Positions 1 through 47,350 of a stretch of DNA of 47,350 nt are shown piece by piece. Source of the stretch: a virus. The stretch's first letter is position 1. Each line of letters starts with the position of its first letter. The notes under the pieces are model-generated. The model saw only the letters and a program-made list of their open reading frames with translations. It made no database searches and was not told the origin of the DNA. The position numbers and the translations under genes are program-made. The stretch is taken from positions 1 through 47,350 of IMG/VR virus record IMGVR_UViG_3300036845_000499. One strand, 5' to 3'.

Positions 1-230
1 CTCGCGAGAAATGTGGCGCGATCTTCTGGGCAGCTCGATATCAACGCGCAGTCGACCATTTGCCGCAGGCACTCCCGAATTTGCGCGTATTCGGGCTGTG
101 TAATCTCGCGATCCGTTGTGAATTCGTCGGGGCTGGTAATAGCTACTATCTCGACGGGGCCAGTGGCCAATTTGATGACTGCGCTCGCCATGCCGTGAGT
201 CTCATGGGTATATTCGGCTAAGCCACTCAT
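1..230 (-). CDS. Hypothetical protein, 3'-truncated by window edge
   Basis: I do not recognise this protein. An ATG at 230 overlaps the stop of the upstream gene by ATGA, and the frame stays open for 76 codons to the window edge, so the C-terminus is missing. The visible part begins MSGLAEYTHETHGMA and has alternating hydrophobic stretches (VIKLATGPVEIVAIT) suggesting beta strands, then a helix-like segment with three cysteines. It is the last visible gene of the terminase-containing minus-strand operon, and portal or capsid genes may follow to the left. Coding status is supported by the coupled start and the full-length open frame. Confidence 0.6.
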   Translation of the reverse strand, partial: MSGLAEYTHETHGMASAVIKLATGPVEIVAITSPDEFTTDREITQPEYAQIRECLRQMVDCALISSCPEDRATFLA

Positions 231-340
231 CGGCGGCGCGCCTCACCGTATCGCCGCAACCATGCCCCGAAACAAAGCCATAGAAGCGAATGCTCTGAAA
301 GCTCATGGCACTTTGGACAGGTGACGCCGGGCTTGCTCAC
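227..340 (-). CDS. 37-residue CxxC microprotein
   Basis: This very small gene uses a GTG start at 340 that overlaps the upstream stop (GTGA), and its own stop overlaps the next ATG (ATGA). The product begins MSKPGVTCPKCHELSEH, with one CPKC knuckle and nearby histidines, then a Trp/Leu-rich middle and a basic end (RRYGEARRR). One CxxC with histidines could bind one zinc ion, but this is inference. Function unknown. Both boundaries are set by coupled overlaps, which is the main evidence that it is real despite its size. Confidence 0.5.
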   Translation of the reverse strand: MSKPGVTCPKCHELSEHSLLWLCFGAWLRRYGEARRR

Positions 341-627
341 TTGCGCCCCTTCTTCGCAGCAAATACCTTGAACAGGTCCGGATCCCGCGAGCAAATCGCC
401 ATGTCCCCAATCGATTCCGGACTCGCAATAATCCTCATACCCGCGACTTGGCTGCCTTCGCCGAGCCCTCTTTTTGCAAGCGCAATCTTGATCGGCCCAT
501 TGACATGAATCAGCGTCGGTGCGAACCCGCACAGCCGTTCGTACGCCGTGCGCGCCTCGATGATATTACGGATCACGTCCCGATACGGATCAACGCTGAA
601 ATCAGGCGCGGTCATCACGGACGTCAC
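337..627 (-). CDS. Hypothetical protein, 96 aa
   Basis: A GTG start at 627 overlaps the upstream stop (GTGA); an internal ATG at 615 (MTAPDF) is the alternative. The protein has a mixed alpha/beta look: a helical N-terminal half (YRDVIRNIIEARTAYERL) followed by strand-like stretches (TLIHVNGPIKIALAK, SQVAGMRIIAS) and a basic tail. I recognise no family. It sits two genes downstream of the large terminase and is translationally coupled to both neighbours, so it is probably late-expressed with the packaging genes. Confidence 0.7.
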   Translation of the reverse strand: MTSVMTAPDFSVDPYRDVIRNIIEARTAYERLCGFAPTLIHVNGPIKIALAKRGLGEGSQVAGMRIIASPESIGDMAICSRDPDLFKVFAAKKGRK

Positions 628-881
628 TCCCGCACCGCCTGCGGCGCCAGCGTCGCCATGTCGCGGATCGGGGCCGCCGTGGTGAATTCTTTGATAAAGA
701 GTTCCATGGCTAGGCAGGCCGCTCCGTCCTCGTCGCGCGATCGGATCGCGTACGTCCGCCGGTGGGCGTGCGGGGGATGGCCTACAGCCGTGGCATGGAA
801 CAGGAACGGACGCTGGACACGGGAAATCAGTTCGACGGTGACGTCGACTTTCGGGACGGCTGACTCAGGCTTGACAAGCAT
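624..881 (-). CDS. Hypothetical protein, 85 aa, directly after terminase
   Basis: ATG at 881 lies 14 bases after the terminase stop and follows a purine-rich GAGGTAGGA ribosome site. The N-terminal half is strand-rich (KVDVTVELISRVQRPFLFHATAV) with a histidine cluster (GHPPHAHRR). The C-terminal half looks helical (GAACLAMELFIKEF). No family recognised. Its stop overlaps the next gene's start. Position between terminase and the off-window head genes suggests a late packaging or head accessory role, which is inference only. Confidence 0.7.
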   Translation of the reverse strand: MLVKPESAVPKVDVTVELISRVQRPFLFHATAVGHPPHAHRRTYAIRSRDEDGAACLAMELFIKEFTTAAPIRDMATLAPQAVRE

Positions 882-895
882 GGCCGCATCCTACC

Positions 896-2515
896 TCAAG
901 CCGGGTACAGCGGCGAATCCTGACCGCCGCGGGGGTAGATTTTCTGCGATTCCAGGTCGGCTTCGCGTTCGGATTGGCGGACGAGCAGGCCCATGTCGCG
1001 GAGCTTGCGCAGGCCCATGGAGGTGAGATCTACAAATTCGTCATGCTTTCCTCGCGGATGCATAGCAACTTGCGTAATGACCTTCTCCATCCAGGGCCGA
1101 TCCGGTCCATGAATGATGCCTTCAGCAAACAGATGCTGCACGCTATATAGGCGCGCGGTCTTATCCTGACTCTTCGGGTCGAACAGTTCGACACCGAAGC
1201 GCTCGCGGTTATACAGACGTCGGATTTCCTGCGCGACACTGATACCCGACGCCTTGTTCTCGATGAGTAGTGAGTCGACCTTCATCTTGATACAGGTCTG
1301 TGCGACTTTCTCAACCAATTCGTGCAAGGCTAAGTGCGCGTCCCATGCCCACATGCACATCACCTGTGGCGCAAATTCAGAATAGGTCGCGTCGGGGCGA
1401 AAGGTCTGGCCATCCGGCCCAACGATGCGCGTCGTTTGTGACTTGACATCGCCTGAGAAGATGCCCCAAACGATCATGCCACTCGGATCGTTCATGGTAT
1501 CTTCCGTGTAGGCCGTATCCAAACAGGCCAACACGAAATCCATCGGTGGGTAACTATCCAACTCCCATAATTTCCACCATTCACGGAGGATTATTCCACC
1601 GCCCTTTGGCTCCGGCCTTTGCTGAATCTGCCCCGCGAACGTAAACGGCCCCATGCTTTTTTCGAGGCGCTTCAGGTACGGTTCGCTGAACCTTTCGGGC
1701 CACAGCAACTCGCCGGGTTCCGTGCGCGGGTCCTTCCAACCTATGGACGTGTGGAATGAACGTTCAGGCTCGTAACGACCCGGCAAACACAAATGCGTCC
1801 AGCCATCCGCCTCGTGTTCAAGGATGTGCCCCGTCAGATCATCTTCCCCGAGGCGCTGCTGAATGATGATAAACGCGCCGTGCTCCGGATCATTCAAACG
1901 CGTCGGCATGGCGGTCGTCCACCACGTTATGGTTGTTTCGGTGGTTGCCTCACTCTCGACATCATTCGCCGCGTTCGGATCATCTATACAGATGATGTTA
2001 CCGCCTTCGCCGGTGACGCCTGCGCCGATCGATGTGATGAGTCGGTCGCCGCCTTTGTCGTTAGAGAATCTGGACTTGGTGTTCTGGTCGTACGCGAGTT
2101 TGAACCTGTCTCCCCAGCGCGCCTGATACCACGGTGACTCGATCAGACGACGGCATTTGACGGAGTCACGCAATGAGAGTTTGTCGGCGTAGGACGCGTA
2201 CAGAAACGGCACGCCGGGGCCGCACGTTGGCGTGCCGTTCGGTTGCGCCCACGTCCAGGCCGGGAAGGCGACCGAGACCGTGTTCGATTTTCCGATGCGC
2301 GGCGGGCAATTGATGATCAGGCGTTTTATCTGACCGTCGACGACAGCCTGCAGATGCTCACATATCGCGTCGACCGCCCACGCGTCCTTCCACGCGGCCG
2401 GGTCAATATACTTCCAGGCGGATTTCAGGAATGTGTAGAGCGATTCCTCACAATCCGCACGGTCCAGATCCAACAGTTGCGCATCGCGGTCGATGTTGCC
2501 GGGAAGTTCGATCAT
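896..2515 (-). CDS. terL: Phage terminase large subunit (ATPase and nuclease)
   Basis: This is the motor and nuclease that drives DNA into proheads and cuts it. The N-terminal ATPase has a Walker A of the terminase type (NCPPRIGKSN, about residues 70-80) and a Walker B (NIICIDDP). The C-terminal RNase H-like nuclease shows spaced acidic clusters: FVLACLDTAY, SLLIENKASG and DEFVDLTSMG. At 539 residues it is typical for the family. I chose ATG 2515 because it forms an ATGA overlap with the small upstream gene and because the sequence before it reads as a separate protein in another frame. The small subunit lies three genes upstream on the same strand. The packaging mode (cos or headful) cannot be read from the sequence. 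Confidence 0.95.
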   Translation of the reverse strand: MIELPGNIDRDAQLLDLDRADCEESLYTFLKSAWKYIDPAAWKDAWAVDAICEHLQAVVDGQIKRLIINCPPRIGKSNTVSVAFPAWTWAQPNGTPTCGPGVPFLYASYADKLSLRDSVKCRRLIESPWYQARWGDRFKLAYDQNTKSRFSNDKGGDRLITSIGAGVTGEGGNIICIDDPNAANDVESEATTETTITWWTTAMPTRLNDPEHGAFIIIQQRLGEDDLTGHILEHEADGWTHLCLPGRYEPERSFHTSIGWKDPRTEPGELLWPERFSEPYLKRLEKSMGPFTFAGQIQQRPEPKGGGIILREWWKLWELDSYPPMDFVLACLDTAYTEDTMNDPSGMIVWGIFSGDVKSQTTRIVGPDGQTFRPDATYSEFAPQVMCMWAWDAHLALHELVEKVAQTCIKMKVDSLLIENKASGISVAQEIRRLYNRERFGVELFDPKSQDKTARLYSVQHLFAEGIIHGPDRPWMEKVITQVAMHPRGKHDEFVDLTSMGLRKLRDMGLLVRQSEREADLESQKIYPRGGQDSPLYPA

Positions 2516-2664
2516 GGAGGCGCAGGGACCGGCCGTGCACACCCCGCGCACACAAACCGGTTCTTTCCCGGCAGTCTGCAACCGGGCAACACCGGTCGGT
2601 ATTCCTTGCGGCGCTCGCAGCGGCGCAGGTGCCTCGTGATGTAGGTGGGCGGGTAGCCGGTCAC
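2512..2664 (-). CDS. 50-residue Cys-containing microprotein between terS and terL
   Basis: A GTG start overlaps the upstream stop (GTGA) and the stop overlaps the terminase ATG (ATGA), so this gene fills the gap between its neighbours exactly. The product is basic (RHLRRCERRKEYR) and carries four cysteines, the last pair as CAGC, consistent with a small zinc-binding fold. It ends in a proline-rich tail. I do not recognise it. A role as a terminase accessory is possible from position alone. Confidence 0.6.
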   Translation of the reverse strand: MTGYPPTYITRHLRRCERRKEYRPVLPGCRLPGKNRFVCAGCARPVPAPP

Positions 2665-2855
2665 TCGGTCGCCTCAGTCATCAGTCTGATTTTCTCGCGC
2701 GCCCGCTTGCCCACCTCAGTGACCTCGTGCTCGCAGGCCACGCACCACGCGCGCGCCGAAAGTTTACGAACGTAATGGCCGCAACAGTCGCAGCGGTAAT
2801 ACGGTTGCGTGCTACCGTTCTTCAGTAGCGGGTATGGGTCGTGAGTACCGGTCAC
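2661..2855 (-). CDS. Zinc-ribbon-like small protein, 64 aa
   Basis: A GTG start overlaps the small-terminase stop (GTGA). The protein has two paired-cysteine knuckles, CDCC near residue 22 and CVAC near residue 38, spaced as in a small zinc ribbon, followed by a charged helix (EVTEVGKRAREKIRLM). It may bind nucleic acid or a protein partner in packaging, but no family was recognised. It is coupled on both sides within the terminase block. Confidence 0.75.
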   Translation of the reverse strand: MTGTHDPYPLLKNGSTQPYYRCDCCGHYVRKLSARAWCVACEHEVTEVGKRAREKIRLMTEATE

Positions 2856-3463
2856 TCGGGCCCCTCGCCCGGCTGCAGGGGCTCCCCCTCGCCGCCGGCC
2901 TGCGCGTATTCGATCATCCGGCGCAGTTCCTGCCGTTGTTCGGCCGTCAACTTCGATGAGTCGATTACGTTCTTGGGCGCCTCCCGGTCGTCATTCACTT
3001 CCAGCTTCTGCGCCGGCGGTCGCCACTCCTGACCGCCGCGGCGGCTCAGGATGTCCATGCCTACCTTCGCGTTCGCCGGATCAGTCACTGACGTCCCGAT
3101 CCTGATCATGTTCGCCGCCACACTGGAGATCACTTCCGCGGTGCCCAACTCGTAGTCCGCGGCGTAGTGCATCTCCAGTGTGTGGATAGCGATCCCCAAA
3201 AGCCTGCAGGTCACAGATTTCCCCAACCCCAGCGCGCCGGCAGATTTCACCTGGGCTGCGAATACCGGCGAGGGATGCTCGCCTGCGGTTCTGAGTATTT
3301 CAACCCGTTGCTGATGTTCGCGCTCGATAGTTTCCATGCGCGTGCGCCAGAAGTTGGCGACGACTTCGCGCTCGTCGGCGGGGCGCAGGGACGGGTATTC
3401 CTCGACTTCGGCGGGCAGGATGGGGGGCTTGGGTTTGCGGCGTTTGCGGGGGGCGTCAGTCAT
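2852..3463 (-). CDS. terS: Phage terminase small subunit
   Basis: This subunit recognises phage DNA for packaging and partners with TerL. At 203 residues it has a basic, proline-rich N-terminus (RKRRKPKPPILP) and a central helix-turn-helix-like region (LGLGKSVTCRLLGIAIHTLEMHY). A long helical segment follows (GTAEVISSVAANMIRIGTS) with the 'ANAKVGMDILSRRGGQEWR' signature seen in small terminases that have a gcvR-like HTH. The C-terminal segment (SSKLTAEQRQELRRMIEYA) probably contacts the large subunit. ATG 3463 is preferred because the upstream extension reads as the coupled preceding gene in another frame. Family assignment is by resemblance and by position three genes before terL. Confidence 0.85.
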   Translation of the reverse strand: MTDAPRKRRKPKPPILPAEVEEYPSLRPADEREVVANFWRTRMETIEREHQQRVEILRTAGEHPSPVFAAQVKSAGALGLGKSVTCRLLGIAIHTLEMHYAADYELGTAEVISSVAANMIRIGTSVTDPANAKVGMDILSRRGGQEWRPPAQKLEVNDDREAPKNVIDSSKLTAEQRQELRRMIEYAQAGGEGEPLQPGEGPE

Positions 3464-3623
3464 AAATGCGGGGGAAAGCGATGCCGCTGCCGGCCGGTGT
3501 CCGCGCATCCTCACGCGGGTCGGACCACGAATATGACCCGAACGTCTCCGGGACTGTCGCGGCATGCCAGCATCGCTCCGTGCTTACAACACGGTTATTC
3601 CCCCTATCGCTGGGTGTATTCAC
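3456..3623 (-). CDS. 55-residue hypothetical protein before terS
   Basis: The GTG start at 3623 follows the previous stop by one base, with an AAAGG ribosome site nearby, and the gene's end overlaps the terS start by eight bases. The product (MNTPSDRGNN... ending PRIYD) is polar and aromatic (SYSWSDPRED) with no recognised domain. Coding support comes from the junction geometry and the absence of a better frame in the gap. It could be non-coding spacer, so confidence is modest. Confidence 0.45.
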   Translation of the reverse strand: MNTPSDRGNNRVVSTERCWHAATVPETFGSYSWSDPREDARTPAGSGIAFPRIYD

Positions 3624-3624
3624 T

Positions 3625-3774
3625 TCAAAAACCTTTCGCCTTCTCAGGCTCTCCGCGCAGTTTGCGAATTGCGTTGGCGGAATCCTCAAGCAAACTCAGC
3701 AGATCGCACATGTCGAGGTCCTCGCTGTCGAGTTGCTTTTCGATGCGGGCTACGATATCCATCGGGTCACTCAC
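3625..3774 (-). CDS. 49-residue acidic helical protein
   Basis: The frame encodes MSDPMDIVARIEKQ, an Asp/Leu-rich amphipathic helix (EDLDMCDLLSLLEDSANAIRKL) and a basic tail. I take GTG 3774, which overlaps the upstream stop; ATG 3762 is an equally good alternative. The composition suits a short helical hairpin or a protein-binding peptide. No family recognised. It lies in the chain of tiny genes leading into the terminase pair. Confidence 0.6.
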   Translation of the reverse strand: MSDPMDIVARIEKQLDSEDLDMCDLLSLLEDSANAIRKLRGEPEKAKGF

Positions 3775-3991
3775 GCTCAACACGCCTCAACGGCAATGTA
3801 CTCTGTATGTCATAGCCACCAGCGCATGACACACTTCTGGCCCACTTCCCCCGCCGCGTCAACAACTGACGCACGTATTCCTTCAGCGTCAACTGACTCT
3901 CCCACGCCTCCAGCTCGAGCTGCGTTTTCAGCGCCAGCGTCACGGGGATGTGCAGGGTCGCATTCAGGCCGGGGGGACGGCGGTCAGGCAT
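3767..3991 (-). CDS. Putative ribbon-helix-helix-like protein, 74 aa
   Basis: After a short basic leader the sequence shows a strand (ATLHIPVTLAL) and then two helices (KTQLELEAWESQ, LTLKEYVRQLLTRR). This is the order of a MetJ/Arc-type ribbon-helix-helix DNA-binding protein. The C-terminal part has no recognisable features. The ATG overlaps the preceding stop. If it does bind DNA it could regulate the packaging operon, but that is inference. Confidence 0.65.
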   Translation of the reverse strand: MPDRRPPGLNATLHIPVTLALKTQLELEAWESQLTLKEYVRQLLTRRGKWARSVSCAGGYDIQSTLPLRRVERE

Positions 3992-4223
3992 TGCGTGGCG
4001 CCTCGATTTCCAACAACCTTTTGGCCTTGTGTTTCAATTCCTGCAAGCTCCCGCACAGCGTCTCGCCCGGAATCAGCCAAACCGCAGCTATCGCGCGAGC
4101 CTCCATTTCAGCTAACGACTCGCGCAGCCGATCGCGATCGCAGAAAAGACATGGCAGAAGCTGCTCCGGGCCACGGAAACTATCCATGAATAACGGGGTA
4201 TGGCCGCACGTCAACTCGTTCAC
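3984..4223 (-). CDS. Hypothetical protein with scattered Cys/His, 79 aa
   Basis: The N-terminal third contains CGH and LPCLFCDRDR, a possible zinc site. The remainder is helical (LRESLAEMEARAIAAVWL, SLQELKHKAKRLLEIE). ATG 4223 overlaps the upstream stop, and the stop overlaps the next gene's start. No family recognised. The Cys/His-plus-coiled-helix pattern is shared by many small genes in this phage. Confidence 0.7.
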   Translation of the reverse strand: MNELTCGHTPLFMDSFRGPEQLLPCLFCDRDRLRESLAEMEARAIAAVWLIPGETLCGSLQELKHKAKRLLEIEAPRNA

Positions 4224-4426
4224 TCCAGCGTCCCCGCCGACGCCTCATCATCCGCCCGCATCCGCAACACCGCCGCCTCCACAATCAACTCGACAAACTT
4301 CTCCGCCAATTCACTCGGCGGCATATCCGCGACCGCGCGTTTCGTCAACCGGTCCAATACATGCGCCGCCTCGACCTCATACGCCGCGGCCCGCTCACTG
4401 GCGGTCATCCCGGCCTCGTCGCTCAT
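4220..4426 (-). CDS. Helical hypothetical protein, 68 aa
   Basis: This Ala/Glu-rich protein is almost entirely helical (ASERAAAYEVEAAHVLDRL, ELAEKFVELIVEAAVL). It starts at ATG 4426 inside the methyltransferase stop (ATGA) and overlaps the following gene by ATGA. It may be a small coiled-coil partner or adaptor. I do not recognise it. Confidence 0.75.
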   Translation of the reverse strand: MSDEAGMTASERAAAYEVEAAHVLDRLTKRAVADMPPSELAEKFVELIVEAAVLRMRADDEASAGTLE

Positions 4427-5085
4427 TTCGCCACCTCATTCCAATACGGCCGTCGAGCCTGAACCATCAGCTTGTAACCCTCCTTGTCGAATTGAACGTC
4501 GACAAACCCCGCGCGGTGCAGAGCACGACGCATCGCGCCTTTGAACTGGAAGGATTCCATTACTTTCGAGCCCGGCCGATAAAACGTATCGCCCGTGAGC
4601 GCAAAATAGAATCCGTTCAGCCACACGTAGGCGCGCTTGATCAGGTCTTTGATTTTCAGTCGGCGAATCACGCTCCACGTAAACACTCGCTCCATCTCAA
4701 CTCCGTGCAGTGACATCCAGACCGTGCCTCCGGGACGCGTCACCCGAAAGACCTCGGCGAGCGCTGCGCGGATCCGCGTATAAGGAATGGACACACTCGA
4801 GTAGGTCAAATCGAACGAAGCCGCCGGGTAGGGAATGGCCTCGGCGCAGGCGCACTGCAGAGTCAAGCAGGGGAACGCTTGTGATGCATAGCGGATTGCC
4901 TCGGCGTCAATATCGATCCCGTGCAGTGATCGCGCGTTGACCAACCCCAGTAAATGTTGACCGATGCCGCAGCCGATATCCAGGATATCCAGGCCGCCGC
5001 AATCGGGAAATTTCAATTCGGCTGCGCGGGAACTTTGCAGTTCCTGCAAAATCCGCAGGTGCGTTTCGATGCTGCTCATGCTCAT
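4423..5085 (-). CDS. Class I SAM-dependent methyltransferase, 220 aa
   Basis: This enzyme would transfer a methyl group from S-adenosylmethionine. Motif I is clear (LDILDIGCGIGQHLLGL, about residues 32-48), followed by the acidic ribose-binding strand (LHGIDIDAEA), a motif IV-like strand (FDLTYSSVSIPY) and the post-motif strand (RPGGTVWMSLHG). The overall layout is that of Methyltransf_11/25-type enzymes rather than DNA methyltransferases, since no DPPY or PC motif is present. The substrate is unknown; an O- or N-methylation of a small molecule, lipid or protein is possible. A hairpin sits just upstream. Being in the packaging operon is unusual for a DNA-modifying enzyme. Confidence 0.85.
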   Translation of the reverse strand: MSMSSIETHLRILQELQSSRAAELKFPDCGGLDILDIGCGIGQHLLGLVNARSLHGIDIDAEAIRYASQAFPCLTLQCACAEAIPYPAASFDLTYSSVSIPYTRIRAALAEVFRVTRPGGTVWMSLHGVEMERVFTWSVIRRLKIKDLIKRAYVWLNGFYFALTGDTFYRPGSKVMESFQFKGAMRRALHRAGFVDVQFDKEGYKLMVQARRPYWNEVAK

Positions 5086-5111
5086 TCCCCGCTGCTCATA
5101 CTTTTTCCTTC

Positions 5112-5130
5112 ACCGTGATTACCTCACGGT
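5112..5130. repeat. Perfect inverted repeat upstream of the methyltransferase
   Basis: ACCGTGA and its exact complement TCACGGT are separated by five bases. The dyad lies in the 53-base gap between the stop at 5139 and the methyltransferase start, immediately before its purine-rich leader. It could form an RNA hairpin affecting translation or be a protein-binding site. It is the only sizeable gap in the otherwise coupled 1-6377 run. Confidence 0.6.
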
Positions 5131-5138
5131 ATTCCAAC

Positions 5139-5324
5139 TCATCCAGCCTTGTCCGGTCTGACTTCATACACGTTCTCCACCGGCGCCTCACCTACGATCC
5201 GCCACTCGCGCAACGCCCGCGTGGTCTCACTCTCGCCGCGCTCCCGCCGCTCGCGCGCGTGGATCTTCGCGGTGGCCGCCGCACTCAGGATCGCGGTCCG
5301 CGGGGTCGGACGGCGCACTCTCAT
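5139..5324 (-). CDS. Basic hypothetical protein, 61 aa
   Basis: The N-terminus is basic (MRVRRPTPRTAIL), followed by an Arg/Glu-rich helix (KIHARERRERGESETTRAL) and a strand-like end (WRIVGEAPVENVYEVRP). ATG 5324 overlaps the upstream stop. Function unknown. The basic charge would permit nucleic-acid contact. Confidence 0.65.
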   Translation of the reverse strand: MRVRRPTPRTAILSAAATAKIHARERRERGESETTRALREWRIVGEAPVENVYEVRPDKAG

Positions 5325-5527
5325 ACGGGCCCGTCCTCCAAATCCCCCAGCGTGATCGGCTTATTCCCCACGCACAGGCGGTGATATTGCCGCCCATCCA
5401 ACGCGCGGCGCCAACTCTGTGCGCGCGCTCGATCGGTGATCTCCACCTCGTACGGCACCAGCGTGGTGGTCGTGCCGCGCACAGTGAGCATGCCGGTCGG
5501 ATCGATCGCGTAGCGCGCCTGGGTCAC
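5321..5527 (-). CDS. Hypothetical protein, 68 aa
   Basis: A GTG start overlaps the upstream stop. The product is strand-rich (YAIDPTGMLTVRGTTTTLVPYEVEITD) and then has a basic segment (RARAQSWRRALDGRQYHRL) and an acidic tail. No domain recognised. It is coupled to both neighbours within the tiny-gene run upstream of the methyltransferase. Confidence 0.7.
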   Translation of the reverse strand: MTQARYAIDPTGMLTVRGTTTTLVPYEVEITDRARAQSWRRALDGRQYHRLCVGNKPITLGDLEDGPV

Positions 5528-5805
5528 GCCGGCTCCTCGACGGGCCGCTCGGACAGCCTGCAGATACGAACCCAGTCCTGCGGCGGGCGGCGCTTCCTTA
5601 AAAATCGCGGCGCTGAAATCTGTACACGCGGATCGGGCGCGAAGTGAATCCCATACACCAACTCAGGCCCGAACCGCTCGCCGGTTTGGATATCCATCCA
5701 TCCACACAGGAACAGATCATGTGTGACGGTGACTTCCCGGCCATCGAACCAACTGCCGGGGTAATTCACCACACAAACCTCCTCCACCACGAACCGGTCA
5801 GTCAT
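5524..5805 (-). CDS. Hypothetical beta-rich protein, 93 aa
   Basis: I use ATG 5805, which has a GAGG ribosome site at suitable distance; ATG 5814 is too close to that site. The protein is rich in strands and aromatic residues (RFVVEEVCVVNYPGSWFDGR, LVYGIHFAPDPRVQISAP) and ends basic. A compact beta-barrel is plausible. No family recognised. Confidence 0.7.
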   Translation of the reverse strand: MTDRFVVEEVCVVNYPGSWFDGREVTVTHDLFLCGWMDIQTGERFGPELVYGIHFAPDPRVQISAPRFLRKRRPPQDWVRICRLSERPVEEPA

Positions 5806-5965
5806 CGCAGGCATCCTCTTTCAACAGTGCAGGATCGATTTTGCGGGGCACACTACTCACGCGCTCGATATCGCATCGGCACGCCGCTATGAACTCAAGC
5901 AGTTCCATCAACTGTGGCGACGGTCCTGTGAACGGGAGCGCCTCAATCTTCAGCGCCTCACTCAC
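5798..5965 (-). CDS. 55-residue hypothetical protein
   Basis: A GTG start at 5965 overlaps the upstream stop (GTGA) and the gene ends eight bases into the next one. The product (MSEALKIEALPFTGPSP...) has a helix with two cysteines (MELLEFIAACRCDIERV) and an acidic C-terminus. Coding is supported by contiguous coupling on both sides. No function can be assigned. Confidence 0.65.
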   Translation of the reverse strand: MSEALKIEALPFTGPSPQLMELLEFIAACRCDIERVSSVPRKIDPALLKEDACDD

Positions 5966-6138
5966 CGGACACCTGCTGCGCGCCGCCGCTCATCCGACTC
6001 GATCAACCCGTTGATGTATGCCATGTCCGTCTGCCCGTGCGCTTCCGGATACGGCTTTTCATCGGCCACGAATTTCAAACCCAGCAATCCGGGCTCGAAC
6101 TCCAGCCGCAGGCCGGGCGTCGGCACGGGCGCACTCAC
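5962..6138 (-). CDS. 58-residue hypothetical protein, GTG start
   Basis: Reading from GTG 6138, which overlaps the membrane-protein stop (GTGA), gives MSAPVPTPGLRLEFEPGLLG and a polar C-terminal helix (DMAYINGLIESDERRRAAG). A longer open frame exists upstream in the same phase but lies over two other genes and is Arg/Gly-rich noise. No family recognised. Confidence 0.65.
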   Translation of the reverse strand: MSAPVPTPGLRLEFEPGLLGLKFVADEKPYPEAHGQTDMAYINGLIESDERRRAAGVR

Positions 6139-6377
6139 GCCGCCCACCGCGCCCGCACCCGGCTCACCACCCCTTCCGCCCATACCACCAGCCACCCGAT
6201 CGGCTGCCACAGCCAGAACAACCCCACCGCAATCAGCGTCGTCACTAACTCGATCAGGGCCAGCGCCAGATTCCACACGCCGATCACCGCCTGACACGCG
6301 ACCCACACCGCCAGCGGTACACCCACCACCCACACCAGCACGTACCCGATCACGCGCCCGACTTCGAGGAAGGTCAT
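6135..6377 (-). CDS. Small membrane protein, two transmembrane helices
   Basis: At 80 residues this protein is strongly hydrophobic. Two probable membrane segments (YVLVWVVGVPLAVWVACQAV and LIELVTTLIAVGLFWLWQPI) are followed by a Trp-rich stretch and a short basic tail. ATG 6377 overlaps the upstream stop. It lies in the terminase operon far from the lysis cassette, so it may act at the inner membrane in a non-lytic role such as superinfection exclusion. A second holin-like function is also possible. Both are inference. Confidence 0.75.
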   Translation of the reverse strand: MTFLEVGRVIGYVLVWVVGVPLAVWVACQAVIGVWNLALALIELVTTLIAVGLFWLWQPIGWLVVWAEGVVSRVRARWAA

Positions 6378-6916
6378 TGCAGTTCTCCGCTACCGTTATC
6401 ACTTCCGCTACCATCGCCACTTGGAAACGACGCCGCCAGCGCCGCCTGCCGCGCAGCCTCCCATTCCTTCTGAACCGGGGGCACCTTCCACAACTCCTCC
6501 GGCCCATACATATTGTCGATCTCCATCCGTGTTCGCTTCTCGGCCGTCTCCGCTGAATCGCCGTTGTAGGTCCGCGCGGCAAAGTAGCGGTTCGCGTCGA
6601 GATCAACCTGGAATTCCAGAATATCCTCAACTTCCTTCGGCGTCAGCGTGAATGGCTTGTAGGGCCAGCGCTCTTTCCTTGGCTCATCAGGCGGTCGCGG
6701 GGTGCCGTAGATTTGCCGGTACTGACGATCCCGCTCCGACTCATCACTTTGCGCGGTTGGAATTTCCTTTTTCTCAGGCGATGGCAGCGTCACGCCCACC
6801 ACCGCGTCCGTCACCATCTGCCGTAGCGCCCCGCGCAACGAGCGATTCTGGCGCCGACACCAGATTTCAAACTTCGCGTGGACTTCATCATCCACAGAGA
6901 ACGCCATATGAGTCAT
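6374..6916 (-). CDS. Putative ribbon-helix-helix regulator with extended C-terminus, 180 aa
   Basis: The N-terminus (MAFSVDDEVHAKFEIWCRRQNRSLRGALRQMV, quoted in parts: strand FSVDDEV, helix AKFEIWCRRQ, helix SLRGALRQMVTDAV) matches a CopG/Arc ribbon-helix-helix fold. A long polar C-terminal region contains a segment about planting an acidic helix (TPKEVEDILEFQVDLDANR) and ends Ser/Gly-rich. Start choice is ATG 6916; ATG 6907 and GTG 6928 are alternatives. It is the first gene downstream of the 11-bp-phased TTTCGRA array, so autoregulation through those sites is a reasonable guess. No larger family recognised. Confidence 0.7.
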   Translation of the reverse strand: MTHMAFSVDDEVHAKFEIWCRRQNRSLRGALRQMVTDAVVGVTLPSPEKKEIPTAQSDESERDRQYRQIYGTPRPPDEPRKERWPYKPFTLTPKEVEDILEFQVDLDANRYFAARTYNGDSAETAEKRTRMEIDNMYGPEELWKVPPVQKEWEAARQAALAASFPSGDGSGSDNGSGELQ

Positions 6917-6966
6917 TTCCGCCGTCACCGTCGCGTCAACTGAGGCCCAATTCTAGCGCGCATTCC

Positions 6967-7140
6967 TTTCGAACGCAAATGGAATCCGAAAGGAATTCCA
7001 CACACGGTTGACGCACATCTCTTTCGAATTCCAAACGAGTCTCTTTCGAATTCCAAACGGAACCCTTTCGGACTCGTTTTAGATCCTAAACGAACTCGTT
7101 TCGAATCTACCCAGTACATCCGTTTCGAATCCCTTTCGGA
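6967..7140. repeat. Iteron array: eight TTTCGRA motifs phased by about 11 bp
   Basis: TTTCGAA or TTTCGGA begins at 6967, 7022, 7044, 7066, 7099, 7123 and 7134, with a reverse copy at 6985. Forward spacings from 7022 onward are 22, 22, 33, 24 and 11, all close to multiples of a helical turn. Flanks are also conserved in part (the TTTCGAATTCCAAACG unit occurs twice in tandem). The array lies just upstream of the minus-strand gene at 6916. It may be an operator cluster or part of a replication origin. Confidence 0.75.
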
Positions 7141-7500
7141 TTTTTTTCTGTAGTCTATATACCACTTTCTGCTTTCAAGGTACCGTTTCTATCCCGTTTC
7201 GCTGCACAGGACCGGTCTCGCGGAGGACCCATCCTGGCAAAAGGGGCTCCCCGGGGTCGTTTCATTAGGCAATCAATCAGGCCGGAATTCAGGCCTATTG
7301 ACTCACCTATTAGGCATCGGACACGCCCTCGAGCAGCTCGGCCACGCGATCGGAGACCGGATGCCTGCAGGCAATGGCCGCTCATCGCACACGCGCATGG
7401 CGCAACTCACCTCGCGCGTACACCAACATAACAACTAACACGTAAGCTATTGATAGTGCACGTGAATAGTGCCTGTGTTCATGCGCCGTTCAGACTACGC

Positions 7501-7514
7501 ATAATAACTATTAT
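7501..7514. repeat. AT-only inverted repeat
   Basis: ATAATA and TATTAT flank a two-base centre. It is AT-only in an otherwise GC-rich genome and lies within the repeat-rich region, so it could be an easily melted element or a binding site. Confidence 0.5.
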
Positions 7515-7543
7515 GACAAATGGACTAGTCACTACGCGGCGTC

Positions 7544-7562
7544 GCGTTCGGTTATCGAACGC
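7544..7562. repeat. Inverted repeat GCGTTCG / CGAACGC
   Basis: Seven-base perfect arms are separated by GTTAT. Three bases after it a further shorter dyad occurs (TGACA-GCGG-TGTCA, 7565-7578). Both fit operator or origin sites; no protein can be assigned. Confidence 0.55.
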
Positions 7563-7641
7563 AATGACAGCGGTGTCAGTGCAAGTCGGGTCGACAATCG
7601 CGCAGTTTTCAATCGAATGTCGACTCTGAGCCCGCTCAAAA

Positions 7642-7676
7642 GTCGACAATTGGTCAAAAAGTGATCAATTGTCGAC
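7642..7676. repeat. 35-bp inverted repeat with 15-bp arms
   Basis: The left arm GTCGACAATTGGTCA and its near-exact complement on the right (one mismatch) are separated by AAAAG. It is the longest dyad I found in the window. The GTCGAC core also occurs alone at 7589 and 7619, so a protein recognising that core may bind repeatedly here. It may act as an operator, an origin element or a cruciform. There is no T-run, so it does not look like a terminator. Confidence 0.75.
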
Positions 7677-7701
7677 CATACGCATTGCGTACTATTTCGA
7701 T

Positions 7702-7893
7702 GGTTCATGGTTCATGTTGATGGTTCAGGCATAACTCTATGATTCTGATGTATTACTGAACCTATGAACCATAGATTAGGTAAATAGCAGGAGGTGTAAG
7801 TGATGTGATTGCAGGTGGGACTCGATCTCGGCTACCATTCCAACACGCCGCCAGCCCTCCAATACACCATGCCTCAGGATGGTTCATGGTTCA
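7702..7893. repeat. GGTTCA heptamer repeats, direct and inverted
   Basis: GGTTCA occurs at 7702, 7709, 7722, 7881 and 7888, and its complement TGAACC at 7757 and 7765. The tandem pair GGTTCATGGTTCA appears twice, 179 bp apart, with the second copy inside the following gene. The 7-8 bp spacing within pairs suggests a multimeric DNA-binding protein. Confidence 0.65.
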
Positions 7894-8102
7894 GCCTCAG
7901 CGAGACCTTCACGGGAGATAAAAAGATGCGTTCGATCACTCAGATTGCGATCGGTGACTGCGACGGAAGCCCGTTTGTGGTGGCGCTGTGCAATGACGGG
8001 ACAGCGTGGAAGCTATTGCACGATGATCGTTGGGCCGCGTTGCCACGCATACCCCAAGGCGAAGCGCCGGACGTAGGCCCGAAGAAAGGGGCCATCAAAT
8101 AG
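7809..8102 (+). CDS. Lone plus-strand hypothetical protein
   Basis: The confident part is MRSITQIAIGDCDGSPFVVA, continuing LCNDGTAWKLLHDDRWAALP and a polar tail, resembling short phage proteins with a beta-sheet turn around DDGTxW. The start is uncertain: TTG 7809 follows a strong AGGAGGTG site at some distance, ATG 7869 lies mid-frame, and ATG 7926 has GGGAGA just before it. The gene runs against its neighbours, overlaps the primase stop tail-to-tail by eight bases, and is fed from the repeat-rich region. Function unknown. Confidence 0.6.
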   Translation: MQVGLDLGYHSNTPPALQYTMPQDGSWFSLSETFTGDKKMRSITQIAIGDCDGSPFVVALCNDGTAWKLLHDDRWAALPRIPQGEAPDVGPKKGAIK

Positions 8103-10314
8103 GAGTGAGCGGCGACTGGGTTTTTCGCTCGCGCTTGCGCCAGAAGTTGCCGGCGTCCGTGTGCTTGACGACCCAGTCTATGGATCTGAGTATGGAGCCT
8201 GCGCGGCGTGCCTCCTTGATACCCTGCTGACCCGGAAGCAGCCTGACGCCCTCCGTGAGGATCTCATCCATGTGGATGCGCATCGTGTCACCCCGCAGAC
8301 GCATCTGCTCCCACCGCGGATTTACATAGTTGGATATCAACCGGATCCAGGGGTCATCGGTCACGCGGTCGCTTTGCTCACCGAGCGCACTCGTGGGCAT
8401 CTCATACCACTTCGCGTTCTCTCGATAATGAACCACCGCTTCAGCGAATAGTTGGTCGCGTTGGCCGCGCAGGGAATCCAGGTTGATATCCGTGCAGCGA
8501 ATGGGCCAGTAGCGGCGCTTGCCGCGCGAATCGCCTACGTAATCGTCAGTTTCGCTCGTGGCCGCGAAGATGGTCGTGCGCGGGTGGCGTTCCGACTCAT
8601 AGCCGTAGGCTTTCCGGTATTTATCGAATCGAATTGTCAGCATGGAAATAACAGTTGAGTGATCCGCGCGGTTGAATCCTGTCATGTCGGGGATTTCGGC
8701 GAGCCAGACGCCCTTGATATTCTGCAGAAAATCCTTCGTGCCGAATTCGGTTGGAACGGCCTCGTACCACTCGCCGCCTAAGATTTCCAGGAATTGTGTT
8801 TTATTGAGCCCGGAAACACCTTCTAAAACAGGCATATTGTCCATCTTGCAGCCGGGTTTGTAGGCGCGTGCGATCATCGCAATCAACCAGTTTCTGGCCA
8901 CCGCCATGGTGTAATCGTTGTTGTCCACCCCAGCGCAATCAAACAGCCACGTCTCCAATCTTTCCGTGCCATCCCACGAAAGAGAGTCCAGCCAATTGGT
9001 GAGGGAATGGCGAGCATTGCACTCGGCCGCGTGTGTAATCCCGTTTCTGATGAGATCCATATGAAACTTTGGAAGTTTCAGTTGCTGTTGGATAGCTACT
9101 GTCACGGCGCGCGTCTCTCGATCGGTCCACGGCTGGGCAATCGGGCTGCGTAGCGTGTGATATACCTGCCCGCGGAATTCATCGAACCAGATGTGGTTCT
9201 TGAATCGCTCGTAGCGCTGCAGGATCAAACTGGCATTCGCGAGCGTAACGAAAGGACGGTCGTTTCCGTCACAGTCTAGCCCCATCGCGAGGTAAGACAG
9301 CGCAGCAGACGGTGAGCCGTCAGTTTCGAGCGACTCGCGCTCGATGCCGCGCTCAGTAGGAAGCAGTTCGACCCGTGGAATTGGAGCGGGCAACGCCGGC
9401 TCCGCAAAATGCGCCGTCATGAACTCCGCGAGCCGCTTCGCGTCCCAGCCATCCTTCTGAATCGCATCCGCAACGTCCCACCCGGGATCGGCCCCATTGG
9501 GATTCACGATGCGCACGCGCTCGACCGAGCTGGCGAGACTCGCGGCGAGCTCTGCGGCGGCCTGCCGCCCTACGGGATCCGCATCCGGCCAGATAATGAC
9601 GTCGCGGCCGGCGAGCGGGCTCCAGTCACTGTGGCGCCAGGCCTGCGCGCCCCCGGCCCACGTGGTCACCGTAAAGCCGCTCAGGACGCGCCGGGCGGCC
9701 TCGACGCACTTCTCGCCCTCGACGACCAGGACGCGCGCCCCGGCGTCCTTGGCGAACTCGTGCGCGTGGTACAGGGGGCGATTTGAGCCGGGGCCTTGCT
9801 TGGCCCACTTGCCGCGGCGCCAGGTCCACTGCGCGAAGATTTTCTGCGCGTGACCCTCACCGTCCGTGAAGTCATAACGCGTGACCACGAACCGGTCCCC
9901 GTAGCGATAGGTGGCGGTAGCGGGCCCGTAGTCTGGATGGTCCGTGAGAGCGGGCGCGTCCTCGGGGATGGGATCGGCCTTTGATTCCGGCTCGAGGTCG
10001 TGGCTGCGCATCGGCAGCACGGGCACACTGGAGGCGCCGCCGAGCGCGCCCTGTACCGCGTGGAAGGCCGCACCCATGTCGACGTGGAACACTGCGGCGT
10101 AGAAGCTGATGATGTCCGAGCCGGACTCGGAGCCGGCGAAGTGGCGCCACTTGCCGTTGTGCAGGTTGATCGACCAGCTGTCGCCGATGCCGCCGTTGCG
10201 GGTGCGCTCGCCCACCCACTCGTGGCCGACGCGCTTGCCGCCGATCCAGCGAGGCAGAAGGGTCTCGCCCGCCGCCAGAGCCGCTCTGGCAACGCCGTCG
10301 AAGTCGTAGCCCAC
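8095..10314 (-). CDS. TOPRIM primase fused to VirE/VapE-type helicase, 739 aa
   Basis: This is the likely replicative primase-helicase. The N-terminal third resembles phage primase N-domains (WSINLHNGKWRHFAGSES). It is followed by a TOPRIM core with its catalytic glutamate (RVLVVEGEKC, about residues 195-204) and acidic metal site (VIIWPDADPVG). The C-terminal half matches the VirE/VapE ATPase family: a Walker A variant GVSGLNKT (Asn replacing the usual second Gly), a B-like strand GVWLAEIPD, and the arginine-bearing segment TTIFAATSETDDYVGDSRGK with RRYWPI. A GTG start at 10314 follows the preceding stop by nine bases and has a weak ribosome site. It is the last gene of the minus-strand replication operon. 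Confidence 0.88.
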   Translation of the reverse strand: MGYDFDGVARAALAAGETLLPRWIGGKRVGHEWVGERTRNGGIGDSWSINLHNGKWRHFAGSESGSDIISFYAAVFHVDMGAAFHAVQGALGGASSVPVLPMRSHDLEPESKADPIPEDAPALTDHPDYGPATATYRYGDRFVVTRYDFTDGEGHAQKIFAQWTWRRGKWAKQGPGSNRPLYHAHEFAKDAGARVLVVEGEKCVEAARRVLSGFTVTTWAGGAQAWRHSDWSPLAGRDVIIWPDADPVGRQAAAELAASLASSVERVRIVNPNGADPGWDVADAIQKDGWDAKRLAEFMTAHFAEPALPAPIPRVELLPTERGIERESLETDGSPSAALSYLAMGLDCDGNDRPFVTLANASLILQRYERFKNHIWFDEFRGQVYHTLRSPIAQPWTDRETRAVTVAIQQQLKLPKFHMDLIRNGITHAAECNARHSLTNWLDSLSWDGTERLETWLFDCAGVDNNDYTMAVARNWLIAMIARAYKPGCKMDNMPVLEGVSGLNKTQFLEILGGEWYEAVPTEFGTKDFLQNIKGVWLAEIPDMTGFNRADHSTVISMLTIRFDKYRKAYGYESERHPRTTIFAATSETDDYVGDSRGKRRYWPIRCTDINLDSLRGQRDQLFAEAVVHYRENAKWYEMPTSALGEQSDRVTDDPWIRLISNYVNPRWEQMRLRGDTMRIHMDEILTEGVRLLPGQQGIKEARRAGSILRSIDWVVKHTDAGNFWRKRERKTQSPLTPI

Positions 10315-10323
10315 CGCCGGCGG

Positions 10324-10521
10324 CTAGGTGGCGTCGGCGATCTGGTCGGGGACGAGGATCGGCTTGGCGAAGTACAGTCGGACGAGGTGTTCGATTACTG
10401 CCGAACGATTGCCTTCAAAGCCGCGCGCGATCTGAACAATGCCGGCATGCGTATCAGGGTCAACGTTGACAGTCAGGGGAATGCGACGTCCGGAAGGCAA
10501 TGGTGCACGCTGATTAGCCAT
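10324..10521 (-). CDS. Ribbon-helix-helix DNA-binding protein, 65 aa
   Basis: The strand RRIPLTVNVDPDT is followed by two helices (HAGIVQIARGFEG, NRSAVIEHLVRLYFA), the CopG/Arc order. The ATG has a purine-rich leader (CCGGGG). An inverted repeat TCTAG-GTAT-CTAGA lies 25 bases upstream, a natural place for autoregulation. Directly downstream is the primase-helicase, so this protein may control its expression. Confidence 0.75.
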   Translation of the reverse strand: MANQRAPLPSGRRIPLTVNVDPDTHAGIVQIARGFEGNRSAVIEHLVRLYFAKPILVPDQIADAT

Positions 10522-10545
10522 GAAGGACCCCGGGATGGATATTAG

Positions 10546-10559
10546 TCTAGGTATCTAGA
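10546..10559. promoter_or_regulatory. Candidate operator upstream of the RHH gene
   Basis: Perfect arms TCTAG and CTAGA flank GTAT in the 76-base gap before the ribbon-helix-helix gene. The gap breaks an otherwise coupled operon. CTAG is typically rare in many bacterial genomes, so a paired occurrence is notable. No clear sigma70 promoter accompanies it. Confidence 0.5.
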
Positions 10560-10597
10560 GGCTGAATCTAAGGCGGGGCCATTCGGAAAGCAAGGGA

Positions 10598-10789
10598 TTA
10601 TGTCGTGAGTGTGGTGGCTGCACGGCGGCGCTGGTAGTACTGCCGCTGACGCAGCCGGCTGGCTTCGCGCACGTAGTCACGCTGATAGTATTCGCGGATG
10701 TAGCAGCGATTGGCCTCAGCGCACTCGGTACAGCGGCACTTTCCCTTGTCGTAGGTGTAGCGGGTACCGTGGACGCCGAGTTTTGTCAC
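10598..10789 (-). CDS. Small basic CxCxxC protein, 63 aa
   Basis: GTG 10789 overlaps the upstream stop (GTGA). The product has HGTRYTYDKGKCRCTECAEA followed by a Tyr/Arg-rich helix (YIREYYQRDYVREASRLRQR). This matches a family of small phage proteins with a 'gCrC.eC..A' knuckle, related to the zinc part of HNH-type proteins but lacking the nuclease residues. Nucleic-acid binding is likely but not shown. Confidence 0.75.
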   Translation of the reverse strand: MTKLGVHGTRYTYDKGKCRCTECAEANRCYIREYYQRDYVREASRLRQRQYYQRRRAATTLTT

Positions 10790-11118
10790 GGGGTGAGAAC
10801 CTCGAACCCGAATTCGCGCGCCTTTGAGGCGATGAGATCGTTCCACCCCGCTACACAATCCTTCACAGTCTGCGGCATATCCGCCTGCGGATTCACCTGA
10901 AGGCTGATCCACTGGCTCATGATATGGTTGCGAGCGCGCTCGTACGGTTCAATGTTGCGCCTGAACTCCTCGTATCGGCACCAGTCCGCCACGCTCTGTA
11001 GCTCCTCGGCAGTCGCCTCGTCGAGCCGTCCGCGCTCGTACAGGTACCGCTTCGCCTGAGCGTGGTATTTCAGACGATTCTCCGCTGCCTCGGTCGCGGT
11101 GGTGTTCACGCCAATCAC
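10786..11118 (-). CDS. Helical hypothetical protein, 110 aa
   Basis: GTG 11118 overlaps the upstream stop. The sequence is helical and charged (NRLKYHAQAKRYLYERGRLD, EELQSVADWCRYEEFRRNI) with a long central region and a strand-like end (KAREFGFEVLTP). It may form a helical bundle. I recognise no family. It lies in the operon that begins at the promoter near 11550 and ends with the primase-helicase. Confidence 0.75.
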   Translation of the reverse strand: MIGVNTTATEAAENRLKYHAQAKRYLYERGRLDEATAEELQSVADWCRYEEFRRNIEPYERARNHIMSQWISLQVNPQADMPQTVKDCVAGWNDLIASKAREFGFEVLTP

Positions 11119-11336
11119 TCCACTCGCCACATGCGCCGCCGCATCCGCTCAAGCCGCCGCTCCTCCTTGGACAGGCGCAGCGCATAGTCCGGAAACGGAT
11201 GGTTGTCGTAGGCCGTGGCGAGCTCCGCGACGAAGCGCTCCTGGTGCTCGATCGCATTGGGCAGCAGGAACGCGTAGTAGATCATGGCTGAGATCGCGAT
11301 GAGCCAGATCGTCAGGCCGATGTAGACGTAGATCAT
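11115..11336 (-). CDS. Single-pass membrane protein with charged tail, 73 aa
   Basis: ATG 11336 overlaps the upstream stop. The N-terminus is one membrane helix (YVYIGLTIWLIAISAMIYYA), followed by a long charged helix (RLSKEERRLERMRRRMWR). The charge pattern suggests the tail lies in the cytoplasm. It could anchor a replication complex at the membrane, since it sits in the primase operon, but that is inference. Confidence 0.75.
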   Translation of the reverse strand: MIYVYIGLTIWLIAISAMIYYAFLLPNAIEHQERFVAELATAYDNHPFPDYALRLSKEERRLERMRRRMWRVE

Positions 11337-11518
11337 GATGCCCACACGGCGGTGGGGTTTTTCCAGCACGGCATCCCGGCGCGGGGATTCGAGTCCATGA
11401 AGGCCCGGGCCGCATCGGCTGATGCGAATTCCAGCGTGGACCAGCCGCCGCTCGCATCGTTATTGCCGCGGACCCGGAGGGGAAAACCAGGGGCTACTTG
11501 AACGGGCAGAGTGATCAT
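11333..11518 (-). CDS. Small hypothetical protein, first gene of primase operon, 61 aa
   Basis: ATG 11518 has a strong AAGGAG ribosome site and lies just downstream of a good promoter. The product (MITLPVQVAPGFPLRVRGN) is strand-rich, followed by a helix (SADAARAFMDSNP) and a Trp-containing tail. It resembles small phage proteins that often precede replication genes, without a named domain. Being first in the operon, it is probably expressed early. Confidence 0.75.
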   Translation of the reverse strand: MITLPVQVAPGFPLRVRGNNDASGGWSTLEFASADAARAFMDSNPRAGMPCWKNPTAVWAS

Positions 11519-11534
11519 GTGCGTCTCCTTAATC

Positions 11535-11572
11535 AATGGCGCCATTAAATCACGGTGTATCACCTATGTCAA
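11535..11572 (-). promoter_or_regulatory. Sigma70-like promoter with operator motifs (drives primase operon)
   Basis: On the minus strand TTGACA (11567-11572), a 17-base spacer and TTTAAT (11544-11549) form a near-consensus promoter. The -35 lies in the last codons of the preceding gene. The spacer contains GGTGATACACC, a small dyad that recurs with one change at the promoter near 15160. A 12-base palindrome AATGGCGCCATT (11535-11546) overlaps the -10 end. An AAGGAG site and the start at 11518 follow. Confidence 0.75.
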
Positions 11573-11824
11573 GCCCAGTGGCTCATCCGTATGCGGTTGG
11601 CCTTTCGGTAGATTACTGCTGAAGCGACAAAAGACGTTGGCTCTTGGTTCCTCATCAAATGGACAGTCGCGCGTTATCTGCGGCGTGAATCTCAGATAGT
11701 GCACGTCGCCCATCTGTGCTATTTCTGCGAACAACTTCTCAATCAACGCAAGAATCTCAGCGGGCTTGTCGTCGCACGACTCGTTGAAATACAAATGCCA
11801 GTACTCGCCTGACTTGTCGATCAT
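11564..11824 (-). CDS. Paralogue A of the MIDKSGEYWHLYF family, 86 aa
   Basis: The protein begins MIDKSGEYWHLYFNESCDD and continues with an amphipathic helix (ILALIEKLFAEIAQMGDV) and a strand (HYLRFTPQI). Its first 45 or so residues closely match the protein encoded at 12204-12608, and the 5' DNA is almost identical. The C-terminal half differs and is shorter here. ATG 11824 overlaps the nuclease stop. Function unknown. The two copies flank the VRR-NUC gene. Confidence 0.8.
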   Translation of the reverse strand: MIDKSGEYWHLYFNESCDDKPAEILALIEKLFAEIAQMGDVHYLRFTPQITRDCPFDEEPRANVFCRFSSNLPKGQPHTDEPLGLT

Positions 11825-12207
11825 ATTATCTCTCCCCTAATAATCCGCCCCGCATCCTCGACCGAGCGTGCGATTCCCGCGCGTCCGCCCAAGCTGCGCA
11901 CCATAGCGATAAAATCCCGCTGTTCAGCCGTTGTAGGCGTGCGCAACCCTTTGACTTCGCACGCGAGGTAAACACCAACAGATTGGCCGATCATCTCCGG
12001 GGTGATGAGCACGGAGGTGAGACCGCCTAAATCCGCGATCCCCGGCGTGCCGAATTTGATGGCATGAGGGTTCGCGAGCGTGATCGTGGTGGCGGTGCGG
12101 TGGAGGATTTTTCCGGCCCATGCTAAAAGTGACTGTTGACGAAATAGACGCGTATTGCCCCGGCTGAATGCCTGCATGATCTGGGGATAAAGGGATGACT
12201 CGGTCAA
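11821..12207 (-). CDS. VRR-NUC domain nuclease, 128 aa
   Basis: The VRR-NUC fold is a PD-(D/E)XK nuclease often acting on branched DNA. The sequence shows the usual N-terminal pattern (TESSLYPQIMQAFSRGNTR), then GIADLGG with the catalytic aspartate and YLACEVKG with the E-x-K pair. The helix EQRDFIAMVRSLGGRAGIAR and VEDA follow, as is typical of the family. I choose TTG 12207 because it overlaps the upstream stop (TTGA), as elsewhere in this genome, and because it begins where the family begins; GTG 12249 is a longer alternative. It probably processes replication or recombination intermediates. Confidence 0.85.
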   Translation of the reverse strand: MTESSLYPQIMQAFSRGNTRLFRQQSLLAWAGKILHRTATTITLANPHAIKFGTPGIADLGGLTSVLITPEMIGQSVGVYLACEVKGLRTPTTAEQRDFIAMVRSLGGRAGIARSVEDAGRIIRGEII

Positions 12208-12608
12208 AGTCCGCGACTTCCGTATACTGAAGGCATCACGTAGCGGCACCGTCCTTCACATGTTGGGCATAGATCTCCGCACGAATGGACTTCGTTGATC
12301 AACACCCGTTCGTTGAATTCTGTCAATTCGACTGCCTGTGTGAGGCGGGATAGGCCAACCGCTACAACCTTTGTGCCTTCTATGCTGACGGATGGTTTGG
12401 CGCTGAATCGACAACGCACAGTCACAATCGGCACATCGTCAAATGTCTCGTGCCTTTCGATTTCCGGTTTAACGCGCATATAACAGACGTCCCCCATTTC
12501 GGCTATTTCGTCAAATAGCCTCCGCACAAGAGCGAGAATCTGCGTGGGGCTATCGTCGCACGACTCGTCGAAATACAAATGCCAGTACTCGCCTGACTTA
12601 TCGATCAT
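12204..12608 (-). CDS. Paralogue B of the MIDKSGEYWHLYF family, with Cys tail, 134 aa
   Basis: The N-terminal half (MIDKSGEYWHLYFDESCDD, helix ILALVRRLFDEIAEMGDV) matches the 86-residue protein at 11564. This copy has an extra C-terminal region carrying a cysteine cluster (CGDLCPTCEGRC) that may bind zinc. The C-terminal region also has an unusual strand-rich part (VVAVGLSRLTQAVELTEF). ATG 12608 overlaps the upstream stop. Function unknown. Confidence 0.8.
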   Translation of the reverse strand: MIDKSGEYWHLYFDESCDDSPTQILALVRRLFDEIAEMGDVCYMRVKPEIERHETFDDVPIVTVRCRFSAKPSVSIEGTKVVAVGLSRLTQAVELTEFNERVLINEVHSCGDLCPTCEGRCRYVMPSVYGSRGL

Positions 12609-12790
12609 TTTTTTATGCCTCGGTGCTTACGCGTAACCTCTTCTTGATTTGGAAATTGCCAATCGATGCAATGAAATCCGTGGTCGCGAGCGATTCTCAC
12701 TGCCTGTTTGGATAGTTTGAAAATACCAGTCATTTTGCTGGTGGATTTCACGAATTGCTCGTACTCATTTGGCTTCATGACTTCCTTCAT
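12605..12790 (-). CDS. Hypothetical protein, 61 aa
   Basis: ATG 12790 has AGGGA upstream and lies in the TGATG junction with the preceding gene; GTG 12793 is the alternative. The product is helical in the middle (NEYEQFVKSTSKMTGIFKLS, QAVRIARDHGFH) and basic at the end. The central part hints at a helix-turn-helix, but it is too short to be sure. No family recognised. Confidence 0.65.
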   Translation of the reverse strand: MKEVMKPNEYEQFVKSTSKMTGIFKLSKQAVRIARDHGFHCIDWQFPNQEEVTRKHRGIKK

Positions 12791-13002
12791 CACGATTCCC
12801 TTGGCCAGCGCGTGGCCCGATCAAGCCTATCTTGTAGAATTAGAATTCGCCGTTCCAGACTACGGACATATTCTCGATCAGCAGCCGTGACCGCCGCACG
12901 CGTGATGACGTCGCTGCTTTCGGTAGGAGTAGGATCCCAAACGCAATATGAATAACCATTGCGATGCACATGACCGCAACGGTCGCATTTTTCAGGAATC
13001 AT
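12790..13002 (-). CDS. CxxC zinc-knuckle plus coiled-coil protein, 70 aa
   Basis: ATG 13002 overlaps the upstream stop (ATGA). It starts MIPEKCDRCGHVHRNGYSYC, a Cys/His set that could hold one zinc, and ends with a charged helix (EYVRSLERRILILQDRLDRA) that looks like a coiled coil. The zinc-plus-coil layout is shared with other small proteins here. Function unknown. Confidence 0.75.
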   Translation of the reverse strand: MIPEKCDRCGHVHRNGYSYCVWDPTPTESSDVITRAAVTAADREYVRSLERRILILQDRLDRATRWPRES

Positions 13003-13196
13003 TTCTGGTTGCTTCCTCTCCACTCTTTATATCGCAAACGCGCGCGCCATGAGAAGCACAACCAGATAAAGTAGGGCTCACCGAAGTTCCAACGGCACAT
13101 TGGCCACCATTTCCACCACAGCACGTGAATTTCGAAACTCACGAGAAAACCTTCGATTGGAAAACCATTGTGTCTCCCGCGCGGCCATCTTATCAC
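12999..13196 (-). CDS. Trp-rich hypothetical protein, 65 aa
   Basis: A GTG start at 13196 overlaps the helicase stop (GTGA). The protein is unusually rich in Trp and Phe (VLWWKWWPMCRWNFG, FIWLCFSWRARL) and basic at both ends. It might associate with membranes or be an antisense-like artefact, but coupling on both sides supports translation. No family recognised. Confidence 0.6.
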   Translation of the reverse strand: MIRWPRGRHNGFPIEGFLVSFEIHVLWWKWWPMCRWNFGEPYFIWLCFSWRARLRYKEWRGSNQK

Positions 13197-14581
13197 GCGC
13201 TCTCCTTCAACTTCTTAGCCTGCCGAGCCTGATACACGTGCAACGCCCAGCCAGGCTTGTATTTCTTAGTCTGCTCAATCTTCATCAACGCCTCCAACGT
13301 CGTACTACGCCCCTGCTCCTGCCGCGCCCGCTTCTTCTCAATCTGCTCCGGCGTCAACTCAACCAATTCTCCTTCTTTCTCCGAAACCTCGCGCGACTTC
13401 ACCTCGAAGATATGATCGCACGGGAAATTAGTACAGGCAGGCGCGCGCGCCGGTGAAGCCGCGAAACATTTCGGGCATACACGGATTCCCGGCGGCGCTT
13501 TCTTTTTCCGCTTCTCGACATCACCTGTTAACGTCCAATCGCGCGGCTCGTCGATCATGCCGAACTTAATCGTCGAGCCGACGTGATCGAGGATAATGAG
13601 TTCTTTTTTACCGGCCCATACGCGCAATCCACGGCCAACCTGCTGAATGTATAGCGCGAGTGACTGTGTCGGGCGGAGTAGGATCACGCATTCGATCGCA
13701 TTGATCGACAACCCCTCGCCACACAGATCCACATTGCACAACACTTGAATCTTGCCTTTCTCGAAATCGTCAATCGCCATGTCGCGCAGACTATCAGCGG
13801 TCTTGCCATCAATGTGATAAGCGGCATAACCGGCCTCACGGAATTGCGCGGCGACGTGTTTGCTGTGTTCGATCGAGCAGCAGAATACGATCGCGCGTTT
13901 GCCATCACATAAGCGGCGGTATTCTCCGACTGCGGAGCCCGTGATGGTAGGGGTGTCCATCAGGGCTTCTGATTCGGACACGATGTAGTCACCATGACGC
14001 ACATGCAGGCCGCTGGTGTCGACAGTCGGCGGCGCAAACGTGCGGAACGGACTCAGATAACATTCAGAAATGAGGGTGCGGATTTGAGTCGTGGCCACCA
14101 AGGCACCGAAGTACTGCGCGAGTCCGCCCCCGTCTGCACGGCACGGGCTAGCCGACAAACCCACAACGTAACAGCCTTCGATTTTCTTGAACACTTCGGT
14201 CCAAGTAGACGCCCGTAGATGATGGCACTCGTCAAAAATCGCCAAGTCGGGCTTCTTCAGCGTATCAATGCGTCGTATCAGCGTGCCGATGCTGCAGATC
14301 TGAACCAACTTATGAAGTTGCAGCGGATAGCCTGCGGCGATGATGCCGTAATCGATGCCGAGCGCTTTGAACTGGCGTTCGGTTTGCCGGAGCAACTCGC
14401 GGCGGTGGACGATGAACCAGCATATTTTGCCGGTCGCCATCGCGCGTAGAATCATGAAGGCCGCGGCGAATGACTTGCCCGCGCCGGTAGGCATGTACCA
14501 GAGGACACAGCGGACGAGACGTTTGAACCAGTCGCGAATCGCGCGGATGTCCAAGTCTTGATAGGGGTGGAGTTCGATCAC
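13193..14581 (-). CDS. DEAD/DEAH-box superfamily 2 helicase, 462 aa
   Basis: This protein should unwind or translocate along nucleic acid using ATP. It carries motif I (YMPTGAGKSF, about residues 30-39), motif II DECHH, motif III-like SASPCRADGGG, and a C-terminal helicase domain ending in the motif VI QQVGRGLRVW. A C-terminal cysteine set (CPKC, CTNFPC) may bind zinc. The whole resembles phage DNA helicases of the UvsW/RadD type. It is coupled to its upstream neighbour, and the preceding small genes share a promoter near 15160. Confidence 0.92.
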   Translation of the reverse strand: MIELHPYQDLDIRAIRDWFKRLVRCVLWYMPTGAGKSFAAAFMILRAMATGKICWFIVHRRELLRQTERQFKALGIDYGIIAAGYPLQLHKLVQICSIGTLIRRIDTLKKPDLAIFDECHHLRASTWTEVFKKIEGCYVVGLSASPCRADGGGLAQYFGALVATTQIRTLISECYLSPFRTFAPPTVDTSGLHVRHGDYIVSESEALMDTPTITGSAVGEYRRLCDGKRAIVFCCSIEHSKHVAAQFREAGYAAYHIDGKTADSLRDMAIDDFEKGKIQVLCNVDLCGEGLSINAIECVILLRPTQSLALYIQQVGRGLRVWAGKKELIILDHVGSTIKFGMIDEPRDWTLTGDVEKRKKKAPPGIRVCPKCFAASPARAPACTNFPCDHIFEVKSREVSEKEGELVELTPEQIEKKRARQEQGRSTTLEALMKIEQTKKYKPGWALHVYQARQAKKLKESA

Positions 14582-14769
14582 GGCCAGCGCGGCGTCCAGC
14601 CGTCGTCGTTAGCCCGCTGTTGAGCACGCCAATCGTCGTAACACCACGCAATCACGCGCGTTATAAACGGCGCAGCGTCTCCCAGCCGGATTTCTTTCGC
14701 CGTTGAGTAGGGGCCTAGTTTTATGACCTCTTCCTCTTCGAGAAATATGAACTCACCCTCGGTGCGCAT
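14578..14769 (-). CDS. Acidic hypothetical protein before helicase, 63 aa
   Basis: The N-terminal half is acidic with strand character (EGEFIFLEEEEVIKLGPYS). The C-terminal half is mixed (DAAPFITRVIAWCYDDWRAQ) and ends WTPRWP. ATG 14769 lies 17 bases inside the upstream gene's end, and the stop overlaps the helicase start. No family recognised. Confidence 0.7.
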   Translation of the reverse strand: MRTEGEFIFLEEEEVIKLGPYSTAKEIRLGDAAPFITRVIAWCYDDWRAQQRANDDGWTPRWP

Positions 14770-14962
14770 TCGCCACCTTCTCCCCCAACAACCCCGCTAC
14801 ATGCTCACACTCAGACTGCGTGAAGTCGAGCATGGTCTTGAGTGCCTGATTCTGACCTCGCAATTCGACGAGTTGAATGTCACGGCTGCGGCGTCCGACC
14901 CAGCGGCCCAGGAAGTAGGCGGCGATGACGAGGATTGCGGGGATTAGGTTGAGATAGGTCAT
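14753..14962 (-). CDS. Single-pass membrane protein with coiled-coil, 69 aa
   Basis: An N-terminal membrane helix (LNLIPAILVIAAYFLGRWVG) is followed by a basic RRSR stop and a helix (LRGQNQALKTMLDFTQSECE). It is similar in layout to the 73-residue protein at 11115. A membrane-anchored role near the helicase is possible. The ATG overlaps the upstream stop. Confidence 0.75.
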   Translation of the reverse strand: MTYLNLIPAILVIAAYFLGRWVGRRSRDIQLVELRGQNQALKTMLDFTQSECEHVAGLLGEKVANAHRG

Positions 14963-15129
14963 AAAGATACCGCTGGTGATTGAACTGTTACTCGAATGAC
15001 GATTTTATTTCTCGTGAAATCAACGTCGCGCTCGAATTCGAGCACGCTCAATGGCATCTCGTTGCCATAATCGTCCCGTATTATCACGTGGAGATCCAGA
15101 TCATCTTTCGACGGTATGCCGTAACTCAT
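14959..15129 (-). CDS. 56-residue hypothetical protein, first gene after promoter
   Basis: ATG 15129 follows GGGGAG and a sigma70-like promoter on the minus strand, and the stop overlaps the next ATG (ATGA). The product (MSYGIPSKDDLDLHVIIRDD...) alternates charged and hydrophobic residues, giving at least three probable beta strands (DLDLHVIIRD, PLSVLEFERDVDF, NKIVIRVTVQ). It looks like a small beta-barrel or sheet protein. It is shorter than 60 residues but strongly supported by ribosome site, promoter and coupling. Confidence 0.75.
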   Translation of the reverse strand: MSYGIPSKDDLDLHVIIRDDYGNEMPLSVLEFERDVDFTRNKIVIRVTVQSPAVSL

Positions 15130-15157
15130 GCTTGCGCTCCCCGTTTCGATATGCCAC

Positions 15158-15185
15158 AGTGTATCACCAAAACGGAGCGAGTCAA
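15158..15185 (-). promoter_or_regulatory. Sigma70-like promoter for helicase operon
   Basis: TTGACT (15180-15185), 16 bases, then TACACT (15158-15163) read on the minus strand. The element GGTGATACACTGTG (complement at 15155-15168) overlaps the -10. It is the same motif as in the promoter near 11550, with 13 of 14 bases matching, so one regulator may control both operons. The divergent plus-strand gene starts at 15192, putting this site between two transcription units. Confidence 0.65.
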
Positions 15186-15191
15186 ATAATC

Positions 15192-16088
15192 ATGGGACGC
15201 GAAGTAAAACGAGTGGCGCTAGATTTCGACTGGCCCATGGGAAAGCCGTGGGGTGGTTTCATCAATCCGTTCTCAAGTCAGTCAATCAACTGTCCAGAAT
15301 GTGACGGCAGCGGATCATCGTCGGAAGCGCGGCGCTTAAAGGATCAGTGGTACGGCAACGCGCCATTCCGTCCTGAGGATCGCGGCAGCAAACCGTATAG
15401 TCACACGGACGCTCACATCATCGCTTGCGCAACGCGTAACGTCGAGCGGTCACCTGAGTACTACGGTCGCGGTGAGATCGCCATAGGCAGAGAAGCGAAG
15501 CGTCTGGCCGCTCACTTCAACAACGGTTGGTGTCACCATCTGAATCAGAGCGACGTGAACGCGCTGGTCGATGGGCATCGACTATTCGATTTCACCCATA
15601 CGTGGACATCTGGCGAAGGATGGAAGCCGAAGGACCCGCCGTACATCCCCACTGCCGCAGAGGTTAACGTCTGGAGTTGCTGCGGCATTGGTCATGACGC
15701 GATCAACCAGTGGATCGTTGTTGGGAACGAATGCAGGCGCCTTGGTCTCGAATCGAAGTGTAAGCGCTGCGACGGCGAAGGCACCCTCTGGCCATCCGAG
15801 GCGATCAACGCTGCGGCTGATAATTGGAAAGATGAGGAACCCCCTGTGGGCGAAGGCTGGCAAATATGGGAGACGGTCAGCGAGGGGTCGCCGATTACTC
15901 CCGTATTTCCGACCCGCGAGGGGCTAATTGCTTATCTCATCGAAGGCGGTGACGGCTGGGACCGCAAGCGCGGCGCAGGCGGATGGACTCCCGAGAACGC
16001 GGAATCGTTCGTGGCGGCCCAGTGGGCGCCATCCATGATCGCGGTCGGCGGTCACACGTACGAACCTCGCGACGGAGATCCCACATGA
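15192..16088 (+). CDS. CxxCxGxG-containing hypothetical protein, 298 aa
   Basis: ATG 15192 (MGREVKRVALDFDWPMGKPW) begins the plus-strand recombination operon. Two DnaJ-like zinc repeats appear: CPECDGSG (about residue 35) and CKRCDGEG (about residue 195). They are far apart, so they may come together in the fold. The segment FDFTHTW and acidic Trp-rich C-terminal repeats are typical of phage proteins annotated as hypothetical. Function unknown; position before the exonuclease suggests DNA metabolism. Confidence 0.8.
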   Translation: MGREVKRVALDFDWPMGKPWGGFINPFSSQSINCPECDGSGSSSEARRLKDQWYGNAPFRPEDRGSKPYSHTDAHIIACATRNVERSPEYYGRGEIAIGREAKRLAAHFNNGWCHHLNQSDVNALVDGHRLFDFTHTWTSGEGWKPKDPPYIPTAAEVNVWSCCGIGHDAINQWIVVGNECRRLGLESKCKRCDGEGTLWPSEAINAAADNWKDEEPPVGEGWQIWETVSEGSPITPVFPTREGLIAYLIEGGDGWDRKRGAGGWTPENAESFVAAQWAPSMIAVGGHTYEPRDGDPT

Positions 16089-16993
16089 TTACCCCCGGCA
16101 TCCACACCCAGACCGCCGAATTCCGCCCCGTCATCGACTCGGGCATCTACGCACTTCCGGCAGCGCGCTACCACGCCGACCCGTGTCCCGCGCCGTCGCT
16201 GTCGAACTCAATCGCGAACGTGCTCATCAATCAGTCCCCGCTGCACGCGTGGTATCAGCATCCTAGGCTGAATCCCACCTATCAGCCCGAGGAATCGAGT
16301 CGCTTCGACCTCGGCTCCGCCGCCCACATGATGCTACTCGAGCGCCGTAGCGACCAGATCGTGATCGTCAACGCGGACGACTGGCGTAAGAAAGAAGCCA
16401 AAGAAGCGCGCGACTCCGCACGTGCCAATGGCCAGACGCCCGTGCTAGCGCGGCACTACGATCTGATGAACGAAATGGTTGCGGCGGCGTATGCGTTCAT
16501 CGCGACGACCGAACTCAACGGGATATTCGAACTCGGTCACGCTGAACAAACCGTAATCTGGCAAGAAGGCGAAACGTGGTGCCGCGCCCGGCCCGACCTG
16601 CTCTCGGCCGACCGCCGCATTATCGTCGACTACAAAACCACCGAAAACGCCGAGCCTGAAGCCTTCATCCGCCAGATCGGGAGAATGTCATATGACTTAC
16701 AGGCGGAATGGTATGTGCGCGGCGTCAAATCGGTTACGGGACAAGAGCCGGTGTTCGTGTTTCTCGTACAGGAGATCTCACCACCGTATGCCTGCTCACT
16801 TGTTAGTTTGTCGAATGCGTACCGTGCAATCGGACAATCCAAAGTATCGCGCGCATTGACGACTTGGATGGCATGTATAGCTTCGAAGCAATGGCCGGCG
16901 TACTCGACGCGGATTGCATATGCGGAGCCGTCGCCGTGGCAAATACCAGAAGTTGATGACAATCCAACCAAAATCGAGGATGACGAGTCGTGA
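16085..16993 (+). CDS. PD-(D/E)XK exonuclease, 302 aa
   Basis: This resembles the DUF3799/PDDEXK_1 phage exonucleases that resect DNA for recombination. The N-terminal half has the usual S-x-S-x-L start-up (LSNSIANVLINQSPLHAWY) and DLGSAAHMMLLE. The nuclease core shows the acidic residue in RARPDLLS and the IVDYKTT (D-x-K) motif, followed by a conserved helix with YDLQAEWYV. ATG 16085 overlaps the upstream stop. With the ATPase two genes downstream it probably forms a recombination module. Confidence 0.88.
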   Translation: MITPGIHTQTAEFRPVIDSGIYALPAARYHADPCPAPSLSNSIANVLINQSPLHAWYQHPRLNPTYQPEESSRFDLGSAAHMMLLERRSDQIVIVNADDWRKKEAKEARDSARANGQTPVLARHYDLMNEMVAAAYAFIATTELNGIFELGHAEQTVIWQEGETWCRARPDLLSADRRIIVDYKTTENAEPEAFIRQIGRMSYDLQAEWYVRGVKSVTGQEPVFVFLVQEISPPYACSLVSLSNAYRAIGQSKVSRALTTWMACIASKQWPAYSTRIAYAEPSPWQIPEVDDNPTKIEDDES

Positions 16994-17205
16994 AATTCCG
17001 CCTCACCGAAGTCACCAGCAAACTCGCCGGCTGCAATACGTTCAATGTCTATTACAAGCGTGATCAGCCCGCATATTCCAGCGTCGTGAACGAATGGTCT
17101 CTCCTAGGCTGGTTTTACACCGAACAGGAAGCGCGCAATTTCATCAACGAGCAGACGATCGCGCCGCGCGAGAGATTCATTGAGGAATTCGAGGTGAAGT
17201 CATGA
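16990..17205 (+). CDS. Hypothetical protein between exonuclease and ATPase, 71 aa
   Basis: GTG 16990 overlaps the exonuclease stop, and the stop overlaps the ATPase start. The product (MKFRLTEVTSKLAGCNTFNV) is mostly strands with a compact helix (TEQEARNFINEQ) and an acidic end. It may be a small partner of the recombination pair. No family recognised. Confidence 0.75.
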   Translation: MKFRLTEVTSKLAGCNTFNVYYKRDQPAYSSVVNEWSLLGWFYTEQEARNFINEQTIAPRERFIEEFEVKS

Positions 17206-18152
17206 GTTCCTTCCAAATCAAAGACAGCCTCTCCGTCCAATTCACGAAAGCCCCGGCTCTGGCGATTGCCGGCCCAAGTGGTTCCGGCAAGACCGAGTCA
17301 GCCATGCGCCTGGCGCGCGGCTACGTCGGCCCGAAAGGCAAATTCGTGATCGTGGACACGGAGGAAAAGCGCGCGCTCTACAAAAAGGCACGCTACCAGC
17401 CCTGGGATTGGGTCGACTTCCAACCTCCATTCACGCCCGAGCGCTACGTCGAGGTGCTCGAAGCCGTGAAGCAATACGACGCCGTCGTCGTCGACTCCGG
17501 CTCCCACGAATACTCCGGCCCAGGCGGACTCCAGGATATCCAAATGGAAACCCTGGAGCGCATGTCGAAAGGCAACGTCGACCGTATGGACGCTCTCACC
17601 GCGCCTTCATGGAAGGATGCCAAACAGCGCCACAAGTCCAAGCTGATGTCGTACCTGATTCGGTACCCCAAGCTGCTGATTGTCTGCCTGCGCGCCGAGC
17701 CTAAAGTGAAATTCGTCAAGGACAAGAACGGCAAGATGCAGATCGTCGACGCAGGCTACGTGCCGATCTGCGAGAAGATGTTCATGTATGAAATGCTCGT
17801 CGGCTGCATGATGACAGCCGACAACGCTGGCGTGCCGCAACATATCAAACAACTAGAGAAGGATCTGGAACCGATCTTTCTCGCCGACAAGCAGATCGAC
17901 GAAGGCACGGGTGAGCGTCTGGCGGCGTGGGCGACTGAGCGTAGAGAAACCATCCAGCCACCGCTACCGCTCTTGGAAGAAGACATCGCAGTATTGCTCG
18001 CCACCCTGGACGTCAAAACACTTCCCGCCCTGAAGGCCGCCTTTGAAGCCGCCTACAAGCGTGCGAACGAAGCCCGCGACAAGAGCGCACGCGAACGCAT
18101 CAAGGCGAAGTACGATGAATTGAAGGTGGCGCTGGAGGCACAGCAGATATGA
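17202..18152 (+). CDS. Sak4-like recombination ATPase (AAA_24), 316 aa
   Basis: The family consists of RecA-fold ATPases that assist phage strand annealing. The Walker A is AIAGPSGSGKTESA (about residues 22-35), with a B-type strand (DAVVVDSGSHEY). A third conserved part is KLLIVCLRAEPKVKF, followed by VDAGYVPICEKMF. The C-terminal part is a long helical region not needed for the ATPase core. ATG 17202 overlaps the preceding stop. Neighbourhood with a PD-(D/E)XK exonuclease supports a recombination role. Confidence 0.85.
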   Translation: MSSFQIKDSLSVQFTKAPALAIAGPSGSGKTESAMRLARGYVGPKGKFVIVDTEEKRALYKKARYQPWDWVDFQPPFTPERYVEVLEAVKQYDAVVVDSGSHEYSGPGGLQDIQMETLERMSKGNVDRMDALTAPSWKDAKQRHKSKLMSYLIRYPKLLIVCLRAEPKVKFVKDKNGKMQIVDAGYVPICEKMFMYEMLVGCMMTADNAGVPQHIKQLEKDLEPIFLADKQIDEGTGERLAAWATERRETIQPPLPLLEEDIAVLLATLDVKTLPALKAAFEAAYKRANEARDKSARERIKAKYDELKVALEAQQI

Positions 18153-18322
18153 GAACCGTCGAGGAAATTCCTGATCGCTCTCTCAAGCCGTGGGAACGGT
18201 TGGTCGTCAGTGTCGATCCAGCCAGTTCGGACGGCGACGATGCCTGCATGGTGGTAGCGATATACGACTCACTGCGTGGCAAACTCATCATCGTCGATAT
18301 CGAGTCACATAATGCCCTCTAA
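18149..18322 (+). CDS. 57-residue RNase H-fold-like fragment
   Basis: ATG 18149 overlaps the ATPase stop. The sequence VVSVDPASSDGDDACMVVAI followed by a second strand (GKLIIVDIES) resembles the first catalytic strand pair of RNase H-like nucleases such as terminase C-domains and RuvC-type resolvases. Only the first two strands are present, so it cannot be a full nuclease. It might be a remnant, a coincidence or a small independent protein. Confidence 0.55.
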   Translation: MRTVEEIPDRSLKPWERLVVSVDPASSDGDDACMVVAIYDSLRGKLIIVDIESHNAL

Positions 18323-18467
18323 CCGCCCCCTAATCCAACTCAGACTAGAGCAAAAACTCTACGACCAGGTGGTCCGCCACGCCCGCCTCAATGGCCGCTC
18401 GCGCTCCAACTACGTCGAGGACATCGTAAGAAAGGCGCTTGAGGAACTGAGGAAGGTGAAACCCTAG
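18312..18467 (+). CDS. Ribbon-helix-helix protein, 51 aa
   Basis: ATG 18312 lies inside the end of the previous gene. The product is a compact Arc/CopG-type fold: strand (RPLIQLRLEQ), helix (LYDQVVRHARLNG), then SRSNYVEDIVRKALEELR. It probably binds DNA as a dimer and closes the recombination operon. Its stop shares the four bases CTAG with the stop of the convergent gene on the other strand. Confidence 0.8.
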   Translation: MPSNRPLIQLRLEQKLYDQVVRHARLNGRSRSNYVEDIVRKALEELRKVKP

Positions 18468-18655
18468 CGCGTGGTCAGACTGGCCCGCGAGTGGCTCTCG
18501 CAGAGCGCCTGCGCATCTTCTGAAGCGCCCACTGTGCCTAGGTCCGCGCGTTCGTTGAGCGCGTACGCGATCCAGTCTTTGGAGTTGGCCTGCATCACTA
18601 GATATTTCCCGTCACTCGACATCTGCGTGGCGCCGGTGGCGGGGAGCCATTTCAT
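18464..18655 (-). CDS. Hypothetical protein, 63 aa
   Basis: ATG 18655 overlaps the upstream stop (ATGA). The product (MKWLPATGATQMSSDGKYLV) has strand-rich N-terminal character and an Ala/Ser helix (GASEDAQALCESHSRASLTT). No family recognised. It is the last gene of the minus-strand regulatory island and meets the plus-strand operon stop at CTAG. Confidence 0.65.
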   Translation of the reverse strand: MKWLPATGATQMSSDGKYLVMQANSKDWIAYALNERADLGTVGASEDAQALCESHSRASLTTR

Positions 18656-18924
18656 TCGTCGTCCTCGTCATCAGACTTCCAACCGACTGGTCGCTCCGCC
18701 CATTCGATGCAACCGAATTCCTCACGAATGCACAACGTGGCTGAGTAGTCGCTCGCATCTTGAGCGTATGCCAGAGGTGGAGGGATCTTTTTCTCCTTGC
18801 GCGCTAGTTTGATGAGGTTGCAACGGAAATAGCCCGTTGGCCTCAAGTCTTCCTGACCATCCCCAATATCAATGTAATCCTCGATCGCTTCGCCCAGATG
18901 CTTGCACGTGCCGCAGGTATTCAC
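18652..18924 (-). CDS. Cysteine-rich protein, possible zinc site, 90 aa
   Basis: It starts MNTCGTCKHLG, a CxxC knuckle, and has further cysteines at YFRCNLI, LCIREEFGC. The spacing resembles phage CxxC proteins with two half-sites. The C-terminus is acidic (SDDEDDE). It probably binds metal, but no family was recognised. Both junctions are coupled. Confidence 0.75.
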   Translation of the reverse strand: MNTCGTCKHLGEAIEDYIDIGDGQEDLRPTGYFRCNLIKLARKEKKIPPPLAYAQDASDYSATLCIREEFGCIEWAERPVGWKSDDEDDE

Positions 18925-19124
18925 TGCCGCGTCTCCTCAGCGCCCTCAGTCGCCTCGCTATCGTCATTCAACTCCTCCATCATCAGCAGCATCGCCAACT
19001 CTGTCTCGCCGTTCATGTCGTGGCATAACATCGCGCGCAGCATGTCGGCGATGGTGTTGATGCGGATCTGCTCATCCACGGGCAGTTCTGCAATGGAGGA
19101 TTCGATTTCTTGTAGGTGTGTCAT
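18921..19124 (-). CDS. Helical protein, paralogue of 22361-22537, 67 aa
   Basis: The segment SIAELPVDEQIRINTIADML and the following (RAMLCHDMNGETELAMLLMM) match the plus-strand protein at 22361 in length and pattern (aa 'I..L..DeQI....IA..LR..L...... A..L'). An AAGGAG ribosome site precedes ATG 19124. Function unknown; the two copies sit on opposite strands in two regulatory regions. Confidence 0.7.
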   Translation of the reverse strand: MTHLQEIESSIAELPVDEQIRINTIADMLRAMLCHDMNGETELAMLLMMEELNDDSEATEGAEETRQ

Positions 19125-19235
19125 GAGAGACTCCTTGGTTGTAGCCGGGCGGAATGCATGGGCTGGGTCAGCGGGGTCATCCTCTCGCGCCGGTTATGTT
19201 GCACGCTCAGCCTCACCCCGACATTTCGCTGCCGG

Positions 19236-19481
19236 CTAAGGCGCCGAGGCGGCTGACGCGACCTCGGAATTGATCAAGCATGATTTCGTGCTCTCGTATC
19301 GTTTTGAACTAGAATTATAGGACATCGACGCCGGATTCAGTCTCAGAAAGGCCTGCAAATCGGTGGATGCCTGCGGAAGAGAAATGCCAAAGACTGACAT
19401 CAGATCGCGACGGTTGACGAATCCCGGAGACTCTAATCGGGCAGCAATCAGGGCGAGTCTTTGTCGTTGGGCCCATCTCAT
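19236..19481 (-). CDS. Stand-alone BrxR/CapW-like winged helix, 81 aa
   Basis: The protein matches the N-terminal winged-helix domain of WYL-type regulators such as BrxR and CapW: QRQRLALIAARLESPGFVNR, then the recognition region LMSVFGISLPQASTDLQAFL and the wing strand (SMSYNSSSKRYES). In those proteins the domain is followed by a WYL ligand-sensing domain; here the protein ends after the wing. It probably binds DNA but cannot sense a ligand in the usual way. A five-codon leader (MSAPK) with a strong ribosome site ends in overlap with the ATG. Confidence 0.7.
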   Translation of the reverse strand: MRWAQRQRLALIAARLESPGFVNRRDLMSVFGISLPQASTDLQAFLRLNPASMSYNSSSKRYESTKSCLINSEVASAASAP

Positions 19482-19521
19482 TTCGGTGCGCTCATCTCAC
19501 CCTCCTGTAGTGGCACCGGAC

Positions 19522-19713
19522 TCACCAGATTTCCAGCGGCCTGACCAGACGCGCCCAAATGACGGTCCCATCCGGATCGCAGTCGAACCAACAGCCGCAA
19601 TCCATGCATTCCATTCCCTCGACGTTGTCGATGCACAGATCCTTGCTCGCGCATTTCGGGCATTCCTTGGGAATCGGAATCTTGCCCTTGCTGATCTTCA
19701 CCTTGCGCTTCAT
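19522..19713 (-). CDS. Zinc-ribbon protein, 63 aa
   Basis: A basic N-terminus (MKRKVKISKGKIPIPKE) is followed by CPKC, a loop with a further Cys, and CMDCGCWFDC, a clear zinc-ribbon. The end (GTVIWARLVRPLEIW) is strand-like. The start at ATG 19713 has GAGGTGA upstream and forms a TGATG junction. It may bind nucleic acid or protein. Confidence 0.8.
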   Translation of the reverse strand: MKRKVKISKGKIPIPKECPKCASKDLCIDNVEGMECMDCGCWFDCDPDGTVIWARLVRPLEIW

Positions 19714-19964
19714 CACTCACCTCGTTTGAACGCGTTCAATTCCCGCTTCAGGGCATCGCGCTCCAAAAGGGCGGCCGTGAGTTCGTTGTTCAGCTTGTGC
19801 ACCTGTTCCCTCAGCCGCTGCTCCTCGGCTGAGGAGGTCGAGCGGACGATAGCCTGATAGCCTTCGATGCGCTTCTGCAGCGCCGCGCAATCCTCGAAGC
19901 GCACAAAGCCGCCAGCGTCATCCTCACTGACTCTGCCGTCCCATTCGACTCGAAATCGCTTCAT
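19713..19964 (-). CDS. Coiled-coil protein, 83 aa
   Basis: ATG 19964 overlaps the upstream stop. After a strand-rich N-terminus (MKRFRVEWDGRVSEDDAGGF), a long heptad region follows (EEQRLREQVHKLNNELTAAL, LERDALKRELNAFKRG). It is probably a homodimeric or hetero-coiled coil. No further function can be inferred. Confidence 0.75.
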   Translation of the reverse strand: MKRFRVEWDGRVSEDDAGGFVRFEDCAALQKRIEGYQAIVRSTSSAEEQRLREQVHKLNNELTAALLERDALKRELNAFKRGE

Positions 19965-20110
19965 GATCTGAACCACCACCAGATGACCATCACCCAGAAG
20001 ATTGCCAAAGCGTACAGGCACCAGCGACGCAGTTGACCTATCGTGCGCGGTCGCAATCGCGGGGCGATCTGCTCACGCCACAGGACGATGAGGAAGCGCA
20101 GGTGAATCAT
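19961..20110 (-). CDS. Small single-pass membrane protein, 49 aa
   Basis: ATG 20110 overlaps the upstream stop. The sequence begins MIHLRFLIVLWREQ and ends with a membrane helix (WCLYALAIFWVMVIWWWFRS). It has an amphipathic start and basic middle, then a C-terminal hydrophobic anchor. Possible inner-membrane role; no family recognised. Confidence 0.65.
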   Translation of the reverse strand: MIHLRFLIVLWREQIAPRLRPRTIGQLRRWCLYALAIFWVMVIWWWFRS

Positions 20111-20448
20111 GACGGTTCCACAGCAGTTATCGAACACACCGCGCACTTATAGTGACCGGGCGAAATGCGCTCCAGTTGGCCACCGCAGGCAGTACAACGC
20201 GGCCACGGAACCTCTGATGTCGTCTCGTGACTGGAGTGTTTCGCTAGGGCTGATTCAAGGTGGAATAGCCGCTGCTGATCCTGGTAACCCTCGTCGCGCA
20301 GCCGCTCGATCTCATCGAGCAGGGCATCCACCTCGGCGCGACGCACCCACGTGCCCAAGAATGAGCCATTGTGTAAATCGTCTGGATACAGCCTTCCAAA
20401 GAAGTCTGGAACCGTCTTCCGATTTGAGGTTCGGTCATCCATGCTCAT
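20107..20448 (-). CDS. Coiled-coil and zinc-ribbon protein, 113 aa
   Basis: ATG 20448 overlaps the membrane-peptide stop (ATGA). The middle is helical (RAEVDALLDEIERLRDEGYQ), and a C-terminal zinc ribbon follows (CTACGGQLERISPGHYKCAV plus the last C). It resembles phage proteins where a helical dimer carries a zinc-ribbon. No family named. Confidence 0.75.
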   Translation of the reverse strand: MSMDDRTSNRKTVPDFFGRLYPDDLHNGSFLGTWVRRAEVDALLDEIERLRDEGYQDQQRLFHLESALAKHSSHETTSEVPWPRCTACGGQLERISPGHYKCAVCSITAVEPS

Positions 20449-20555
20449 CTCCAGCAGTGTTCCTGCCAGTACCCGTGAGCACTGTAGGCCAGTGCAAAGC
20501 CGACCATGAAACCGATCACGAGCCAGATCAGATACACAAGGATGCGGCGGGTCAT
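20445..20555 (-). CDS. 36-residue membrane peptide
   Basis: ATG 20555 and the stop both overlap neighbours (ATGA). The peptide MTRRILVYLIWLVIGFMVGF continues to a polar end (AYSAHGYWQEHCWR). One membrane helix, positive N-terminus, polar C-terminus. It looks like a small membrane modulator. It is short but its boundaries fit exactly. Confidence 0.65.
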   Translation of the reverse strand: MTRRILVYLIWLVIGFMVGFALAYSAHGYWQEHCWR

Positions 20556-20770
20556 GTTGTTCTCGCGCGATCATCGACATCCATCAACATCCGAATTCCA
20601 ACGCGGGCGTGACGCAACGATTGCAACGATCTATGCAGGTCAGTAACCCGAGAGCCCTCCTCGTGGCGCTTGAAGTCATCGTAAATCCGCTCGACACGGC
20701 AGATGATTCGATACAGATCGCAATCGATCGCATCCGCATCGGTTTCCAGGCGAGTACGTTGCTTAGCCAT
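20552..20770 (-). CDS. Helical hypothetical protein, 72 aa
   Basis: ATG 20770 has AAGGA upstream; ATG 20776 is closer to that site and less likely. The sequence is helical and charged (YRIICRVERIYDDFKRHEEG, LHRSLQSLRHARVGIRMLM). It is the second gene after the XRE repressor and is coupled downstream. Confidence 0.7.
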   Translation of the reverse strand: MAKQRTRLETDADAIDCDLYRIICRVERIYDDFKRHEEGSRVTDLHRSLQSLRHARVGIRMLMDVDDRARTT

Positions 20771-20969
20771 GACCATTCCTTTTGCGGTAGATGACGCGCA
20801 CTTCTTTGACCAAGTCTAAAAACTCAAGCACCTCATCGTTGGGCGGCCGTTCCCCACTCAGGATCAAGCTGATGAATGGTTCGCTCACCCCGAGACGGCG
20901 GGCGAGCGCGGCCTGAGTAAGACTTTCTTTCTTGAGCCGCTTGCGCAACTGAACGATTGGATTCAACAT
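20763..20969 (-). CDS. XRE/Cro-family helix-turn-helix regulator, 68 aa
   Basis: This is a small DNA-binding regulator. The HTH is clear (LTQAALARRLGVSEPFISLI) with the usual LSGERPPN turn and following helix (DEVLEFLDLVKEVRVI). It is first in the minus-strand island and divergent from the long plus-strand accessory operon. This layout is typical of a switch between two transcription directions. The preceding intergenic region has repeats that could be its operators. Confidence 0.88.
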   Translation of the reverse strand: MLNPIVQLRKRLKKESLTQAALARRLGVSEPFISLILSGERPPNDEVLEFLDLVKEVRVIYRKRNGHG

Positions 20970-21139
20970 TTGTGTAATCTATCACGCTTTACATCTCTTG
21001 CAAAGCTTTACGGATGGTGATAACGTCTCATCCATGGAACCGCGTCCCGCCACAACCCCCGGACTCACCCTTCCGCCAGGATCGACAGTCACGGGGCGCG
21101 ATCGTAGGGCGCGGTTCTTTCTCACCTGGAGATATCGAG
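20970..21139. promoter_or_regulatory. Divergent control region between XRE gene and accessory operon
   Basis: The 170 bases lie between the XRE start and the plus-strand gene at 21140. GCTTTAC occurs twice (near 20987 and 21005), and a weak minus-strand promoter can be read as TTGCAA, 16 bases, TAGATT. I see no clear plus-strand -10. The arrangement fits a regulator that represses its own gene and the divergent operon. No gene is evident in it. Confidence 0.5.
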
Positions 21140-21352
21140 ATGAAGCAGATCAGTCCAGAGTTGGCACAGCGATGGGCCTTCATGCTCTCGGAGATCGATG
21201 CCGAGAAGCGCGCCCGCAAGGATGAGGCCGCGGCCCGCCTGCGGGTCATGCGTCACCAGCAGGCGATCCAGCGCCTGAGCGATGAGATCAAGGAACTGAT
21301 GCAGGCTCCTGCCACGCGCTCGACCGATCTGGTACCGGAGAAATTGTCATGA
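21140..21352 (+). CDS. Charged coiled-coil protein, 70 aa
   Basis: ATG 21140 follows GGAGATATCGAG and heads the long plus-strand accessory operon. The sequence is highly charged and helical (DAEKRARKDEAAARLRVMRH, QQAIQRLSDEIKELMQ). It likely forms a coiled coil. Coupled to the next gene. Function unknown. Confidence 0.75.
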   Translation: MKQISPELAQRWAFMLSEIDAEKRARKDEAAARLRVMRHQQAIQRLSDEIKELMQAPATRSTDLVPEKLS

Positions 21353-21534
21353 CCCCTCCCGACTACGCTACCGTCGAAGGCGACGAAATGTCCTACTGCG
21401 CCCACGGCATCCATTTAACAGTAGACTGCCTGGACTGTGACGTCGCGCTGTCTGACGAGCCCGAGCCACCACGTGGCGACCCGCGCCGTGACTTCGCCGA
21501 CAGCGTCGGCCTGCCGCTGCACGATAAGCTTTAA
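21349..21534 (+). CDS. Cys/His protein, 61 aa
   Basis: The protein contains CAHGIHLTVDCLDC, a compact C-H-C-C set that could bind a metal, followed by an acidic proline-rich region (DEPEPPRGDPRRDF). ATG 21349 overlaps the previous stop. No family recognised. Confidence 0.7.
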   Translation: MTPPDYATVEGDEMSYCAHGIHLTVDCLDCDVALSDEPEPPRGDPRRDFADSVGLPLHDKL

Positions 21535-21544
21535 GGACGCCTCC

Positions 21545-21736
21545 ATGGTCTGGAATCTCAGAAAACCGAACGTGCGCCTGAACGTGCGCTCCACGCGCGA
21601 ATGGGACGCGCGTCCAAAACAAAATCTGATTGCAGGATTGACGCCCATTGCACGCGCTTTCCACCGGGCGCGGCGCAAGCGCGAATGCGCCAAAGTTCCC
21701 GTCGTCCAAAATTCCCTCATCGAAGGAAACACATGA
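21545..21736 (+). CDS. Basic hypothetical protein, 63 aa
   Basis: The product (MVWNLRKPNVRLNVRSTREW) is strongly basic, with an Arg-rich helix (IARAFHRARRKRECAK). It could bind nucleic acid. It is coupled to a secreted protein downstream. Start is ATG 21545. No domain recognised. Confidence 0.65.
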   Translation: MVWNLRKPNVRLNVRSTREWDARPKQNLIAGLTPIARAFHRARRKRECAKVPVVQNSLIEGNT

Positions 21737-22110
21737 AATCCCTCATCGCCTTTGCCTGCTCGTTCATCTTTCTGGCCAACGCCCACGCCGAAGCCATCAC
21801 CCTGAGCCCCGAACCCTGCACGGCAACGAGAATCTGCTTCAACGTTCCGAACGATGCCGGCGTGAGCGTCGACTACATCAGCGACGCGACTCAGTACGGG
21901 CGCCTGGTGGTGAGTTTGAACGGCGATATCTACGACTCCGGTCTGTGGACATATCCGTCTCTCAACAACTCGCCGCTCTATGACGCCAAAGGCGCTGTCA
22001 TCTACGTCACGCTCGCGATATCGGAAGTGCATAAGCCGTGCGTGCGCTCCGGTCGAGCAACTGTTTGTCCGGTAGTCATCACGCTCACGAGCGGCAGCAT
22101 TCAACGGTAG
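21733..22110 (+). CDS. Secreted (periplasmic) protein with signal peptide, 125 aa
   Basis: ATG 21733 overlaps the upstream stop. A typical Sec signal peptide is present: MKSLIAFACSFIFLANAHAE with AHA just before the cut. Mature protein has four cysteines in two spaced pairs (CTATRIC, CVRSGRATVC), which could form disulphides in the periplasm, and long strand-rich stretches (GRLVVSLNGDIYDSGLW, VIYVTLAISE). Secreted early proteins are uncommon in accessory phage regions. One use could be superinfection exclusion or host envelope change; this is inference. Confidence 0.8.
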   Translation: MKSLIAFACSFIFLANAHAEAITLSPEPCTATRICFNVPNDAGVSVDYISDATQYGRLVVSLNGDIYDSGLWTYPSLNNSPLYDAKGAVIYVTLAISEVHKPCVRSGRATVCPVVITLTSGSIQR

Positions 22111-22160
22111 AGGCGGTGATGGCCGAACGTGTCGTACGACTACAACAAAAGGTAACTTGA

Positions 22161-22364
22161 ATGAGCAAACAGACGACCGTGATCCACAAGCAATGCCAGT
22201 CGCGCGACGCCTGCCTGCGTGACGCCACCATCGGTGTTTATCGCTGGGAGCACGGCGAGACGGACGTGAACCTCAATCGGCCGTTGTGGGTCTTCTGCGG
22301 CCAACACAAGCCGCGGCTGCATCGTGGGCAGAACCTGCGCAACGTCAAACTGAGGATGTCATGA
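22161..22364 (+). CDS. Cys/His small protein, 67 aa
   Basis: Cysteines at KQCQSRDACLRD, and CGQHKPRLHRG near the C-terminus, give a C-C...C-x-x-H set like phage zinc-binding microproteins. The middle is strand-like (TIGVYRWEHGETDVNL). The start at ATG 22161 follows AAAGGTAACTTGA. No family recognised. Confidence 0.7.
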   Translation: MSKQTTVIHKQCQSRDACLRDATIGVYRWEHGETDVNLNRPLWVFCGQHKPRLHRGQNLRNVKLRMS

Positions 22365-22537
22365 GCGAAGAAGAACAGACCCTGCTGCTGATTCGCGGAA
22401 CGATCGCGGGTATGTCCGAGGACGATCAAATCCAAGTAAAGTGCATCGCGACGACCTTGCGCAATATCCTCAGTCAGGATGCGCGGGCTCCGCTGGCATT
22501 CGCGCTTGTGGGCGCCGAATTGGCGGCTCAGCCATGA
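22361..22537 (+). CDS. Helical protein, paralogue of 18921-19124, 58 aa
   Basis: ATG 22361 overlaps the upstream stop. The sequence TLLLIRGTIAGMSEDDQIQV, then CIATTLRNILSQDARAPLAF, matches the minus-strand protein at 18921 in pattern and length. Function unknown. The pair suggests an old duplication with one copy in each regulatory block. Confidence 0.7.
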   Translation: MSEEEQTLLLIRGTIAGMSEDDQIQVKCIATTLRNILSQDARAPLAFALVGAELAAQP

Positions 22538-22836
22538 ATGAGCTTCCGTCCACTGAACAGTGCGACGAACCGACGTTCACGGAGTTGGACTTCATAGCCG
22601 ACCTGCTCTACCAGCGACATGCGCGGGAAGTGCAGAAGTACGCGACGGGCGTGCGCTGGTGGTGCCATCGGCCTGACGGCGACAACGGCCGGGGGCACTG
22701 GAGGCGAGAAGCAGCCGAGGCGTTCCTGGAATGGGCGAAGTCGGAGCGGGAAACGAAAGAAAAGCAGTACGCCAAGACGTATACGCGCAAAGCCTACAGC
22801 GATCCCAAGGGCGGACCGGAGTACGACGCGCCATGA
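22534..22836 (+). CDS. Hypothetical protein, 100 aa
   Basis: ATG 22534 overlaps the upstream stop. The N-terminal part is acidic and helical (TELDFIADLLYQRHAREVQK); the middle has WWCHRPDGDNGRGHW, and the C-terminus is a charged helix (EAFLEWAKSERETKEKQYAK). No family recognised. Confidence 0.7.
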   Translation: MNELPSTEQCDEPTFTELDFIADLLYQRHAREVQKYATGVRWWCHRPDGDNGRGHWRREAAEAFLEWAKSERETKEKQYAKTYTRKAYSDPKGGPEYDAP

Positions 22837-23090
22837 CCGAAGCTAACCGGACCGAAGACCAGACAAGCGCTCCGCCGAGAGAGTCCTTGACCGAAGCGGC
22901 TCTCGACATGTGGCGAATCCTCGACGAGCTCGAAGGTGCCTTCGATAAGGAAATCTACCCGGAACAGCTCAAGGAGGATTTCGACGCGCCTGACGATCGC
23001 GAGTACAGCGTGACCATCACCGCGAAGCAATGGCGTGCGCTGAGCCGGGCGGTGGAGAAGGCCGAACACCGGCGTGGAGTGAAGCGATGA
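22833..23090 (+). CDS. Acidic helical protein, 85 aa
   Basis: ATG 22833 overlaps the upstream stop. The product has a long acidic region (DELEGAFDKEIYPEQLKEDF), then strands (EYSVTITAKQWRALSRAVEK) and a basic end. Function unknown. It could be a host-factor mimic but no match is seen. Confidence 0.65.
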   Translation: MTEANRTEDQTSAPPRESLTEAALDMWRILDELEGAFDKEIYPEQLKEDFDAPDDREYSVTITAKQWRALSRAVEKAEHRRGVKR

Positions 23091-23386
23091 CTGCAGAAAC
23101 GGTTGTTCCCCCGATGGGTGGCCTCGCGGTGATGGCATGGAAGCTCGCGTGCTACCGCGCGTACGGCGAGGACGGGTATCTGCCTATCGCCTTCCTGAAG
23201 TCACGGGCGCACGTTTTAGGCCAGATCCGCGTGGAGTGTGCCAACGATTGGTACTGGGACATTGTCGCATACGTTGAAAGCGGGCATCAGTGGCAGGCAG
23301 AAAAGGAGTTCGCGAGTTGCAGTCGCTGCCATAACACCAAGGCTATGCGTGACTTCAAACGCGGAGAATATCACCGTGGCTACTAA
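23087..23386 (+). CDS. Hypothetical protein with C-terminal CxxC, 99 aa
   Basis: ATG 23087 overlaps the previous stop. The fold looks alpha/beta with Trp/Tyr-rich parts (ANDWYWDIVAYVESGHQWQA). The C-terminus carries CSRCHNTKAMRDFKRG, a zinc knuckle. The next gene's GTG lies within its last codons. No family recognised. Confidence 0.7.
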   Translation: MTAETVVPPMGGLAVMAWKLACYRAYGEDGYLPIAFLKSRAHVLGQIRVECANDWYWDIVAYVESGHQWQAEKEFASCSRCHNTKAMRDFKRGEYHRGY

Positions 23387-23741
23387 CCGGACATCGGAAC
23401 AGCGGACCTCGACTGGCTGGAAGCTGAAGCGGACTGCCCAGTGCATCAAGTGCCCGTGGCGAGTTGAGACCGACCCGCGCGAGATCCCCAATGGCTACGA
23501 CGTGGAGAAGCACCGCGCCCTTGAGCGCACGATAGCGAAGCCCTCCGACGGTCTTTTCGGTCCCGCAAACGTGATGGCGTGTCATGAGGCCCACGACGCG
23601 CACTGCATCGGTTGGCTGGTCAACCAGCTGGGGACGGGCAACAACATCGGGATGCGCATTCGCATGATGAGTTGCGCGAATGCAGACAAGATCCGCCTGC
23701 GCGGTAAACAACACGAACGATTCGAGGACACGCTTCCATGA
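23376..23741 (+). CDS. DUF6283-like Cys/His protein, 121 aa
   Basis: GTG 23376 lies ten bases inside the previous gene and follows GGAGA. The conserved pattern CIKCPWRVETDPREIPNGYD, then H-x-x-L, VMACHEAHDAHCIGWLVN and a final R-rich stretch resembles the DUF6283 family, whose four Cys/His probably bind zinc. Its activity is not known. The resemblance is from memory of the pattern. Confidence 0.6.
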   Translation: MATNRTSEQRTSTGWKLKRTAQCIKCPWRVETDPREIPNGYDVEKHRALERTIAKPSDGLFGPANVMACHEAHDAHCIGWLVNQLGTGNNIGMRIRMMSCANADKIRLRGKQHERFEDTLP

Positions 23742-24052
23742 CCAAGGATCTTGGCTACGTTCGGCGCTATTACGGCGTGCCTGCACAGATCGGTCGGTGC
23801 GTCACAGTGGGTGGCCGCCCCGGCATCATCACCGCAGATCGCGGGGGCTACATCGGTGTCACATTCGATGACGAAAAGCCGACCATGATCCGCCCCTGCC
23901 ATCCGACCAGTCAGGTCGCCTATGGCGAGATGGGCACGCCACGACGTTTGACGCGCTCACAGCGCAGGTACCTCGACTACTTGGAGGTGGCTGATGTGTA
24001 TGAAAACTTTCGGCACTACCTCCGAGAGCATGGATCACGGGTGAGCATATGA
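23738..24052 (+). CDS. Phage hypothetical protein with KOW-like loop, 104 aa
   Basis: ATG 23738 overlaps the upstream stop. The segment IGRCVTVGGRPGIITADRGG, then YIGVTFDDEKP, fits a small KOW/SH3-like barrel seen in phage proteins. The C-terminal part is a helix with basic residues (RRLTRSQRRYLDYLEVADVY). It may bind nucleic acid or ribosome-related partners; not shown. Confidence 0.65.
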   Translation: MTKDLGYVRRYYGVPAQIGRCVTVGGRPGIITADRGGYIGVTFDDEKPTMIRPCHPTSQVAYGEMGTPRRLTRSQRRYLDYLEVADVYENFRHYLREHGSRVSI

Positions 24053-24690
24053 AATCTGAGGTCGTTTCCTCAAAGACGGTGACGGAAGATTTCCCTCGTC
24101 GTGCTGCCGAACTACTGGAGTACATCGAGAACGGCATGACTTACGGGCTGGGAGCCATATCGTTGGCAACTATCAAAATGGCGCTCCAGAAATGCATCGC
24201 TGACGAGACGACAACACCTCATCTGCTTGATCAGTTCACAGCAGCTCTCACGGCTGACCCGGACCTCGCGTGGTCTTGGCACTGCAATATCGCCATGCCG
24301 ATCATGGATCGGATGCATTGCTCGCACACTGCAGCCAACGAAGCGGCCGTAGACTTGATGCGACACCTGTTCCACATCGACATCAAATCGAACTCGTGCT
24401 GGGCGATCACTGTACGACCGGAGGAACCGACGCCACCTCGGATTAAACCGGGAGATCGCGTGCGAAACTCTGAGACAGGTTCGGCCGGCGTCGTCATGAC
24501 CATCGGCTCGGAGCGCGCACAGGTTCAATACGACGATGGCCGGATACGGGAGCCTCCACTGAGGGTGTTGCTACCGGAGAAAGCCAGCGGTGAGTATCAA
24601 ACCTATCCGGGCGAGCCCATCACGGGGATCTACGAGGCTGGGGTGGCGATCGTCAGGCTCGGCAAAGACGACGAAGCGACGGGAGAATAG
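24049..24690 (+). CDS. Hypothetical protein with C-terminal KOW/Tudor-like domain, 213 aa
   Basis: ATG 24049 overlaps the previous stop. The N-terminal two thirds are helical (AISLATIKMALQKCIADE, NEAAVDLMRHLFHID). The C-terminal part has a KOW-like barrel (KPGDRVRNSETGSAGVVMTI, RAQVQYDDGRIREPPL) similar to the neighbouring 104-residue protein. It may contact nucleic acid. No named family. Confidence 0.7.
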   Translation: MKSEVVSSKTVTEDFPRRAAELLEYIENGMTYGLGAISLATIKMALQKCIADETTTPHLLDQFTAALTADPDLAWSWHCNIAMPIMDRMHCSHTAANEAAVDLMRHLFHIDIKSNSCWAITVRPEEPTPPRIKPGDRVRNSETGSAGVVMTIGSERAQVQYDDGRIREPPLRVLLPEKASGEYQTYPGEPITGIYEAGVAIVRLGKDDEATGE

Positions 24691-24693
24691 AGC

Positions 24694-24885
24694 ATGCGAT
24701 TCGTCTGGTCACTGACACTGTATGAGATGGCGAAGGGCTTCCGCGTCGTCATCAAAGGCGATGGCCGCACCGTCGAGGGCAATGGCCGCACGGCGCAAGA
24801 GGCTCATCGGGCGGCTGAATGCAAACTCGTGGTGAAGCCGTGGGTATGCGCAGAGCAACCGGAGAACGGGCCCGGTGATGTATGA
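24694..24885 (+). CDS. Small hypothetical protein, 63 aa
   Basis: ATG 24694 has GGGAGA upstream. The sequence (MRFVWSLTLYEMAKGFRVVI) is strand-rich, followed by GDGRTVEGNGRTAQEAHRAA and a strand-like end with one Cys. It resembles a double-stranded beta unit with a helix. No family recognised. Its stop overlaps the next ATG. Confidence 0.65.
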   Translation: MRFVWSLTLYEMAKGFRVVIKGDGRTVEGNGRTAQEAHRAAECKLVVKPWVCAEQPENGPGDV

Positions 24886-25049
24886 AAAGTCTGCTGGTCC
24901 CTTGGTTGTACGCGCAGTCGCGTACCGGAGGCGGACATACGATCGGGTTACACGTGAGTCGATTTTACGATGGCACGTACAGAATCGAACTGGGGTTCTG
25001 GTGGTACTCGCTAATTTGGCTGACGAATGAACCGGAAGAAGACAAGTGA
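24882..25049 (+). CDS. 55-residue hypothetical protein
   Basis: ATG 24882 overlaps the upstream stop (ATGA). The product (MKSLLVPWLYAQSRTGGGHT...) is aromatic and strand-rich, with FWWYSLIWL near the end and an acidic tail (NEPEEDK). It may associate with membranes or be a compact beta protein. Short, but well supported by the overlap and complete reading frame. Confidence 0.65.
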   Translation: MKSLLVPWLYAQSRTGGGHTIGLHVSRFYDGTYRIELGFWWYSLIWLTNEPEEDK

Positions 25050-25056
25050 GCGAGAC

Positions 25057-25431
25057 ATGAACTATCCAAAAGAAGTACTCGAAGCGCTACAGCGCGACCA
25101 AGGCATCACGTTCCGTGGAAAGCACAACACTGATGCCCGATTCTGCTACGGCGCGACCTGCACGTGGTTCGGGTCGATCCATGAAACCAAATCGACGCCG
25201 GGTCCCCATGGAGGCATCCCCTGCTGCCCGCTCTGTGGCGGCGTGCTCTATGAATTGCCCGACGAGGGCGAATGGTGGGGCGGCATCGACGCCTACGAGA
25301 AGGAGGGACATCCCGACTACCGCGCGATGTGGGAATGGCAGCGCGGGCAGAAGAAGTGCTTCTCATCGCGCAACGGCATTGATGTGTTGGTCGCGGCGTA
25401 TCAATCTGCCGTGGGCAAGACAGCGCCATGA
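25057..25431 (+). CDS. Zinc-ribbon-containing hypothetical protein, 124 aa
   Basis: I choose ATG 25057 (MNYPKEVLEALQRDQ); ATG 25027 would overlap the upstream gene by 23 bases. The protein has CYGATCTWFGSI and CCPLCGGVLYELP, together a likely zinc site, and a helical C-terminal part. Such proteins are common in phages of proteobacteria but have no known function. Confidence 0.75.
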   Translation: MNYPKEVLEALQRDQGITFRGKHNTDARFCYGATCTWFGSIHETKSTPGPHGGIPCCPLCGGVLYELPDEGEWWGGIDAYEKEGHPDYRAMWEWQRGQKKCFSSRNGIDVLVAAYQSAVGKTAP

Positions 25432-25667
25432 TCAAGTATCTCTTCAGTGGCCATCTGACGCCTCGCCCAAAGGGCACGGAGCGAGCCATGTGCCAATTAA
25501 GCGGGGAGGTTTACTTAGCGACCGACGTGCAAGCTGAACTACGCGAGCGCGAGATGAACTACGGACGGGAGCAAGCACGCCTCAATGGCATCATTTCCAA
25601 ACACTTGGACACGATCAAGCGTTTGAGAAATCGACTCGCTGAACAGCACGGAGCGGAGCATGACTGA
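25428..25667 (+). CDS. Hypothetical protein with coiled-coil tail, 79 aa
   Basis: ATG 25428 overlaps the upstream stop. The N-terminal half has mixed structure (MIKYLFSGHLTPRPKGTERA); the C-terminal half is a charged coiled coil (NGIISKHLDTIKRLRNRLAE). It ends a few bases into the two-frame methyltransferase remnant. No family recognised. Confidence 0.7.
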   Translation: MIKYLFSGHLTPRPKGTERAMCQLSGEVYLATDVQAELREREMNYGREQARLNGIISKHLDTIKRLRNRLAEQHGAEHD

Positions 25668-26085
25668 TAGCGCCGGCTACAAACGGCGGATGATCTTTGG
25701 CCGGAAATGCGGCGAATCGTGGCAGAGGCAGCTCCCCGGTACGTATTTGCCGAGAACGTCTCGCGAGAGGCTATCGACGCCGCGGCGGACGACCTCGATG
25801 CGATGGGCTACCAAACCCGGTGCATTGCCCTTGCCGCGAAAGACTTGGGTGGTGACCACATTCGGAAGCGCTATTGGTTACGTGCACACGCCGACACGGA
25901 AATCGAACTACACGGCTCCGTCGATGCAGAAATGGAACAGTTGCAGAGCCTTCACGGAGGTCCTTGGCGAACCGACCCCCGAGATCCACGAATGGTTGAT
26001 GGATTGGCCCATCGGGTGGAGCGCCTTGAAGCCACTGGAGACGGGCAGGTTCCAATCGTGGCTGCAACAGCATGGCGCCTCCTAA
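25660..26085 (+). CDS. Frame A of a two-frame methyltransferase-like region, 141 aa
   Basis: ATG 25660 is coupled to the previous gene and preceded by CGGAGCGGAG. The first half is Arg/Thr/Pro-rich and looks like an alternative frame. The second half (YVHTPTRKSNYTAPSMQKWN ... EWLMDWPIGWSALKPLETGR) matches the C-terminal region of phage DNA methyltransferases, with the LM-x-WP-x-GW signature. The same DNA in frame B also encodes methyltransferase-type sequence. I cannot tell which, if either, is the product. See the finding on dual coding. Confidence 0.5.
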   Translation: MTDSAGYKRRMIFGRKCGESWQRQLPGTYLPRTSRERLSTPRRTTSMRWATKPGALPLPRKTWVVTTFGSAIGYVHTPTRKSNYTAPSMQKWNSCRAFTEVLGEPTPEIHEWLMDWPIGWSALKPLETGRFQSWLQQHGAS

Positions 26086-26132
26086 GTTCATCCCCTACAT
26101 CCACACCAGTTACAACCGGAGAATCGAAATGA
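25707..26132 (+). CDS. Frame B: truncated cytosine-5 DNA methyltransferase, 141 aa
   Basis: Frame B (codon phase one base before frame A) reads as the C-terminal half of a Dcm-type enzyme. It has LWPEM at the start (open upstream to a stop at 25668), then the ENV motif (RYVFAENVSR), a motif VIII-like GGDHIRKRYWLRAHAD, and a motif X-like end GDGQVPIVAATAW. The SAM-binding and PC catalytic motifs (I and IV), normally upstream, are absent, so it cannot be active alone. ATG 25707 lacks a good ribosome site. It is probably a remnant or part of a frameshifted product. Confidence 0.55.
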   Translation: MRRIVAEAAPRYVFAENVSREAIDAAADDLDAMGYQTRCIALAAKDLGGDHIRKRYWLRAHADTEIELHGSVDAEMEQLQSLHGGPWRTDPRDPRMVDGLAHRVERLEATGDGQVPIVAATAWRLLSSSPTSTPVTTGESK

Positions 26133-26338
26133 GCGAGTTCAAACTCTACCGCAAGAAGCAGCTTCAGCAGATGCGCCCCTACGTCCCCGGTGAGGACATG
26201 GCGGGGATCTCCGTCAGTGCGCCCGACCAGGCCCTCCCGTCCCTCGACGGCGGCATGATCGCCCAGAGCGCCTCGAATCCAGACGATAAGTGGTACGTCG
26301 CGGCCAAGTTCTTTGCCGACAACTACGAAGCGGCCTAA
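26129..26338 (+). CDS. Conserved phage hypothetical protein, 69 aa
   Basis: ATG 26129 follows GGAGAATCGAA and overlaps the frame B stop. The product (MSEFKLYRKKQLQQMRPYVP) continues GEDMAGISVSAPDQALPSLD, GGMIAQSASNPDDKWYVAAK and FFADNYEA. This pattern (RPYvPGEDm.gIsVs...GGmIA...n..d.WyVa..FF..NYE) is one I recognise from proteins in many phages. Function unknown. Confidence 0.75.
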   Translation: MSEFKLYRKKQLQQMRPYVPGEDMAGISVSAPDQALPSLDGGMIAQSASNPDDKWYVAAKFFADNYEAA

Positions 26339-26363
26339 TCACGGGGTAGTGCGGACGGTCGTA

Positions 26364-26582
26364 ATGTGTAACTGCGTCACCGAATTGGAAAAGAAGCTAG
26401 CTGACACGAACACGGCTTTGGATCTGGCATTCCTTATCAACCCCAAGACAGGCAGGACGACGGAGAAGTTACAAATCAAGGTTAAGAAGGTCGATAAGAA
26501 AGCGCGCCGTGGGCCGGTCATCATCGTCCCGACATACTGTCCGTTCTGCGGAGTGAAACAAGACAATGGATCAGCAGGTTAA
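26364..26582 (+). CDS. Zinc-binding hypothetical protein, 72 aa
   Basis: The N-terminus MCNCVTELEKKLADTNTALD carries a CxC and a helix; the C-terminus ends CPFCGVKQD. The two half-sites probably form a zinc ribbon, with a basic stretch between (KVKKVDKKARRG). ATG 26364 is close to the upstream stop. Similar phage proteins are annotated only as hypothetical. Confidence 0.75.
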   Translation: MCNCVTELEKKLADTNTALDLAFLINPKTGRTTEKLQIKVKKVDKKARRGPVIIVPTYCPFCGVKQDNGSAG

Positions 26583-26748
26583 AAGCCAGCGGTACTGGGA
26601 GCTGATTCTGGCCGGATACAAACCGGAACAGATACTCACCTGTCCGCGAGGCGATCCTTGCTGGTGTGAACAGGGGCGAGGCTATATGAAGTCAGAGAGT
26701 TGCGGTCTCGGTAGACGTCCGGACAGCGCATCGGAGAGTAAAACGTGA
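26566..26748 (+). CDS. Cys-containing small protein, 60 aa
   Basis: The start lies 17 bases inside the end of the previous gene. The product has a helical N-terminus (VKSQRYWELILAGYKPEQIL) and then CPRGDPCWCEQGRGY with one more Cys. It may bind a metal. The stop overlaps the next GTG. No family recognised. Confidence 0.65.
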   Translation: MDQQVKSQRYWELILAGYKPEQILTCPRGDPCWCEQGRGYMKSESCGLGRRPDSASESKT

Positions 26749-27035
26749 CAATTTGGATCGAGATCAAGGTTGCCGGCGGGTCGCTTATCGAGCATGTCAC
26801 GCAAGAGGCTAGCGAATTGGCAACCCGCTTAGGTATCGCCGTGACCTTCAGGTTTAACGACGTGTCTTGCTGGGCCGAGCCTGACGGCGTTAGTCCAGAA
26901 GTCTTCGCGTGTCGCTGGCGCGCGGCTTTTGATGCGGGCGGCACCTATCCAAGCTGCACCAATCGTGTACTGGCATCGGATAGAACGATGGGGACGCAAA
27001 GTTCATCGGAAACCGTGTCACCGAGTCCAACATGA
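26745..27035 (+). CDS. Hypothetical protein, 96 aa
   Basis: GTG 26745 overlaps the upstream stop. The N-terminal half has alternating strands and helix (MTIWIEIKVAGGSLIEHVTQ, RLGIAVTFRFNDVSCWAE). The C-terminal part is Ser/Thr-rich and flexible. Function unknown. Confidence 0.65.
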   Translation: MTIWIEIKVAGGSLIEHVTQEASELATRLGIAVTFRFNDVSCWAEPDGVSPEVFACRWRAAFDAGGTYPSCTNRVLASDRTMGTQSSSETVSPSPT

Positions 27036-27214
27036 ACGAGCTAATACGCCTATATCTTAGCATCGAACGCACTTTGCTAGCGTTCGTTGAACTGAACTGC
27101 TATTGCGGCGGACGAGGCAAGGTCGATCCGACGGACCATATGGAGTACTGCCCATACTGGCAGGCGCTCGACAGAGCTTCCGACTCCACGGCGGGCCAGC
27201 AGGAGAAGCCGTGA
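27032..27214 (+). CDS. Cys-rich small protein, 60 aa
   Basis: ATG 27032 overlaps the upstream stop. A helix (MNELIRLYLSIERTLLAFVE) is followed by CYCGGRGKVDPTDHMEYCPY, another zinc-type cluster, and a polar tail. It fits the pattern of zinc-binding microproteins in this operon. Confidence 0.7.
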   Translation: MNELIRLYLSIERTLLAFVELNCYCGGRGKVDPTDHMEYCPYWQALDRASDSTAGQQEKP

Positions 27215-27672
27215 GTTTGATCGAATCATACGATGGCTACTTCGCGCCTGACACCATCATCTCTGTCTCCATCCCCCGCGCGCACTGGCTGAAGATCAGC
27301 GCCGAGGTTGCCCAACTCCGCTCTACCCTCTCCCTCGCCGAGGAAGGGCTGGCGAACTACGAGGAGGAGATGCAGGCGCGGATCAAACTCATGGCGCAGA
27401 AGGATGAGGAGATCGAACGGCTGCGCGCGTGCCGGGCCGAGGCGCTGGAGAACTACGCCAAGCAGAATGCCGAGATCCAACGGCTGCAGCGCGCCCTCAA
27501 CTTCTGGCTCCCCAAGATGCCGGCTGGTGACGACGATACCAGTGAGCTTTTCCAGCGTTTGGGAGACGACATCGCCCTTCTGGTCGGTTATGACGGCGAG
27601 ATGGAGGCTGAAGCAGAGGAGCGCGGCTGGGTCACATTAAACGCTCAACCACAGGAAGCGAAGCATGGCTGA
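27211..27672 (+). CDS. Coiled-coil protein, 153 aa
   Basis: GTG 27211 overlaps the upstream stop. The N-terminal part has strands (FAPDTIISVSIPRAHWLKIS). A long coiled-coil region follows (EEEMQARIKLMAQKDEEIER through NAEIQRLQRALNFW), then a short acidic C-terminal domain. It is probably a homo-oligomer; no family recognised. Confidence 0.75.
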   Translation: MSLIESYDGYFAPDTIISVSIPRAHWLKISAEVAQLRSTLSLAEEGLANYEEEMQARIKLMAQKDEEIERLRACRAEALENYAKQNAEIQRLQRALNFWLPKMPAGDDDTSELFQRLGDDIALLVGYDGEMEAEAEERGWVTLNAQPQEAKHG

Positions 27673-27841
27673 AGACATCGTGGACGAGCTTGAGGCCCGC
27701 GGCGACCCCCTCTCCATAAGGGCCGCTCGCTACATCCGCATCAAGCGCAATACAGAAGAAGGGCTAGAGCGAGAATTGCGCCGTATGTGCCAGAAGTCCT
27801 TGGCGCGCGAGTCATCAGAATACCCTACCGACGTGAAATAG
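27665..27841 (+). CDS. 58-residue helical protein
   Basis: ATG 27665 lies inside the end of the previous gene. The product MAEDIVDELEARGDPLSIRA continues ARYIRIKRNTEEGLERELRR and MCQKSLARESSEY. It is helical and charged. Its TAG stop lies one base before the promoter that follows. Coding is supported by overlap and full frame. Confidence 0.65.
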   Translation: MAEDIVDELEARGDPLSIRAARYIRIKRNTEEGLERELRRMCQKSLARESSEYPTDVK

Positions 27842-27842
27842 T

Positions 27843-27890
27843 TTGACACGTACAAAATACGTGCTATATTGATCCCACTGAAACGGGAGA
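27843..27890 (+). promoter_or_regulatory. Internal promoter with palindromic operator
   Basis: TTGACA (27843-27848), 16 bases, TATATT (27865-27870): a strong sigma70-like promoter inside the plus-strand operon. Between the two boxes lies the dyad CACGTA-CAAAA-TACGTG (27847-27863). CGGGAGA follows as ribosome site and ATG at 27896. This is the clearest regulated promoter in the window. Confidence 0.8.
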
Positions 27891-27895
27891 CGGCC

Positions 27896-28099
27896 ATGCA
27901 GATCAAGACCCAAGAGCATATCGACATGCTGGCCATGTTCGAGCGCGAGTACAGAGGCCGGATGGACAAGGAGCGTAAGGAACTGTGGGCGATGGGTCGG
28001 ATCTATCAGGACGGCCAGGTCAACGAGTTGTTCCTGGCGTACCGGAAAGGCTACGCCCTCGCCCGTTCGGTCTACTTGGCTGGGTCGGTGGCCGCGTGA
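27896..28099 (+). CDS. Helical protein under own promoter, 67 aa
   Basis: The product (MQIKTQEHIDMLAMFEREYR) is helical, highly charged (GRMDKERKELWAMGRI) and ends in an Ala-rich helix (YRKGYALARSVYLAGSV). It is coupled to the ribbon-helix-helix gene that follows. It resembles small phage regulators or partners, but no domain is identified. Confidence 0.75.
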   Translation: MQIKTQEHIDMLAMFEREYRGRMDKERKELWAMGRIYQDGQVNELFLAYRKGYALARSVYLAGSVAA

Positions 28100-28311
28100 A
28101 GAAGAAGGCTAAGAAGCGCCCCGGCCGCCCCTCGGCGGCTGGAGGCCGAGTGAAGTTCACGACGACACTGCCGGCGGACATCGTGGAGTCTCTTCGAGAG
28201 ATTGGAGGCGGCAACGCCTCTCAGGCGATAATTATGCTCGTCAAGGCCACGATGGCCATCCGAGTGACCGACAAGACGATACGATCCGTCAACCAAACAG
28301 ACGAGCGGTGA
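28096..28311 (+). CDS. Ribbon-helix-helix regulator, 71 aa
   Basis: GTG 28096 overlaps the upstream stop (GTGA). A basic leader (KKKAKKRPGRPSAAGGR) precedes a strand (VKFTTTLPADIV) and helices (ESLREIGGGNASQAIIMLVK), fitting a CopG-type fold with an AT-hook-like RPGRP. It is the obvious candidate to bind the CACGTA dyad upstream and regulate this pair. Confidence 0.8.
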   Translation: MKKKAKKRPGRPSAAGGRVKFTTTLPADIVESLREIGGGNASQAIIMLVKATMAIRVTDKTIRSVNQTDER

Positions 28312-28776
28312 ATGAACGCGCGACAGCAAAAAATCTACGACGGACTGCTCAAGTTACCACCCGAGAACGACCATCACGCCTTGGGCGCTGCATACTGGCT
28401 AGGTCGCCGGAACCCCAAAATGCGTGTCGATGATGCAGGCCCGGTTGTAGGCGCTCCCGGCTCAGACGCGCGAGTCGCTTTCCGTGCTGGGAAACGAGCC
28501 GCCCTCCCAACTACGAGCGCATCTGCAAACAACCCGTTTCGCACTCGCGAGATGCGTAAAGCTTTTGAAGACCTCGTGAGCGCATACACTGAGCGCCGCA
28601 AAGTTCTGTTCCTACGTGACGGGACGCCGAACAAAGGTAACAGTCCAGCGAACGTGTTTTGGATGGGTTTCAAAGGTCAGAATGTCGGCGATGGTTTCGC
28701 GGATCGCGCGAGCCGTGAGATGCTTGCATACGCTCACTGGCGCGCAGGCAAAGCGTGCGCTTCGCTGAAGCGCTGA
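28312..28776 (+). CDS. Hypothetical protein with repeated motif, 154 aa
   Basis: The protein has two parts with a similar layout: DGLLKLPPENDHHALGAAYW... and, later, FEDLVSAYTERR...NVFWMGFKGQNVG. In each, a helix is followed by a small GW/GF turn and an 'R..rag' segment (ARVAFRAGKRAA, AYAHWRAGKACA). This suggests an internal duplication. Similar ones in phages are called 'hypothetical'. ATG 28312 directly follows the previous stop. Confidence 0.7.
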   Translation: MNARQQKIYDGLLKLPPENDHHALGAAYWLGRRNPKMRVDDAGPVVGAPGSDARVAFRAGKRAALPTTSASANNPFRTREMRKAFEDLVSAYTERRKVLFLRDGTPNKGNSPANVFWMGFKGQNVGDGFADRASREMLAYAHWRAGKACASLKR

Positions 28777-28782
28777 CCAACT

Positions 28783-28983
28783 ATGAACACGTATTGCGAA
28801 GAGCCTCGCTACGGCATGTACACGACGGGAACGAACTCCGCCGCAGATCGCCGCGTATCATCCTGCGGTGACTATGCTGAATTCCACACGGGCGGCCACG
28901 CGCTGTGCAAGGTCCATGCGCTACGGGCTGAGCGCGAAGGCAAAAAGGTCGAGCCGATGCAACGGGATCAACCAGCGGGGTGA
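28783..28983 (+). CDS. Cys/His small protein, 66 aa
   Basis: The sequence begins MNTYCEEPRYGMYTTGTNSA and carries SSCGDYAEFHTGGHALCKVH, a C...H...C-x-x-H pattern that could bind zinc. The pattern recalls the protein at 22161. A basic, Glu-rich end follows. No family recognised. Confidence 0.7.
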   Translation: MNTYCEEPRYGMYTTGTNSAADRRVSSCGDYAEFHTGGHALCKVHALRAEREGKKVEPMQRDQPAG

Positions 28984-28986
28984 CGA

Positions 28987-29214
28987 ATGAAGATTCTGGA
29001 TCCGATCGAGCAAAGCGAAGCCCGCGCGGAGCGATGGGCGGACGAGCGCATCCTGGGCGAGAACTTCGTTTGCGACTGCGGGCGGCAATGCAAACTGGAG
29101 AACGGAGTTATCCTTTCGCCAGATCCTAACGGCATCCCTGTCTGCCCGGATTGTGCCATGGAAGATCCGGCTTATGCCAAGTGGTGCGCGGATCGCCCAA
29201 AGCTCACCGGCTAA
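28987..29214 (+). CDS. Zinc-ribbon protein, 75 aa
   Basis: A helical N-terminus (EQSEARAERWADERILGEN) precedes CDCGRQCKLENG and CPDCAMEDP, a CxC/CxxC zinc ribbon. ATG 28987 follows the previous stop by three bases. Function unknown; may act as a small binding module. Confidence 0.75.
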   Translation: MKILDPIEQSEARAERWADERILGENFVCDCGRQCKLENGVILSPDPNGIPVCPDCAMEDPAYAKWCADRPKLTG

Positions 29215-29229
29215 CTCAACAGGTGTTGA

Positions 29230-29382
29230 ATGGGAAACGACGAGTGTGATGAACTACTTGAGGCGCTGGGTACGATCGGGCGCAAGTTCAATGGGTACGA
29301 GTACGGGCTTCCCATGCACGATGCCGACGAGGTGGAGCGGATGCGCGAAGCCGTTCGCGAATGGTTCGGCACGCGGCTATGA
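29230..29382 (+). CDS. 50-residue acidic protein, end of accessory operon
   Basis: ATG 29230 has AGGTG upstream. MGNDECDELLEALGTIGRKF continues NGYEYGLPMHDADEVERMRE and ends VREWFGTRL. It is a small helical acidic protein. It is the last clear plus-strand gene before the convergent late module. No family recognised. Confidence 0.65.
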   Translation: MGNDECDELLEALGTIGRKFNGYEYGLPMHDADEVERMREAVREWFGTRL

Positions 29383-29399
29383 TGCGACCGTCTAAAACA

Positions 29400-30014
29400 T
29401 CACAACACCGGATTACATGTCACGGTATTGGATTGGGCAACAGGCTGAGTGCCCGCAGGAATCGTGACCAAAAAAGCCGGCGTCCGCACACTCTCCATGC
29501 CGCCCGTCGTGTATGACGTCAGCGCCAGCGAATATTGGCCTACAGGCAGGATCGGTAGCGTATAGCGCATCGTCGCTGGATTGCTGATCGTATAAACCGC
29601 GGATCCCGCATAGATGTGATAGCCCGCGAGCATCGCGCCAGCGACCGGTTTCGGTGCACTCCACGAAATCGTGATTCCGGTCACAGTGCCCGGCGTCGTG
29701 ACCGGCGGCGCACTGACGGTGCCCCATACGAACTTGCTCGACGGCCACCAATTCGAAGTCGTCCCATTGTAGGCGGTGTTCGTGAACACCGAGTCCGCCG
29801 GCAGGATCGCGCTGGACGGTTGCCACGTCGCCTTACCTGCGCGCAATATCGCGATCACGAGGCCGGGCGCCGCGGGCTTGTATGCCGTGGCGGCACAGTT
29901 TGGCCATGGTATCATGGGTGTACCGGCGGCTGCGCTCGAGCACGTCAGGACGGAAGGAGGGGTTTGGGCAGCGAGCGGCGCGGAGAACGCGAGCAATATA
30001 ATGAGGATGCGCAT
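29400..30014 (-). CDS. Secreted FN3-like protein, 204 aa
   Basis: A signal peptide (MRILIILLAFSAPLAAQTPP) leads into a mature protein with four cysteines and a fibronectin-type III-like domain (VTGITISWSAPKPVAGAMLA, AGYHIYAGSAVYTI, YSLALTSYTTGG). FN3 domains are often in phage structural or surface proteins, but here the signal peptide suggests export by the host. Located at the end of the late operon after the lysis genes. It may modify the host envelope or be a moron. FN3 call is by pattern. Confidence 0.75.
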   Translation of the reverse strand: MRILIILLAFSAPLAAQTPPSVLTCSSAAAGTPMIPWPNCAATAYKPAAPGLVIAILRAGKATWQPSSAILPADSVFTNTAYNGTTSNWWPSSKFVWGTVSAPPVTTPGTVTGITISWSAPKPVAGAMLAGYHIYAGSAVYTISNPATMRYTLPILPVGQYSLALTSYTTGGMESVRTPAFLVTIPAGTQPVAQSNTVTCNPVL

Positions 30015-30049
30015 AAGAACTCCGAATGTGGAGCCCTAGAATACGCCGG

Positions 30050-30250
30050 TTACTTCCCCGTGGCCTTTGCGATTGCCGCCGTCAGCGCGGCCTCCGCCGA
30101 ATCATCACTGCCAGCGATCTGCGCCCATTGCTCAGGGGTGAGCGTAGTTTGCCCATTGGCCTGTGCCTGCTGGATCAATTGGCCAATCTGGCTGGCGTTG
30201 TTGAGCAATGCCACGAGAAGATCGACAGCGACGGATACGGCGGTTCCCAT
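30050..30250 (-). CDS. Small Ala/Gln-rich hydrophobic protein, 66 aa
   Basis: ATG 30250 shares TAATG with the lipoprotein stop. The N-terminal part is hydrophobic (MGTAVSVAVDLLVALLNNAS), then Gln-rich (QIGQLIQQAQANGQTTLTPE) and an Ala-rich helix. It is likely a small helical protein associated with the lysis block, possibly membrane-interacting. No family recognised. Confidence 0.7.
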   Translation of the reverse strand: MGTAVSVAVDLLVALLNNASQIGQLIQQAQANGQTTLTPEQWAQIAGSDDSAEAALTAAIAKATGK

Positions 30251-30609
30251 TATTTGGCGCTCCCGTGTGCATTCAGATAGGCCTGAAGCGCGGTGAGTGC
30301 ACTCGTAGCCAGTGCCAGTTCACTGGAGGCACCCGAGGCGTTTCCGGCGACTTCCGCGGCCTTGGCGGCGTCGAGCAGGCTGCGCGCATTCTTCTCCATT
30401 CCCTGTACGGCCTCGGCGTCATTGACCGAAATCGAACCGGTCGTCAGTGCGGTTGTCGTGGCCTGCACGACAGCAGTATGGACTGAGTATGCCTCGGCAA
30501 GCTGCTGATCGAATCCCTTGGGGGTCGGCAATCCGATGGAGGCGCACGCCTGCAGGGCGATCAGCAGAATTGCCAATAAGAGTCCATTTCGGTTGACGAA
30601 GTCTTTCAT
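30250..30609 (-). CDS. Lipoprotein in the lysis region, 119 aa
   Basis: The N-terminus is a lipoprotein signal (LLLAILLIALQACASIG), with a lipobox LQAC and predicted modified cysteine. The remainder is helical (VHTAVVQATTTALTTGSIS, AEAVQGMEKNARSLLDAA). In position it could serve the outer-membrane spanin role, but its length and Ala-rich helix differ from typical Rz1, and no partner inner spanin is clear. ATG 30609 overlaps the holin-like stop (ATGA). Confidence 0.8.
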   Translation of the reverse strand: MKDFVNRNGLLLAILLIALQACASIGLPTPKGFDQQLAEAYSVHTAVVQATTTALTTGSISVNDAEAVQGMEKNARSLLDAAKAAEVAGNASGASSELALATSALTALQAYLNAHGSAK

Positions 30610-30911
30610 GGTGCTTTCGACAACGGTTTCTCGGCATTGGCCAGCGTGTTCGGATGCACATCGGCGCTGGCCTGCGTGAGGGTCAGCGGCTGCACCGTCG
30701 ACCGAGCCCGAATGAATGTACCTACGACGGGCGCAATGACCGCGATCACCCCGAAAATAGCTGTGATTCCGTTGGCAACGTCTCCCGACGAACTCCATCC
30801 CAGAAGCTGACCGAGCTTTGGAAATACGGCGATCAAGGCGGAGACGGCAGTCGTTACGAGACCGATCTGCTGTGGCGACTTGTACCAAGGAATCGCGTCG
30901 AGGTTGTTCAT
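30606..30911 (-). CDS. Holin-like membrane protein, 101 aa
   Basis: Two membrane segments (IGLVTTAVSALIAVFPKLGQ, GITAIFGVIAVIAPVVGTFI) are separated by a short Ser/Gly loop, followed by a polar tail. This resembles class II holins and phage membrane proteins next to endolysins. It lies just downstream of the endolysin gene. Holin function is inference from topology and position. Confidence 0.75.
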   Translation of the reverse strand: MNNLDAIPWYKSPQQIGLVTTAVSALIAVFPKLGQLLGWSSSGDVANGITAIFGVIAVIAPVVGTFIRARSTVQPLTLTQASADVHPNTLANAEKPLSKAP

Positions 30912-30949
30912 GCGCCCTAGCTTACGCCTGCAGTAACGCTTGCGCTAGA

Positions 30950-31420
30950 TTACGGCTCGAATGCCTCGACCGCCGTATTAATCACCCGCGTCGCCCAGCC
31001 GCGCCCAAAGGTGCGCCATGCCGGTAGTCCGGTGAGGAAGAAAATCCGCTCGACGCTGACCGACGTCATGATGCCGGATCGGCCTGCAGCGGCGCTAGTC
31101 GTCTGCGGACCCATCACGCCATCCACGGGCACCTTCAGAGCGCGCTGCAATGCCTTCGTTGCCTCGCTGACACCGGAATTGGCGGCAAAGTCCAACAGGA
31201 CGAAGGCCAGCGGTTCCCAGAGTTCATCTCCGCGGATTTTGCCCCAGTAGTCCGTGCGGTAGATTTGCGTCGCCTGCCCGATCGTGAGGTTGCGGATATC
31301 CAGATTCGGATAGGCCCGTTGGGAAATTCCGAAGTTCGTCAGTCCGCCGGGATCGGACGGGTTTTCGACCAAGCCGCCCTCGTTCTTGAGCACATTAGCG
31401 ATGGCGCGCTCGAAGCTCAT
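30950..31420 (-). CDS. Endolysin, GH108-type muramidase, 156 aa
   Basis: The enzyme should cleave peptidoglycan to release progeny. The GH108 signature is clear: FERAIANVLKNEGGLVENPS then DPGGLTNFGIS, with catalytic Glu14 in the NEGG motif. The C-terminal half matches the PG_binding_3 domain (YWGKIRGDELWEPLAFVLLD, DFAANSGVSEATKALQRAL, VDGVMGPQT). There is no signal peptide, so it needs a holin. ATG 31420 overlaps the upstream stop (ATGA). Length is slightly short but complete. Confidence 0.92.
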   Translation of the reverse strand: MSFERAIANVLKNEGGLVENPSDPGGLTNFGISQRAYPNLDIRNLTIGQATQIYRTDYWGKIRGDELWEPLAFVLLDFAANSGVSEATKALQRALKVPVDGVMGPQTTSAAAGRSGIMTSVSVERIFFLTGLPAWRTFGRGWATRVINTAVEAFEP

Positions 31421-31638
31421 TTCACGAACGCCTTCACCAGCATGATCATCCCGGAGATCGCCCCGATGCCGCCCAGTGCCCACGCCACCGTGCGCTCAAG
31501 GTACCGGATGCGCTTCTCATGGTCGGTGCCGATGCGCTCCAGATCCTTCTTGTGATTTTCGAACAGACCGGCCATGCGTTCATTGACCTGCGGTTGCGGC
31601 GCTCCAGCATCCAGCATCCGGTGAAGCTGCTCTACCAT
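31417..31638 (-). CDS. Membrane/coiled-coil protein, XhlA-like, 73 aa
   Basis: A charged helix (FENHKKDLERIGTDHEKRIR) leads into a C-terminal membrane helix (VAWALGGIGAISGMIMLVKA). This is like haemolysin XhlA-type proteins that assist holins. ATG 31638 follows the previous stop by one base. It is coupled to the endolysin. Possible lysis role. Confidence 0.7.
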   Translation of the reverse strand: MVEQLHRMLDAGAPQPQVNERMAGLFENHKKDLERIGTDHEKRIRYLERTVAWALGGIGAISGMIMLVKAFVK

Positions 31639-31639
31639 C

Positions 31640-31831
31640 CTAACAGCCGTTGGCCTGGGCGATGGCGAGTACCAGCAAGTTGCAATCCGCCTGCGTGCGA
31701 CTGGCCGGCCCTTTCGCATCGATCGCGTCAACTGCCGTTTTGTTGGCCGGCGACAGTTCGGCATACAAACATGGATCAGTGACCGCCACCAACAGTACCT
31801 TTGCCTTCTGGATGACTCCGCCTGCTCCCAT
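31640..31831 (-). CDS. Hypothetical Cys-containing protein, 63 aa
   Basis: GGAGAAAGACA precedes ATG 31831, which lies within the end of the upstream gene. The product (MGAGGVIQKAKVLLVAVTDP) is hydrophobic at the start and Ala-rich after (LSPANKTAVDAIDAKGPASR), with three Cys. It may be a small virion or lysis accessory protein. No family recognised. Confidence 0.65.
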   Translation of the reverse strand: MGAGGVIQKAKVLLVAVTDPCLYAELSPANKTAVDAIDAKGPASRTQADCNLLVLAIAQANGC

Positions 31832-32162
31832 TGTCTTTCTCCTGCTTGTATGACTCTTGATCCAAGTTGCCTTGCGGCCCTCGGGTGTAATCTCCCGGCA
31901 GCATCAGACCGGAGCGATGGGCTACCACCGTCCAGTCGTCGAGTTTCAATTCTACCATGCGGTACTGGCGTTCCAGCAGGTCATAGTTGCGCGCCTGTAC
32001 AGAGCGCTCGGCAATGTCGATACCCATCACGACACCGCATGCCCCGATGATGGTCACGAGCAATACGACCACAATCAGTGTGGCGCCGCCCAGATCGATG
32101 CGCACCACGTTGACGTTGGCGCTCTCGTGAGCCGTGACATCCGCCGAATGCTCGTTGTGCAT
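31776..32162 (-). CDS. Membrane protein with coiled-coil, 128 aa
   Basis: ATG 32162 has GAAGGCG upstream. One membrane helix (ATLIVVVLLVTIIGACGVVM) is followed by a charged helix (RNYDLLERQYRMVELKLDDW) and a basic end. It resembles an inner spanin in topology, though that is unproven. The last 56 bases overlap the next gene's start. Confidence 0.65.
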   Translation of the reverse strand: MHNEHSADVTAHESANVNVVRIDLGGATLIVVVLLVTIIGACGVVMGIDIAERSVQARNYDLLERQYRMVELKLDDWTVVAHRSGLMLPGDYTRGPQGNLDQESYKQEKDNGSRRSHPEGKGTVGGGH

Positions 32163-32167
32163 CGCCT

Positions 32168-32626
32168 TCAAGGGCTGCCGCGATAGACCCGCGCCTCTAC
32201 TCGATCCACTCGGCTGTCGGTACTTTCCAGATGTTTCTCCATCATCTGCTGTTTGACCGCGATTGCCTGCAACTCTTCCATCTGAAGGCTGATCCGGCCC
32301 AGCCACGCCACAATCGCTAATCCCACCAGCCCCAGTACCCAGTCTTTCCACGATGACTCCTTGCCGCCCTCACTGTAATTACCGGTCATTCGGAATCCCT
32401 GTTGTTCCCAGTCGATCTGTTCGATCTGTCCTTCAAGTTCTCGCAAGCGGCGCCCATAATCGGGGTCCTGATCATGCGGATCCTGGTAGCGCCGCGCTTC
32501 CATGGCTTGCTGGAAGTACACTACCGTGCGATCCCACAGTTTCTGCATCTCAGCCTTGATGAGGATGGCAACGTGTGTTTCGCAATCATCTTTTCTGTGT
32601 TCGAACAGACTCCCCGCTTGATTCAT
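32168..32626 (-). CDS. Coiled-coil membrane protein, 152 aa
   Basis: The N-terminal half is polar and helical (AILIKAEMQKLWDRTVVYFQ, RLRELEGQIEQIDWEQQGF). A membrane helix follows (SWKDWVLGLVGLAIVAWLGR), and the C-terminus is another coiled coil (QQMMEKHLESTDSRVDRVEA). It is one of three such proteins between tail and lysis genes. ATG 32626 follows AGGA. Confidence 0.7.
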   Translation of the reverse strand: MNQAGSLFEHRKDDCETHVAILIKAEMQKLWDRTVVYFQQAMEARRYQDPHDQDPDYGRRLRELEGQIEQIDWEQQGFRMTGNYSEGGKESSWKDWVLGLVGLAIVAWLGRISLQMEELQAIAVKQQMMEKHLESTDSRVDRVEARVYRGSP

Positions 32627-32634
32627 GACGCGTC

Positions 32635-32976
32635 CTATGTCTTGAAGTCCCGCACGTCAAACTCACCCTTCAGTTCGCTTTCAGGCAGCGTCCGGTATGC
32701 CTCCGGCTGCCCGTTCCGAAATAGATTCAAGATCATCGCGCCCGGCGTCAGAGCCTGAATCGAATGCCGCCGTGAACCGTCGAAATCATAAAGGTCACCC
32801 GCGCCCAAGTATACGGTTTCGGTGGCGAAGACGACATTAACGTGGCCGTTCAAAACGCATACGTTGTGGGCATCGAGATCCGTGTGCGCATGCCATGGCA
32901 GGCCGTCCTCGGCGGTATCGAAAACGTATTTGATGCCGAACACCGATCCTGAGAGGTAGTGCTCAAATCGCGTCAT
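32635..32976 (-). CDS. Cupin-fold protein, 113 aa
   Basis: The sequence has a small beta-barrel with cupin-type metal motif pieces: GLPWHAHTDLDAHNVCVLNG and VYLGAGDLYDFDGSRRHSIQ. It ends with a polar helix. Phage cupin-like proteins are found near tail genes; their role is unclear, possibly structural or binding a small molecule. ATG 32976 overlaps the previous stop by one base. Confidence 0.75.
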   Translation of the reverse strand: MTRFEHYLSGSVFGIKYVFDTAEDGLPWHAHTDLDAHNVCVLNGHVNVVFATETVYLGAGDLYDFDGSRRHSIQALTPGAMILNLFRNGQPEAYRTLPESELKGEFDVRDFKT

Positions 32977-33680
32977 CAGGTGTAGATGAACGTGACTTTG
33001 CCCGGCGCGCCCGCTGAGCCGGGATTTATCGAGCCCAGCCCGGCATTACCGCCGCTGGGACCGGTGCCGAGCGCTCCGGACCCGGTTATGCCCGCGCCGC
33101 CGAGCCCCGTCGAACGACCCGGTACGCCTGCATGGCCGGCAGAATTCGTCGTTGTACCGCCGCTCGCTGTCGCACCCGCCGCGCCCGCCGTTCCCGGATT
33201 AGTGCCGCCGCCACCGCCCGGTGCCGTCATGGTCGCGAGCGTGAACGTTCCCGAGGACACCGTTGAAGCGCTGCCCGAGCCTGCGGACGCGCCGCCTGCC
33301 GAACCGCCCGTACCGACTGTCACCGCGATGGTCTGACCGCCCTTTCCCGCGACTGAGTACGAGCTCTCCGCGTAGCCGCCCGAGCCACCCGACGATCCGG
33401 TGTCTGCCGCGCAACCCGTGCCAATACCCTGACAGCCGCCGCCTGGCGCGCCCCAGTCGCCGATGACTACATTGGAGGCGCCGAACGGAATGACCTCAGT
33501 GAAAGACCCCGCCGTGCTGTAGGTATGGGTGACGGGAGGAGTGAAGGCTGCGAAGAACAGTTTCCAGACCCCGCCGACATTGACCCAACCCTGCAAGATG
33601 GTGCGCCACGTACCGCCCACGTTGGCGGCCGGCGCCACGAGGGTTTTCCAGATACCGCCAACGTTGACGTTCCATGTCAT
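32976..33680 (-). CDS. Glycine-rich tail tip/adhesin-like protein, 234 aa
   Basis: Three short N-terminal repeats occur (NVGGIWKTL, NVGGTWRTI, NVGGVWKLF), then FTPPVTHTYSTAGSFTEVI leading into a very Gly-rich C-terminus (APGGGGGTNPGTAGAAGATA, and many GxG pairs). This layout is typical of phage tail-fibre proteins whose Gly-rich end forms a polyglycine-II bundle for receptor binding, as in T4-like gp38 adhesins. The ending KVTFIYT is strand-like. Receptor role is inference. Confidence 0.8.
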   Translation of the reverse strand: MTWNVNVGGIWKTLVAPAANVGGTWRTILQGWVNVGGVWKLFFAAFTPPVTHTYSTAGSFTEVIPFGASNVVIGDWGAPGGGCQGIGTGCAADTGSSGGSGGYAESSYSVAGKGGQTIAVTVGTGGSAGGASAGSGSASTVSSGTFTLATMTAPGGGGGTNPGTAGAAGATASGGTTTNSAGHAGVPGRSTGLGGAGITGSGALGTGPSGGNAGLGSINPGSAGAPGKVTFIYT

Positions 33681-33681
33681 G

Positions 33682-34317
33682 TCAGTAGATGAGCACTAAG
33701 TCGCCCGACGATCCGCCGCTGGGCGAGCCACCGGACTGTACAGTGACAATGCCCGATCCCAGCGATCCCCGGTAAGCATTCGCCGGCAACTGCCCGACCG
33801 GTAGCGAGCCCGACACCTGTCCCATTGAAAGCGCTAACGACGCCTGCCACTGTGTGACCGCGCCGACTGGCACCTGTCCGTCCAATATCTGGCCACTCAA
33901 TTGCGCAAATGTCGTGATCAGCGTCTGCGCATTAGCAATCAATGCGCCGTCACTCACAACCAGCGTGCGCGAGCCTTGTGGAAGATTTAAGGCGTTTCCC
34001 CCTGCGATAGAGAGAATGACAGTGAACGCACCCGACGTCGCATTGTAAATCGTCCATAGTCCACCAATGCCGGTCGGAATCTGATAGACCAAATTTGCCG
34101 ATATTGTACCCGTGAATTCGATATTAATCGGGCGGTATTGAGCGAGCGTCAGCGCATAGGTGCCGGCGGTCACGCCGGTGACGTTGATTGTCGCGGTGCC
34201 CCCGAGAGCCGTGTCGATATCATCCCAGTCCACATTCACTGGAGCTGCCCACGCATTGACGTAGTCCCCTGATGCTGGTTTCTCAATGCCCTTGTTGGTC
34301 GTGAACGTACTCGGCAT
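33682..34317 (-). CDS. Tail fibre-like protein, 211 aa
   Basis: ATG 34317 overlaps the upstream stop (TGATG). The protein has a phage-fibre look: DYVNAWAAPVNVDWDDIDTA, then beta-rich stretches (YALTLAQYRPINIEFTGTIS, WTIYNATSGAFTVILSIAGG), then ALNLPQGSRTLVVSDGALIA, and a Ser/Gly-rich end. It resembles short tail-fibre/DUF proteins in podoviruses. Its partner may be the Gly-rich protein downstream. Confidence 0.75.
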   Translation of the reverse strand: MPSTFTTNKGIEKPASGDYVNAWAAPVNVDWDDIDTALGGTATINVTGVTAGTYALTLAQYRPINIEFTGTISANLVYQIPTGIGGLWTIYNATSGAFTVILSIAGGNALNLPQGSRTLVVSDGALIANAQTLITTFAQLSGQILDGQVPVGAVTQWQASLALSMGQVSGSLPVGQLPANAYRGSLGSGIVTVQSGGSPSGGSSGDLVLIY

Positions 34318-36671
34318 CAGATATGCTCCTGCGCGATCTTCAGCGCTTTCGTAATCGTCGCGTCGGGCACAGACAAAAGTCCCTTCGTGCTGCTGTCCGT
34401 TTCTTTCTTTGCTGCCTTCCAACGCGCGATGAGTCGATTTACAAGAGCCTCGTGATCAATCTTACCGCCCGTTGCGCGCTCAACACGTCCGCCAGTATCT
34501 CGATTCAGATTGTCACGTAGCGTCCGACTGACATTCTCAGCTTGCTTTGCTTCACGAGTTGACTTTCTGAATCCTGACACCTTGGAGCCTACCTTTTCAC
34601 CGACTAATGCAGCCCCCGGAATTCCGGTTTTTGCTCCTAGTAATATTCCCGCCTTGGGCGCGTAGTTCTCAACGAAACCCGGCTCGCTTCCCATGCGCGC
34701 TGTCTGTGCTCCGGCTCCCTCGTATGGATGTGTGCCCGGCATAATATGCCCCGCCGCATTCAGAACTTGAAACTTGCGGATCTCATCAGGCGGAAGCGCG
34801 TCGAGTATCTTTTGCCCGACGCGGCTACTCAGCGTCTTGTTGGCAGAATTGGCATTCCAACCCCCCGCATTGCCAGCGCCTTGCGAGTAGACCTCGCGCG
34901 CCAGAGCGCCATGCATTTCTGCTTTGGCGCGCGTAGCGACCTGCTGTAATTCTGGCGGTACTGGGTCCATGCCCTCTGGCGCATCACGCAGCTTTCCTCG
35001 CGACAAGGTATCAAGCGTATCGTGAATATGGCGCCACTGATCGAGCGGCATGTTGTTCAGGATCTTTGGAATGCGATCGAAGTCCTTGCCGGTTTGTACG
35101 CCGTTTGGATCGACGTCGCCGAACACATCGCTGATGCCGGCGGAGTCCGAGAGCAGCCCTTTGTCTAAACGGTGAATCTTATTCCCGAGTTGGTATAACT
35201 CACCGCCGCCAGATTTCGCAATATCTTGATTGATCGCGTCGTTTATCTTGCCAATCGTGGCCGAGTTTTCAGGTGTCCAGCCTTTGTTGAGCGCCTTCGT
35301 CACGGCTTGATAGGCCGCTACACTTCCGGGCGCATACTGGGCACCCGTGATCGGGTCTTTGAACCCCACGGTCTTGGCGAGATTCAAAAGTTCTTGGGCA
35401 CCTCCCACGACACTCTCATGCTTCATGAGTTTTGCCCCCGCCGTAAACTGCGGATCTTTCAGCATCCCTTCGGTGATATCGATGGGAATCTGAGTGCTGC
35501 CGTTCTTCTCGAGCGCTGTCTGATAGATCTTCGCTTTCTGTTGGTTCAGGTAATCCTTGAGACCACCTTCGCCGTAAAAAGCGCTGTTGATCATCTCGCC
35601 GCGCTGGTAGTCATTCGTCAGCGTCGGATCGGCGCCCGTGGCCTCGATGCGCTGTTGCGCGAATTTCGGCAACGCCCGCTGCTCAGAGCCAATCTGGGCG
35701 TCCATCAACGCGTTGGCTGGTGCCTGATTCGGATTTTTGGCTGCCTGATACTCGCTGCGGAGTGTCTGCTCGTTGCCGGTCAACACTCCCGTGCGAATAC
35801 CCGCATCCTCCTTCGCATCGTTGAGCACTTCTTTCACGATGCCCGCGCGCGTGGACTGCTCAGCCGCCGGAACATCCCCGGAGTTTTTAGACAATTTCAC
35901 CTGCGGGAAGGACGGCGAGCCGCGCCCCGCCTCTTGGCCAGTGAGTTCGAACGGATTTGGATTTACCTGCGCGGCACCCATGGATTTCGAGGTGCCGATG
36001 TCTGGTGCTGCCGATGCCGGCGCTGCGGCTACCTCGGGATCATCCATGCTGTTGACGAGTTTCGTCCACGCCATGCGCGGATTGATGGTTCCGCGAGCCG
36101 CCGGCAGCAACGTTGCGACATCCCCGGCCACATCGGCAGTCCGCTTGCCTGCGACGGCCTCAATACCCTGATGCGCCTTATTGGCCACATAGGTGACCGG
36201 AGTCATCAGCGTGCTCAGCCCCTCCTCATAGGGCTTCGCCTCAGGCCCGCCGCGATAATTCAACACCGGGTCGGTCTGAATCTCCTTCTCGACCGCCGCT
36301 TTACTGCCGCCCCAGTCAGGCAGGATGTCATTCGCGGCATGGGAGACGGCCTTCAGAGTCCCGGCGCCTGCGGCCAATGCTGCTTCACCCAGCCCCTTGA
36401 ATGAACCACCCGGCTTGCCGTTCTCACCGGCCCAGCCCTGTCCCTTGGCGGCTTTGAAATTCGCGAGTTCCGCGGGCTCTGGCTCGCGGCCGACGCGGCG
36501 TTTGAATTCGGTGGCGTCGTAGGCCGGTTCAGCCGGCGCAGCGGATGTCGTCGCCTTCGTCGTCGGAATATTCCCAGTGGAGAAAAACGCGGTGCGCGCA
36601 TCTCCGCTCGAGTCATCCGGCGTGTCATCGGCGCCTGAGGTGAAGAAGTCTGTCCGCGGGTCGTCGCTCAT
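34317..36671 (-). CDS. Putative internal virion/DNA ejection protein, 784 aa
   Basis: A large polar, mostly helical protein. The N-terminus has an imperfect repeat (DDPRTDFFTSGAD and GDARTAFFSTGN). A hydrophobic glycine-rich stretch (GLGEAALAAGAGTLKAVSHA) may interact with membranes. The C-terminus reads GGRVERATGGKIDHEALVNR and ends RWKAAKK...ITKALKIAQEHI, a pattern I know from podovirus ejection proteins. It probably enters the host with the DNA or forms a tunnel. It is coupled on both sides. Confidence 0.65.
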   Translation of the reverse strand: MSDDPRTDFFTSGADDTPDDSSGDARTAFFSTGNIPTTKATTSAAPAEPAYDATEFKRRVGREPEPAELANFKAAKGQGWAGENGKPGGSFKGLGEAALAAGAGTLKAVSHAANDILPDWGGSKAAVEKEIQTDPVLNYRGGPEAKPYEEGLSTLMTPVTYVANKAHQGIEAVAGKRTADVAGDVATLLPAARGTINPRMAWTKLVNSMDDPEVAAAPASAAPDIGTSKSMGAAQVNPNPFELTGQEAGRGSPSFPQVKLSKNSGDVPAAEQSTRAGIVKEVLNDAKEDAGIRTGVLTGNEQTLRSEYQAAKNPNQAPANALMDAQIGSEQRALPKFAQQRIEATGADPTLTNDYQRGEMINSAFYGEGGLKDYLNQQKAKIYQTALEKNGSTQIPIDITEGMLKDPQFTAGAKLMKHESVVGGAQELLNLAKTVGFKDPITGAQYAPGSVAAYQAVTKALNKGWTPENSATIGKINDAINQDIAKSGGGELYQLGNKIHRLDKGLLSDSAGISDVFGDVDPNGVQTGKDFDRIPKILNNMPLDQWRHIHDTLDTLSRGKLRDAPEGMDPVPPELQQVATRAKAEMHGALAREVYSQGAGNAGGWNANSANKTLSSRVGQKILDALPPDEIRKFQVLNAAGHIMPGTHPYEGAGAQTARMGSEPGFVENYAPKAGILLGAKTGIPGAALVGEKVGSKVSGFRKSTREAKQAENVSRTLRDNLNRDTGGRVERATGGKIDHEALVNRLIARWKAAKKETDSSTKGLLSVPDATITKALKIAQEHI

Positions 36672-37042
36672 TAGGGAAGCGGCTCGAAAAAAGTCAATAT
36701 GGACACATAATCGATTCCGTCTCTTTCTTCCTGATGAATCTTTAGGCCGTGTTTCTCCAGCACAGATATGACTTCCGATTCCATCGCGTGTATTTTTTCT
36801 GCATCCATATGCATGCTGTTTCCGAGCGTGGCGACGATCTTCAGTCGCGTCTTGGCGGATGGTTCAATATGAAAAAACTCGCGAAGTCTGCGCCCAAAAT
36901 CGCAGGTGCAATGTCGTGGGCAATCGTCGGCATGATTAGGCACAACATTGCCTCGGAATACTGATGCGTTTTTTAATGCGCACGTGCACTTGGGCGGCTC
37001 AGCCAGTGATACTGGGCAACTTGGCGCATGGGCAACACTCAT
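36671..37042 (-). CDS. Cys-rich protein in the ejection cluster, 123 aa
   Basis: It has two related N-terminal Cys/His units: HAPSCPVSLAEPPKCTC and NHADDCPRHCTC, with a compact helix C-terminus (KIHAMESEVISVLEKHGLKI). Both junctions (ATGA, TAATG) are coupled. A zinc-binding protein between two large virion proteins is unexpected; it might be a moron or a regulatory addition. No family recognised. Confidence 0.7.
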   Translation of the reverse strand: MSVAHAPSCPVSLAEPPKCTCALKNASVFRGNVVPNHADDCPRHCTCDFGRRLREFFHIEPSAKTRLKIVATLGNSMHMDAEKIHAMESEVISVLEKHGLKIHQEERDGIDYVSILTFFEPLP

Positions 37043-40000
37043 GGCGGAATACTCCCATTTTCCAGTGCTCTCAGATTTGCACTCTTCTGCGCGAGTGCCT
37101 TCATACCTTTGGCGCCGAGCCGCTCTTTCAGGTTGGCGAGTTCTGCCTGATCGCCACGCCGTATCGCATCCTCAGCGCGGAAAATGTCCGGATCGAAGTT
37201 TTTCGACCACGCGGAGCGGAACTTCTGGTAGTTGGCGAGATTCGGCGTTGATCCAGTTCCTACCGACTTGTCGAGCGCCTGCCGGTACGCGATAGCTCCG
37301 GTATTCAGTGCGTCCGCGAACTTCACTTTCTCTTGCAGAGCAGCGGGGGTGTACTCCGTGGTTCCGGTCGCGGTCTGCGACGCTGCCAACCCGGCATTGG
37401 TGTGCGGTACGCCCATTGCCGTAGCCGACATGGCCGCTTGCCGATTCAAATACGCGTCGATTTCCTGATATTTGGCGCCGGACGGCAGCCCCGCGACAGC
37501 CGCGAGTTTCTGAATGGTCTGCGTGCCGGGCCCAGTCGCGGTTTCGCCCGACAACTGCAGGAGGTGCTGATTGATGTTGCGATTGGTCGGCGCGACCACG
37601 TCCGTATTCGCACGCGTACCCTCGATGTCCTGCAGGATATGCGCCTGATCGGCGACAGGTTGCTGGAACTTCACCGGCGGCGTAGCGCCCGATGTCGCCA
37701 CAGCTGGCGTGCTGGTCGTGGTCGCGCCACCGGCAGGCGCGCCCGCGCCTACAGGCACCATCCTTCCTGACTGCTGATCCCGAATGAACTGGTTGCCGAA
37801 CGAGTCCGTGAATCTGTCCGCGCTCGGTGGGAGCGTCTGTTTCGCAAGCCCGATTGCAGGCGCTCCCGTGCGCGAATTGACGCGGTTACCTTCCTTGTCG
37901 TCCCATTTGTCGCCGGTCCATTGGAATATCGCGTTGTATTTCGCTTCAGCCGCCTTGCGCGCCACCGGATCCGGATCACGCGTCGCCGCGGCGTATAGTT
38001 GATCGGCTTCGACCTGCGCAGCTTTCTGATTCGCGTAAGTGTCGTTCTGTATACGCTGGTCGCGCGCCGCTGTGGCGTCCTGTACCGGCTGGTCACTGTT
38101 GAGCGCAATCGCAGCGCCCCGCGCCTTCCTCAATGCATCCTGTTCCTGCGGCTGCCACGGCGTCACGGCGTACTTCGACTTGTACCCATCCGCGAGTGCC
38201 TGCGCAGCGGCGCCCGGTGACTGCGGCGCATTGATCGGCGAGGTGGGTGCTGCAGGTGCCTGTGTAGGTGTCGTCCGCGGCGTCAAATAATCCTGCGCCG
38301 CATTCGCCTTCATGGTCGCGAGCCGATTCGCCACATCGACCCCGCGCGTTTTCGCCTGCTCGTTCGCCGTATCGGCCAGCGACTTACGCGTGTCGAGATA
38401 CGACTGCGATCCTGCGCCTAGGCCCGCCGCAAGCGCCACGCCAGGCGAGCGCGTCTTGGCTGTCCCCATGGCCGCGAGCCCCGTCAGGATCGGAATCACG
38501 TTCTCAGCGGTCGCGTGCTTCTTCACCTTATCCCACAGCGAATCCTTGGATCCGCCGCTCACGCCCGCGCCGCGATCCGAATCGCTCGCCACTTCAGACG
38601 TATCGTCCACCGTGTCGTCGGTCGGCGCTCCGCCATCGTCGTACCCGCGCCGTCCCGCCACGCCCCCGCGCGCCAGCGCCTCATTGCTGAATATTGATCC
38701 CATGGTCGACGATGCCTGGTCGGGCTGGCCACCCTTCATGGCAATCTGCATGCCAGTCGGTCGCTTCACGAGCGCACCAGGGCTTTGGAGGTGCGCGTTC
38801 GTCTGACTATCTACGGGGATGTCGAGCTGATCGCCGTTGGTCTCGTATGGCGTTCCACCATCGGCGAACTTGCCACGGGTGATCCGGCCCCCGCGCTTTG
38901 CTGCCGCCGCAGCCGCTGCCGCATAAGCTGCCGCATATTCAGCCGCGAGGGCTGCGGCTTCGGTGCCCGCCGCATCCGCAGCAGCACCCGCCGCGGCGCC
39001 CCCTGCTGCTCCGGCTGCGGCGCCCGCGGCCGCGTCACCGGCTGCGCCTGCCGCCACTCCCGCGCCCGCATCCGCAGCACCGGTTCCTGCTGCGTCCGCT
39101 GCCACCGGTGCCGCTGCCTCACTAGCCGCTGGTGCTGCAGCCGTATCAGCCGCACCGAGTCCGGACGCATCGCCCGTCTGCAGGCCCGCGTCGAATGTCG
39201 TCGTCGTGCCGGGACTGCCGTCGACGCCCGCGCTGGGCGCCTCGAAGTTCGTCGTAGTACCCGCAGCGGTATTCGACGGCGCGGCCGCACCCGCGGTATT
39301 GCCGGGATTCGCATTCACGCCCGTGGCGGACGGCTTGGTCGCCCATTTGTAGCCCTTGTAGGCATCCTTCCCCAATCCGACCGCCTGCGACACGTGACTT
39401 GAGCCCGATGCCCCCGGCGTGGGTGTGCCGCTGGCCACCGTCAACTGATGGCTTGCCGCTGGCGCCTGGATATCGCGATGCTGTTGGCCGCCCTGGCTGC
39501 CATACATGTTCCGCTGCGCCGCGAGCACCGCGCCGAGTCCACCGTCGCTGTCATCGGGCCCACCGCCGTATGCCATCGCCGCGCGCCGAAACGGCACCAC
39601 ACCGCCTTCATGGAAATGACCCCGATTAGCAGCCTCCTCGGTTGCTTTACCGTAGTCGACGTACCGGAATCCACCCGCCACGCCGACCGCTTCGGGATGT
39701 GTCTTCTCGACATTCTGCGCTGACAACCCGATACGGTCGCGGTCGTCGCCCTTCATCTTGTAGCGGTAGATCGGCTGCCCGTCGAAGGTACGGCCGATCG
39801 GCTCCATGTCTTCTTTCAGGCGTTCGTCGGAGAAAAAGCCGCCAGGTTGCTGCGTGGTGGTCGTGGATCCGGAGAGCGCGCCTGTACCCTCCGCGATCGA
39901 AGCCAGGAACTGATCTACCTGGAAGGGATACGATTGCTGCTGCAGGAATTGGTTGTATTCCGCCGTATCCTGCGCCTGTTGCGTTTGCTGTTGCACGGTG

Positions 40001-40767
40001 CCGGCAGCTATTTGCGCCTGCGAACCCTGAAGTCCGGCGGATTGCGCGCCCGTACCGAGTCCCGCGAGCGTGGTCGCAGTATTGGCACCTTCGCCGTACT
40101 GAGTGGCTCCGACACCCGATAACGTCTGCGCAGCGGTGCCAAGCGCGGCACGATTGGCCTGCCCCGCGGCCAGACCGACTCCCTGCTGCTGCTGAGCTAC
40201 GCTCTGCGCATTCGTGTAGCCCGTGTTGAGAATATTCGCGTAAGTCGAGGCGTTCGATAGATTCTGTTGCTGCTCAAGGTTCGCTGCGGCGATGCCAGTG
40301 CGGTCGCCACCGAACGCGCCGGACGTAATTGCGTTGCCAAGCTGCCCGGCCTGTTGCTGCTGGTTGTTCTGACTGAGCAATGCCGCCGTACTTCCTGCAA
40401 CATCTTGCACGTACGGTGACATATATTTTTGGATGGACGCGGCGTCCAGGTCGCTGGGATTCACGGCCTGCGCTGAGCCTGCAGCTAATCCGGTGGCGGC
40501 CTGATTAATCGGGTTGACGCCGGCCTGTGCGCCGCCGAGCGTGCTTGTGGCGGCATCGAAATAGGGCTGCGCTTCGTTAGCGGCGGCGTTGGTACCGGCG
40601 ATGCCGGATTGCTGTTCGCTGTTGACTGGCGCGACGAACTGGCCACCGTATTGTTGGAACGGCGTTTGCGCTGTTTGATTGGCGGCGGCGTTGACAGAAC
40701 TGTATTGCGCGAGTACCTGAGGCGGGACCTGTACTTGCTGCGTGCTAGTGGCTATCTTTCCGCCCAC
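37039..40767 (-). CDS. Giant structural/ejection protein with internal S74-like chaperone segment, 1242 aa
   Basis: Residues 1-300 are Gln/Ala-rich and helical with the virion motif YMSPYVQDV and SGAFGGDRTGIAAANLEQQQ, which I know from podovirus internal proteins. At residues 311-381 is a peptidase S74/endosialidase-chaperone-like segment (FFSDERLKEDMEPI, IYRYKM, RIGLSAQNVEKTHPEAV). An Ala-rich low-complexity part follows (about 530-620), then Gly/Asp-rich repeats (RGGVAGRRGYDDGG), and a long helical C-terminal domain. It is likely a core or ejection protein; S74 elements are normally C-terminal in tail spikes, so mid-protein placement is unusual. Confidence 0.75.
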   Translation of the reverse strand: MGGKIATSTQQVQVPPQVLAQYSSVNAAANQTAQTPFQQYGGQFVAPVNSEQQSGIAGTNAAANEAQPYFDAATSTLGGAQAGVNPINQAATGLAAGSAQAVNPSDLDAASIQKYMSPYVQDVAGSTAALLSQNNQQQQAGQLGNAITSGAFGGDRTGIAAANLEQQQNLSNASTYANILNTGYTNAQSVAQQQQGVGLAAGQANRAALGTAAQTLSGVGATQYGEGANTATTLAGLGTGAQSAGLQGSQAQIAAGTVQQQTQQAQDTAEYNQFLQQQSYPFQVDQFLASIAEGTGALSGSTTTTQQPGGFFSDERLKEDMEPIGRTFDGQPIYRYKMKGDDRDRIGLSAQNVEKTHPEAVGVAGGFRYVDYGKATEEAANRGHFHEGGVVPFRRAAMAYGGGPDDSDGGLGAVLAAQRNMYGSQGGQQHRDIQAPAASHQLTVASGTPTPGASGSSHVSQAVGLGKDAYKGYKWATKPSATGVNANPGNTAGAAAPSNTAAGTTTNFEAPSAGVDGSPGTTTTFDAGLQTGDASGLGAADTAAAPAASEAAAPVAADAAGTGAADAGAGVAAGAAGDAAAGAAAGAAGGAAAGAAADAAGTEAAALAAEYAAAYAAAAAAAAKRGGRITRGKFADGGTPYETNGDQLDIPVDSQTNAHLQSPGALVKRPTGMQIAMKGGQPDQASSTMGSIFSNEALARGGVAGRRGYDDGGAPTDDTVDDTSEVASDSDRGAGVSGGSKDSLWDKVKKHATAENVIPILTGLAAMGTAKTRSPGVALAAGLGAGSQSYLDTRKSLADTANEQAKTRGVDVANRLATMKANAAQDYLTPRTTPTQAPAAPTSPINAPQSPGAAAQALADGYKSKYAVTPWQPQEQDALRKARGAAIALNSDQPVQDATAARDQRIQNDTYANQKAAQVEADQLYAAATRDPDPVARKAAEAKYNAIFQWTGDKWDDKEGNRVNSRTGAPAIGLAKQTLPPSADRFTDSFGNQFIRDQQSGRMVPVGAGAPAGGATTTSTPAVATSGATPPVKFQQPVADQAHILQDIEGTRANTDVVAPTNRNINQHLLQLSGETATGPGTQTIQKLAAVAGLPSGAKYQEIDAYLNRQAAMSATAMGVPHTNAGLAASQTATGTTEYTPAALQEKVKFADALNTGAIAYRQALDKSVGTGSTPNLANYQKFRSAWSKNFDPDIFRAEDAIRRGDQAELANLKERLGAKGMKALAQKSANLRALENGSIPP

Positions 40768-40769
40768 GT

Positions 40770-41297
40770 CTAACTCCCTACAGCCGACGCGGGTACATCA
40801 GTGACGCCGTGTCCACCTGTCTTGCGACCCACCACCCAAAACGCTCCGCTAGGCTCTCCAAACACGCGACGATACAATTCAACTTTGTGCTTCGTCTCTT
40901 CAGACGACAATACACCAATCAGCAACGGTAACCCCAGTTTCTCCGCGACGCTGCGACTGAATTCGCACAGTTTGCGAGCCCGACCACCTTTCGCGGCTCG
41001 ATATTCAGGCTTGACGAATACGACGCGCTCCTCGACACAGGGCTCATCGCTGTAAAAGAGAGTGCCGATGTTGAGAACTACGATTCCTTCGATCTCGCCA
41101 TCCTGCTTGCCAATGCAGCCTACAAGGCCGTGATTCTGATTGAGAGCGGGCCAGACGGCCTGCGCCAGCAACGCCTGATTAGCCGTCAGCAGCGCATTTT
41201 CCTTCGCCGCCGCAATCGCCAGATCCATGACCTCGCGCATATCATCGGGGGTGCCGATGCGCAGTTTCAGGTCGTCGTAGATGTTGAGGGCGAGCAT
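40770..41297 (-). CDS. GNAT-type acetyltransferase-like protein, 175 aa
   Basis: The layout fits a GNAT fold: N-terminal helix (REVMDLAIAAAKENALLTAN), central strands (GEIEGIVVLNIGTLFYSDEP, VEERVVFVKPEYRAAKGGRA with the acetyl-CoA R/Q-x-x-G-x-G/A loop), and a following helix (RKLCEFSRSVAEKLGLPLLI). ATG 41297 shares TAATG with the upstream stop. Such proteins are common in virion modules of podoviruses with unknown substrates. Confidence 0.75.
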   Translation of the reverse strand: MLALNIYDDLKLRIGTPDDMREVMDLAIAAAKENALLTANQALLAQAVWPALNQNHGLVGCIGKQDGEIEGIVVLNIGTLFYSDEPCVEERVVFVKPEYRAAKGGRARKLCEFSRSVAEKLGLPLLIGVLSSEETKHKVELYRRVFGEPSGAFWVVGRKTGGHGVTDVPASAVGS

Positions 41298-41506
41298 TAG
41301 CCGAACCGCCAGTCGAAAGGCTCCATGAACGGCATATCTTTGTGATACCAGGCAGTTAATTCTTTCGCCATTCGATCCAAGGTGTTTTCGACCGTCTCGC
41401 CTTCGCGATGCTCCCTGCGAAGCCATGCCTGATTTTCGGGCACATCAAATAACGGATGATCCGGGCCAAACGGCAGCGGATTTCCGATGGGGGTTGGTAG
41501 GCTCAT
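41297..41506 (-). CDS. Hypothetical protein, 69 aa
   Basis: The product (MSLPTPIGNPLPFGPDHPLF) begins Pro-rich and continues as a charged helix (NQAWLRREHREGETVENTLD) with an aromatic end (WYHKDMPFMEPFDWRFG). It is conserved in position with the GNAT protein; no family recognised. ATG 41506 overlaps the upstream stop. Confidence 0.7.
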   Translation of the reverse strand: MSLPTPIGNPLPFGPDHPLFDVPENQAWLRREHREGETVENTLDRMAKELTAWYHKDMPFMEPFDWRFG

Positions 41507-42063
41507 GACTTCGCCGGCCCCGGCAGTTTCTGCAGCGTCTTGATCAACTCTTTGCGAATCTTCTTCACGAACGAATCCAACACGGCGTGGCCGGTATCCA
41601 GGTCCCCGCCGCCTGCCCAGCGAACCTCATCAGGGTTCAGCACATGCTCGCCGCCGGCCGCCACGATCGGCACTGAAGGCGCCTTGCCGCCGCTGGCCAT
41701 GCCATATGGTCCACCCTTATGATTGTACGGCTGCTCGCTGCCGCCACGTGGAACGCCTGCAAACATGCGTTTTAGATTGGCGAAGCCGGCTGAAGTGTTG
41801 TTCTCGCCGAGGTGACTGACAACATCGGCGGGAATCACGTATGAGCCGCTGGGAACCCCGATGGGAAGATGGTCCGTCCTGCCTGCAACCGTTGAATGAA
41901 TCGGCCCGGTGTGAATTCCTTTGGAGACAGAGCCGCCATCCGCCCGCTTGTGACGCCGTGCCACGTCGAGCGCAATCGCAACCGCTTGATCGTGCGGTTT
42001 TCCTGCCGCCTGTTCGGTCTCGATGTTTCGACCGATGTTGCGTTTACCGAGGGCGAGTGGCAT
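41503..42063 (-). CDS. Conserved phage virion-region protein, 186 aa
   Basis: The pattern RADGGSVSKGIHTGPIHSTV, then AGRTDHLPIGVPSGSYVIPA and DVVSHLGENNTSAGFANLKR, GGEHVLNPDEVRWAGGGDLD, TGHAVLDSFVKKIRKELIKT and LPGPAKS is one I recognise from podovirus structural modules. A possible role is a virion or scaffold-like protein; function is not known. An N-terminal basic helix (HDQAVAIALDVARRHK) leads the protein. Confidence 0.75.
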   Translation of the reverse strand: MPLALGKRNIGRNIETEQAAGKPHDQAVAIALDVARRHKRADGGSVSKGIHTGPIHSTVAGRTDHLPIGVPSGSYVIPADVVSHLGENNTSAGFANLKRMFAGVPRGGSEQPYNHKGGPYGMASGGKAPSVPIVAAGGEHVLNPDEVRWAGGGDLDTGHAVLDSFVKKIRKELIKTLQKLPGPAKS

Positions 42064-42202
42064 CAGGGTCCTCGTTATAGATGCGCTGCAGGTCCTCGAT
42101 GAATTTCTTATCGGATTCAGTCATCGGTTTCGCAAGCGCTACTTTGACAGCGGCAGGAAGGACCATTTCGTGAATGAAGCGTTGATGCTCAGGGGTTATC
42201 AC
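42044..42202 (-). CDS. 52-residue helical protein
   Basis: GTG 42202 overlaps the upstream stop (GTGA) and the gene ends inside the next start. MITPEHQRFIHEMVLPAAVK continues VALAKPMTESDKKFIEDLQR and IYNEDPDATRPR. It is a small helical protein typical of virion-region accessory proteins. Coding is supported by junction fit and lack of another frame in the gap. Confidence 0.7.
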   Translation of the reverse strand: MITPEHQRFIHEMVLPAAVKVALAKPMTESDKKFIEDLQRIYNEDPDATRPR

Positions 42203-42570
42203 GAGAACGACCCGCTCACGGTCATCCCGGCCCCCGGCACAATCATGATCCCAAATGATGCAGGCAGGTTCACCTCAAACACGCCCACAGTCATGGGAAT
42301 CACGTACAGCGGCTTCGTCGTAGCGCTCACCGACGTACTGTCGTACACGAACCCCGTCGCGGCGCCCGGTACGATCACACTGATGCGCGCGATGCGGCCA
42401 GCCGAGGACTTTACAATCGTGGTTTGATTGAGTCCCGCGAAATTGATCGCGCCTTGGACATTGAGGTAATTTTGGGCGAGTGTGGCGAGACCCGTAACGA
42501 GGTTTTTGAGTACCGTGATGGCGTCAGATATTGAGCCGCCACCCTGCTGATTGTTCGTCGCCGTCGCCAT
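42199..42570 (-). CDS. Phage beta-rich hypothetical protein, 123 aa
   Basis: ATG 42570 shares TAATG with the upstream stop. The N-terminal helix (SDAITVLKNLVTGLATLAQN) is followed by beta structure (RIARISVIVPGAATGFVYDS, KPLYVIPMTVGVFEVNLPAS, GIMIVPGAGMTVSGSFS). Similar proteins lie in virion modules of podoviruses and may decorate the capsid or tail. No firm family name. Confidence 0.75.
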   Translation of the reverse strand: MATATNNQQGGGSISDAITVLKNLVTGLATLAQNYLNVQGAINFAGLNQTTIVKSSAGRIARISVIVPGAATGFVYDSTSVSATTKPLYVIPMTVGVFEVNLPASFGIMIVPGAGMTVSGSFS

Positions 42571-44693
42571 TAAAATTTGCCGTCTGCCGCGTATCGGTAC
42601 CGGAGTGCGCCAATCCGCCAAAAAGAACCTAAATCTTGGCTGGATATCCTGATGGATACGAGCCGCCCGCGCAATCGGGTATTGAAGTACTGGGTAGCCT
42701 GCGTCACAGAATATGGCCCGAACACCTGTGGGGTGTCGCCGGGGTAATCCACTACGAAAAACGTGATCTGCAAAACAGCCGTCTGTGCCTGCGACCGCTG
42801 GCCCCACTTCGCATCCGGCCAAACAAGATCCACGAACGTCTTCAGATCCCCCTCATTCAGCGTGAAGTATCCCGTCTGAAAGAACGCCGACATTGCCTGT
42901 CCGTCCGCATCATTCGAGGTCTCATGCTGGTACAGCAACAGCATCCCAGGATCGGCGCCGATCGGCGGCCCGAGCACGGACTGGTCGACCCACGCGGTGC
43001 GGGCCAGCGTACCGTAGTCCCAGACATTCAGCTCTGGGTTGTACTTCACGTAGGAGTCGTTCTCGCCCGAGCCGTTAGCGGACGGATAGAACCACTGGAT
43101 TTCGCCGAACAGACTGTTGACCGCGACGCGGATTTTCTGGGTATTGGGGATTCCTGCAGGGTTCAATCCCGTGTTCAGGTTCTGAAACACCACATCCCAG
43201 ACTGGGCATGGCAGCGGCAGCACGCCCGATCCGCCCAATGTGAAGAATTGCCGCGGCCCCATCCAGTAGATGATGCCATTCATGGAGCCGGCGGCCTTGC
43301 GCGCGATCAGCCCGCAACCGGTGCCGATCTCGTTGAACGAGTACACATAAGGCGGCCCGATGTACTGCATTGACCAGACGTCGACATCGGTCCAGATGAA
43401 TCCCTGCTGCGGCCCCTGAATGGCCCCAACGATGCGCGAACCCTTCGGGATGCGGTACGAACCCGCCTGGTTCGTCACCAGCGGAATCCACTGGTTGTAA
43501 TTCGACACGTCACACCATGTGATCAGCAGCGGGTCCTGAATGCCGGTGCGCGTGCTCCCCCACGCCACGATCTGGCGCTGTGGCATGGCGACAAAGATGC
43601 CGTCATTGACCGGCGGCCCGGCCGTGATGATCGTCGCAGTCTGCTGTCCCTCATCCCACTGCCAGATCGGTTGGAACGGCGTGATGCTGGGCGCAAACGT
43701 GCGGTCCGCGCACGCGATCAGGATCTCGCCCCAGTTGTCGAGCGTCCAGTCGGCGGCGTCGATCGCGGTACCGACAGCCGGTGCAACCGGGTTGCCGGTT
43801 CCATATCCACCGCTGCCGTAACCACCAATACCGTAGCCAGTACCTCCAGGTAAGGTGCCCTCGCCGAGGCTGTAGATGTACCGCGCGTTGCCGTTGTTCA
43901 GCGAGCCGCTGGTCGATGCCGTCGCCGGATTACCGCCCGTGATCGTGAAATTGTTCGCATCGACGATCGACTGGACGATGTAGTTGCCATAGAACGGGAT
44001 GCCGCCGACCGTGGTCAGCACGAGTACGGGGAAGGTACCGCCGAGCGCGTAGGTGTAATTCGGTAGGGTGACCGTGACGGTGACCGATCCTGAGACGGTC
44101 GTGAACTGGGGCAATACTGGCGAACTGCTCGAGCTCGTCGCGGGATTCGGGTTGCCCAGAATATCGACCGACTGTACGGTGTACGCCGTCGCTCCCAGAA
44201 AGCCGTCCGGATCGCAGCGATAGAGTCCGAACAGCACGATGCCGCCGATCGCGATTTGAGTGGCGATATACACGGAATCGTAACTGGTGATGCCGGTCGT
44301 CGTTGTGTCAGTGATCGTGACGATGGAGTTGCCGGAGATCGTGACGGCGGCGGGAGCGATGTTATCGGTGACTGTGGTCGGGGTGATGTTCTGCAGGCTG
44401 CCGTTGGTGATGACGGCGAGTTCGGCGGATGACGTGCCGGTGATGGTTTCGGTGCCTACAGCCAAGTGAGAATTGTCGTTGAGATCCTCCCATGCCCACA
44501 GGGCGCGGACGATGGCTGGGAAGGGGAGGCCGAAAAAACGAGTGAAACCACCGAGTTTTTGAACAAGCGCACCGAGTTTAGGGTCAGGGAACCAGCGGAT
44601 GAGTTGCGACTGCGATACGCCGCCGCCGTCGTTCAGCGTCTCGGTTTCTTCAGTGTTGACTCCGGGGTAGAGTTTTAGGGTGGCGTGCGGCAT
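42570..44693 (-). CDS. Packaged-DNA stabilisation-like protein (gp10 type), 707 aa
   Basis: A long beta-rich protein with propeller-like repeats (IPKGSRIVGAIQGPQQGFIW, DVWSMQYIGPPYVYSFNEIG, IIYWMGPRQFFTLGGSGVLP) and an end pattern RLVSIRISSQDLGSFWRIGA then LRYRYAADG. In P22, gp10 and gp4 seal the portal after packaging and hold the tail. The neighbour upstream is gp4-like, supporting the call. Homology to P22 gp10 itself is inferred, not proven. Confidence 0.75.
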   Translation of the reverse strand: MPHATLKLYPGVNTEETETLNDGGGVSQSQLIRWFPDPKLGALVQKLGGFTRFFGLPFPAIVRALWAWEDLNDNSHLAVGTETITGTSSAELAVITNGSLQNITPTTVTDNIAPAAVTISGNSIVTITDTTTTGITSYDSVYIATQIAIGGIVLFGLYRCDPDGFLGATAYTVQSVDILGNPNPATSSSSSPVLPQFTTVSGSVTVTVTLPNYTYALGGTFPVLVLTTVGGIPFYGNYIVQSIVDANNFTITGGNPATASTSGSLNNGNARYIYSLGEGTLPGGTGYGIGGYGSGGYGTGNPVAPAVGTAIDAADWTLDNWGEILIACADRTFAPSITPFQPIWQWDEGQQTATIITAGPPVNDGIFVAMPQRQIVAWGSTRTGIQDPLLITWCDVSNYNQWIPLVTNQAGSYRIPKGSRIVGAIQGPQQGFIWTDVDVWSMQYIGPPYVYSFNEIGTGCGLIARKAAGSMNGIIYWMGPRQFFTLGGSGVLPLPCPVWDVVFQNLNTGLNPAGIPNTQKIRVAVNSLFGEIQWFYPSANGSGENDSYVKYNPELNVWDYGTLARTAWVDQSVLGPPIGADPGMLLLYQHETSNDADGQAMSAFFQTGYFTLNEGDLKTFVDLVWPDAKWGQRSQAQTAVLQITFFVVDYPGDTPQVFGPYSVTQATQYFNTRLRGRLVSIRISSQDLGSFWRIGALRYRYAADGKF

Positions 44694-44696
44694 GCA

Positions 44697-45485
44697 TCAC
44701 CGCGTGGGCGTGGCTGAGGTCGGCGTCGAGTAACTCGACCATCCGCTCCCCATGAATTTCTTGCGATTCTCCTCGCTGATGGCGCCGAGTCGCAGCGCCT
44801 GATACTGTTTCTCGTACGACATCGGCATCGCCTGATCATCGGACACCGCGCTAAAGTTTCTCTGGAACGCACTGATGTAAATCATGCTGGCCATGACCAG
44901 CATGTCGGGCAGGAATTCCGAGATGTACGTGTAACTCGTATCCGCCGGCCCCGCCGTCGCAAACTGCGCCAATGAAGGCAGTCGAATGACACCCGTTGCG
45001 CGAACCGGATAGGCGAAGTTGGGCGTCGGTCCCAGTAGCACGTTGATCTGGGTATTCGCGCCATCGCCGAATGTGTCGCCGTACATCGCGAAATATCGCG
45101 GCGTGTTCGCACTGAAGGTGCCCGCGTAGCAGTTCTGAATGAACTCTTTCGACACCGGAATCAGCGGCGTAGAGTTAACGACCTGAGCGCCGTTGTTCTG
45201 CGTGATCTCTAGCGTTTCCAGCATCAGAAAATCGTTGATCGGAATTGAGAACAGATTCTGTCCAGCGACCAGCGTGTATGTATTAGCTGACCGTGCCTGC
45301 AAGAAATCTATGTCTCTCTGGATTCTTAACTCTGCGTAATTCAGCATCTGATTCGTGATCGTCTGCAGCGTCGCATCATCGAACTGCCAGACACCGGAAT
45401 TCACAGATGTCGTCGCGACCGCCATTACGCCGATGTTCTGGATGTAGGCGTTGTACGAAAGCGGGTTGGTGGCGGGGGCGGTCAT
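44697..45485 (-). CDS. Head-tail adaptor-like protein (gp4 type), 262 aa
   Basis: The N-terminal helices (TLQTITNQMLNYAELRIQRD) and IDFLQA...YTLVAGQNLFSIPINDFLML fit the phage adaptor/gp4-type family that docks on the portal. Later segments are VYISAFQRNF-like (ASMIYISAFQRNFSAVSDDQ), YEKQYQALRLGAISEENRKK. It should form the first ring of the neck. ATG 45485 shares TAATG with the spike stop. Confidence 0.8.
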   Translation of the reverse strand: MTAPATNPLSYNAYIQNIGVMAVATTSVNSGVWQFDDATLQTITNQMLNYAELRIQRDIDFLQARSANTYTLVAGQNLFSIPINDFLMLETLEITQNNGAQVVNSTPLIPVSKEFIQNCYAGTFSANTPRYFAMYGDTFGDGANTQINVLLGPTPNFAYPVRATGVIRLPSLAQFATAGPADTSYTYISEFLPDMLVMASMIYISAFQRNFSAVSDDQAMPMSYEKQYQALRLGAISEENRKKFMGSGWSSYSTPTSATPTR

Positions 45486-47350
45486 TAGAAAAGCCGTCCC
45501 TTGAATCTAACCTCTATAGTTGCTCCAATGCCTACATTGGTGGTGTTCAGATTAAATGCCGATCCGCTACCGTCAGCGCTGAAACTCAGATTTATCCTGT
45601 TTTGGGTCACGCCGTTGACATTCTGAGAGAGCACCTGCAGTCGCACCAGTATCGCGGTGCCGGTGCTATTGTATTCAAGAGAGCATTCCCCATCCGCGTA
45701 ACCCGTGACCTGTGGATTGACGTCGAAAATGAAGTTGTTCGGCGTAACACTGGATATCTTGCCTCCTGCTGCAAAGGCTGTCGTCGAGTCAGTTCCCGTG
45801 GGAGTGTTCGTGTTTGACGCCGTCGCGTTACTGATGCGACTGGAGTAATTTCCGAGTGAGACGGCACCTGAATTTCCATATATTGCATGCTGAAGCGTGC
45901 CGGCATTGTTACTGATGACCCACGTAAACCCTTGGTCTATGTATCCACCGACGTCATCACGCAGGATGCTGAGCGCCCCCTGTAGCAATACCGTTCCGGA
46001 TACATTATCCGTGCAATTGTTGCCAGAAATGATGTTTCCGTTGCAGCCGGAGTCCTCATGTATCCCATATTGTTGGTTGTTCCCTCCAGATAGATTTGTG
46101 CAAATGTTTCCGCATACCGTGTTATTCGTCCCGGTATAGAGGCTGATTCCGTTATAAGTGGTTCCGGGTGTTACAGTGCCATTGGCGATGATCAGATTAC
46201 TGGTAATTGCGTTGTACTCACCTCCATACACTCGGATCCCGTCCAGGCCGTTGCCAAATATCACGTTCCCAGTGACGGTCACGAGATTGGCATACTGCAA
46301 GTTCATTCCGGTTCCAAATGGTGATGTGTGCCCGTTGTTCTCCAGGTAATTCCCGCTGATGGTTAGATATCCGGGAACGCTTGCGGAATTCGAGAAATTG
46401 ACGTCAATGCCGTCCTGCAGGTTTCCTACACAAACGTTGCCCATGATGGTGGAACGCTGTGGAACCGGTGCCGTCGCGTTATTCCAACCGATGCCAGTCT
46501 GCGCACCGTTGACACATTCGTTGAACGAGACAGTGCCATATGCCAATTGCTGACAATAGATACCGGGGCCGGTCATCGAGTAAATTCGGTTACCGGTGAT
46601 GATGCCGTACTGGCTGCCCCCGGAGGATGAGATACCGGCTCCGCCAGTGCTGGAGAGATAATTCTCGGTCGCGTCAAAGTTGACGCAGGCGGACGCGACA
46701 CCGAAGGATATGGTGCCTCCCGACGCGCCGCTGACGCAGGATCCTGAGATTTGATTTCGACGGATGCGGATATTGGTGCTGCCGCTGCCATTCTCCAGAA
46801 TGCGACCCGATGTCACGAGGCAGTCGGATACCTCGATATTGGCGCAATTGGTGCCGGTGATGTTGACGAACCATTTTTCTGCACTCGAATTCGCAGAGCA
46901 ATTGATGACAAGACGATTGATCGTGATGTTGCTAACAGTGATCGTAAACAGGCTATTGGTACCGCCTGAGAGAACGATGGCGCCCGGACCTACGATTGAG
47001 GCACCCGCCACGGGTGAATGATTTCCTGTGGACTTAAACGTCAGGCTGGACGCGGCAAAGGATTGCTGCACGATCGAGACCGCTGCATTGATGGCGGCTG
47101 TGGAATCAGCCACGCCAGTACCATCACCTCCATATCGACGGAAATCTCCAGGCAGATAGGCGTAATTGGTCGGCGTTACTCCTGCGGCCTGCTCTGTCGG
47201 TGTTTGGTCGTATTTGACATTCAGATAATCGATGGATGTGACAGGAGGGCCGGTGGGTCCGGTCGGACCAGTCCCAGAAGGCCCTGTCGGACCACCCGCG
47301 CCAGTAGGGCCGGTGGGTCCCGTGCCGGATGGCCCAGTAAGCCCGGTAGG
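45485..47350 (-). CDS. Collagen-like/beta-helix tail spike, 5'-truncated by window edge
   Basis: Read from the right edge, the frame starts inside GPTG-type collagen-like repeats. It continues VTSIDYLNVKYDQTPTEQAA and RRYGGDGTGVADSTAAINAA, the entry motif of pectate-lyase-type beta-helices. A long right-handed beta-helix follows, with many N-rich turns (IEVSDCLVTSGRILENGSGS, ISGNYLENNGHTSP, VTGNVIFGNGLDGIRVYGGE), and the C-terminus is a beta-rich trimer-like domain. The start codon is off-window, so a start at GTG 47113 would be artefactual. It probably binds and may degrade a host polysaccharide. Confidence 0.85.
   Translation of the reverse strand, partial: PTGLTGPSGTGPTGPTGAGGPTGPSGTGPTGPTGPPVTSIDYLNVKYDQTPTEQAAGVTPTNYAYLPGDFRRYGGDGTGVADSTAAINAAVSIVQQSFAASSLTFKSTGNHSPVAGASIVGPGAIVLSGGTNSLFTITVSNITINRLVINCSANSSAEKWFVNITGTNCANIEVSDCLVTSGRILENGSGSTNIRIRRNQISGSCVSGASGGTISFGVASACVNFDATENYLSSTGGAGISSSGGSQYGIITGNRIYSMTGPGIYCQQLAYGTVSFNECVNGAQTGIGWNNATAPVPQRSTIMGNVCVGNLQDGIDVNFSNSASVPGYLTISGNYLENNGHTSPFGTGMNLQYANLVTVTGNVIFGNGLDGIRVYGGEYNAITSNLIIANGTVTPGTTYNGISLYTGTNNTVCGNICTNLSGGNNQQYGIHEDSGCNGNIISGNNCTDNVSGTVLLQGALSILRDDVGGYIDQGFTWVISNNAGTLQHAIYGNSGAVSLGNYSSRISNATASNTNTPTGTDSTTAFAAGGKISSVTPNNFIFDVNPQVTGYADGECSLEYNSTGTAILVRLQVLSQNVNGVTQNRINLSFSADGSGSAFNLNTTNVGIGATIEVRFKGRLF
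47244..47350 (-). repeat. Collagen-like Gly-X-Y repeat segment
   Basis: About 36 codons encode Gly-Pro-Thr/Ser-type triplets (GPTGPTG, GPSGTG) in the spike frame, extending to the window edge. Collagen-like stretches in phage tail proteins usually form a trimeric stem between the virion-anchoring part and the receptor-binding beta-helix. Codons vary between units, so the DNA is a degenerate repeat. Confidence 0.85.

Follow-up and report, generated by a model that had tools for sequence, protein, structure and literature searches.

M.EcoHK31I is a C5-cytosine methyltransferase of two polypeptides with the site YGGCCR, and its small polypeptide is said (Lee, Kam and Shaw, 1995) to be encoded in another frame inside the gene for the large one. 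The large polypeptide carries motifs I-VIII and X along with a predicted target-recognition domain, and the small one only motif IX (PMC3404938). M.AquI is likewise a two-polypeptide C5 methyltransferase, the smaller subunit of which has both motif IX and motif X (PMC3404938). In ShiLan, an out-of-frame HNH insertion in phage methylases represents a homing element within the gene (PMC11855218).

The DNA analysed here (the window) is a stretch of 47,350 nucleotides of phage DNA, encoding a terminase, a primase/helicase and exonuclease VIII, in which two overlapping frames, designated A and B, resemble phage C5 methyltransferases. As in M.EcoHK31I, frame B of the phage genes has motifs I-VIII and X, while motif IX is proposed to lie in a second polypeptide (frame A); unlike in M.EcoHK31I, these are phage genes whose two frames mostly run almost end to end from starts 4 nt apart, and the window copy is without its catalytic half. 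The phage genes also differ from M.AquI, as their motif X is part of the catalytic chain. ShiLan is likewise a case of alternate-frame coding in a phage methylase, but frame A has no HNH match (no HNH family was found in it by profile search) and belongs to the enzyme's own region. The phage C5 methyltransferases of PHROG 363 and PF00145 include frame B of the window and of its relatives; the second frame is not covered by these models, and the window has the 3' half only. The architecture is a wide phage variant of the known two-polypeptide kind and the window copy is a fragment of it. No report of a general two-frame arrangement was found in a partial search of the literature.

It is likely, in our judgement, that the window contains the 3' half of a C5-cytosine methyltransferase gene that codes in two frames, that the A and B chains of intact copies form one enzyme, and that a deletion took the catalytic half. 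One stretch of DNA in the intact gene would give rise to two polypeptides with starts usually 4 nt apart. Frame B would encode the catalytic polypeptide (SAM binding, PC, ENV, motif VIII and motif X), while frame A would encode a second polypeptide whose conserved C-terminal part is the putative target-recognition/motif-IX region, and by analogy with M.EcoHK31I the two chains would assemble into one enzyme. In the window, the deletion would have removed the catalytic half, leaving a remnant predicted to be inactive alone as a methyltransferase.

The two frames of the window

The initial annotation, which was made from the sequence of the window, described two open methyltransferase-like frames overlapping for more than 370 bases. 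Both frames were confirmed at that location (Table 1); they share 415 nt and A lies +1 relative to B.

Table 1. Coordinates of features at the two-frame locus of the window
Feature	Position	Strand	Description
Upstream ORF	25428-25667	+	Last 8 bases overlap the start of frame A; no relatives found
Frame A, stop-to-stop open span	25627-26085		
Frame A ORF	25660-26085	+	141 aa; 3' half of the polypeptide in the alternative frame; its ATG lies shortly before the junction
Junction	25665-25681	+	About 250 bases (motifs I-IV) missing compared with intact relatives
TAG preceding frame B	25668-25670		
Frame B open frame	25671-26132	+	3' half of the C5-cytosine methyltransferase frame, with the ENV, motif VIII and motif X regions
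Dual-coded stretch	25681-26085	+	Both frames homologous to the 3' half of intact phage genes
Frame B, first ATG	25707		Stop at 26132
Frame B, ENV motif	25752-25760	+	Conserved alignment columns
Frame B, DHIRKRYW	25854-25877	+	Motif VIII region (alignment)
Frame A, HTPT motif	25885-25896	+	Invariant across the aligned family
Frame A, EWLMDWPIGW	25990-26019	+	Family form EWLMGWPxGW; proposed motif IX (alignment; position before motif X in Filuzino)
Frame B, GDGQVP	26037-26054	+	Motif X region (alignment)

Frame B of the window was found to match PHROG 363 (E 9e-22) and the Pfam family DNA_methylase PF00145 (E 1.2e-6; 28.6 bits, with a cut-off of 22). As the PF00145 match covers model positions 86-177 only, frame B is a fragment from which the first ~85 positions, including the SAM and PC motifs, are missing. 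The SAM-binding/catalytic 5' half was absent throughout the 47,350-nt window when searched for with both protein and DNA profiles, and the SAM-binding and catalytic PC motifs were found neither at the locus nor elsewhere in the window. The lack of these motifs from frame B and the loss of its 5' part had been correctly noted in the initial annotation. Because the catalytic half is absent, the window copy cannot work alone as a methyltransferase. Family-like sequence had also been thought to begin at the stop at 25668; recognisable homology was instead found to begin sharply at 25681 (nhmmer), and homology extending upstream of this position was ruled out by the DNA profile. Between positions 25681 and 25751 the DNA of the window hardly differs from the consensus of many phages, as is expected where LWPEMRRIV and FGRKCGESWQ are both fixed.

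Frame A of the window matched PHROG 26627 (E 1e-10) and PHROG 35493 (E 1e-9), both of unknown function, while nothing convincing was found in Pfam. When either frame was used as a tblastn query, the same overlapping place was reached in Pseudomonas, Klebsiella and Vibrio phages, so that homologues of both frames were recovered, at the same place in other phages. In Pseudomonas phage PS-1 the match to frame A (60%, 165 bits) exceeded that to frame B (54%, 138 bits). The PHROG 1008 profile, which is named DNA methyltransferase, matches frame A proteins and not the catalytic frame.

Architecture and constraint in intact relatives

A total of 125 related loci was assembled from two scans of viral contigs (one per frame) and from phage records. 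Frames A and B overlap by at least 600 nt in 117 of the 125, and in 79 of the 80 loci that were found by frame B alone, the remaining locus being limited by a contig end. Intact frame B begins MNELALFAGAGGG, carries GGFPCQ, ENV, the motif VIII region and GNGQVP, and is a C5-cytosine methyltransferase with motifs I-VIII and X; the PF00145/dcm match extends across the N-terminal half of this large polypeptide and is followed by GNGQVP. The second polypeptide is read from a different frame of this gene and has its own start, usually 4 nt after the B start and inside the same start region (ATGAATGAG); its C-terminal signature is TPTxxAN...EWLMGWPxGW.

The number of stops in each frame was compared with that expected from a codon permutation which keeps the B protein and B's own codon set. 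Among 59 non-redundant genes, 3 stops were observed in frame A compared to 234 expected, while the third frame contained 688 compared to 692 expected. The largest neighbouring ORFs at the same loci, which served as the control, contained 399 stops (394 expected) and none was stop-free. Among 48 close relatives, frame A had no stops in the 5' half (63.5 expected) and a single stop in the 3' half (115.9 expected). The open frame A in this family is well beyond chance. Both a random open frame and a simple frameshift were rejected by the permutation with its neighbour-gene controls.

Mean identity in the 3' half (after DLWPEM) was 0.596 for frame B, 0.581 for frame A and 0.450 for the unused third frame, while the corresponding values in the 5' half were 0.72, 0.42 and 0.41. 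In the 3' half, the third positions of frame B varied no more than the first (0.351 vs 0.360), whereas in the 5' half third positions were the fastest (0.515 vs 0.248 at first positions). Taken together, the identities and the codon-position pattern indicate that the 3' half specifies two constrained proteins, and the 5' half one constrained protein and one that is open but loosely constrained. The check proposed with the initial annotation, which looked to homologues of both frames and to the placing of substitutions in frame B, came out for dual coding, both frames having homologues and the third positions of B in the 3' half being no more variable than the first; the genes of this family are dual-coding.

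A decaying gene and a frameshifted product had been put forward initially as explanations of the two frames. Loss of the 5' half agrees with the former, but the overlap does not, as both frames are open end to end in intact relatives. In the stricter form of this explanation, an ordinary single-frame gene is decaying and indels have left family-like peptides in two frames; the missing 5' half and the existence of relics in Bradyrhizobium and Variovorax (see below) are in its favour, but with both frames open throughout in the intact relatives, and with the window frames collinear with A and B of the intact genes, it is extremely improbable. As an account of the two frames decay is refuted, while it holds for the missing 5' half.

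The frameshifted product did not hold up, as frame A of the relatives has its own ATG, in most cases four bases beyond the start of B. Programmed +1 frameshifting from B, by which A would be reached as an alternative C-terminus of one protein, would fit the +1 position of A, and a switch from B to A after motif VIII would mimic the order seen in the Filuzino protein described below. It is nevertheless considered highly improbable, since A is open from its own ATG at the gene start, which would be needless for an internal frameshift, and since an upstream MSW/MAW-type frame A start is still seen in three loci (L066, L089 and L102) in which the B start has moved. With both frames open in intact relatives, and with A starting there from an ATG of its own, the overlap is an ancestral feature and not a frameshift scar.

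Relationship of frame A to the methyltransferase

Two loci were identified in which the A domain is not overlapped with the methyltransferase but joined to it. In L127 (IMG/VR; 2501-3511) a complete B-like methyltransferase through motif X is followed in frame by an A domain (ETWIKKENGIGFGFVHTPTTMANY...EWLMGFPIG), which was matched by the A profile (hhalign; 99.7%, E 7e-27), and in L005 (MT837127; 748-1743) the A domain likewise lies in the same frame behind a complete B-like methyltransferase, without overlap. In addition, mycobacteriophage Filuzino encodes a single polypeptide of 537 aa that contains methyltransferase motifs, TPTxxD repeats and EWMMGWPAGW, followed by CGNGVCPQQAY; the match of the A profile to this monomer (E 8e-17) ends just before motif X. 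On most intact B proteins, the PF00145 match stops near model position 160-180 of 324, which is the end of motif VIII.

The large domain of B matches M.HaeIII and M.HhaI. An AlphaFold model of the fused L127 protein (mean pLDDT 71.6) had low confidence for the A domain, and a Foldseek search with it verified no more than the methyltransferase fold of frame B, leaving the A domain unplaced; the model of window frame A alone (mean pLDDT 53.6) was too poor for use. There was no match for the A profile among PDB sequences, and when Filuzino was compared with the PDB only its N-terminal part aligned, so that motif IX was tied to no solved structure.

The in-frame fusion of the A domain with the methyltransferase in L127 and L005, and its place before motif X in Filuzino, make it most likely that frame A encodes the motif-IX/target-recognition part of this very enzyme, motif IX being assigned by position and resemblance. 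Overprinting with a second protein retained had been another of the initial suggestions, of which the overprinting was upheld while an unrelated protein was not. For frame A to be an unrelated protein overprinted de novo, such as a regulator or an anti-defence factor, would be consistent with the lack of any matching Pfam or NCBIfam family and with a 5' half that is unconstrained in sequence, but is very unlikely in view of the fused proteins and of the order of domains in Filuzino.

State of the window copy and breadth of the arrangement

What survives of the gene in the window is the half in which both frames are constrained. Among alignment columns that at least 90% of relatives conserve, window B was changed at 0 of 43 and window A at 4 of 40 (rank 41 of 49); overall rates of the window copy were typical, and when identity and codon-position differences were regressed to look for relaxed selection along the branch of the window, |z| stayed below 1.4 throughout, which favours neither frame as the one in use. 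With no changes in B, 4 of 40 in A and typical rates, neither frame has visibly decayed, and the loss appears to be recent, or is an assembly error. The most likely state of the window copy, on the sequence evidence, is that of an inactive remnant left by a recent deletion, in which frame A could still be expressed from the ATG at 25660.

The deletion was seen in a single contig, no relatives of the ORFs on either side were found in viral contigs by which the junction might be confirmed, and frame B is without decay, all of which would also be consistent with an artefact of metagenome assembly, the gene of the real phage being intact. This is regarded as quite unlikely, as the junction comes with a ribosome site in a good position and with the kind of compact gene overlap that is usual in this region: GGAG is located at 25650-25653, six bases before the frame A ATG, with another GGAG at 25655-25658.

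The same ribosome site, together with the overlap of frame A with the stop of the upstream ORF, would be expected if frame A had been kept as a stand-alone protein after loss of the enzyme, either as a partner for another methyltransferase or in a new role. Window A also begins almost exactly where the constrained region of A begins in relatives, and the only ATG of frame B (25707) has a poor upstream context. Retention of A alone in the window phage is possible, but unlikely: it is frame A and not frame B that has changed at conserved columns, no comparable truncated copy was found among the 125 related loci besides those at contig ends, and no second methyltransferase half was found in the window. 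The comparison gives no support to such retention. It is likewise doubtful that a broad clade of phage C5 methyltransferases (with hosts ranging from Pseudomonas, Vibrio and Klebsiella to Paenibacillus, Mycobacterium and Synechococcus) has, as a general and mostly overlooked trait, full-length dual coding of the two subunits of one enzyme, and that the window phage also kept the second-frame subunit on a new start after deletion of the catalytic half.

The same nesting as in the intact relatives was observed in Synechococcus phage S-H1, Mycobacterium phage Rhynn, phages of Rhodobacter, Bacteroides, Lacticaseibacillus and Paenibacillus, and a Paenibacillus plasmid; six loci came from a bacterial genome scan. 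Nested A/B pairs, which are intact, unlike that of the window, are also formed by ORF31/ORF30 ('Mte8-like') of Escherichia phage K1G and by gp49/gp50 of Paenibacillus phage Diva (gp50 being annotated 'g49 internal gene'), and in both records the inner gene is listed with no part in the enzyme assigned to it. Most records annotate a single frame, which is sometimes the non-catalytic one, and the two-frame arrangement seems to be much more frequent in phages than the annotations suggest. In Pseudomonas phage PMG1 (L143:1083-1916, 1132-1893), the ORF annotated 'DNA methyltransferase' is frame A, while the catalytic frame B ORF is unannotated.

The sequence statistics suggest that two-frame coding is common in phage C5 methyltransferases. 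To have two parts of one enzyme overwritten in the same DNA would be an extreme form of gene compression. Methyltransferases cloned from one-frame annotations might miss half the enzyme, and specificity predicted from frame B on its own would leave the proposed target-recognition part out of account. The family is also a rich natural data set for dual-frame selection, and one in which overlapping genes can be seen separating (L127 and L005) or sitting in one frame (Filuzino).

A number of variant loci were also observed. A stand-alone frame-A-like ORF (WPTPMASG...NPAWIECMMGFPEGWT) lies, without overlap, just downstream of the dual-frame gene on a Paenibacillus bovis plasmid (L132:2411-2812). 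Of the two relics, that in Bradyrhizobium (L138:2614-3240) has A and B pieces joined in one frame, and that in Variovorax (L139:2737-3711) is split by an insertion that contains HNH-like sequence. In Brucella daejeonensis (L137:2845-3201) the full-length frame A ORF is replaced by a short internal one, and in two loci (L042 and L043) frame B is broken by an in-frame stop while frame A is intact across 251 codons.
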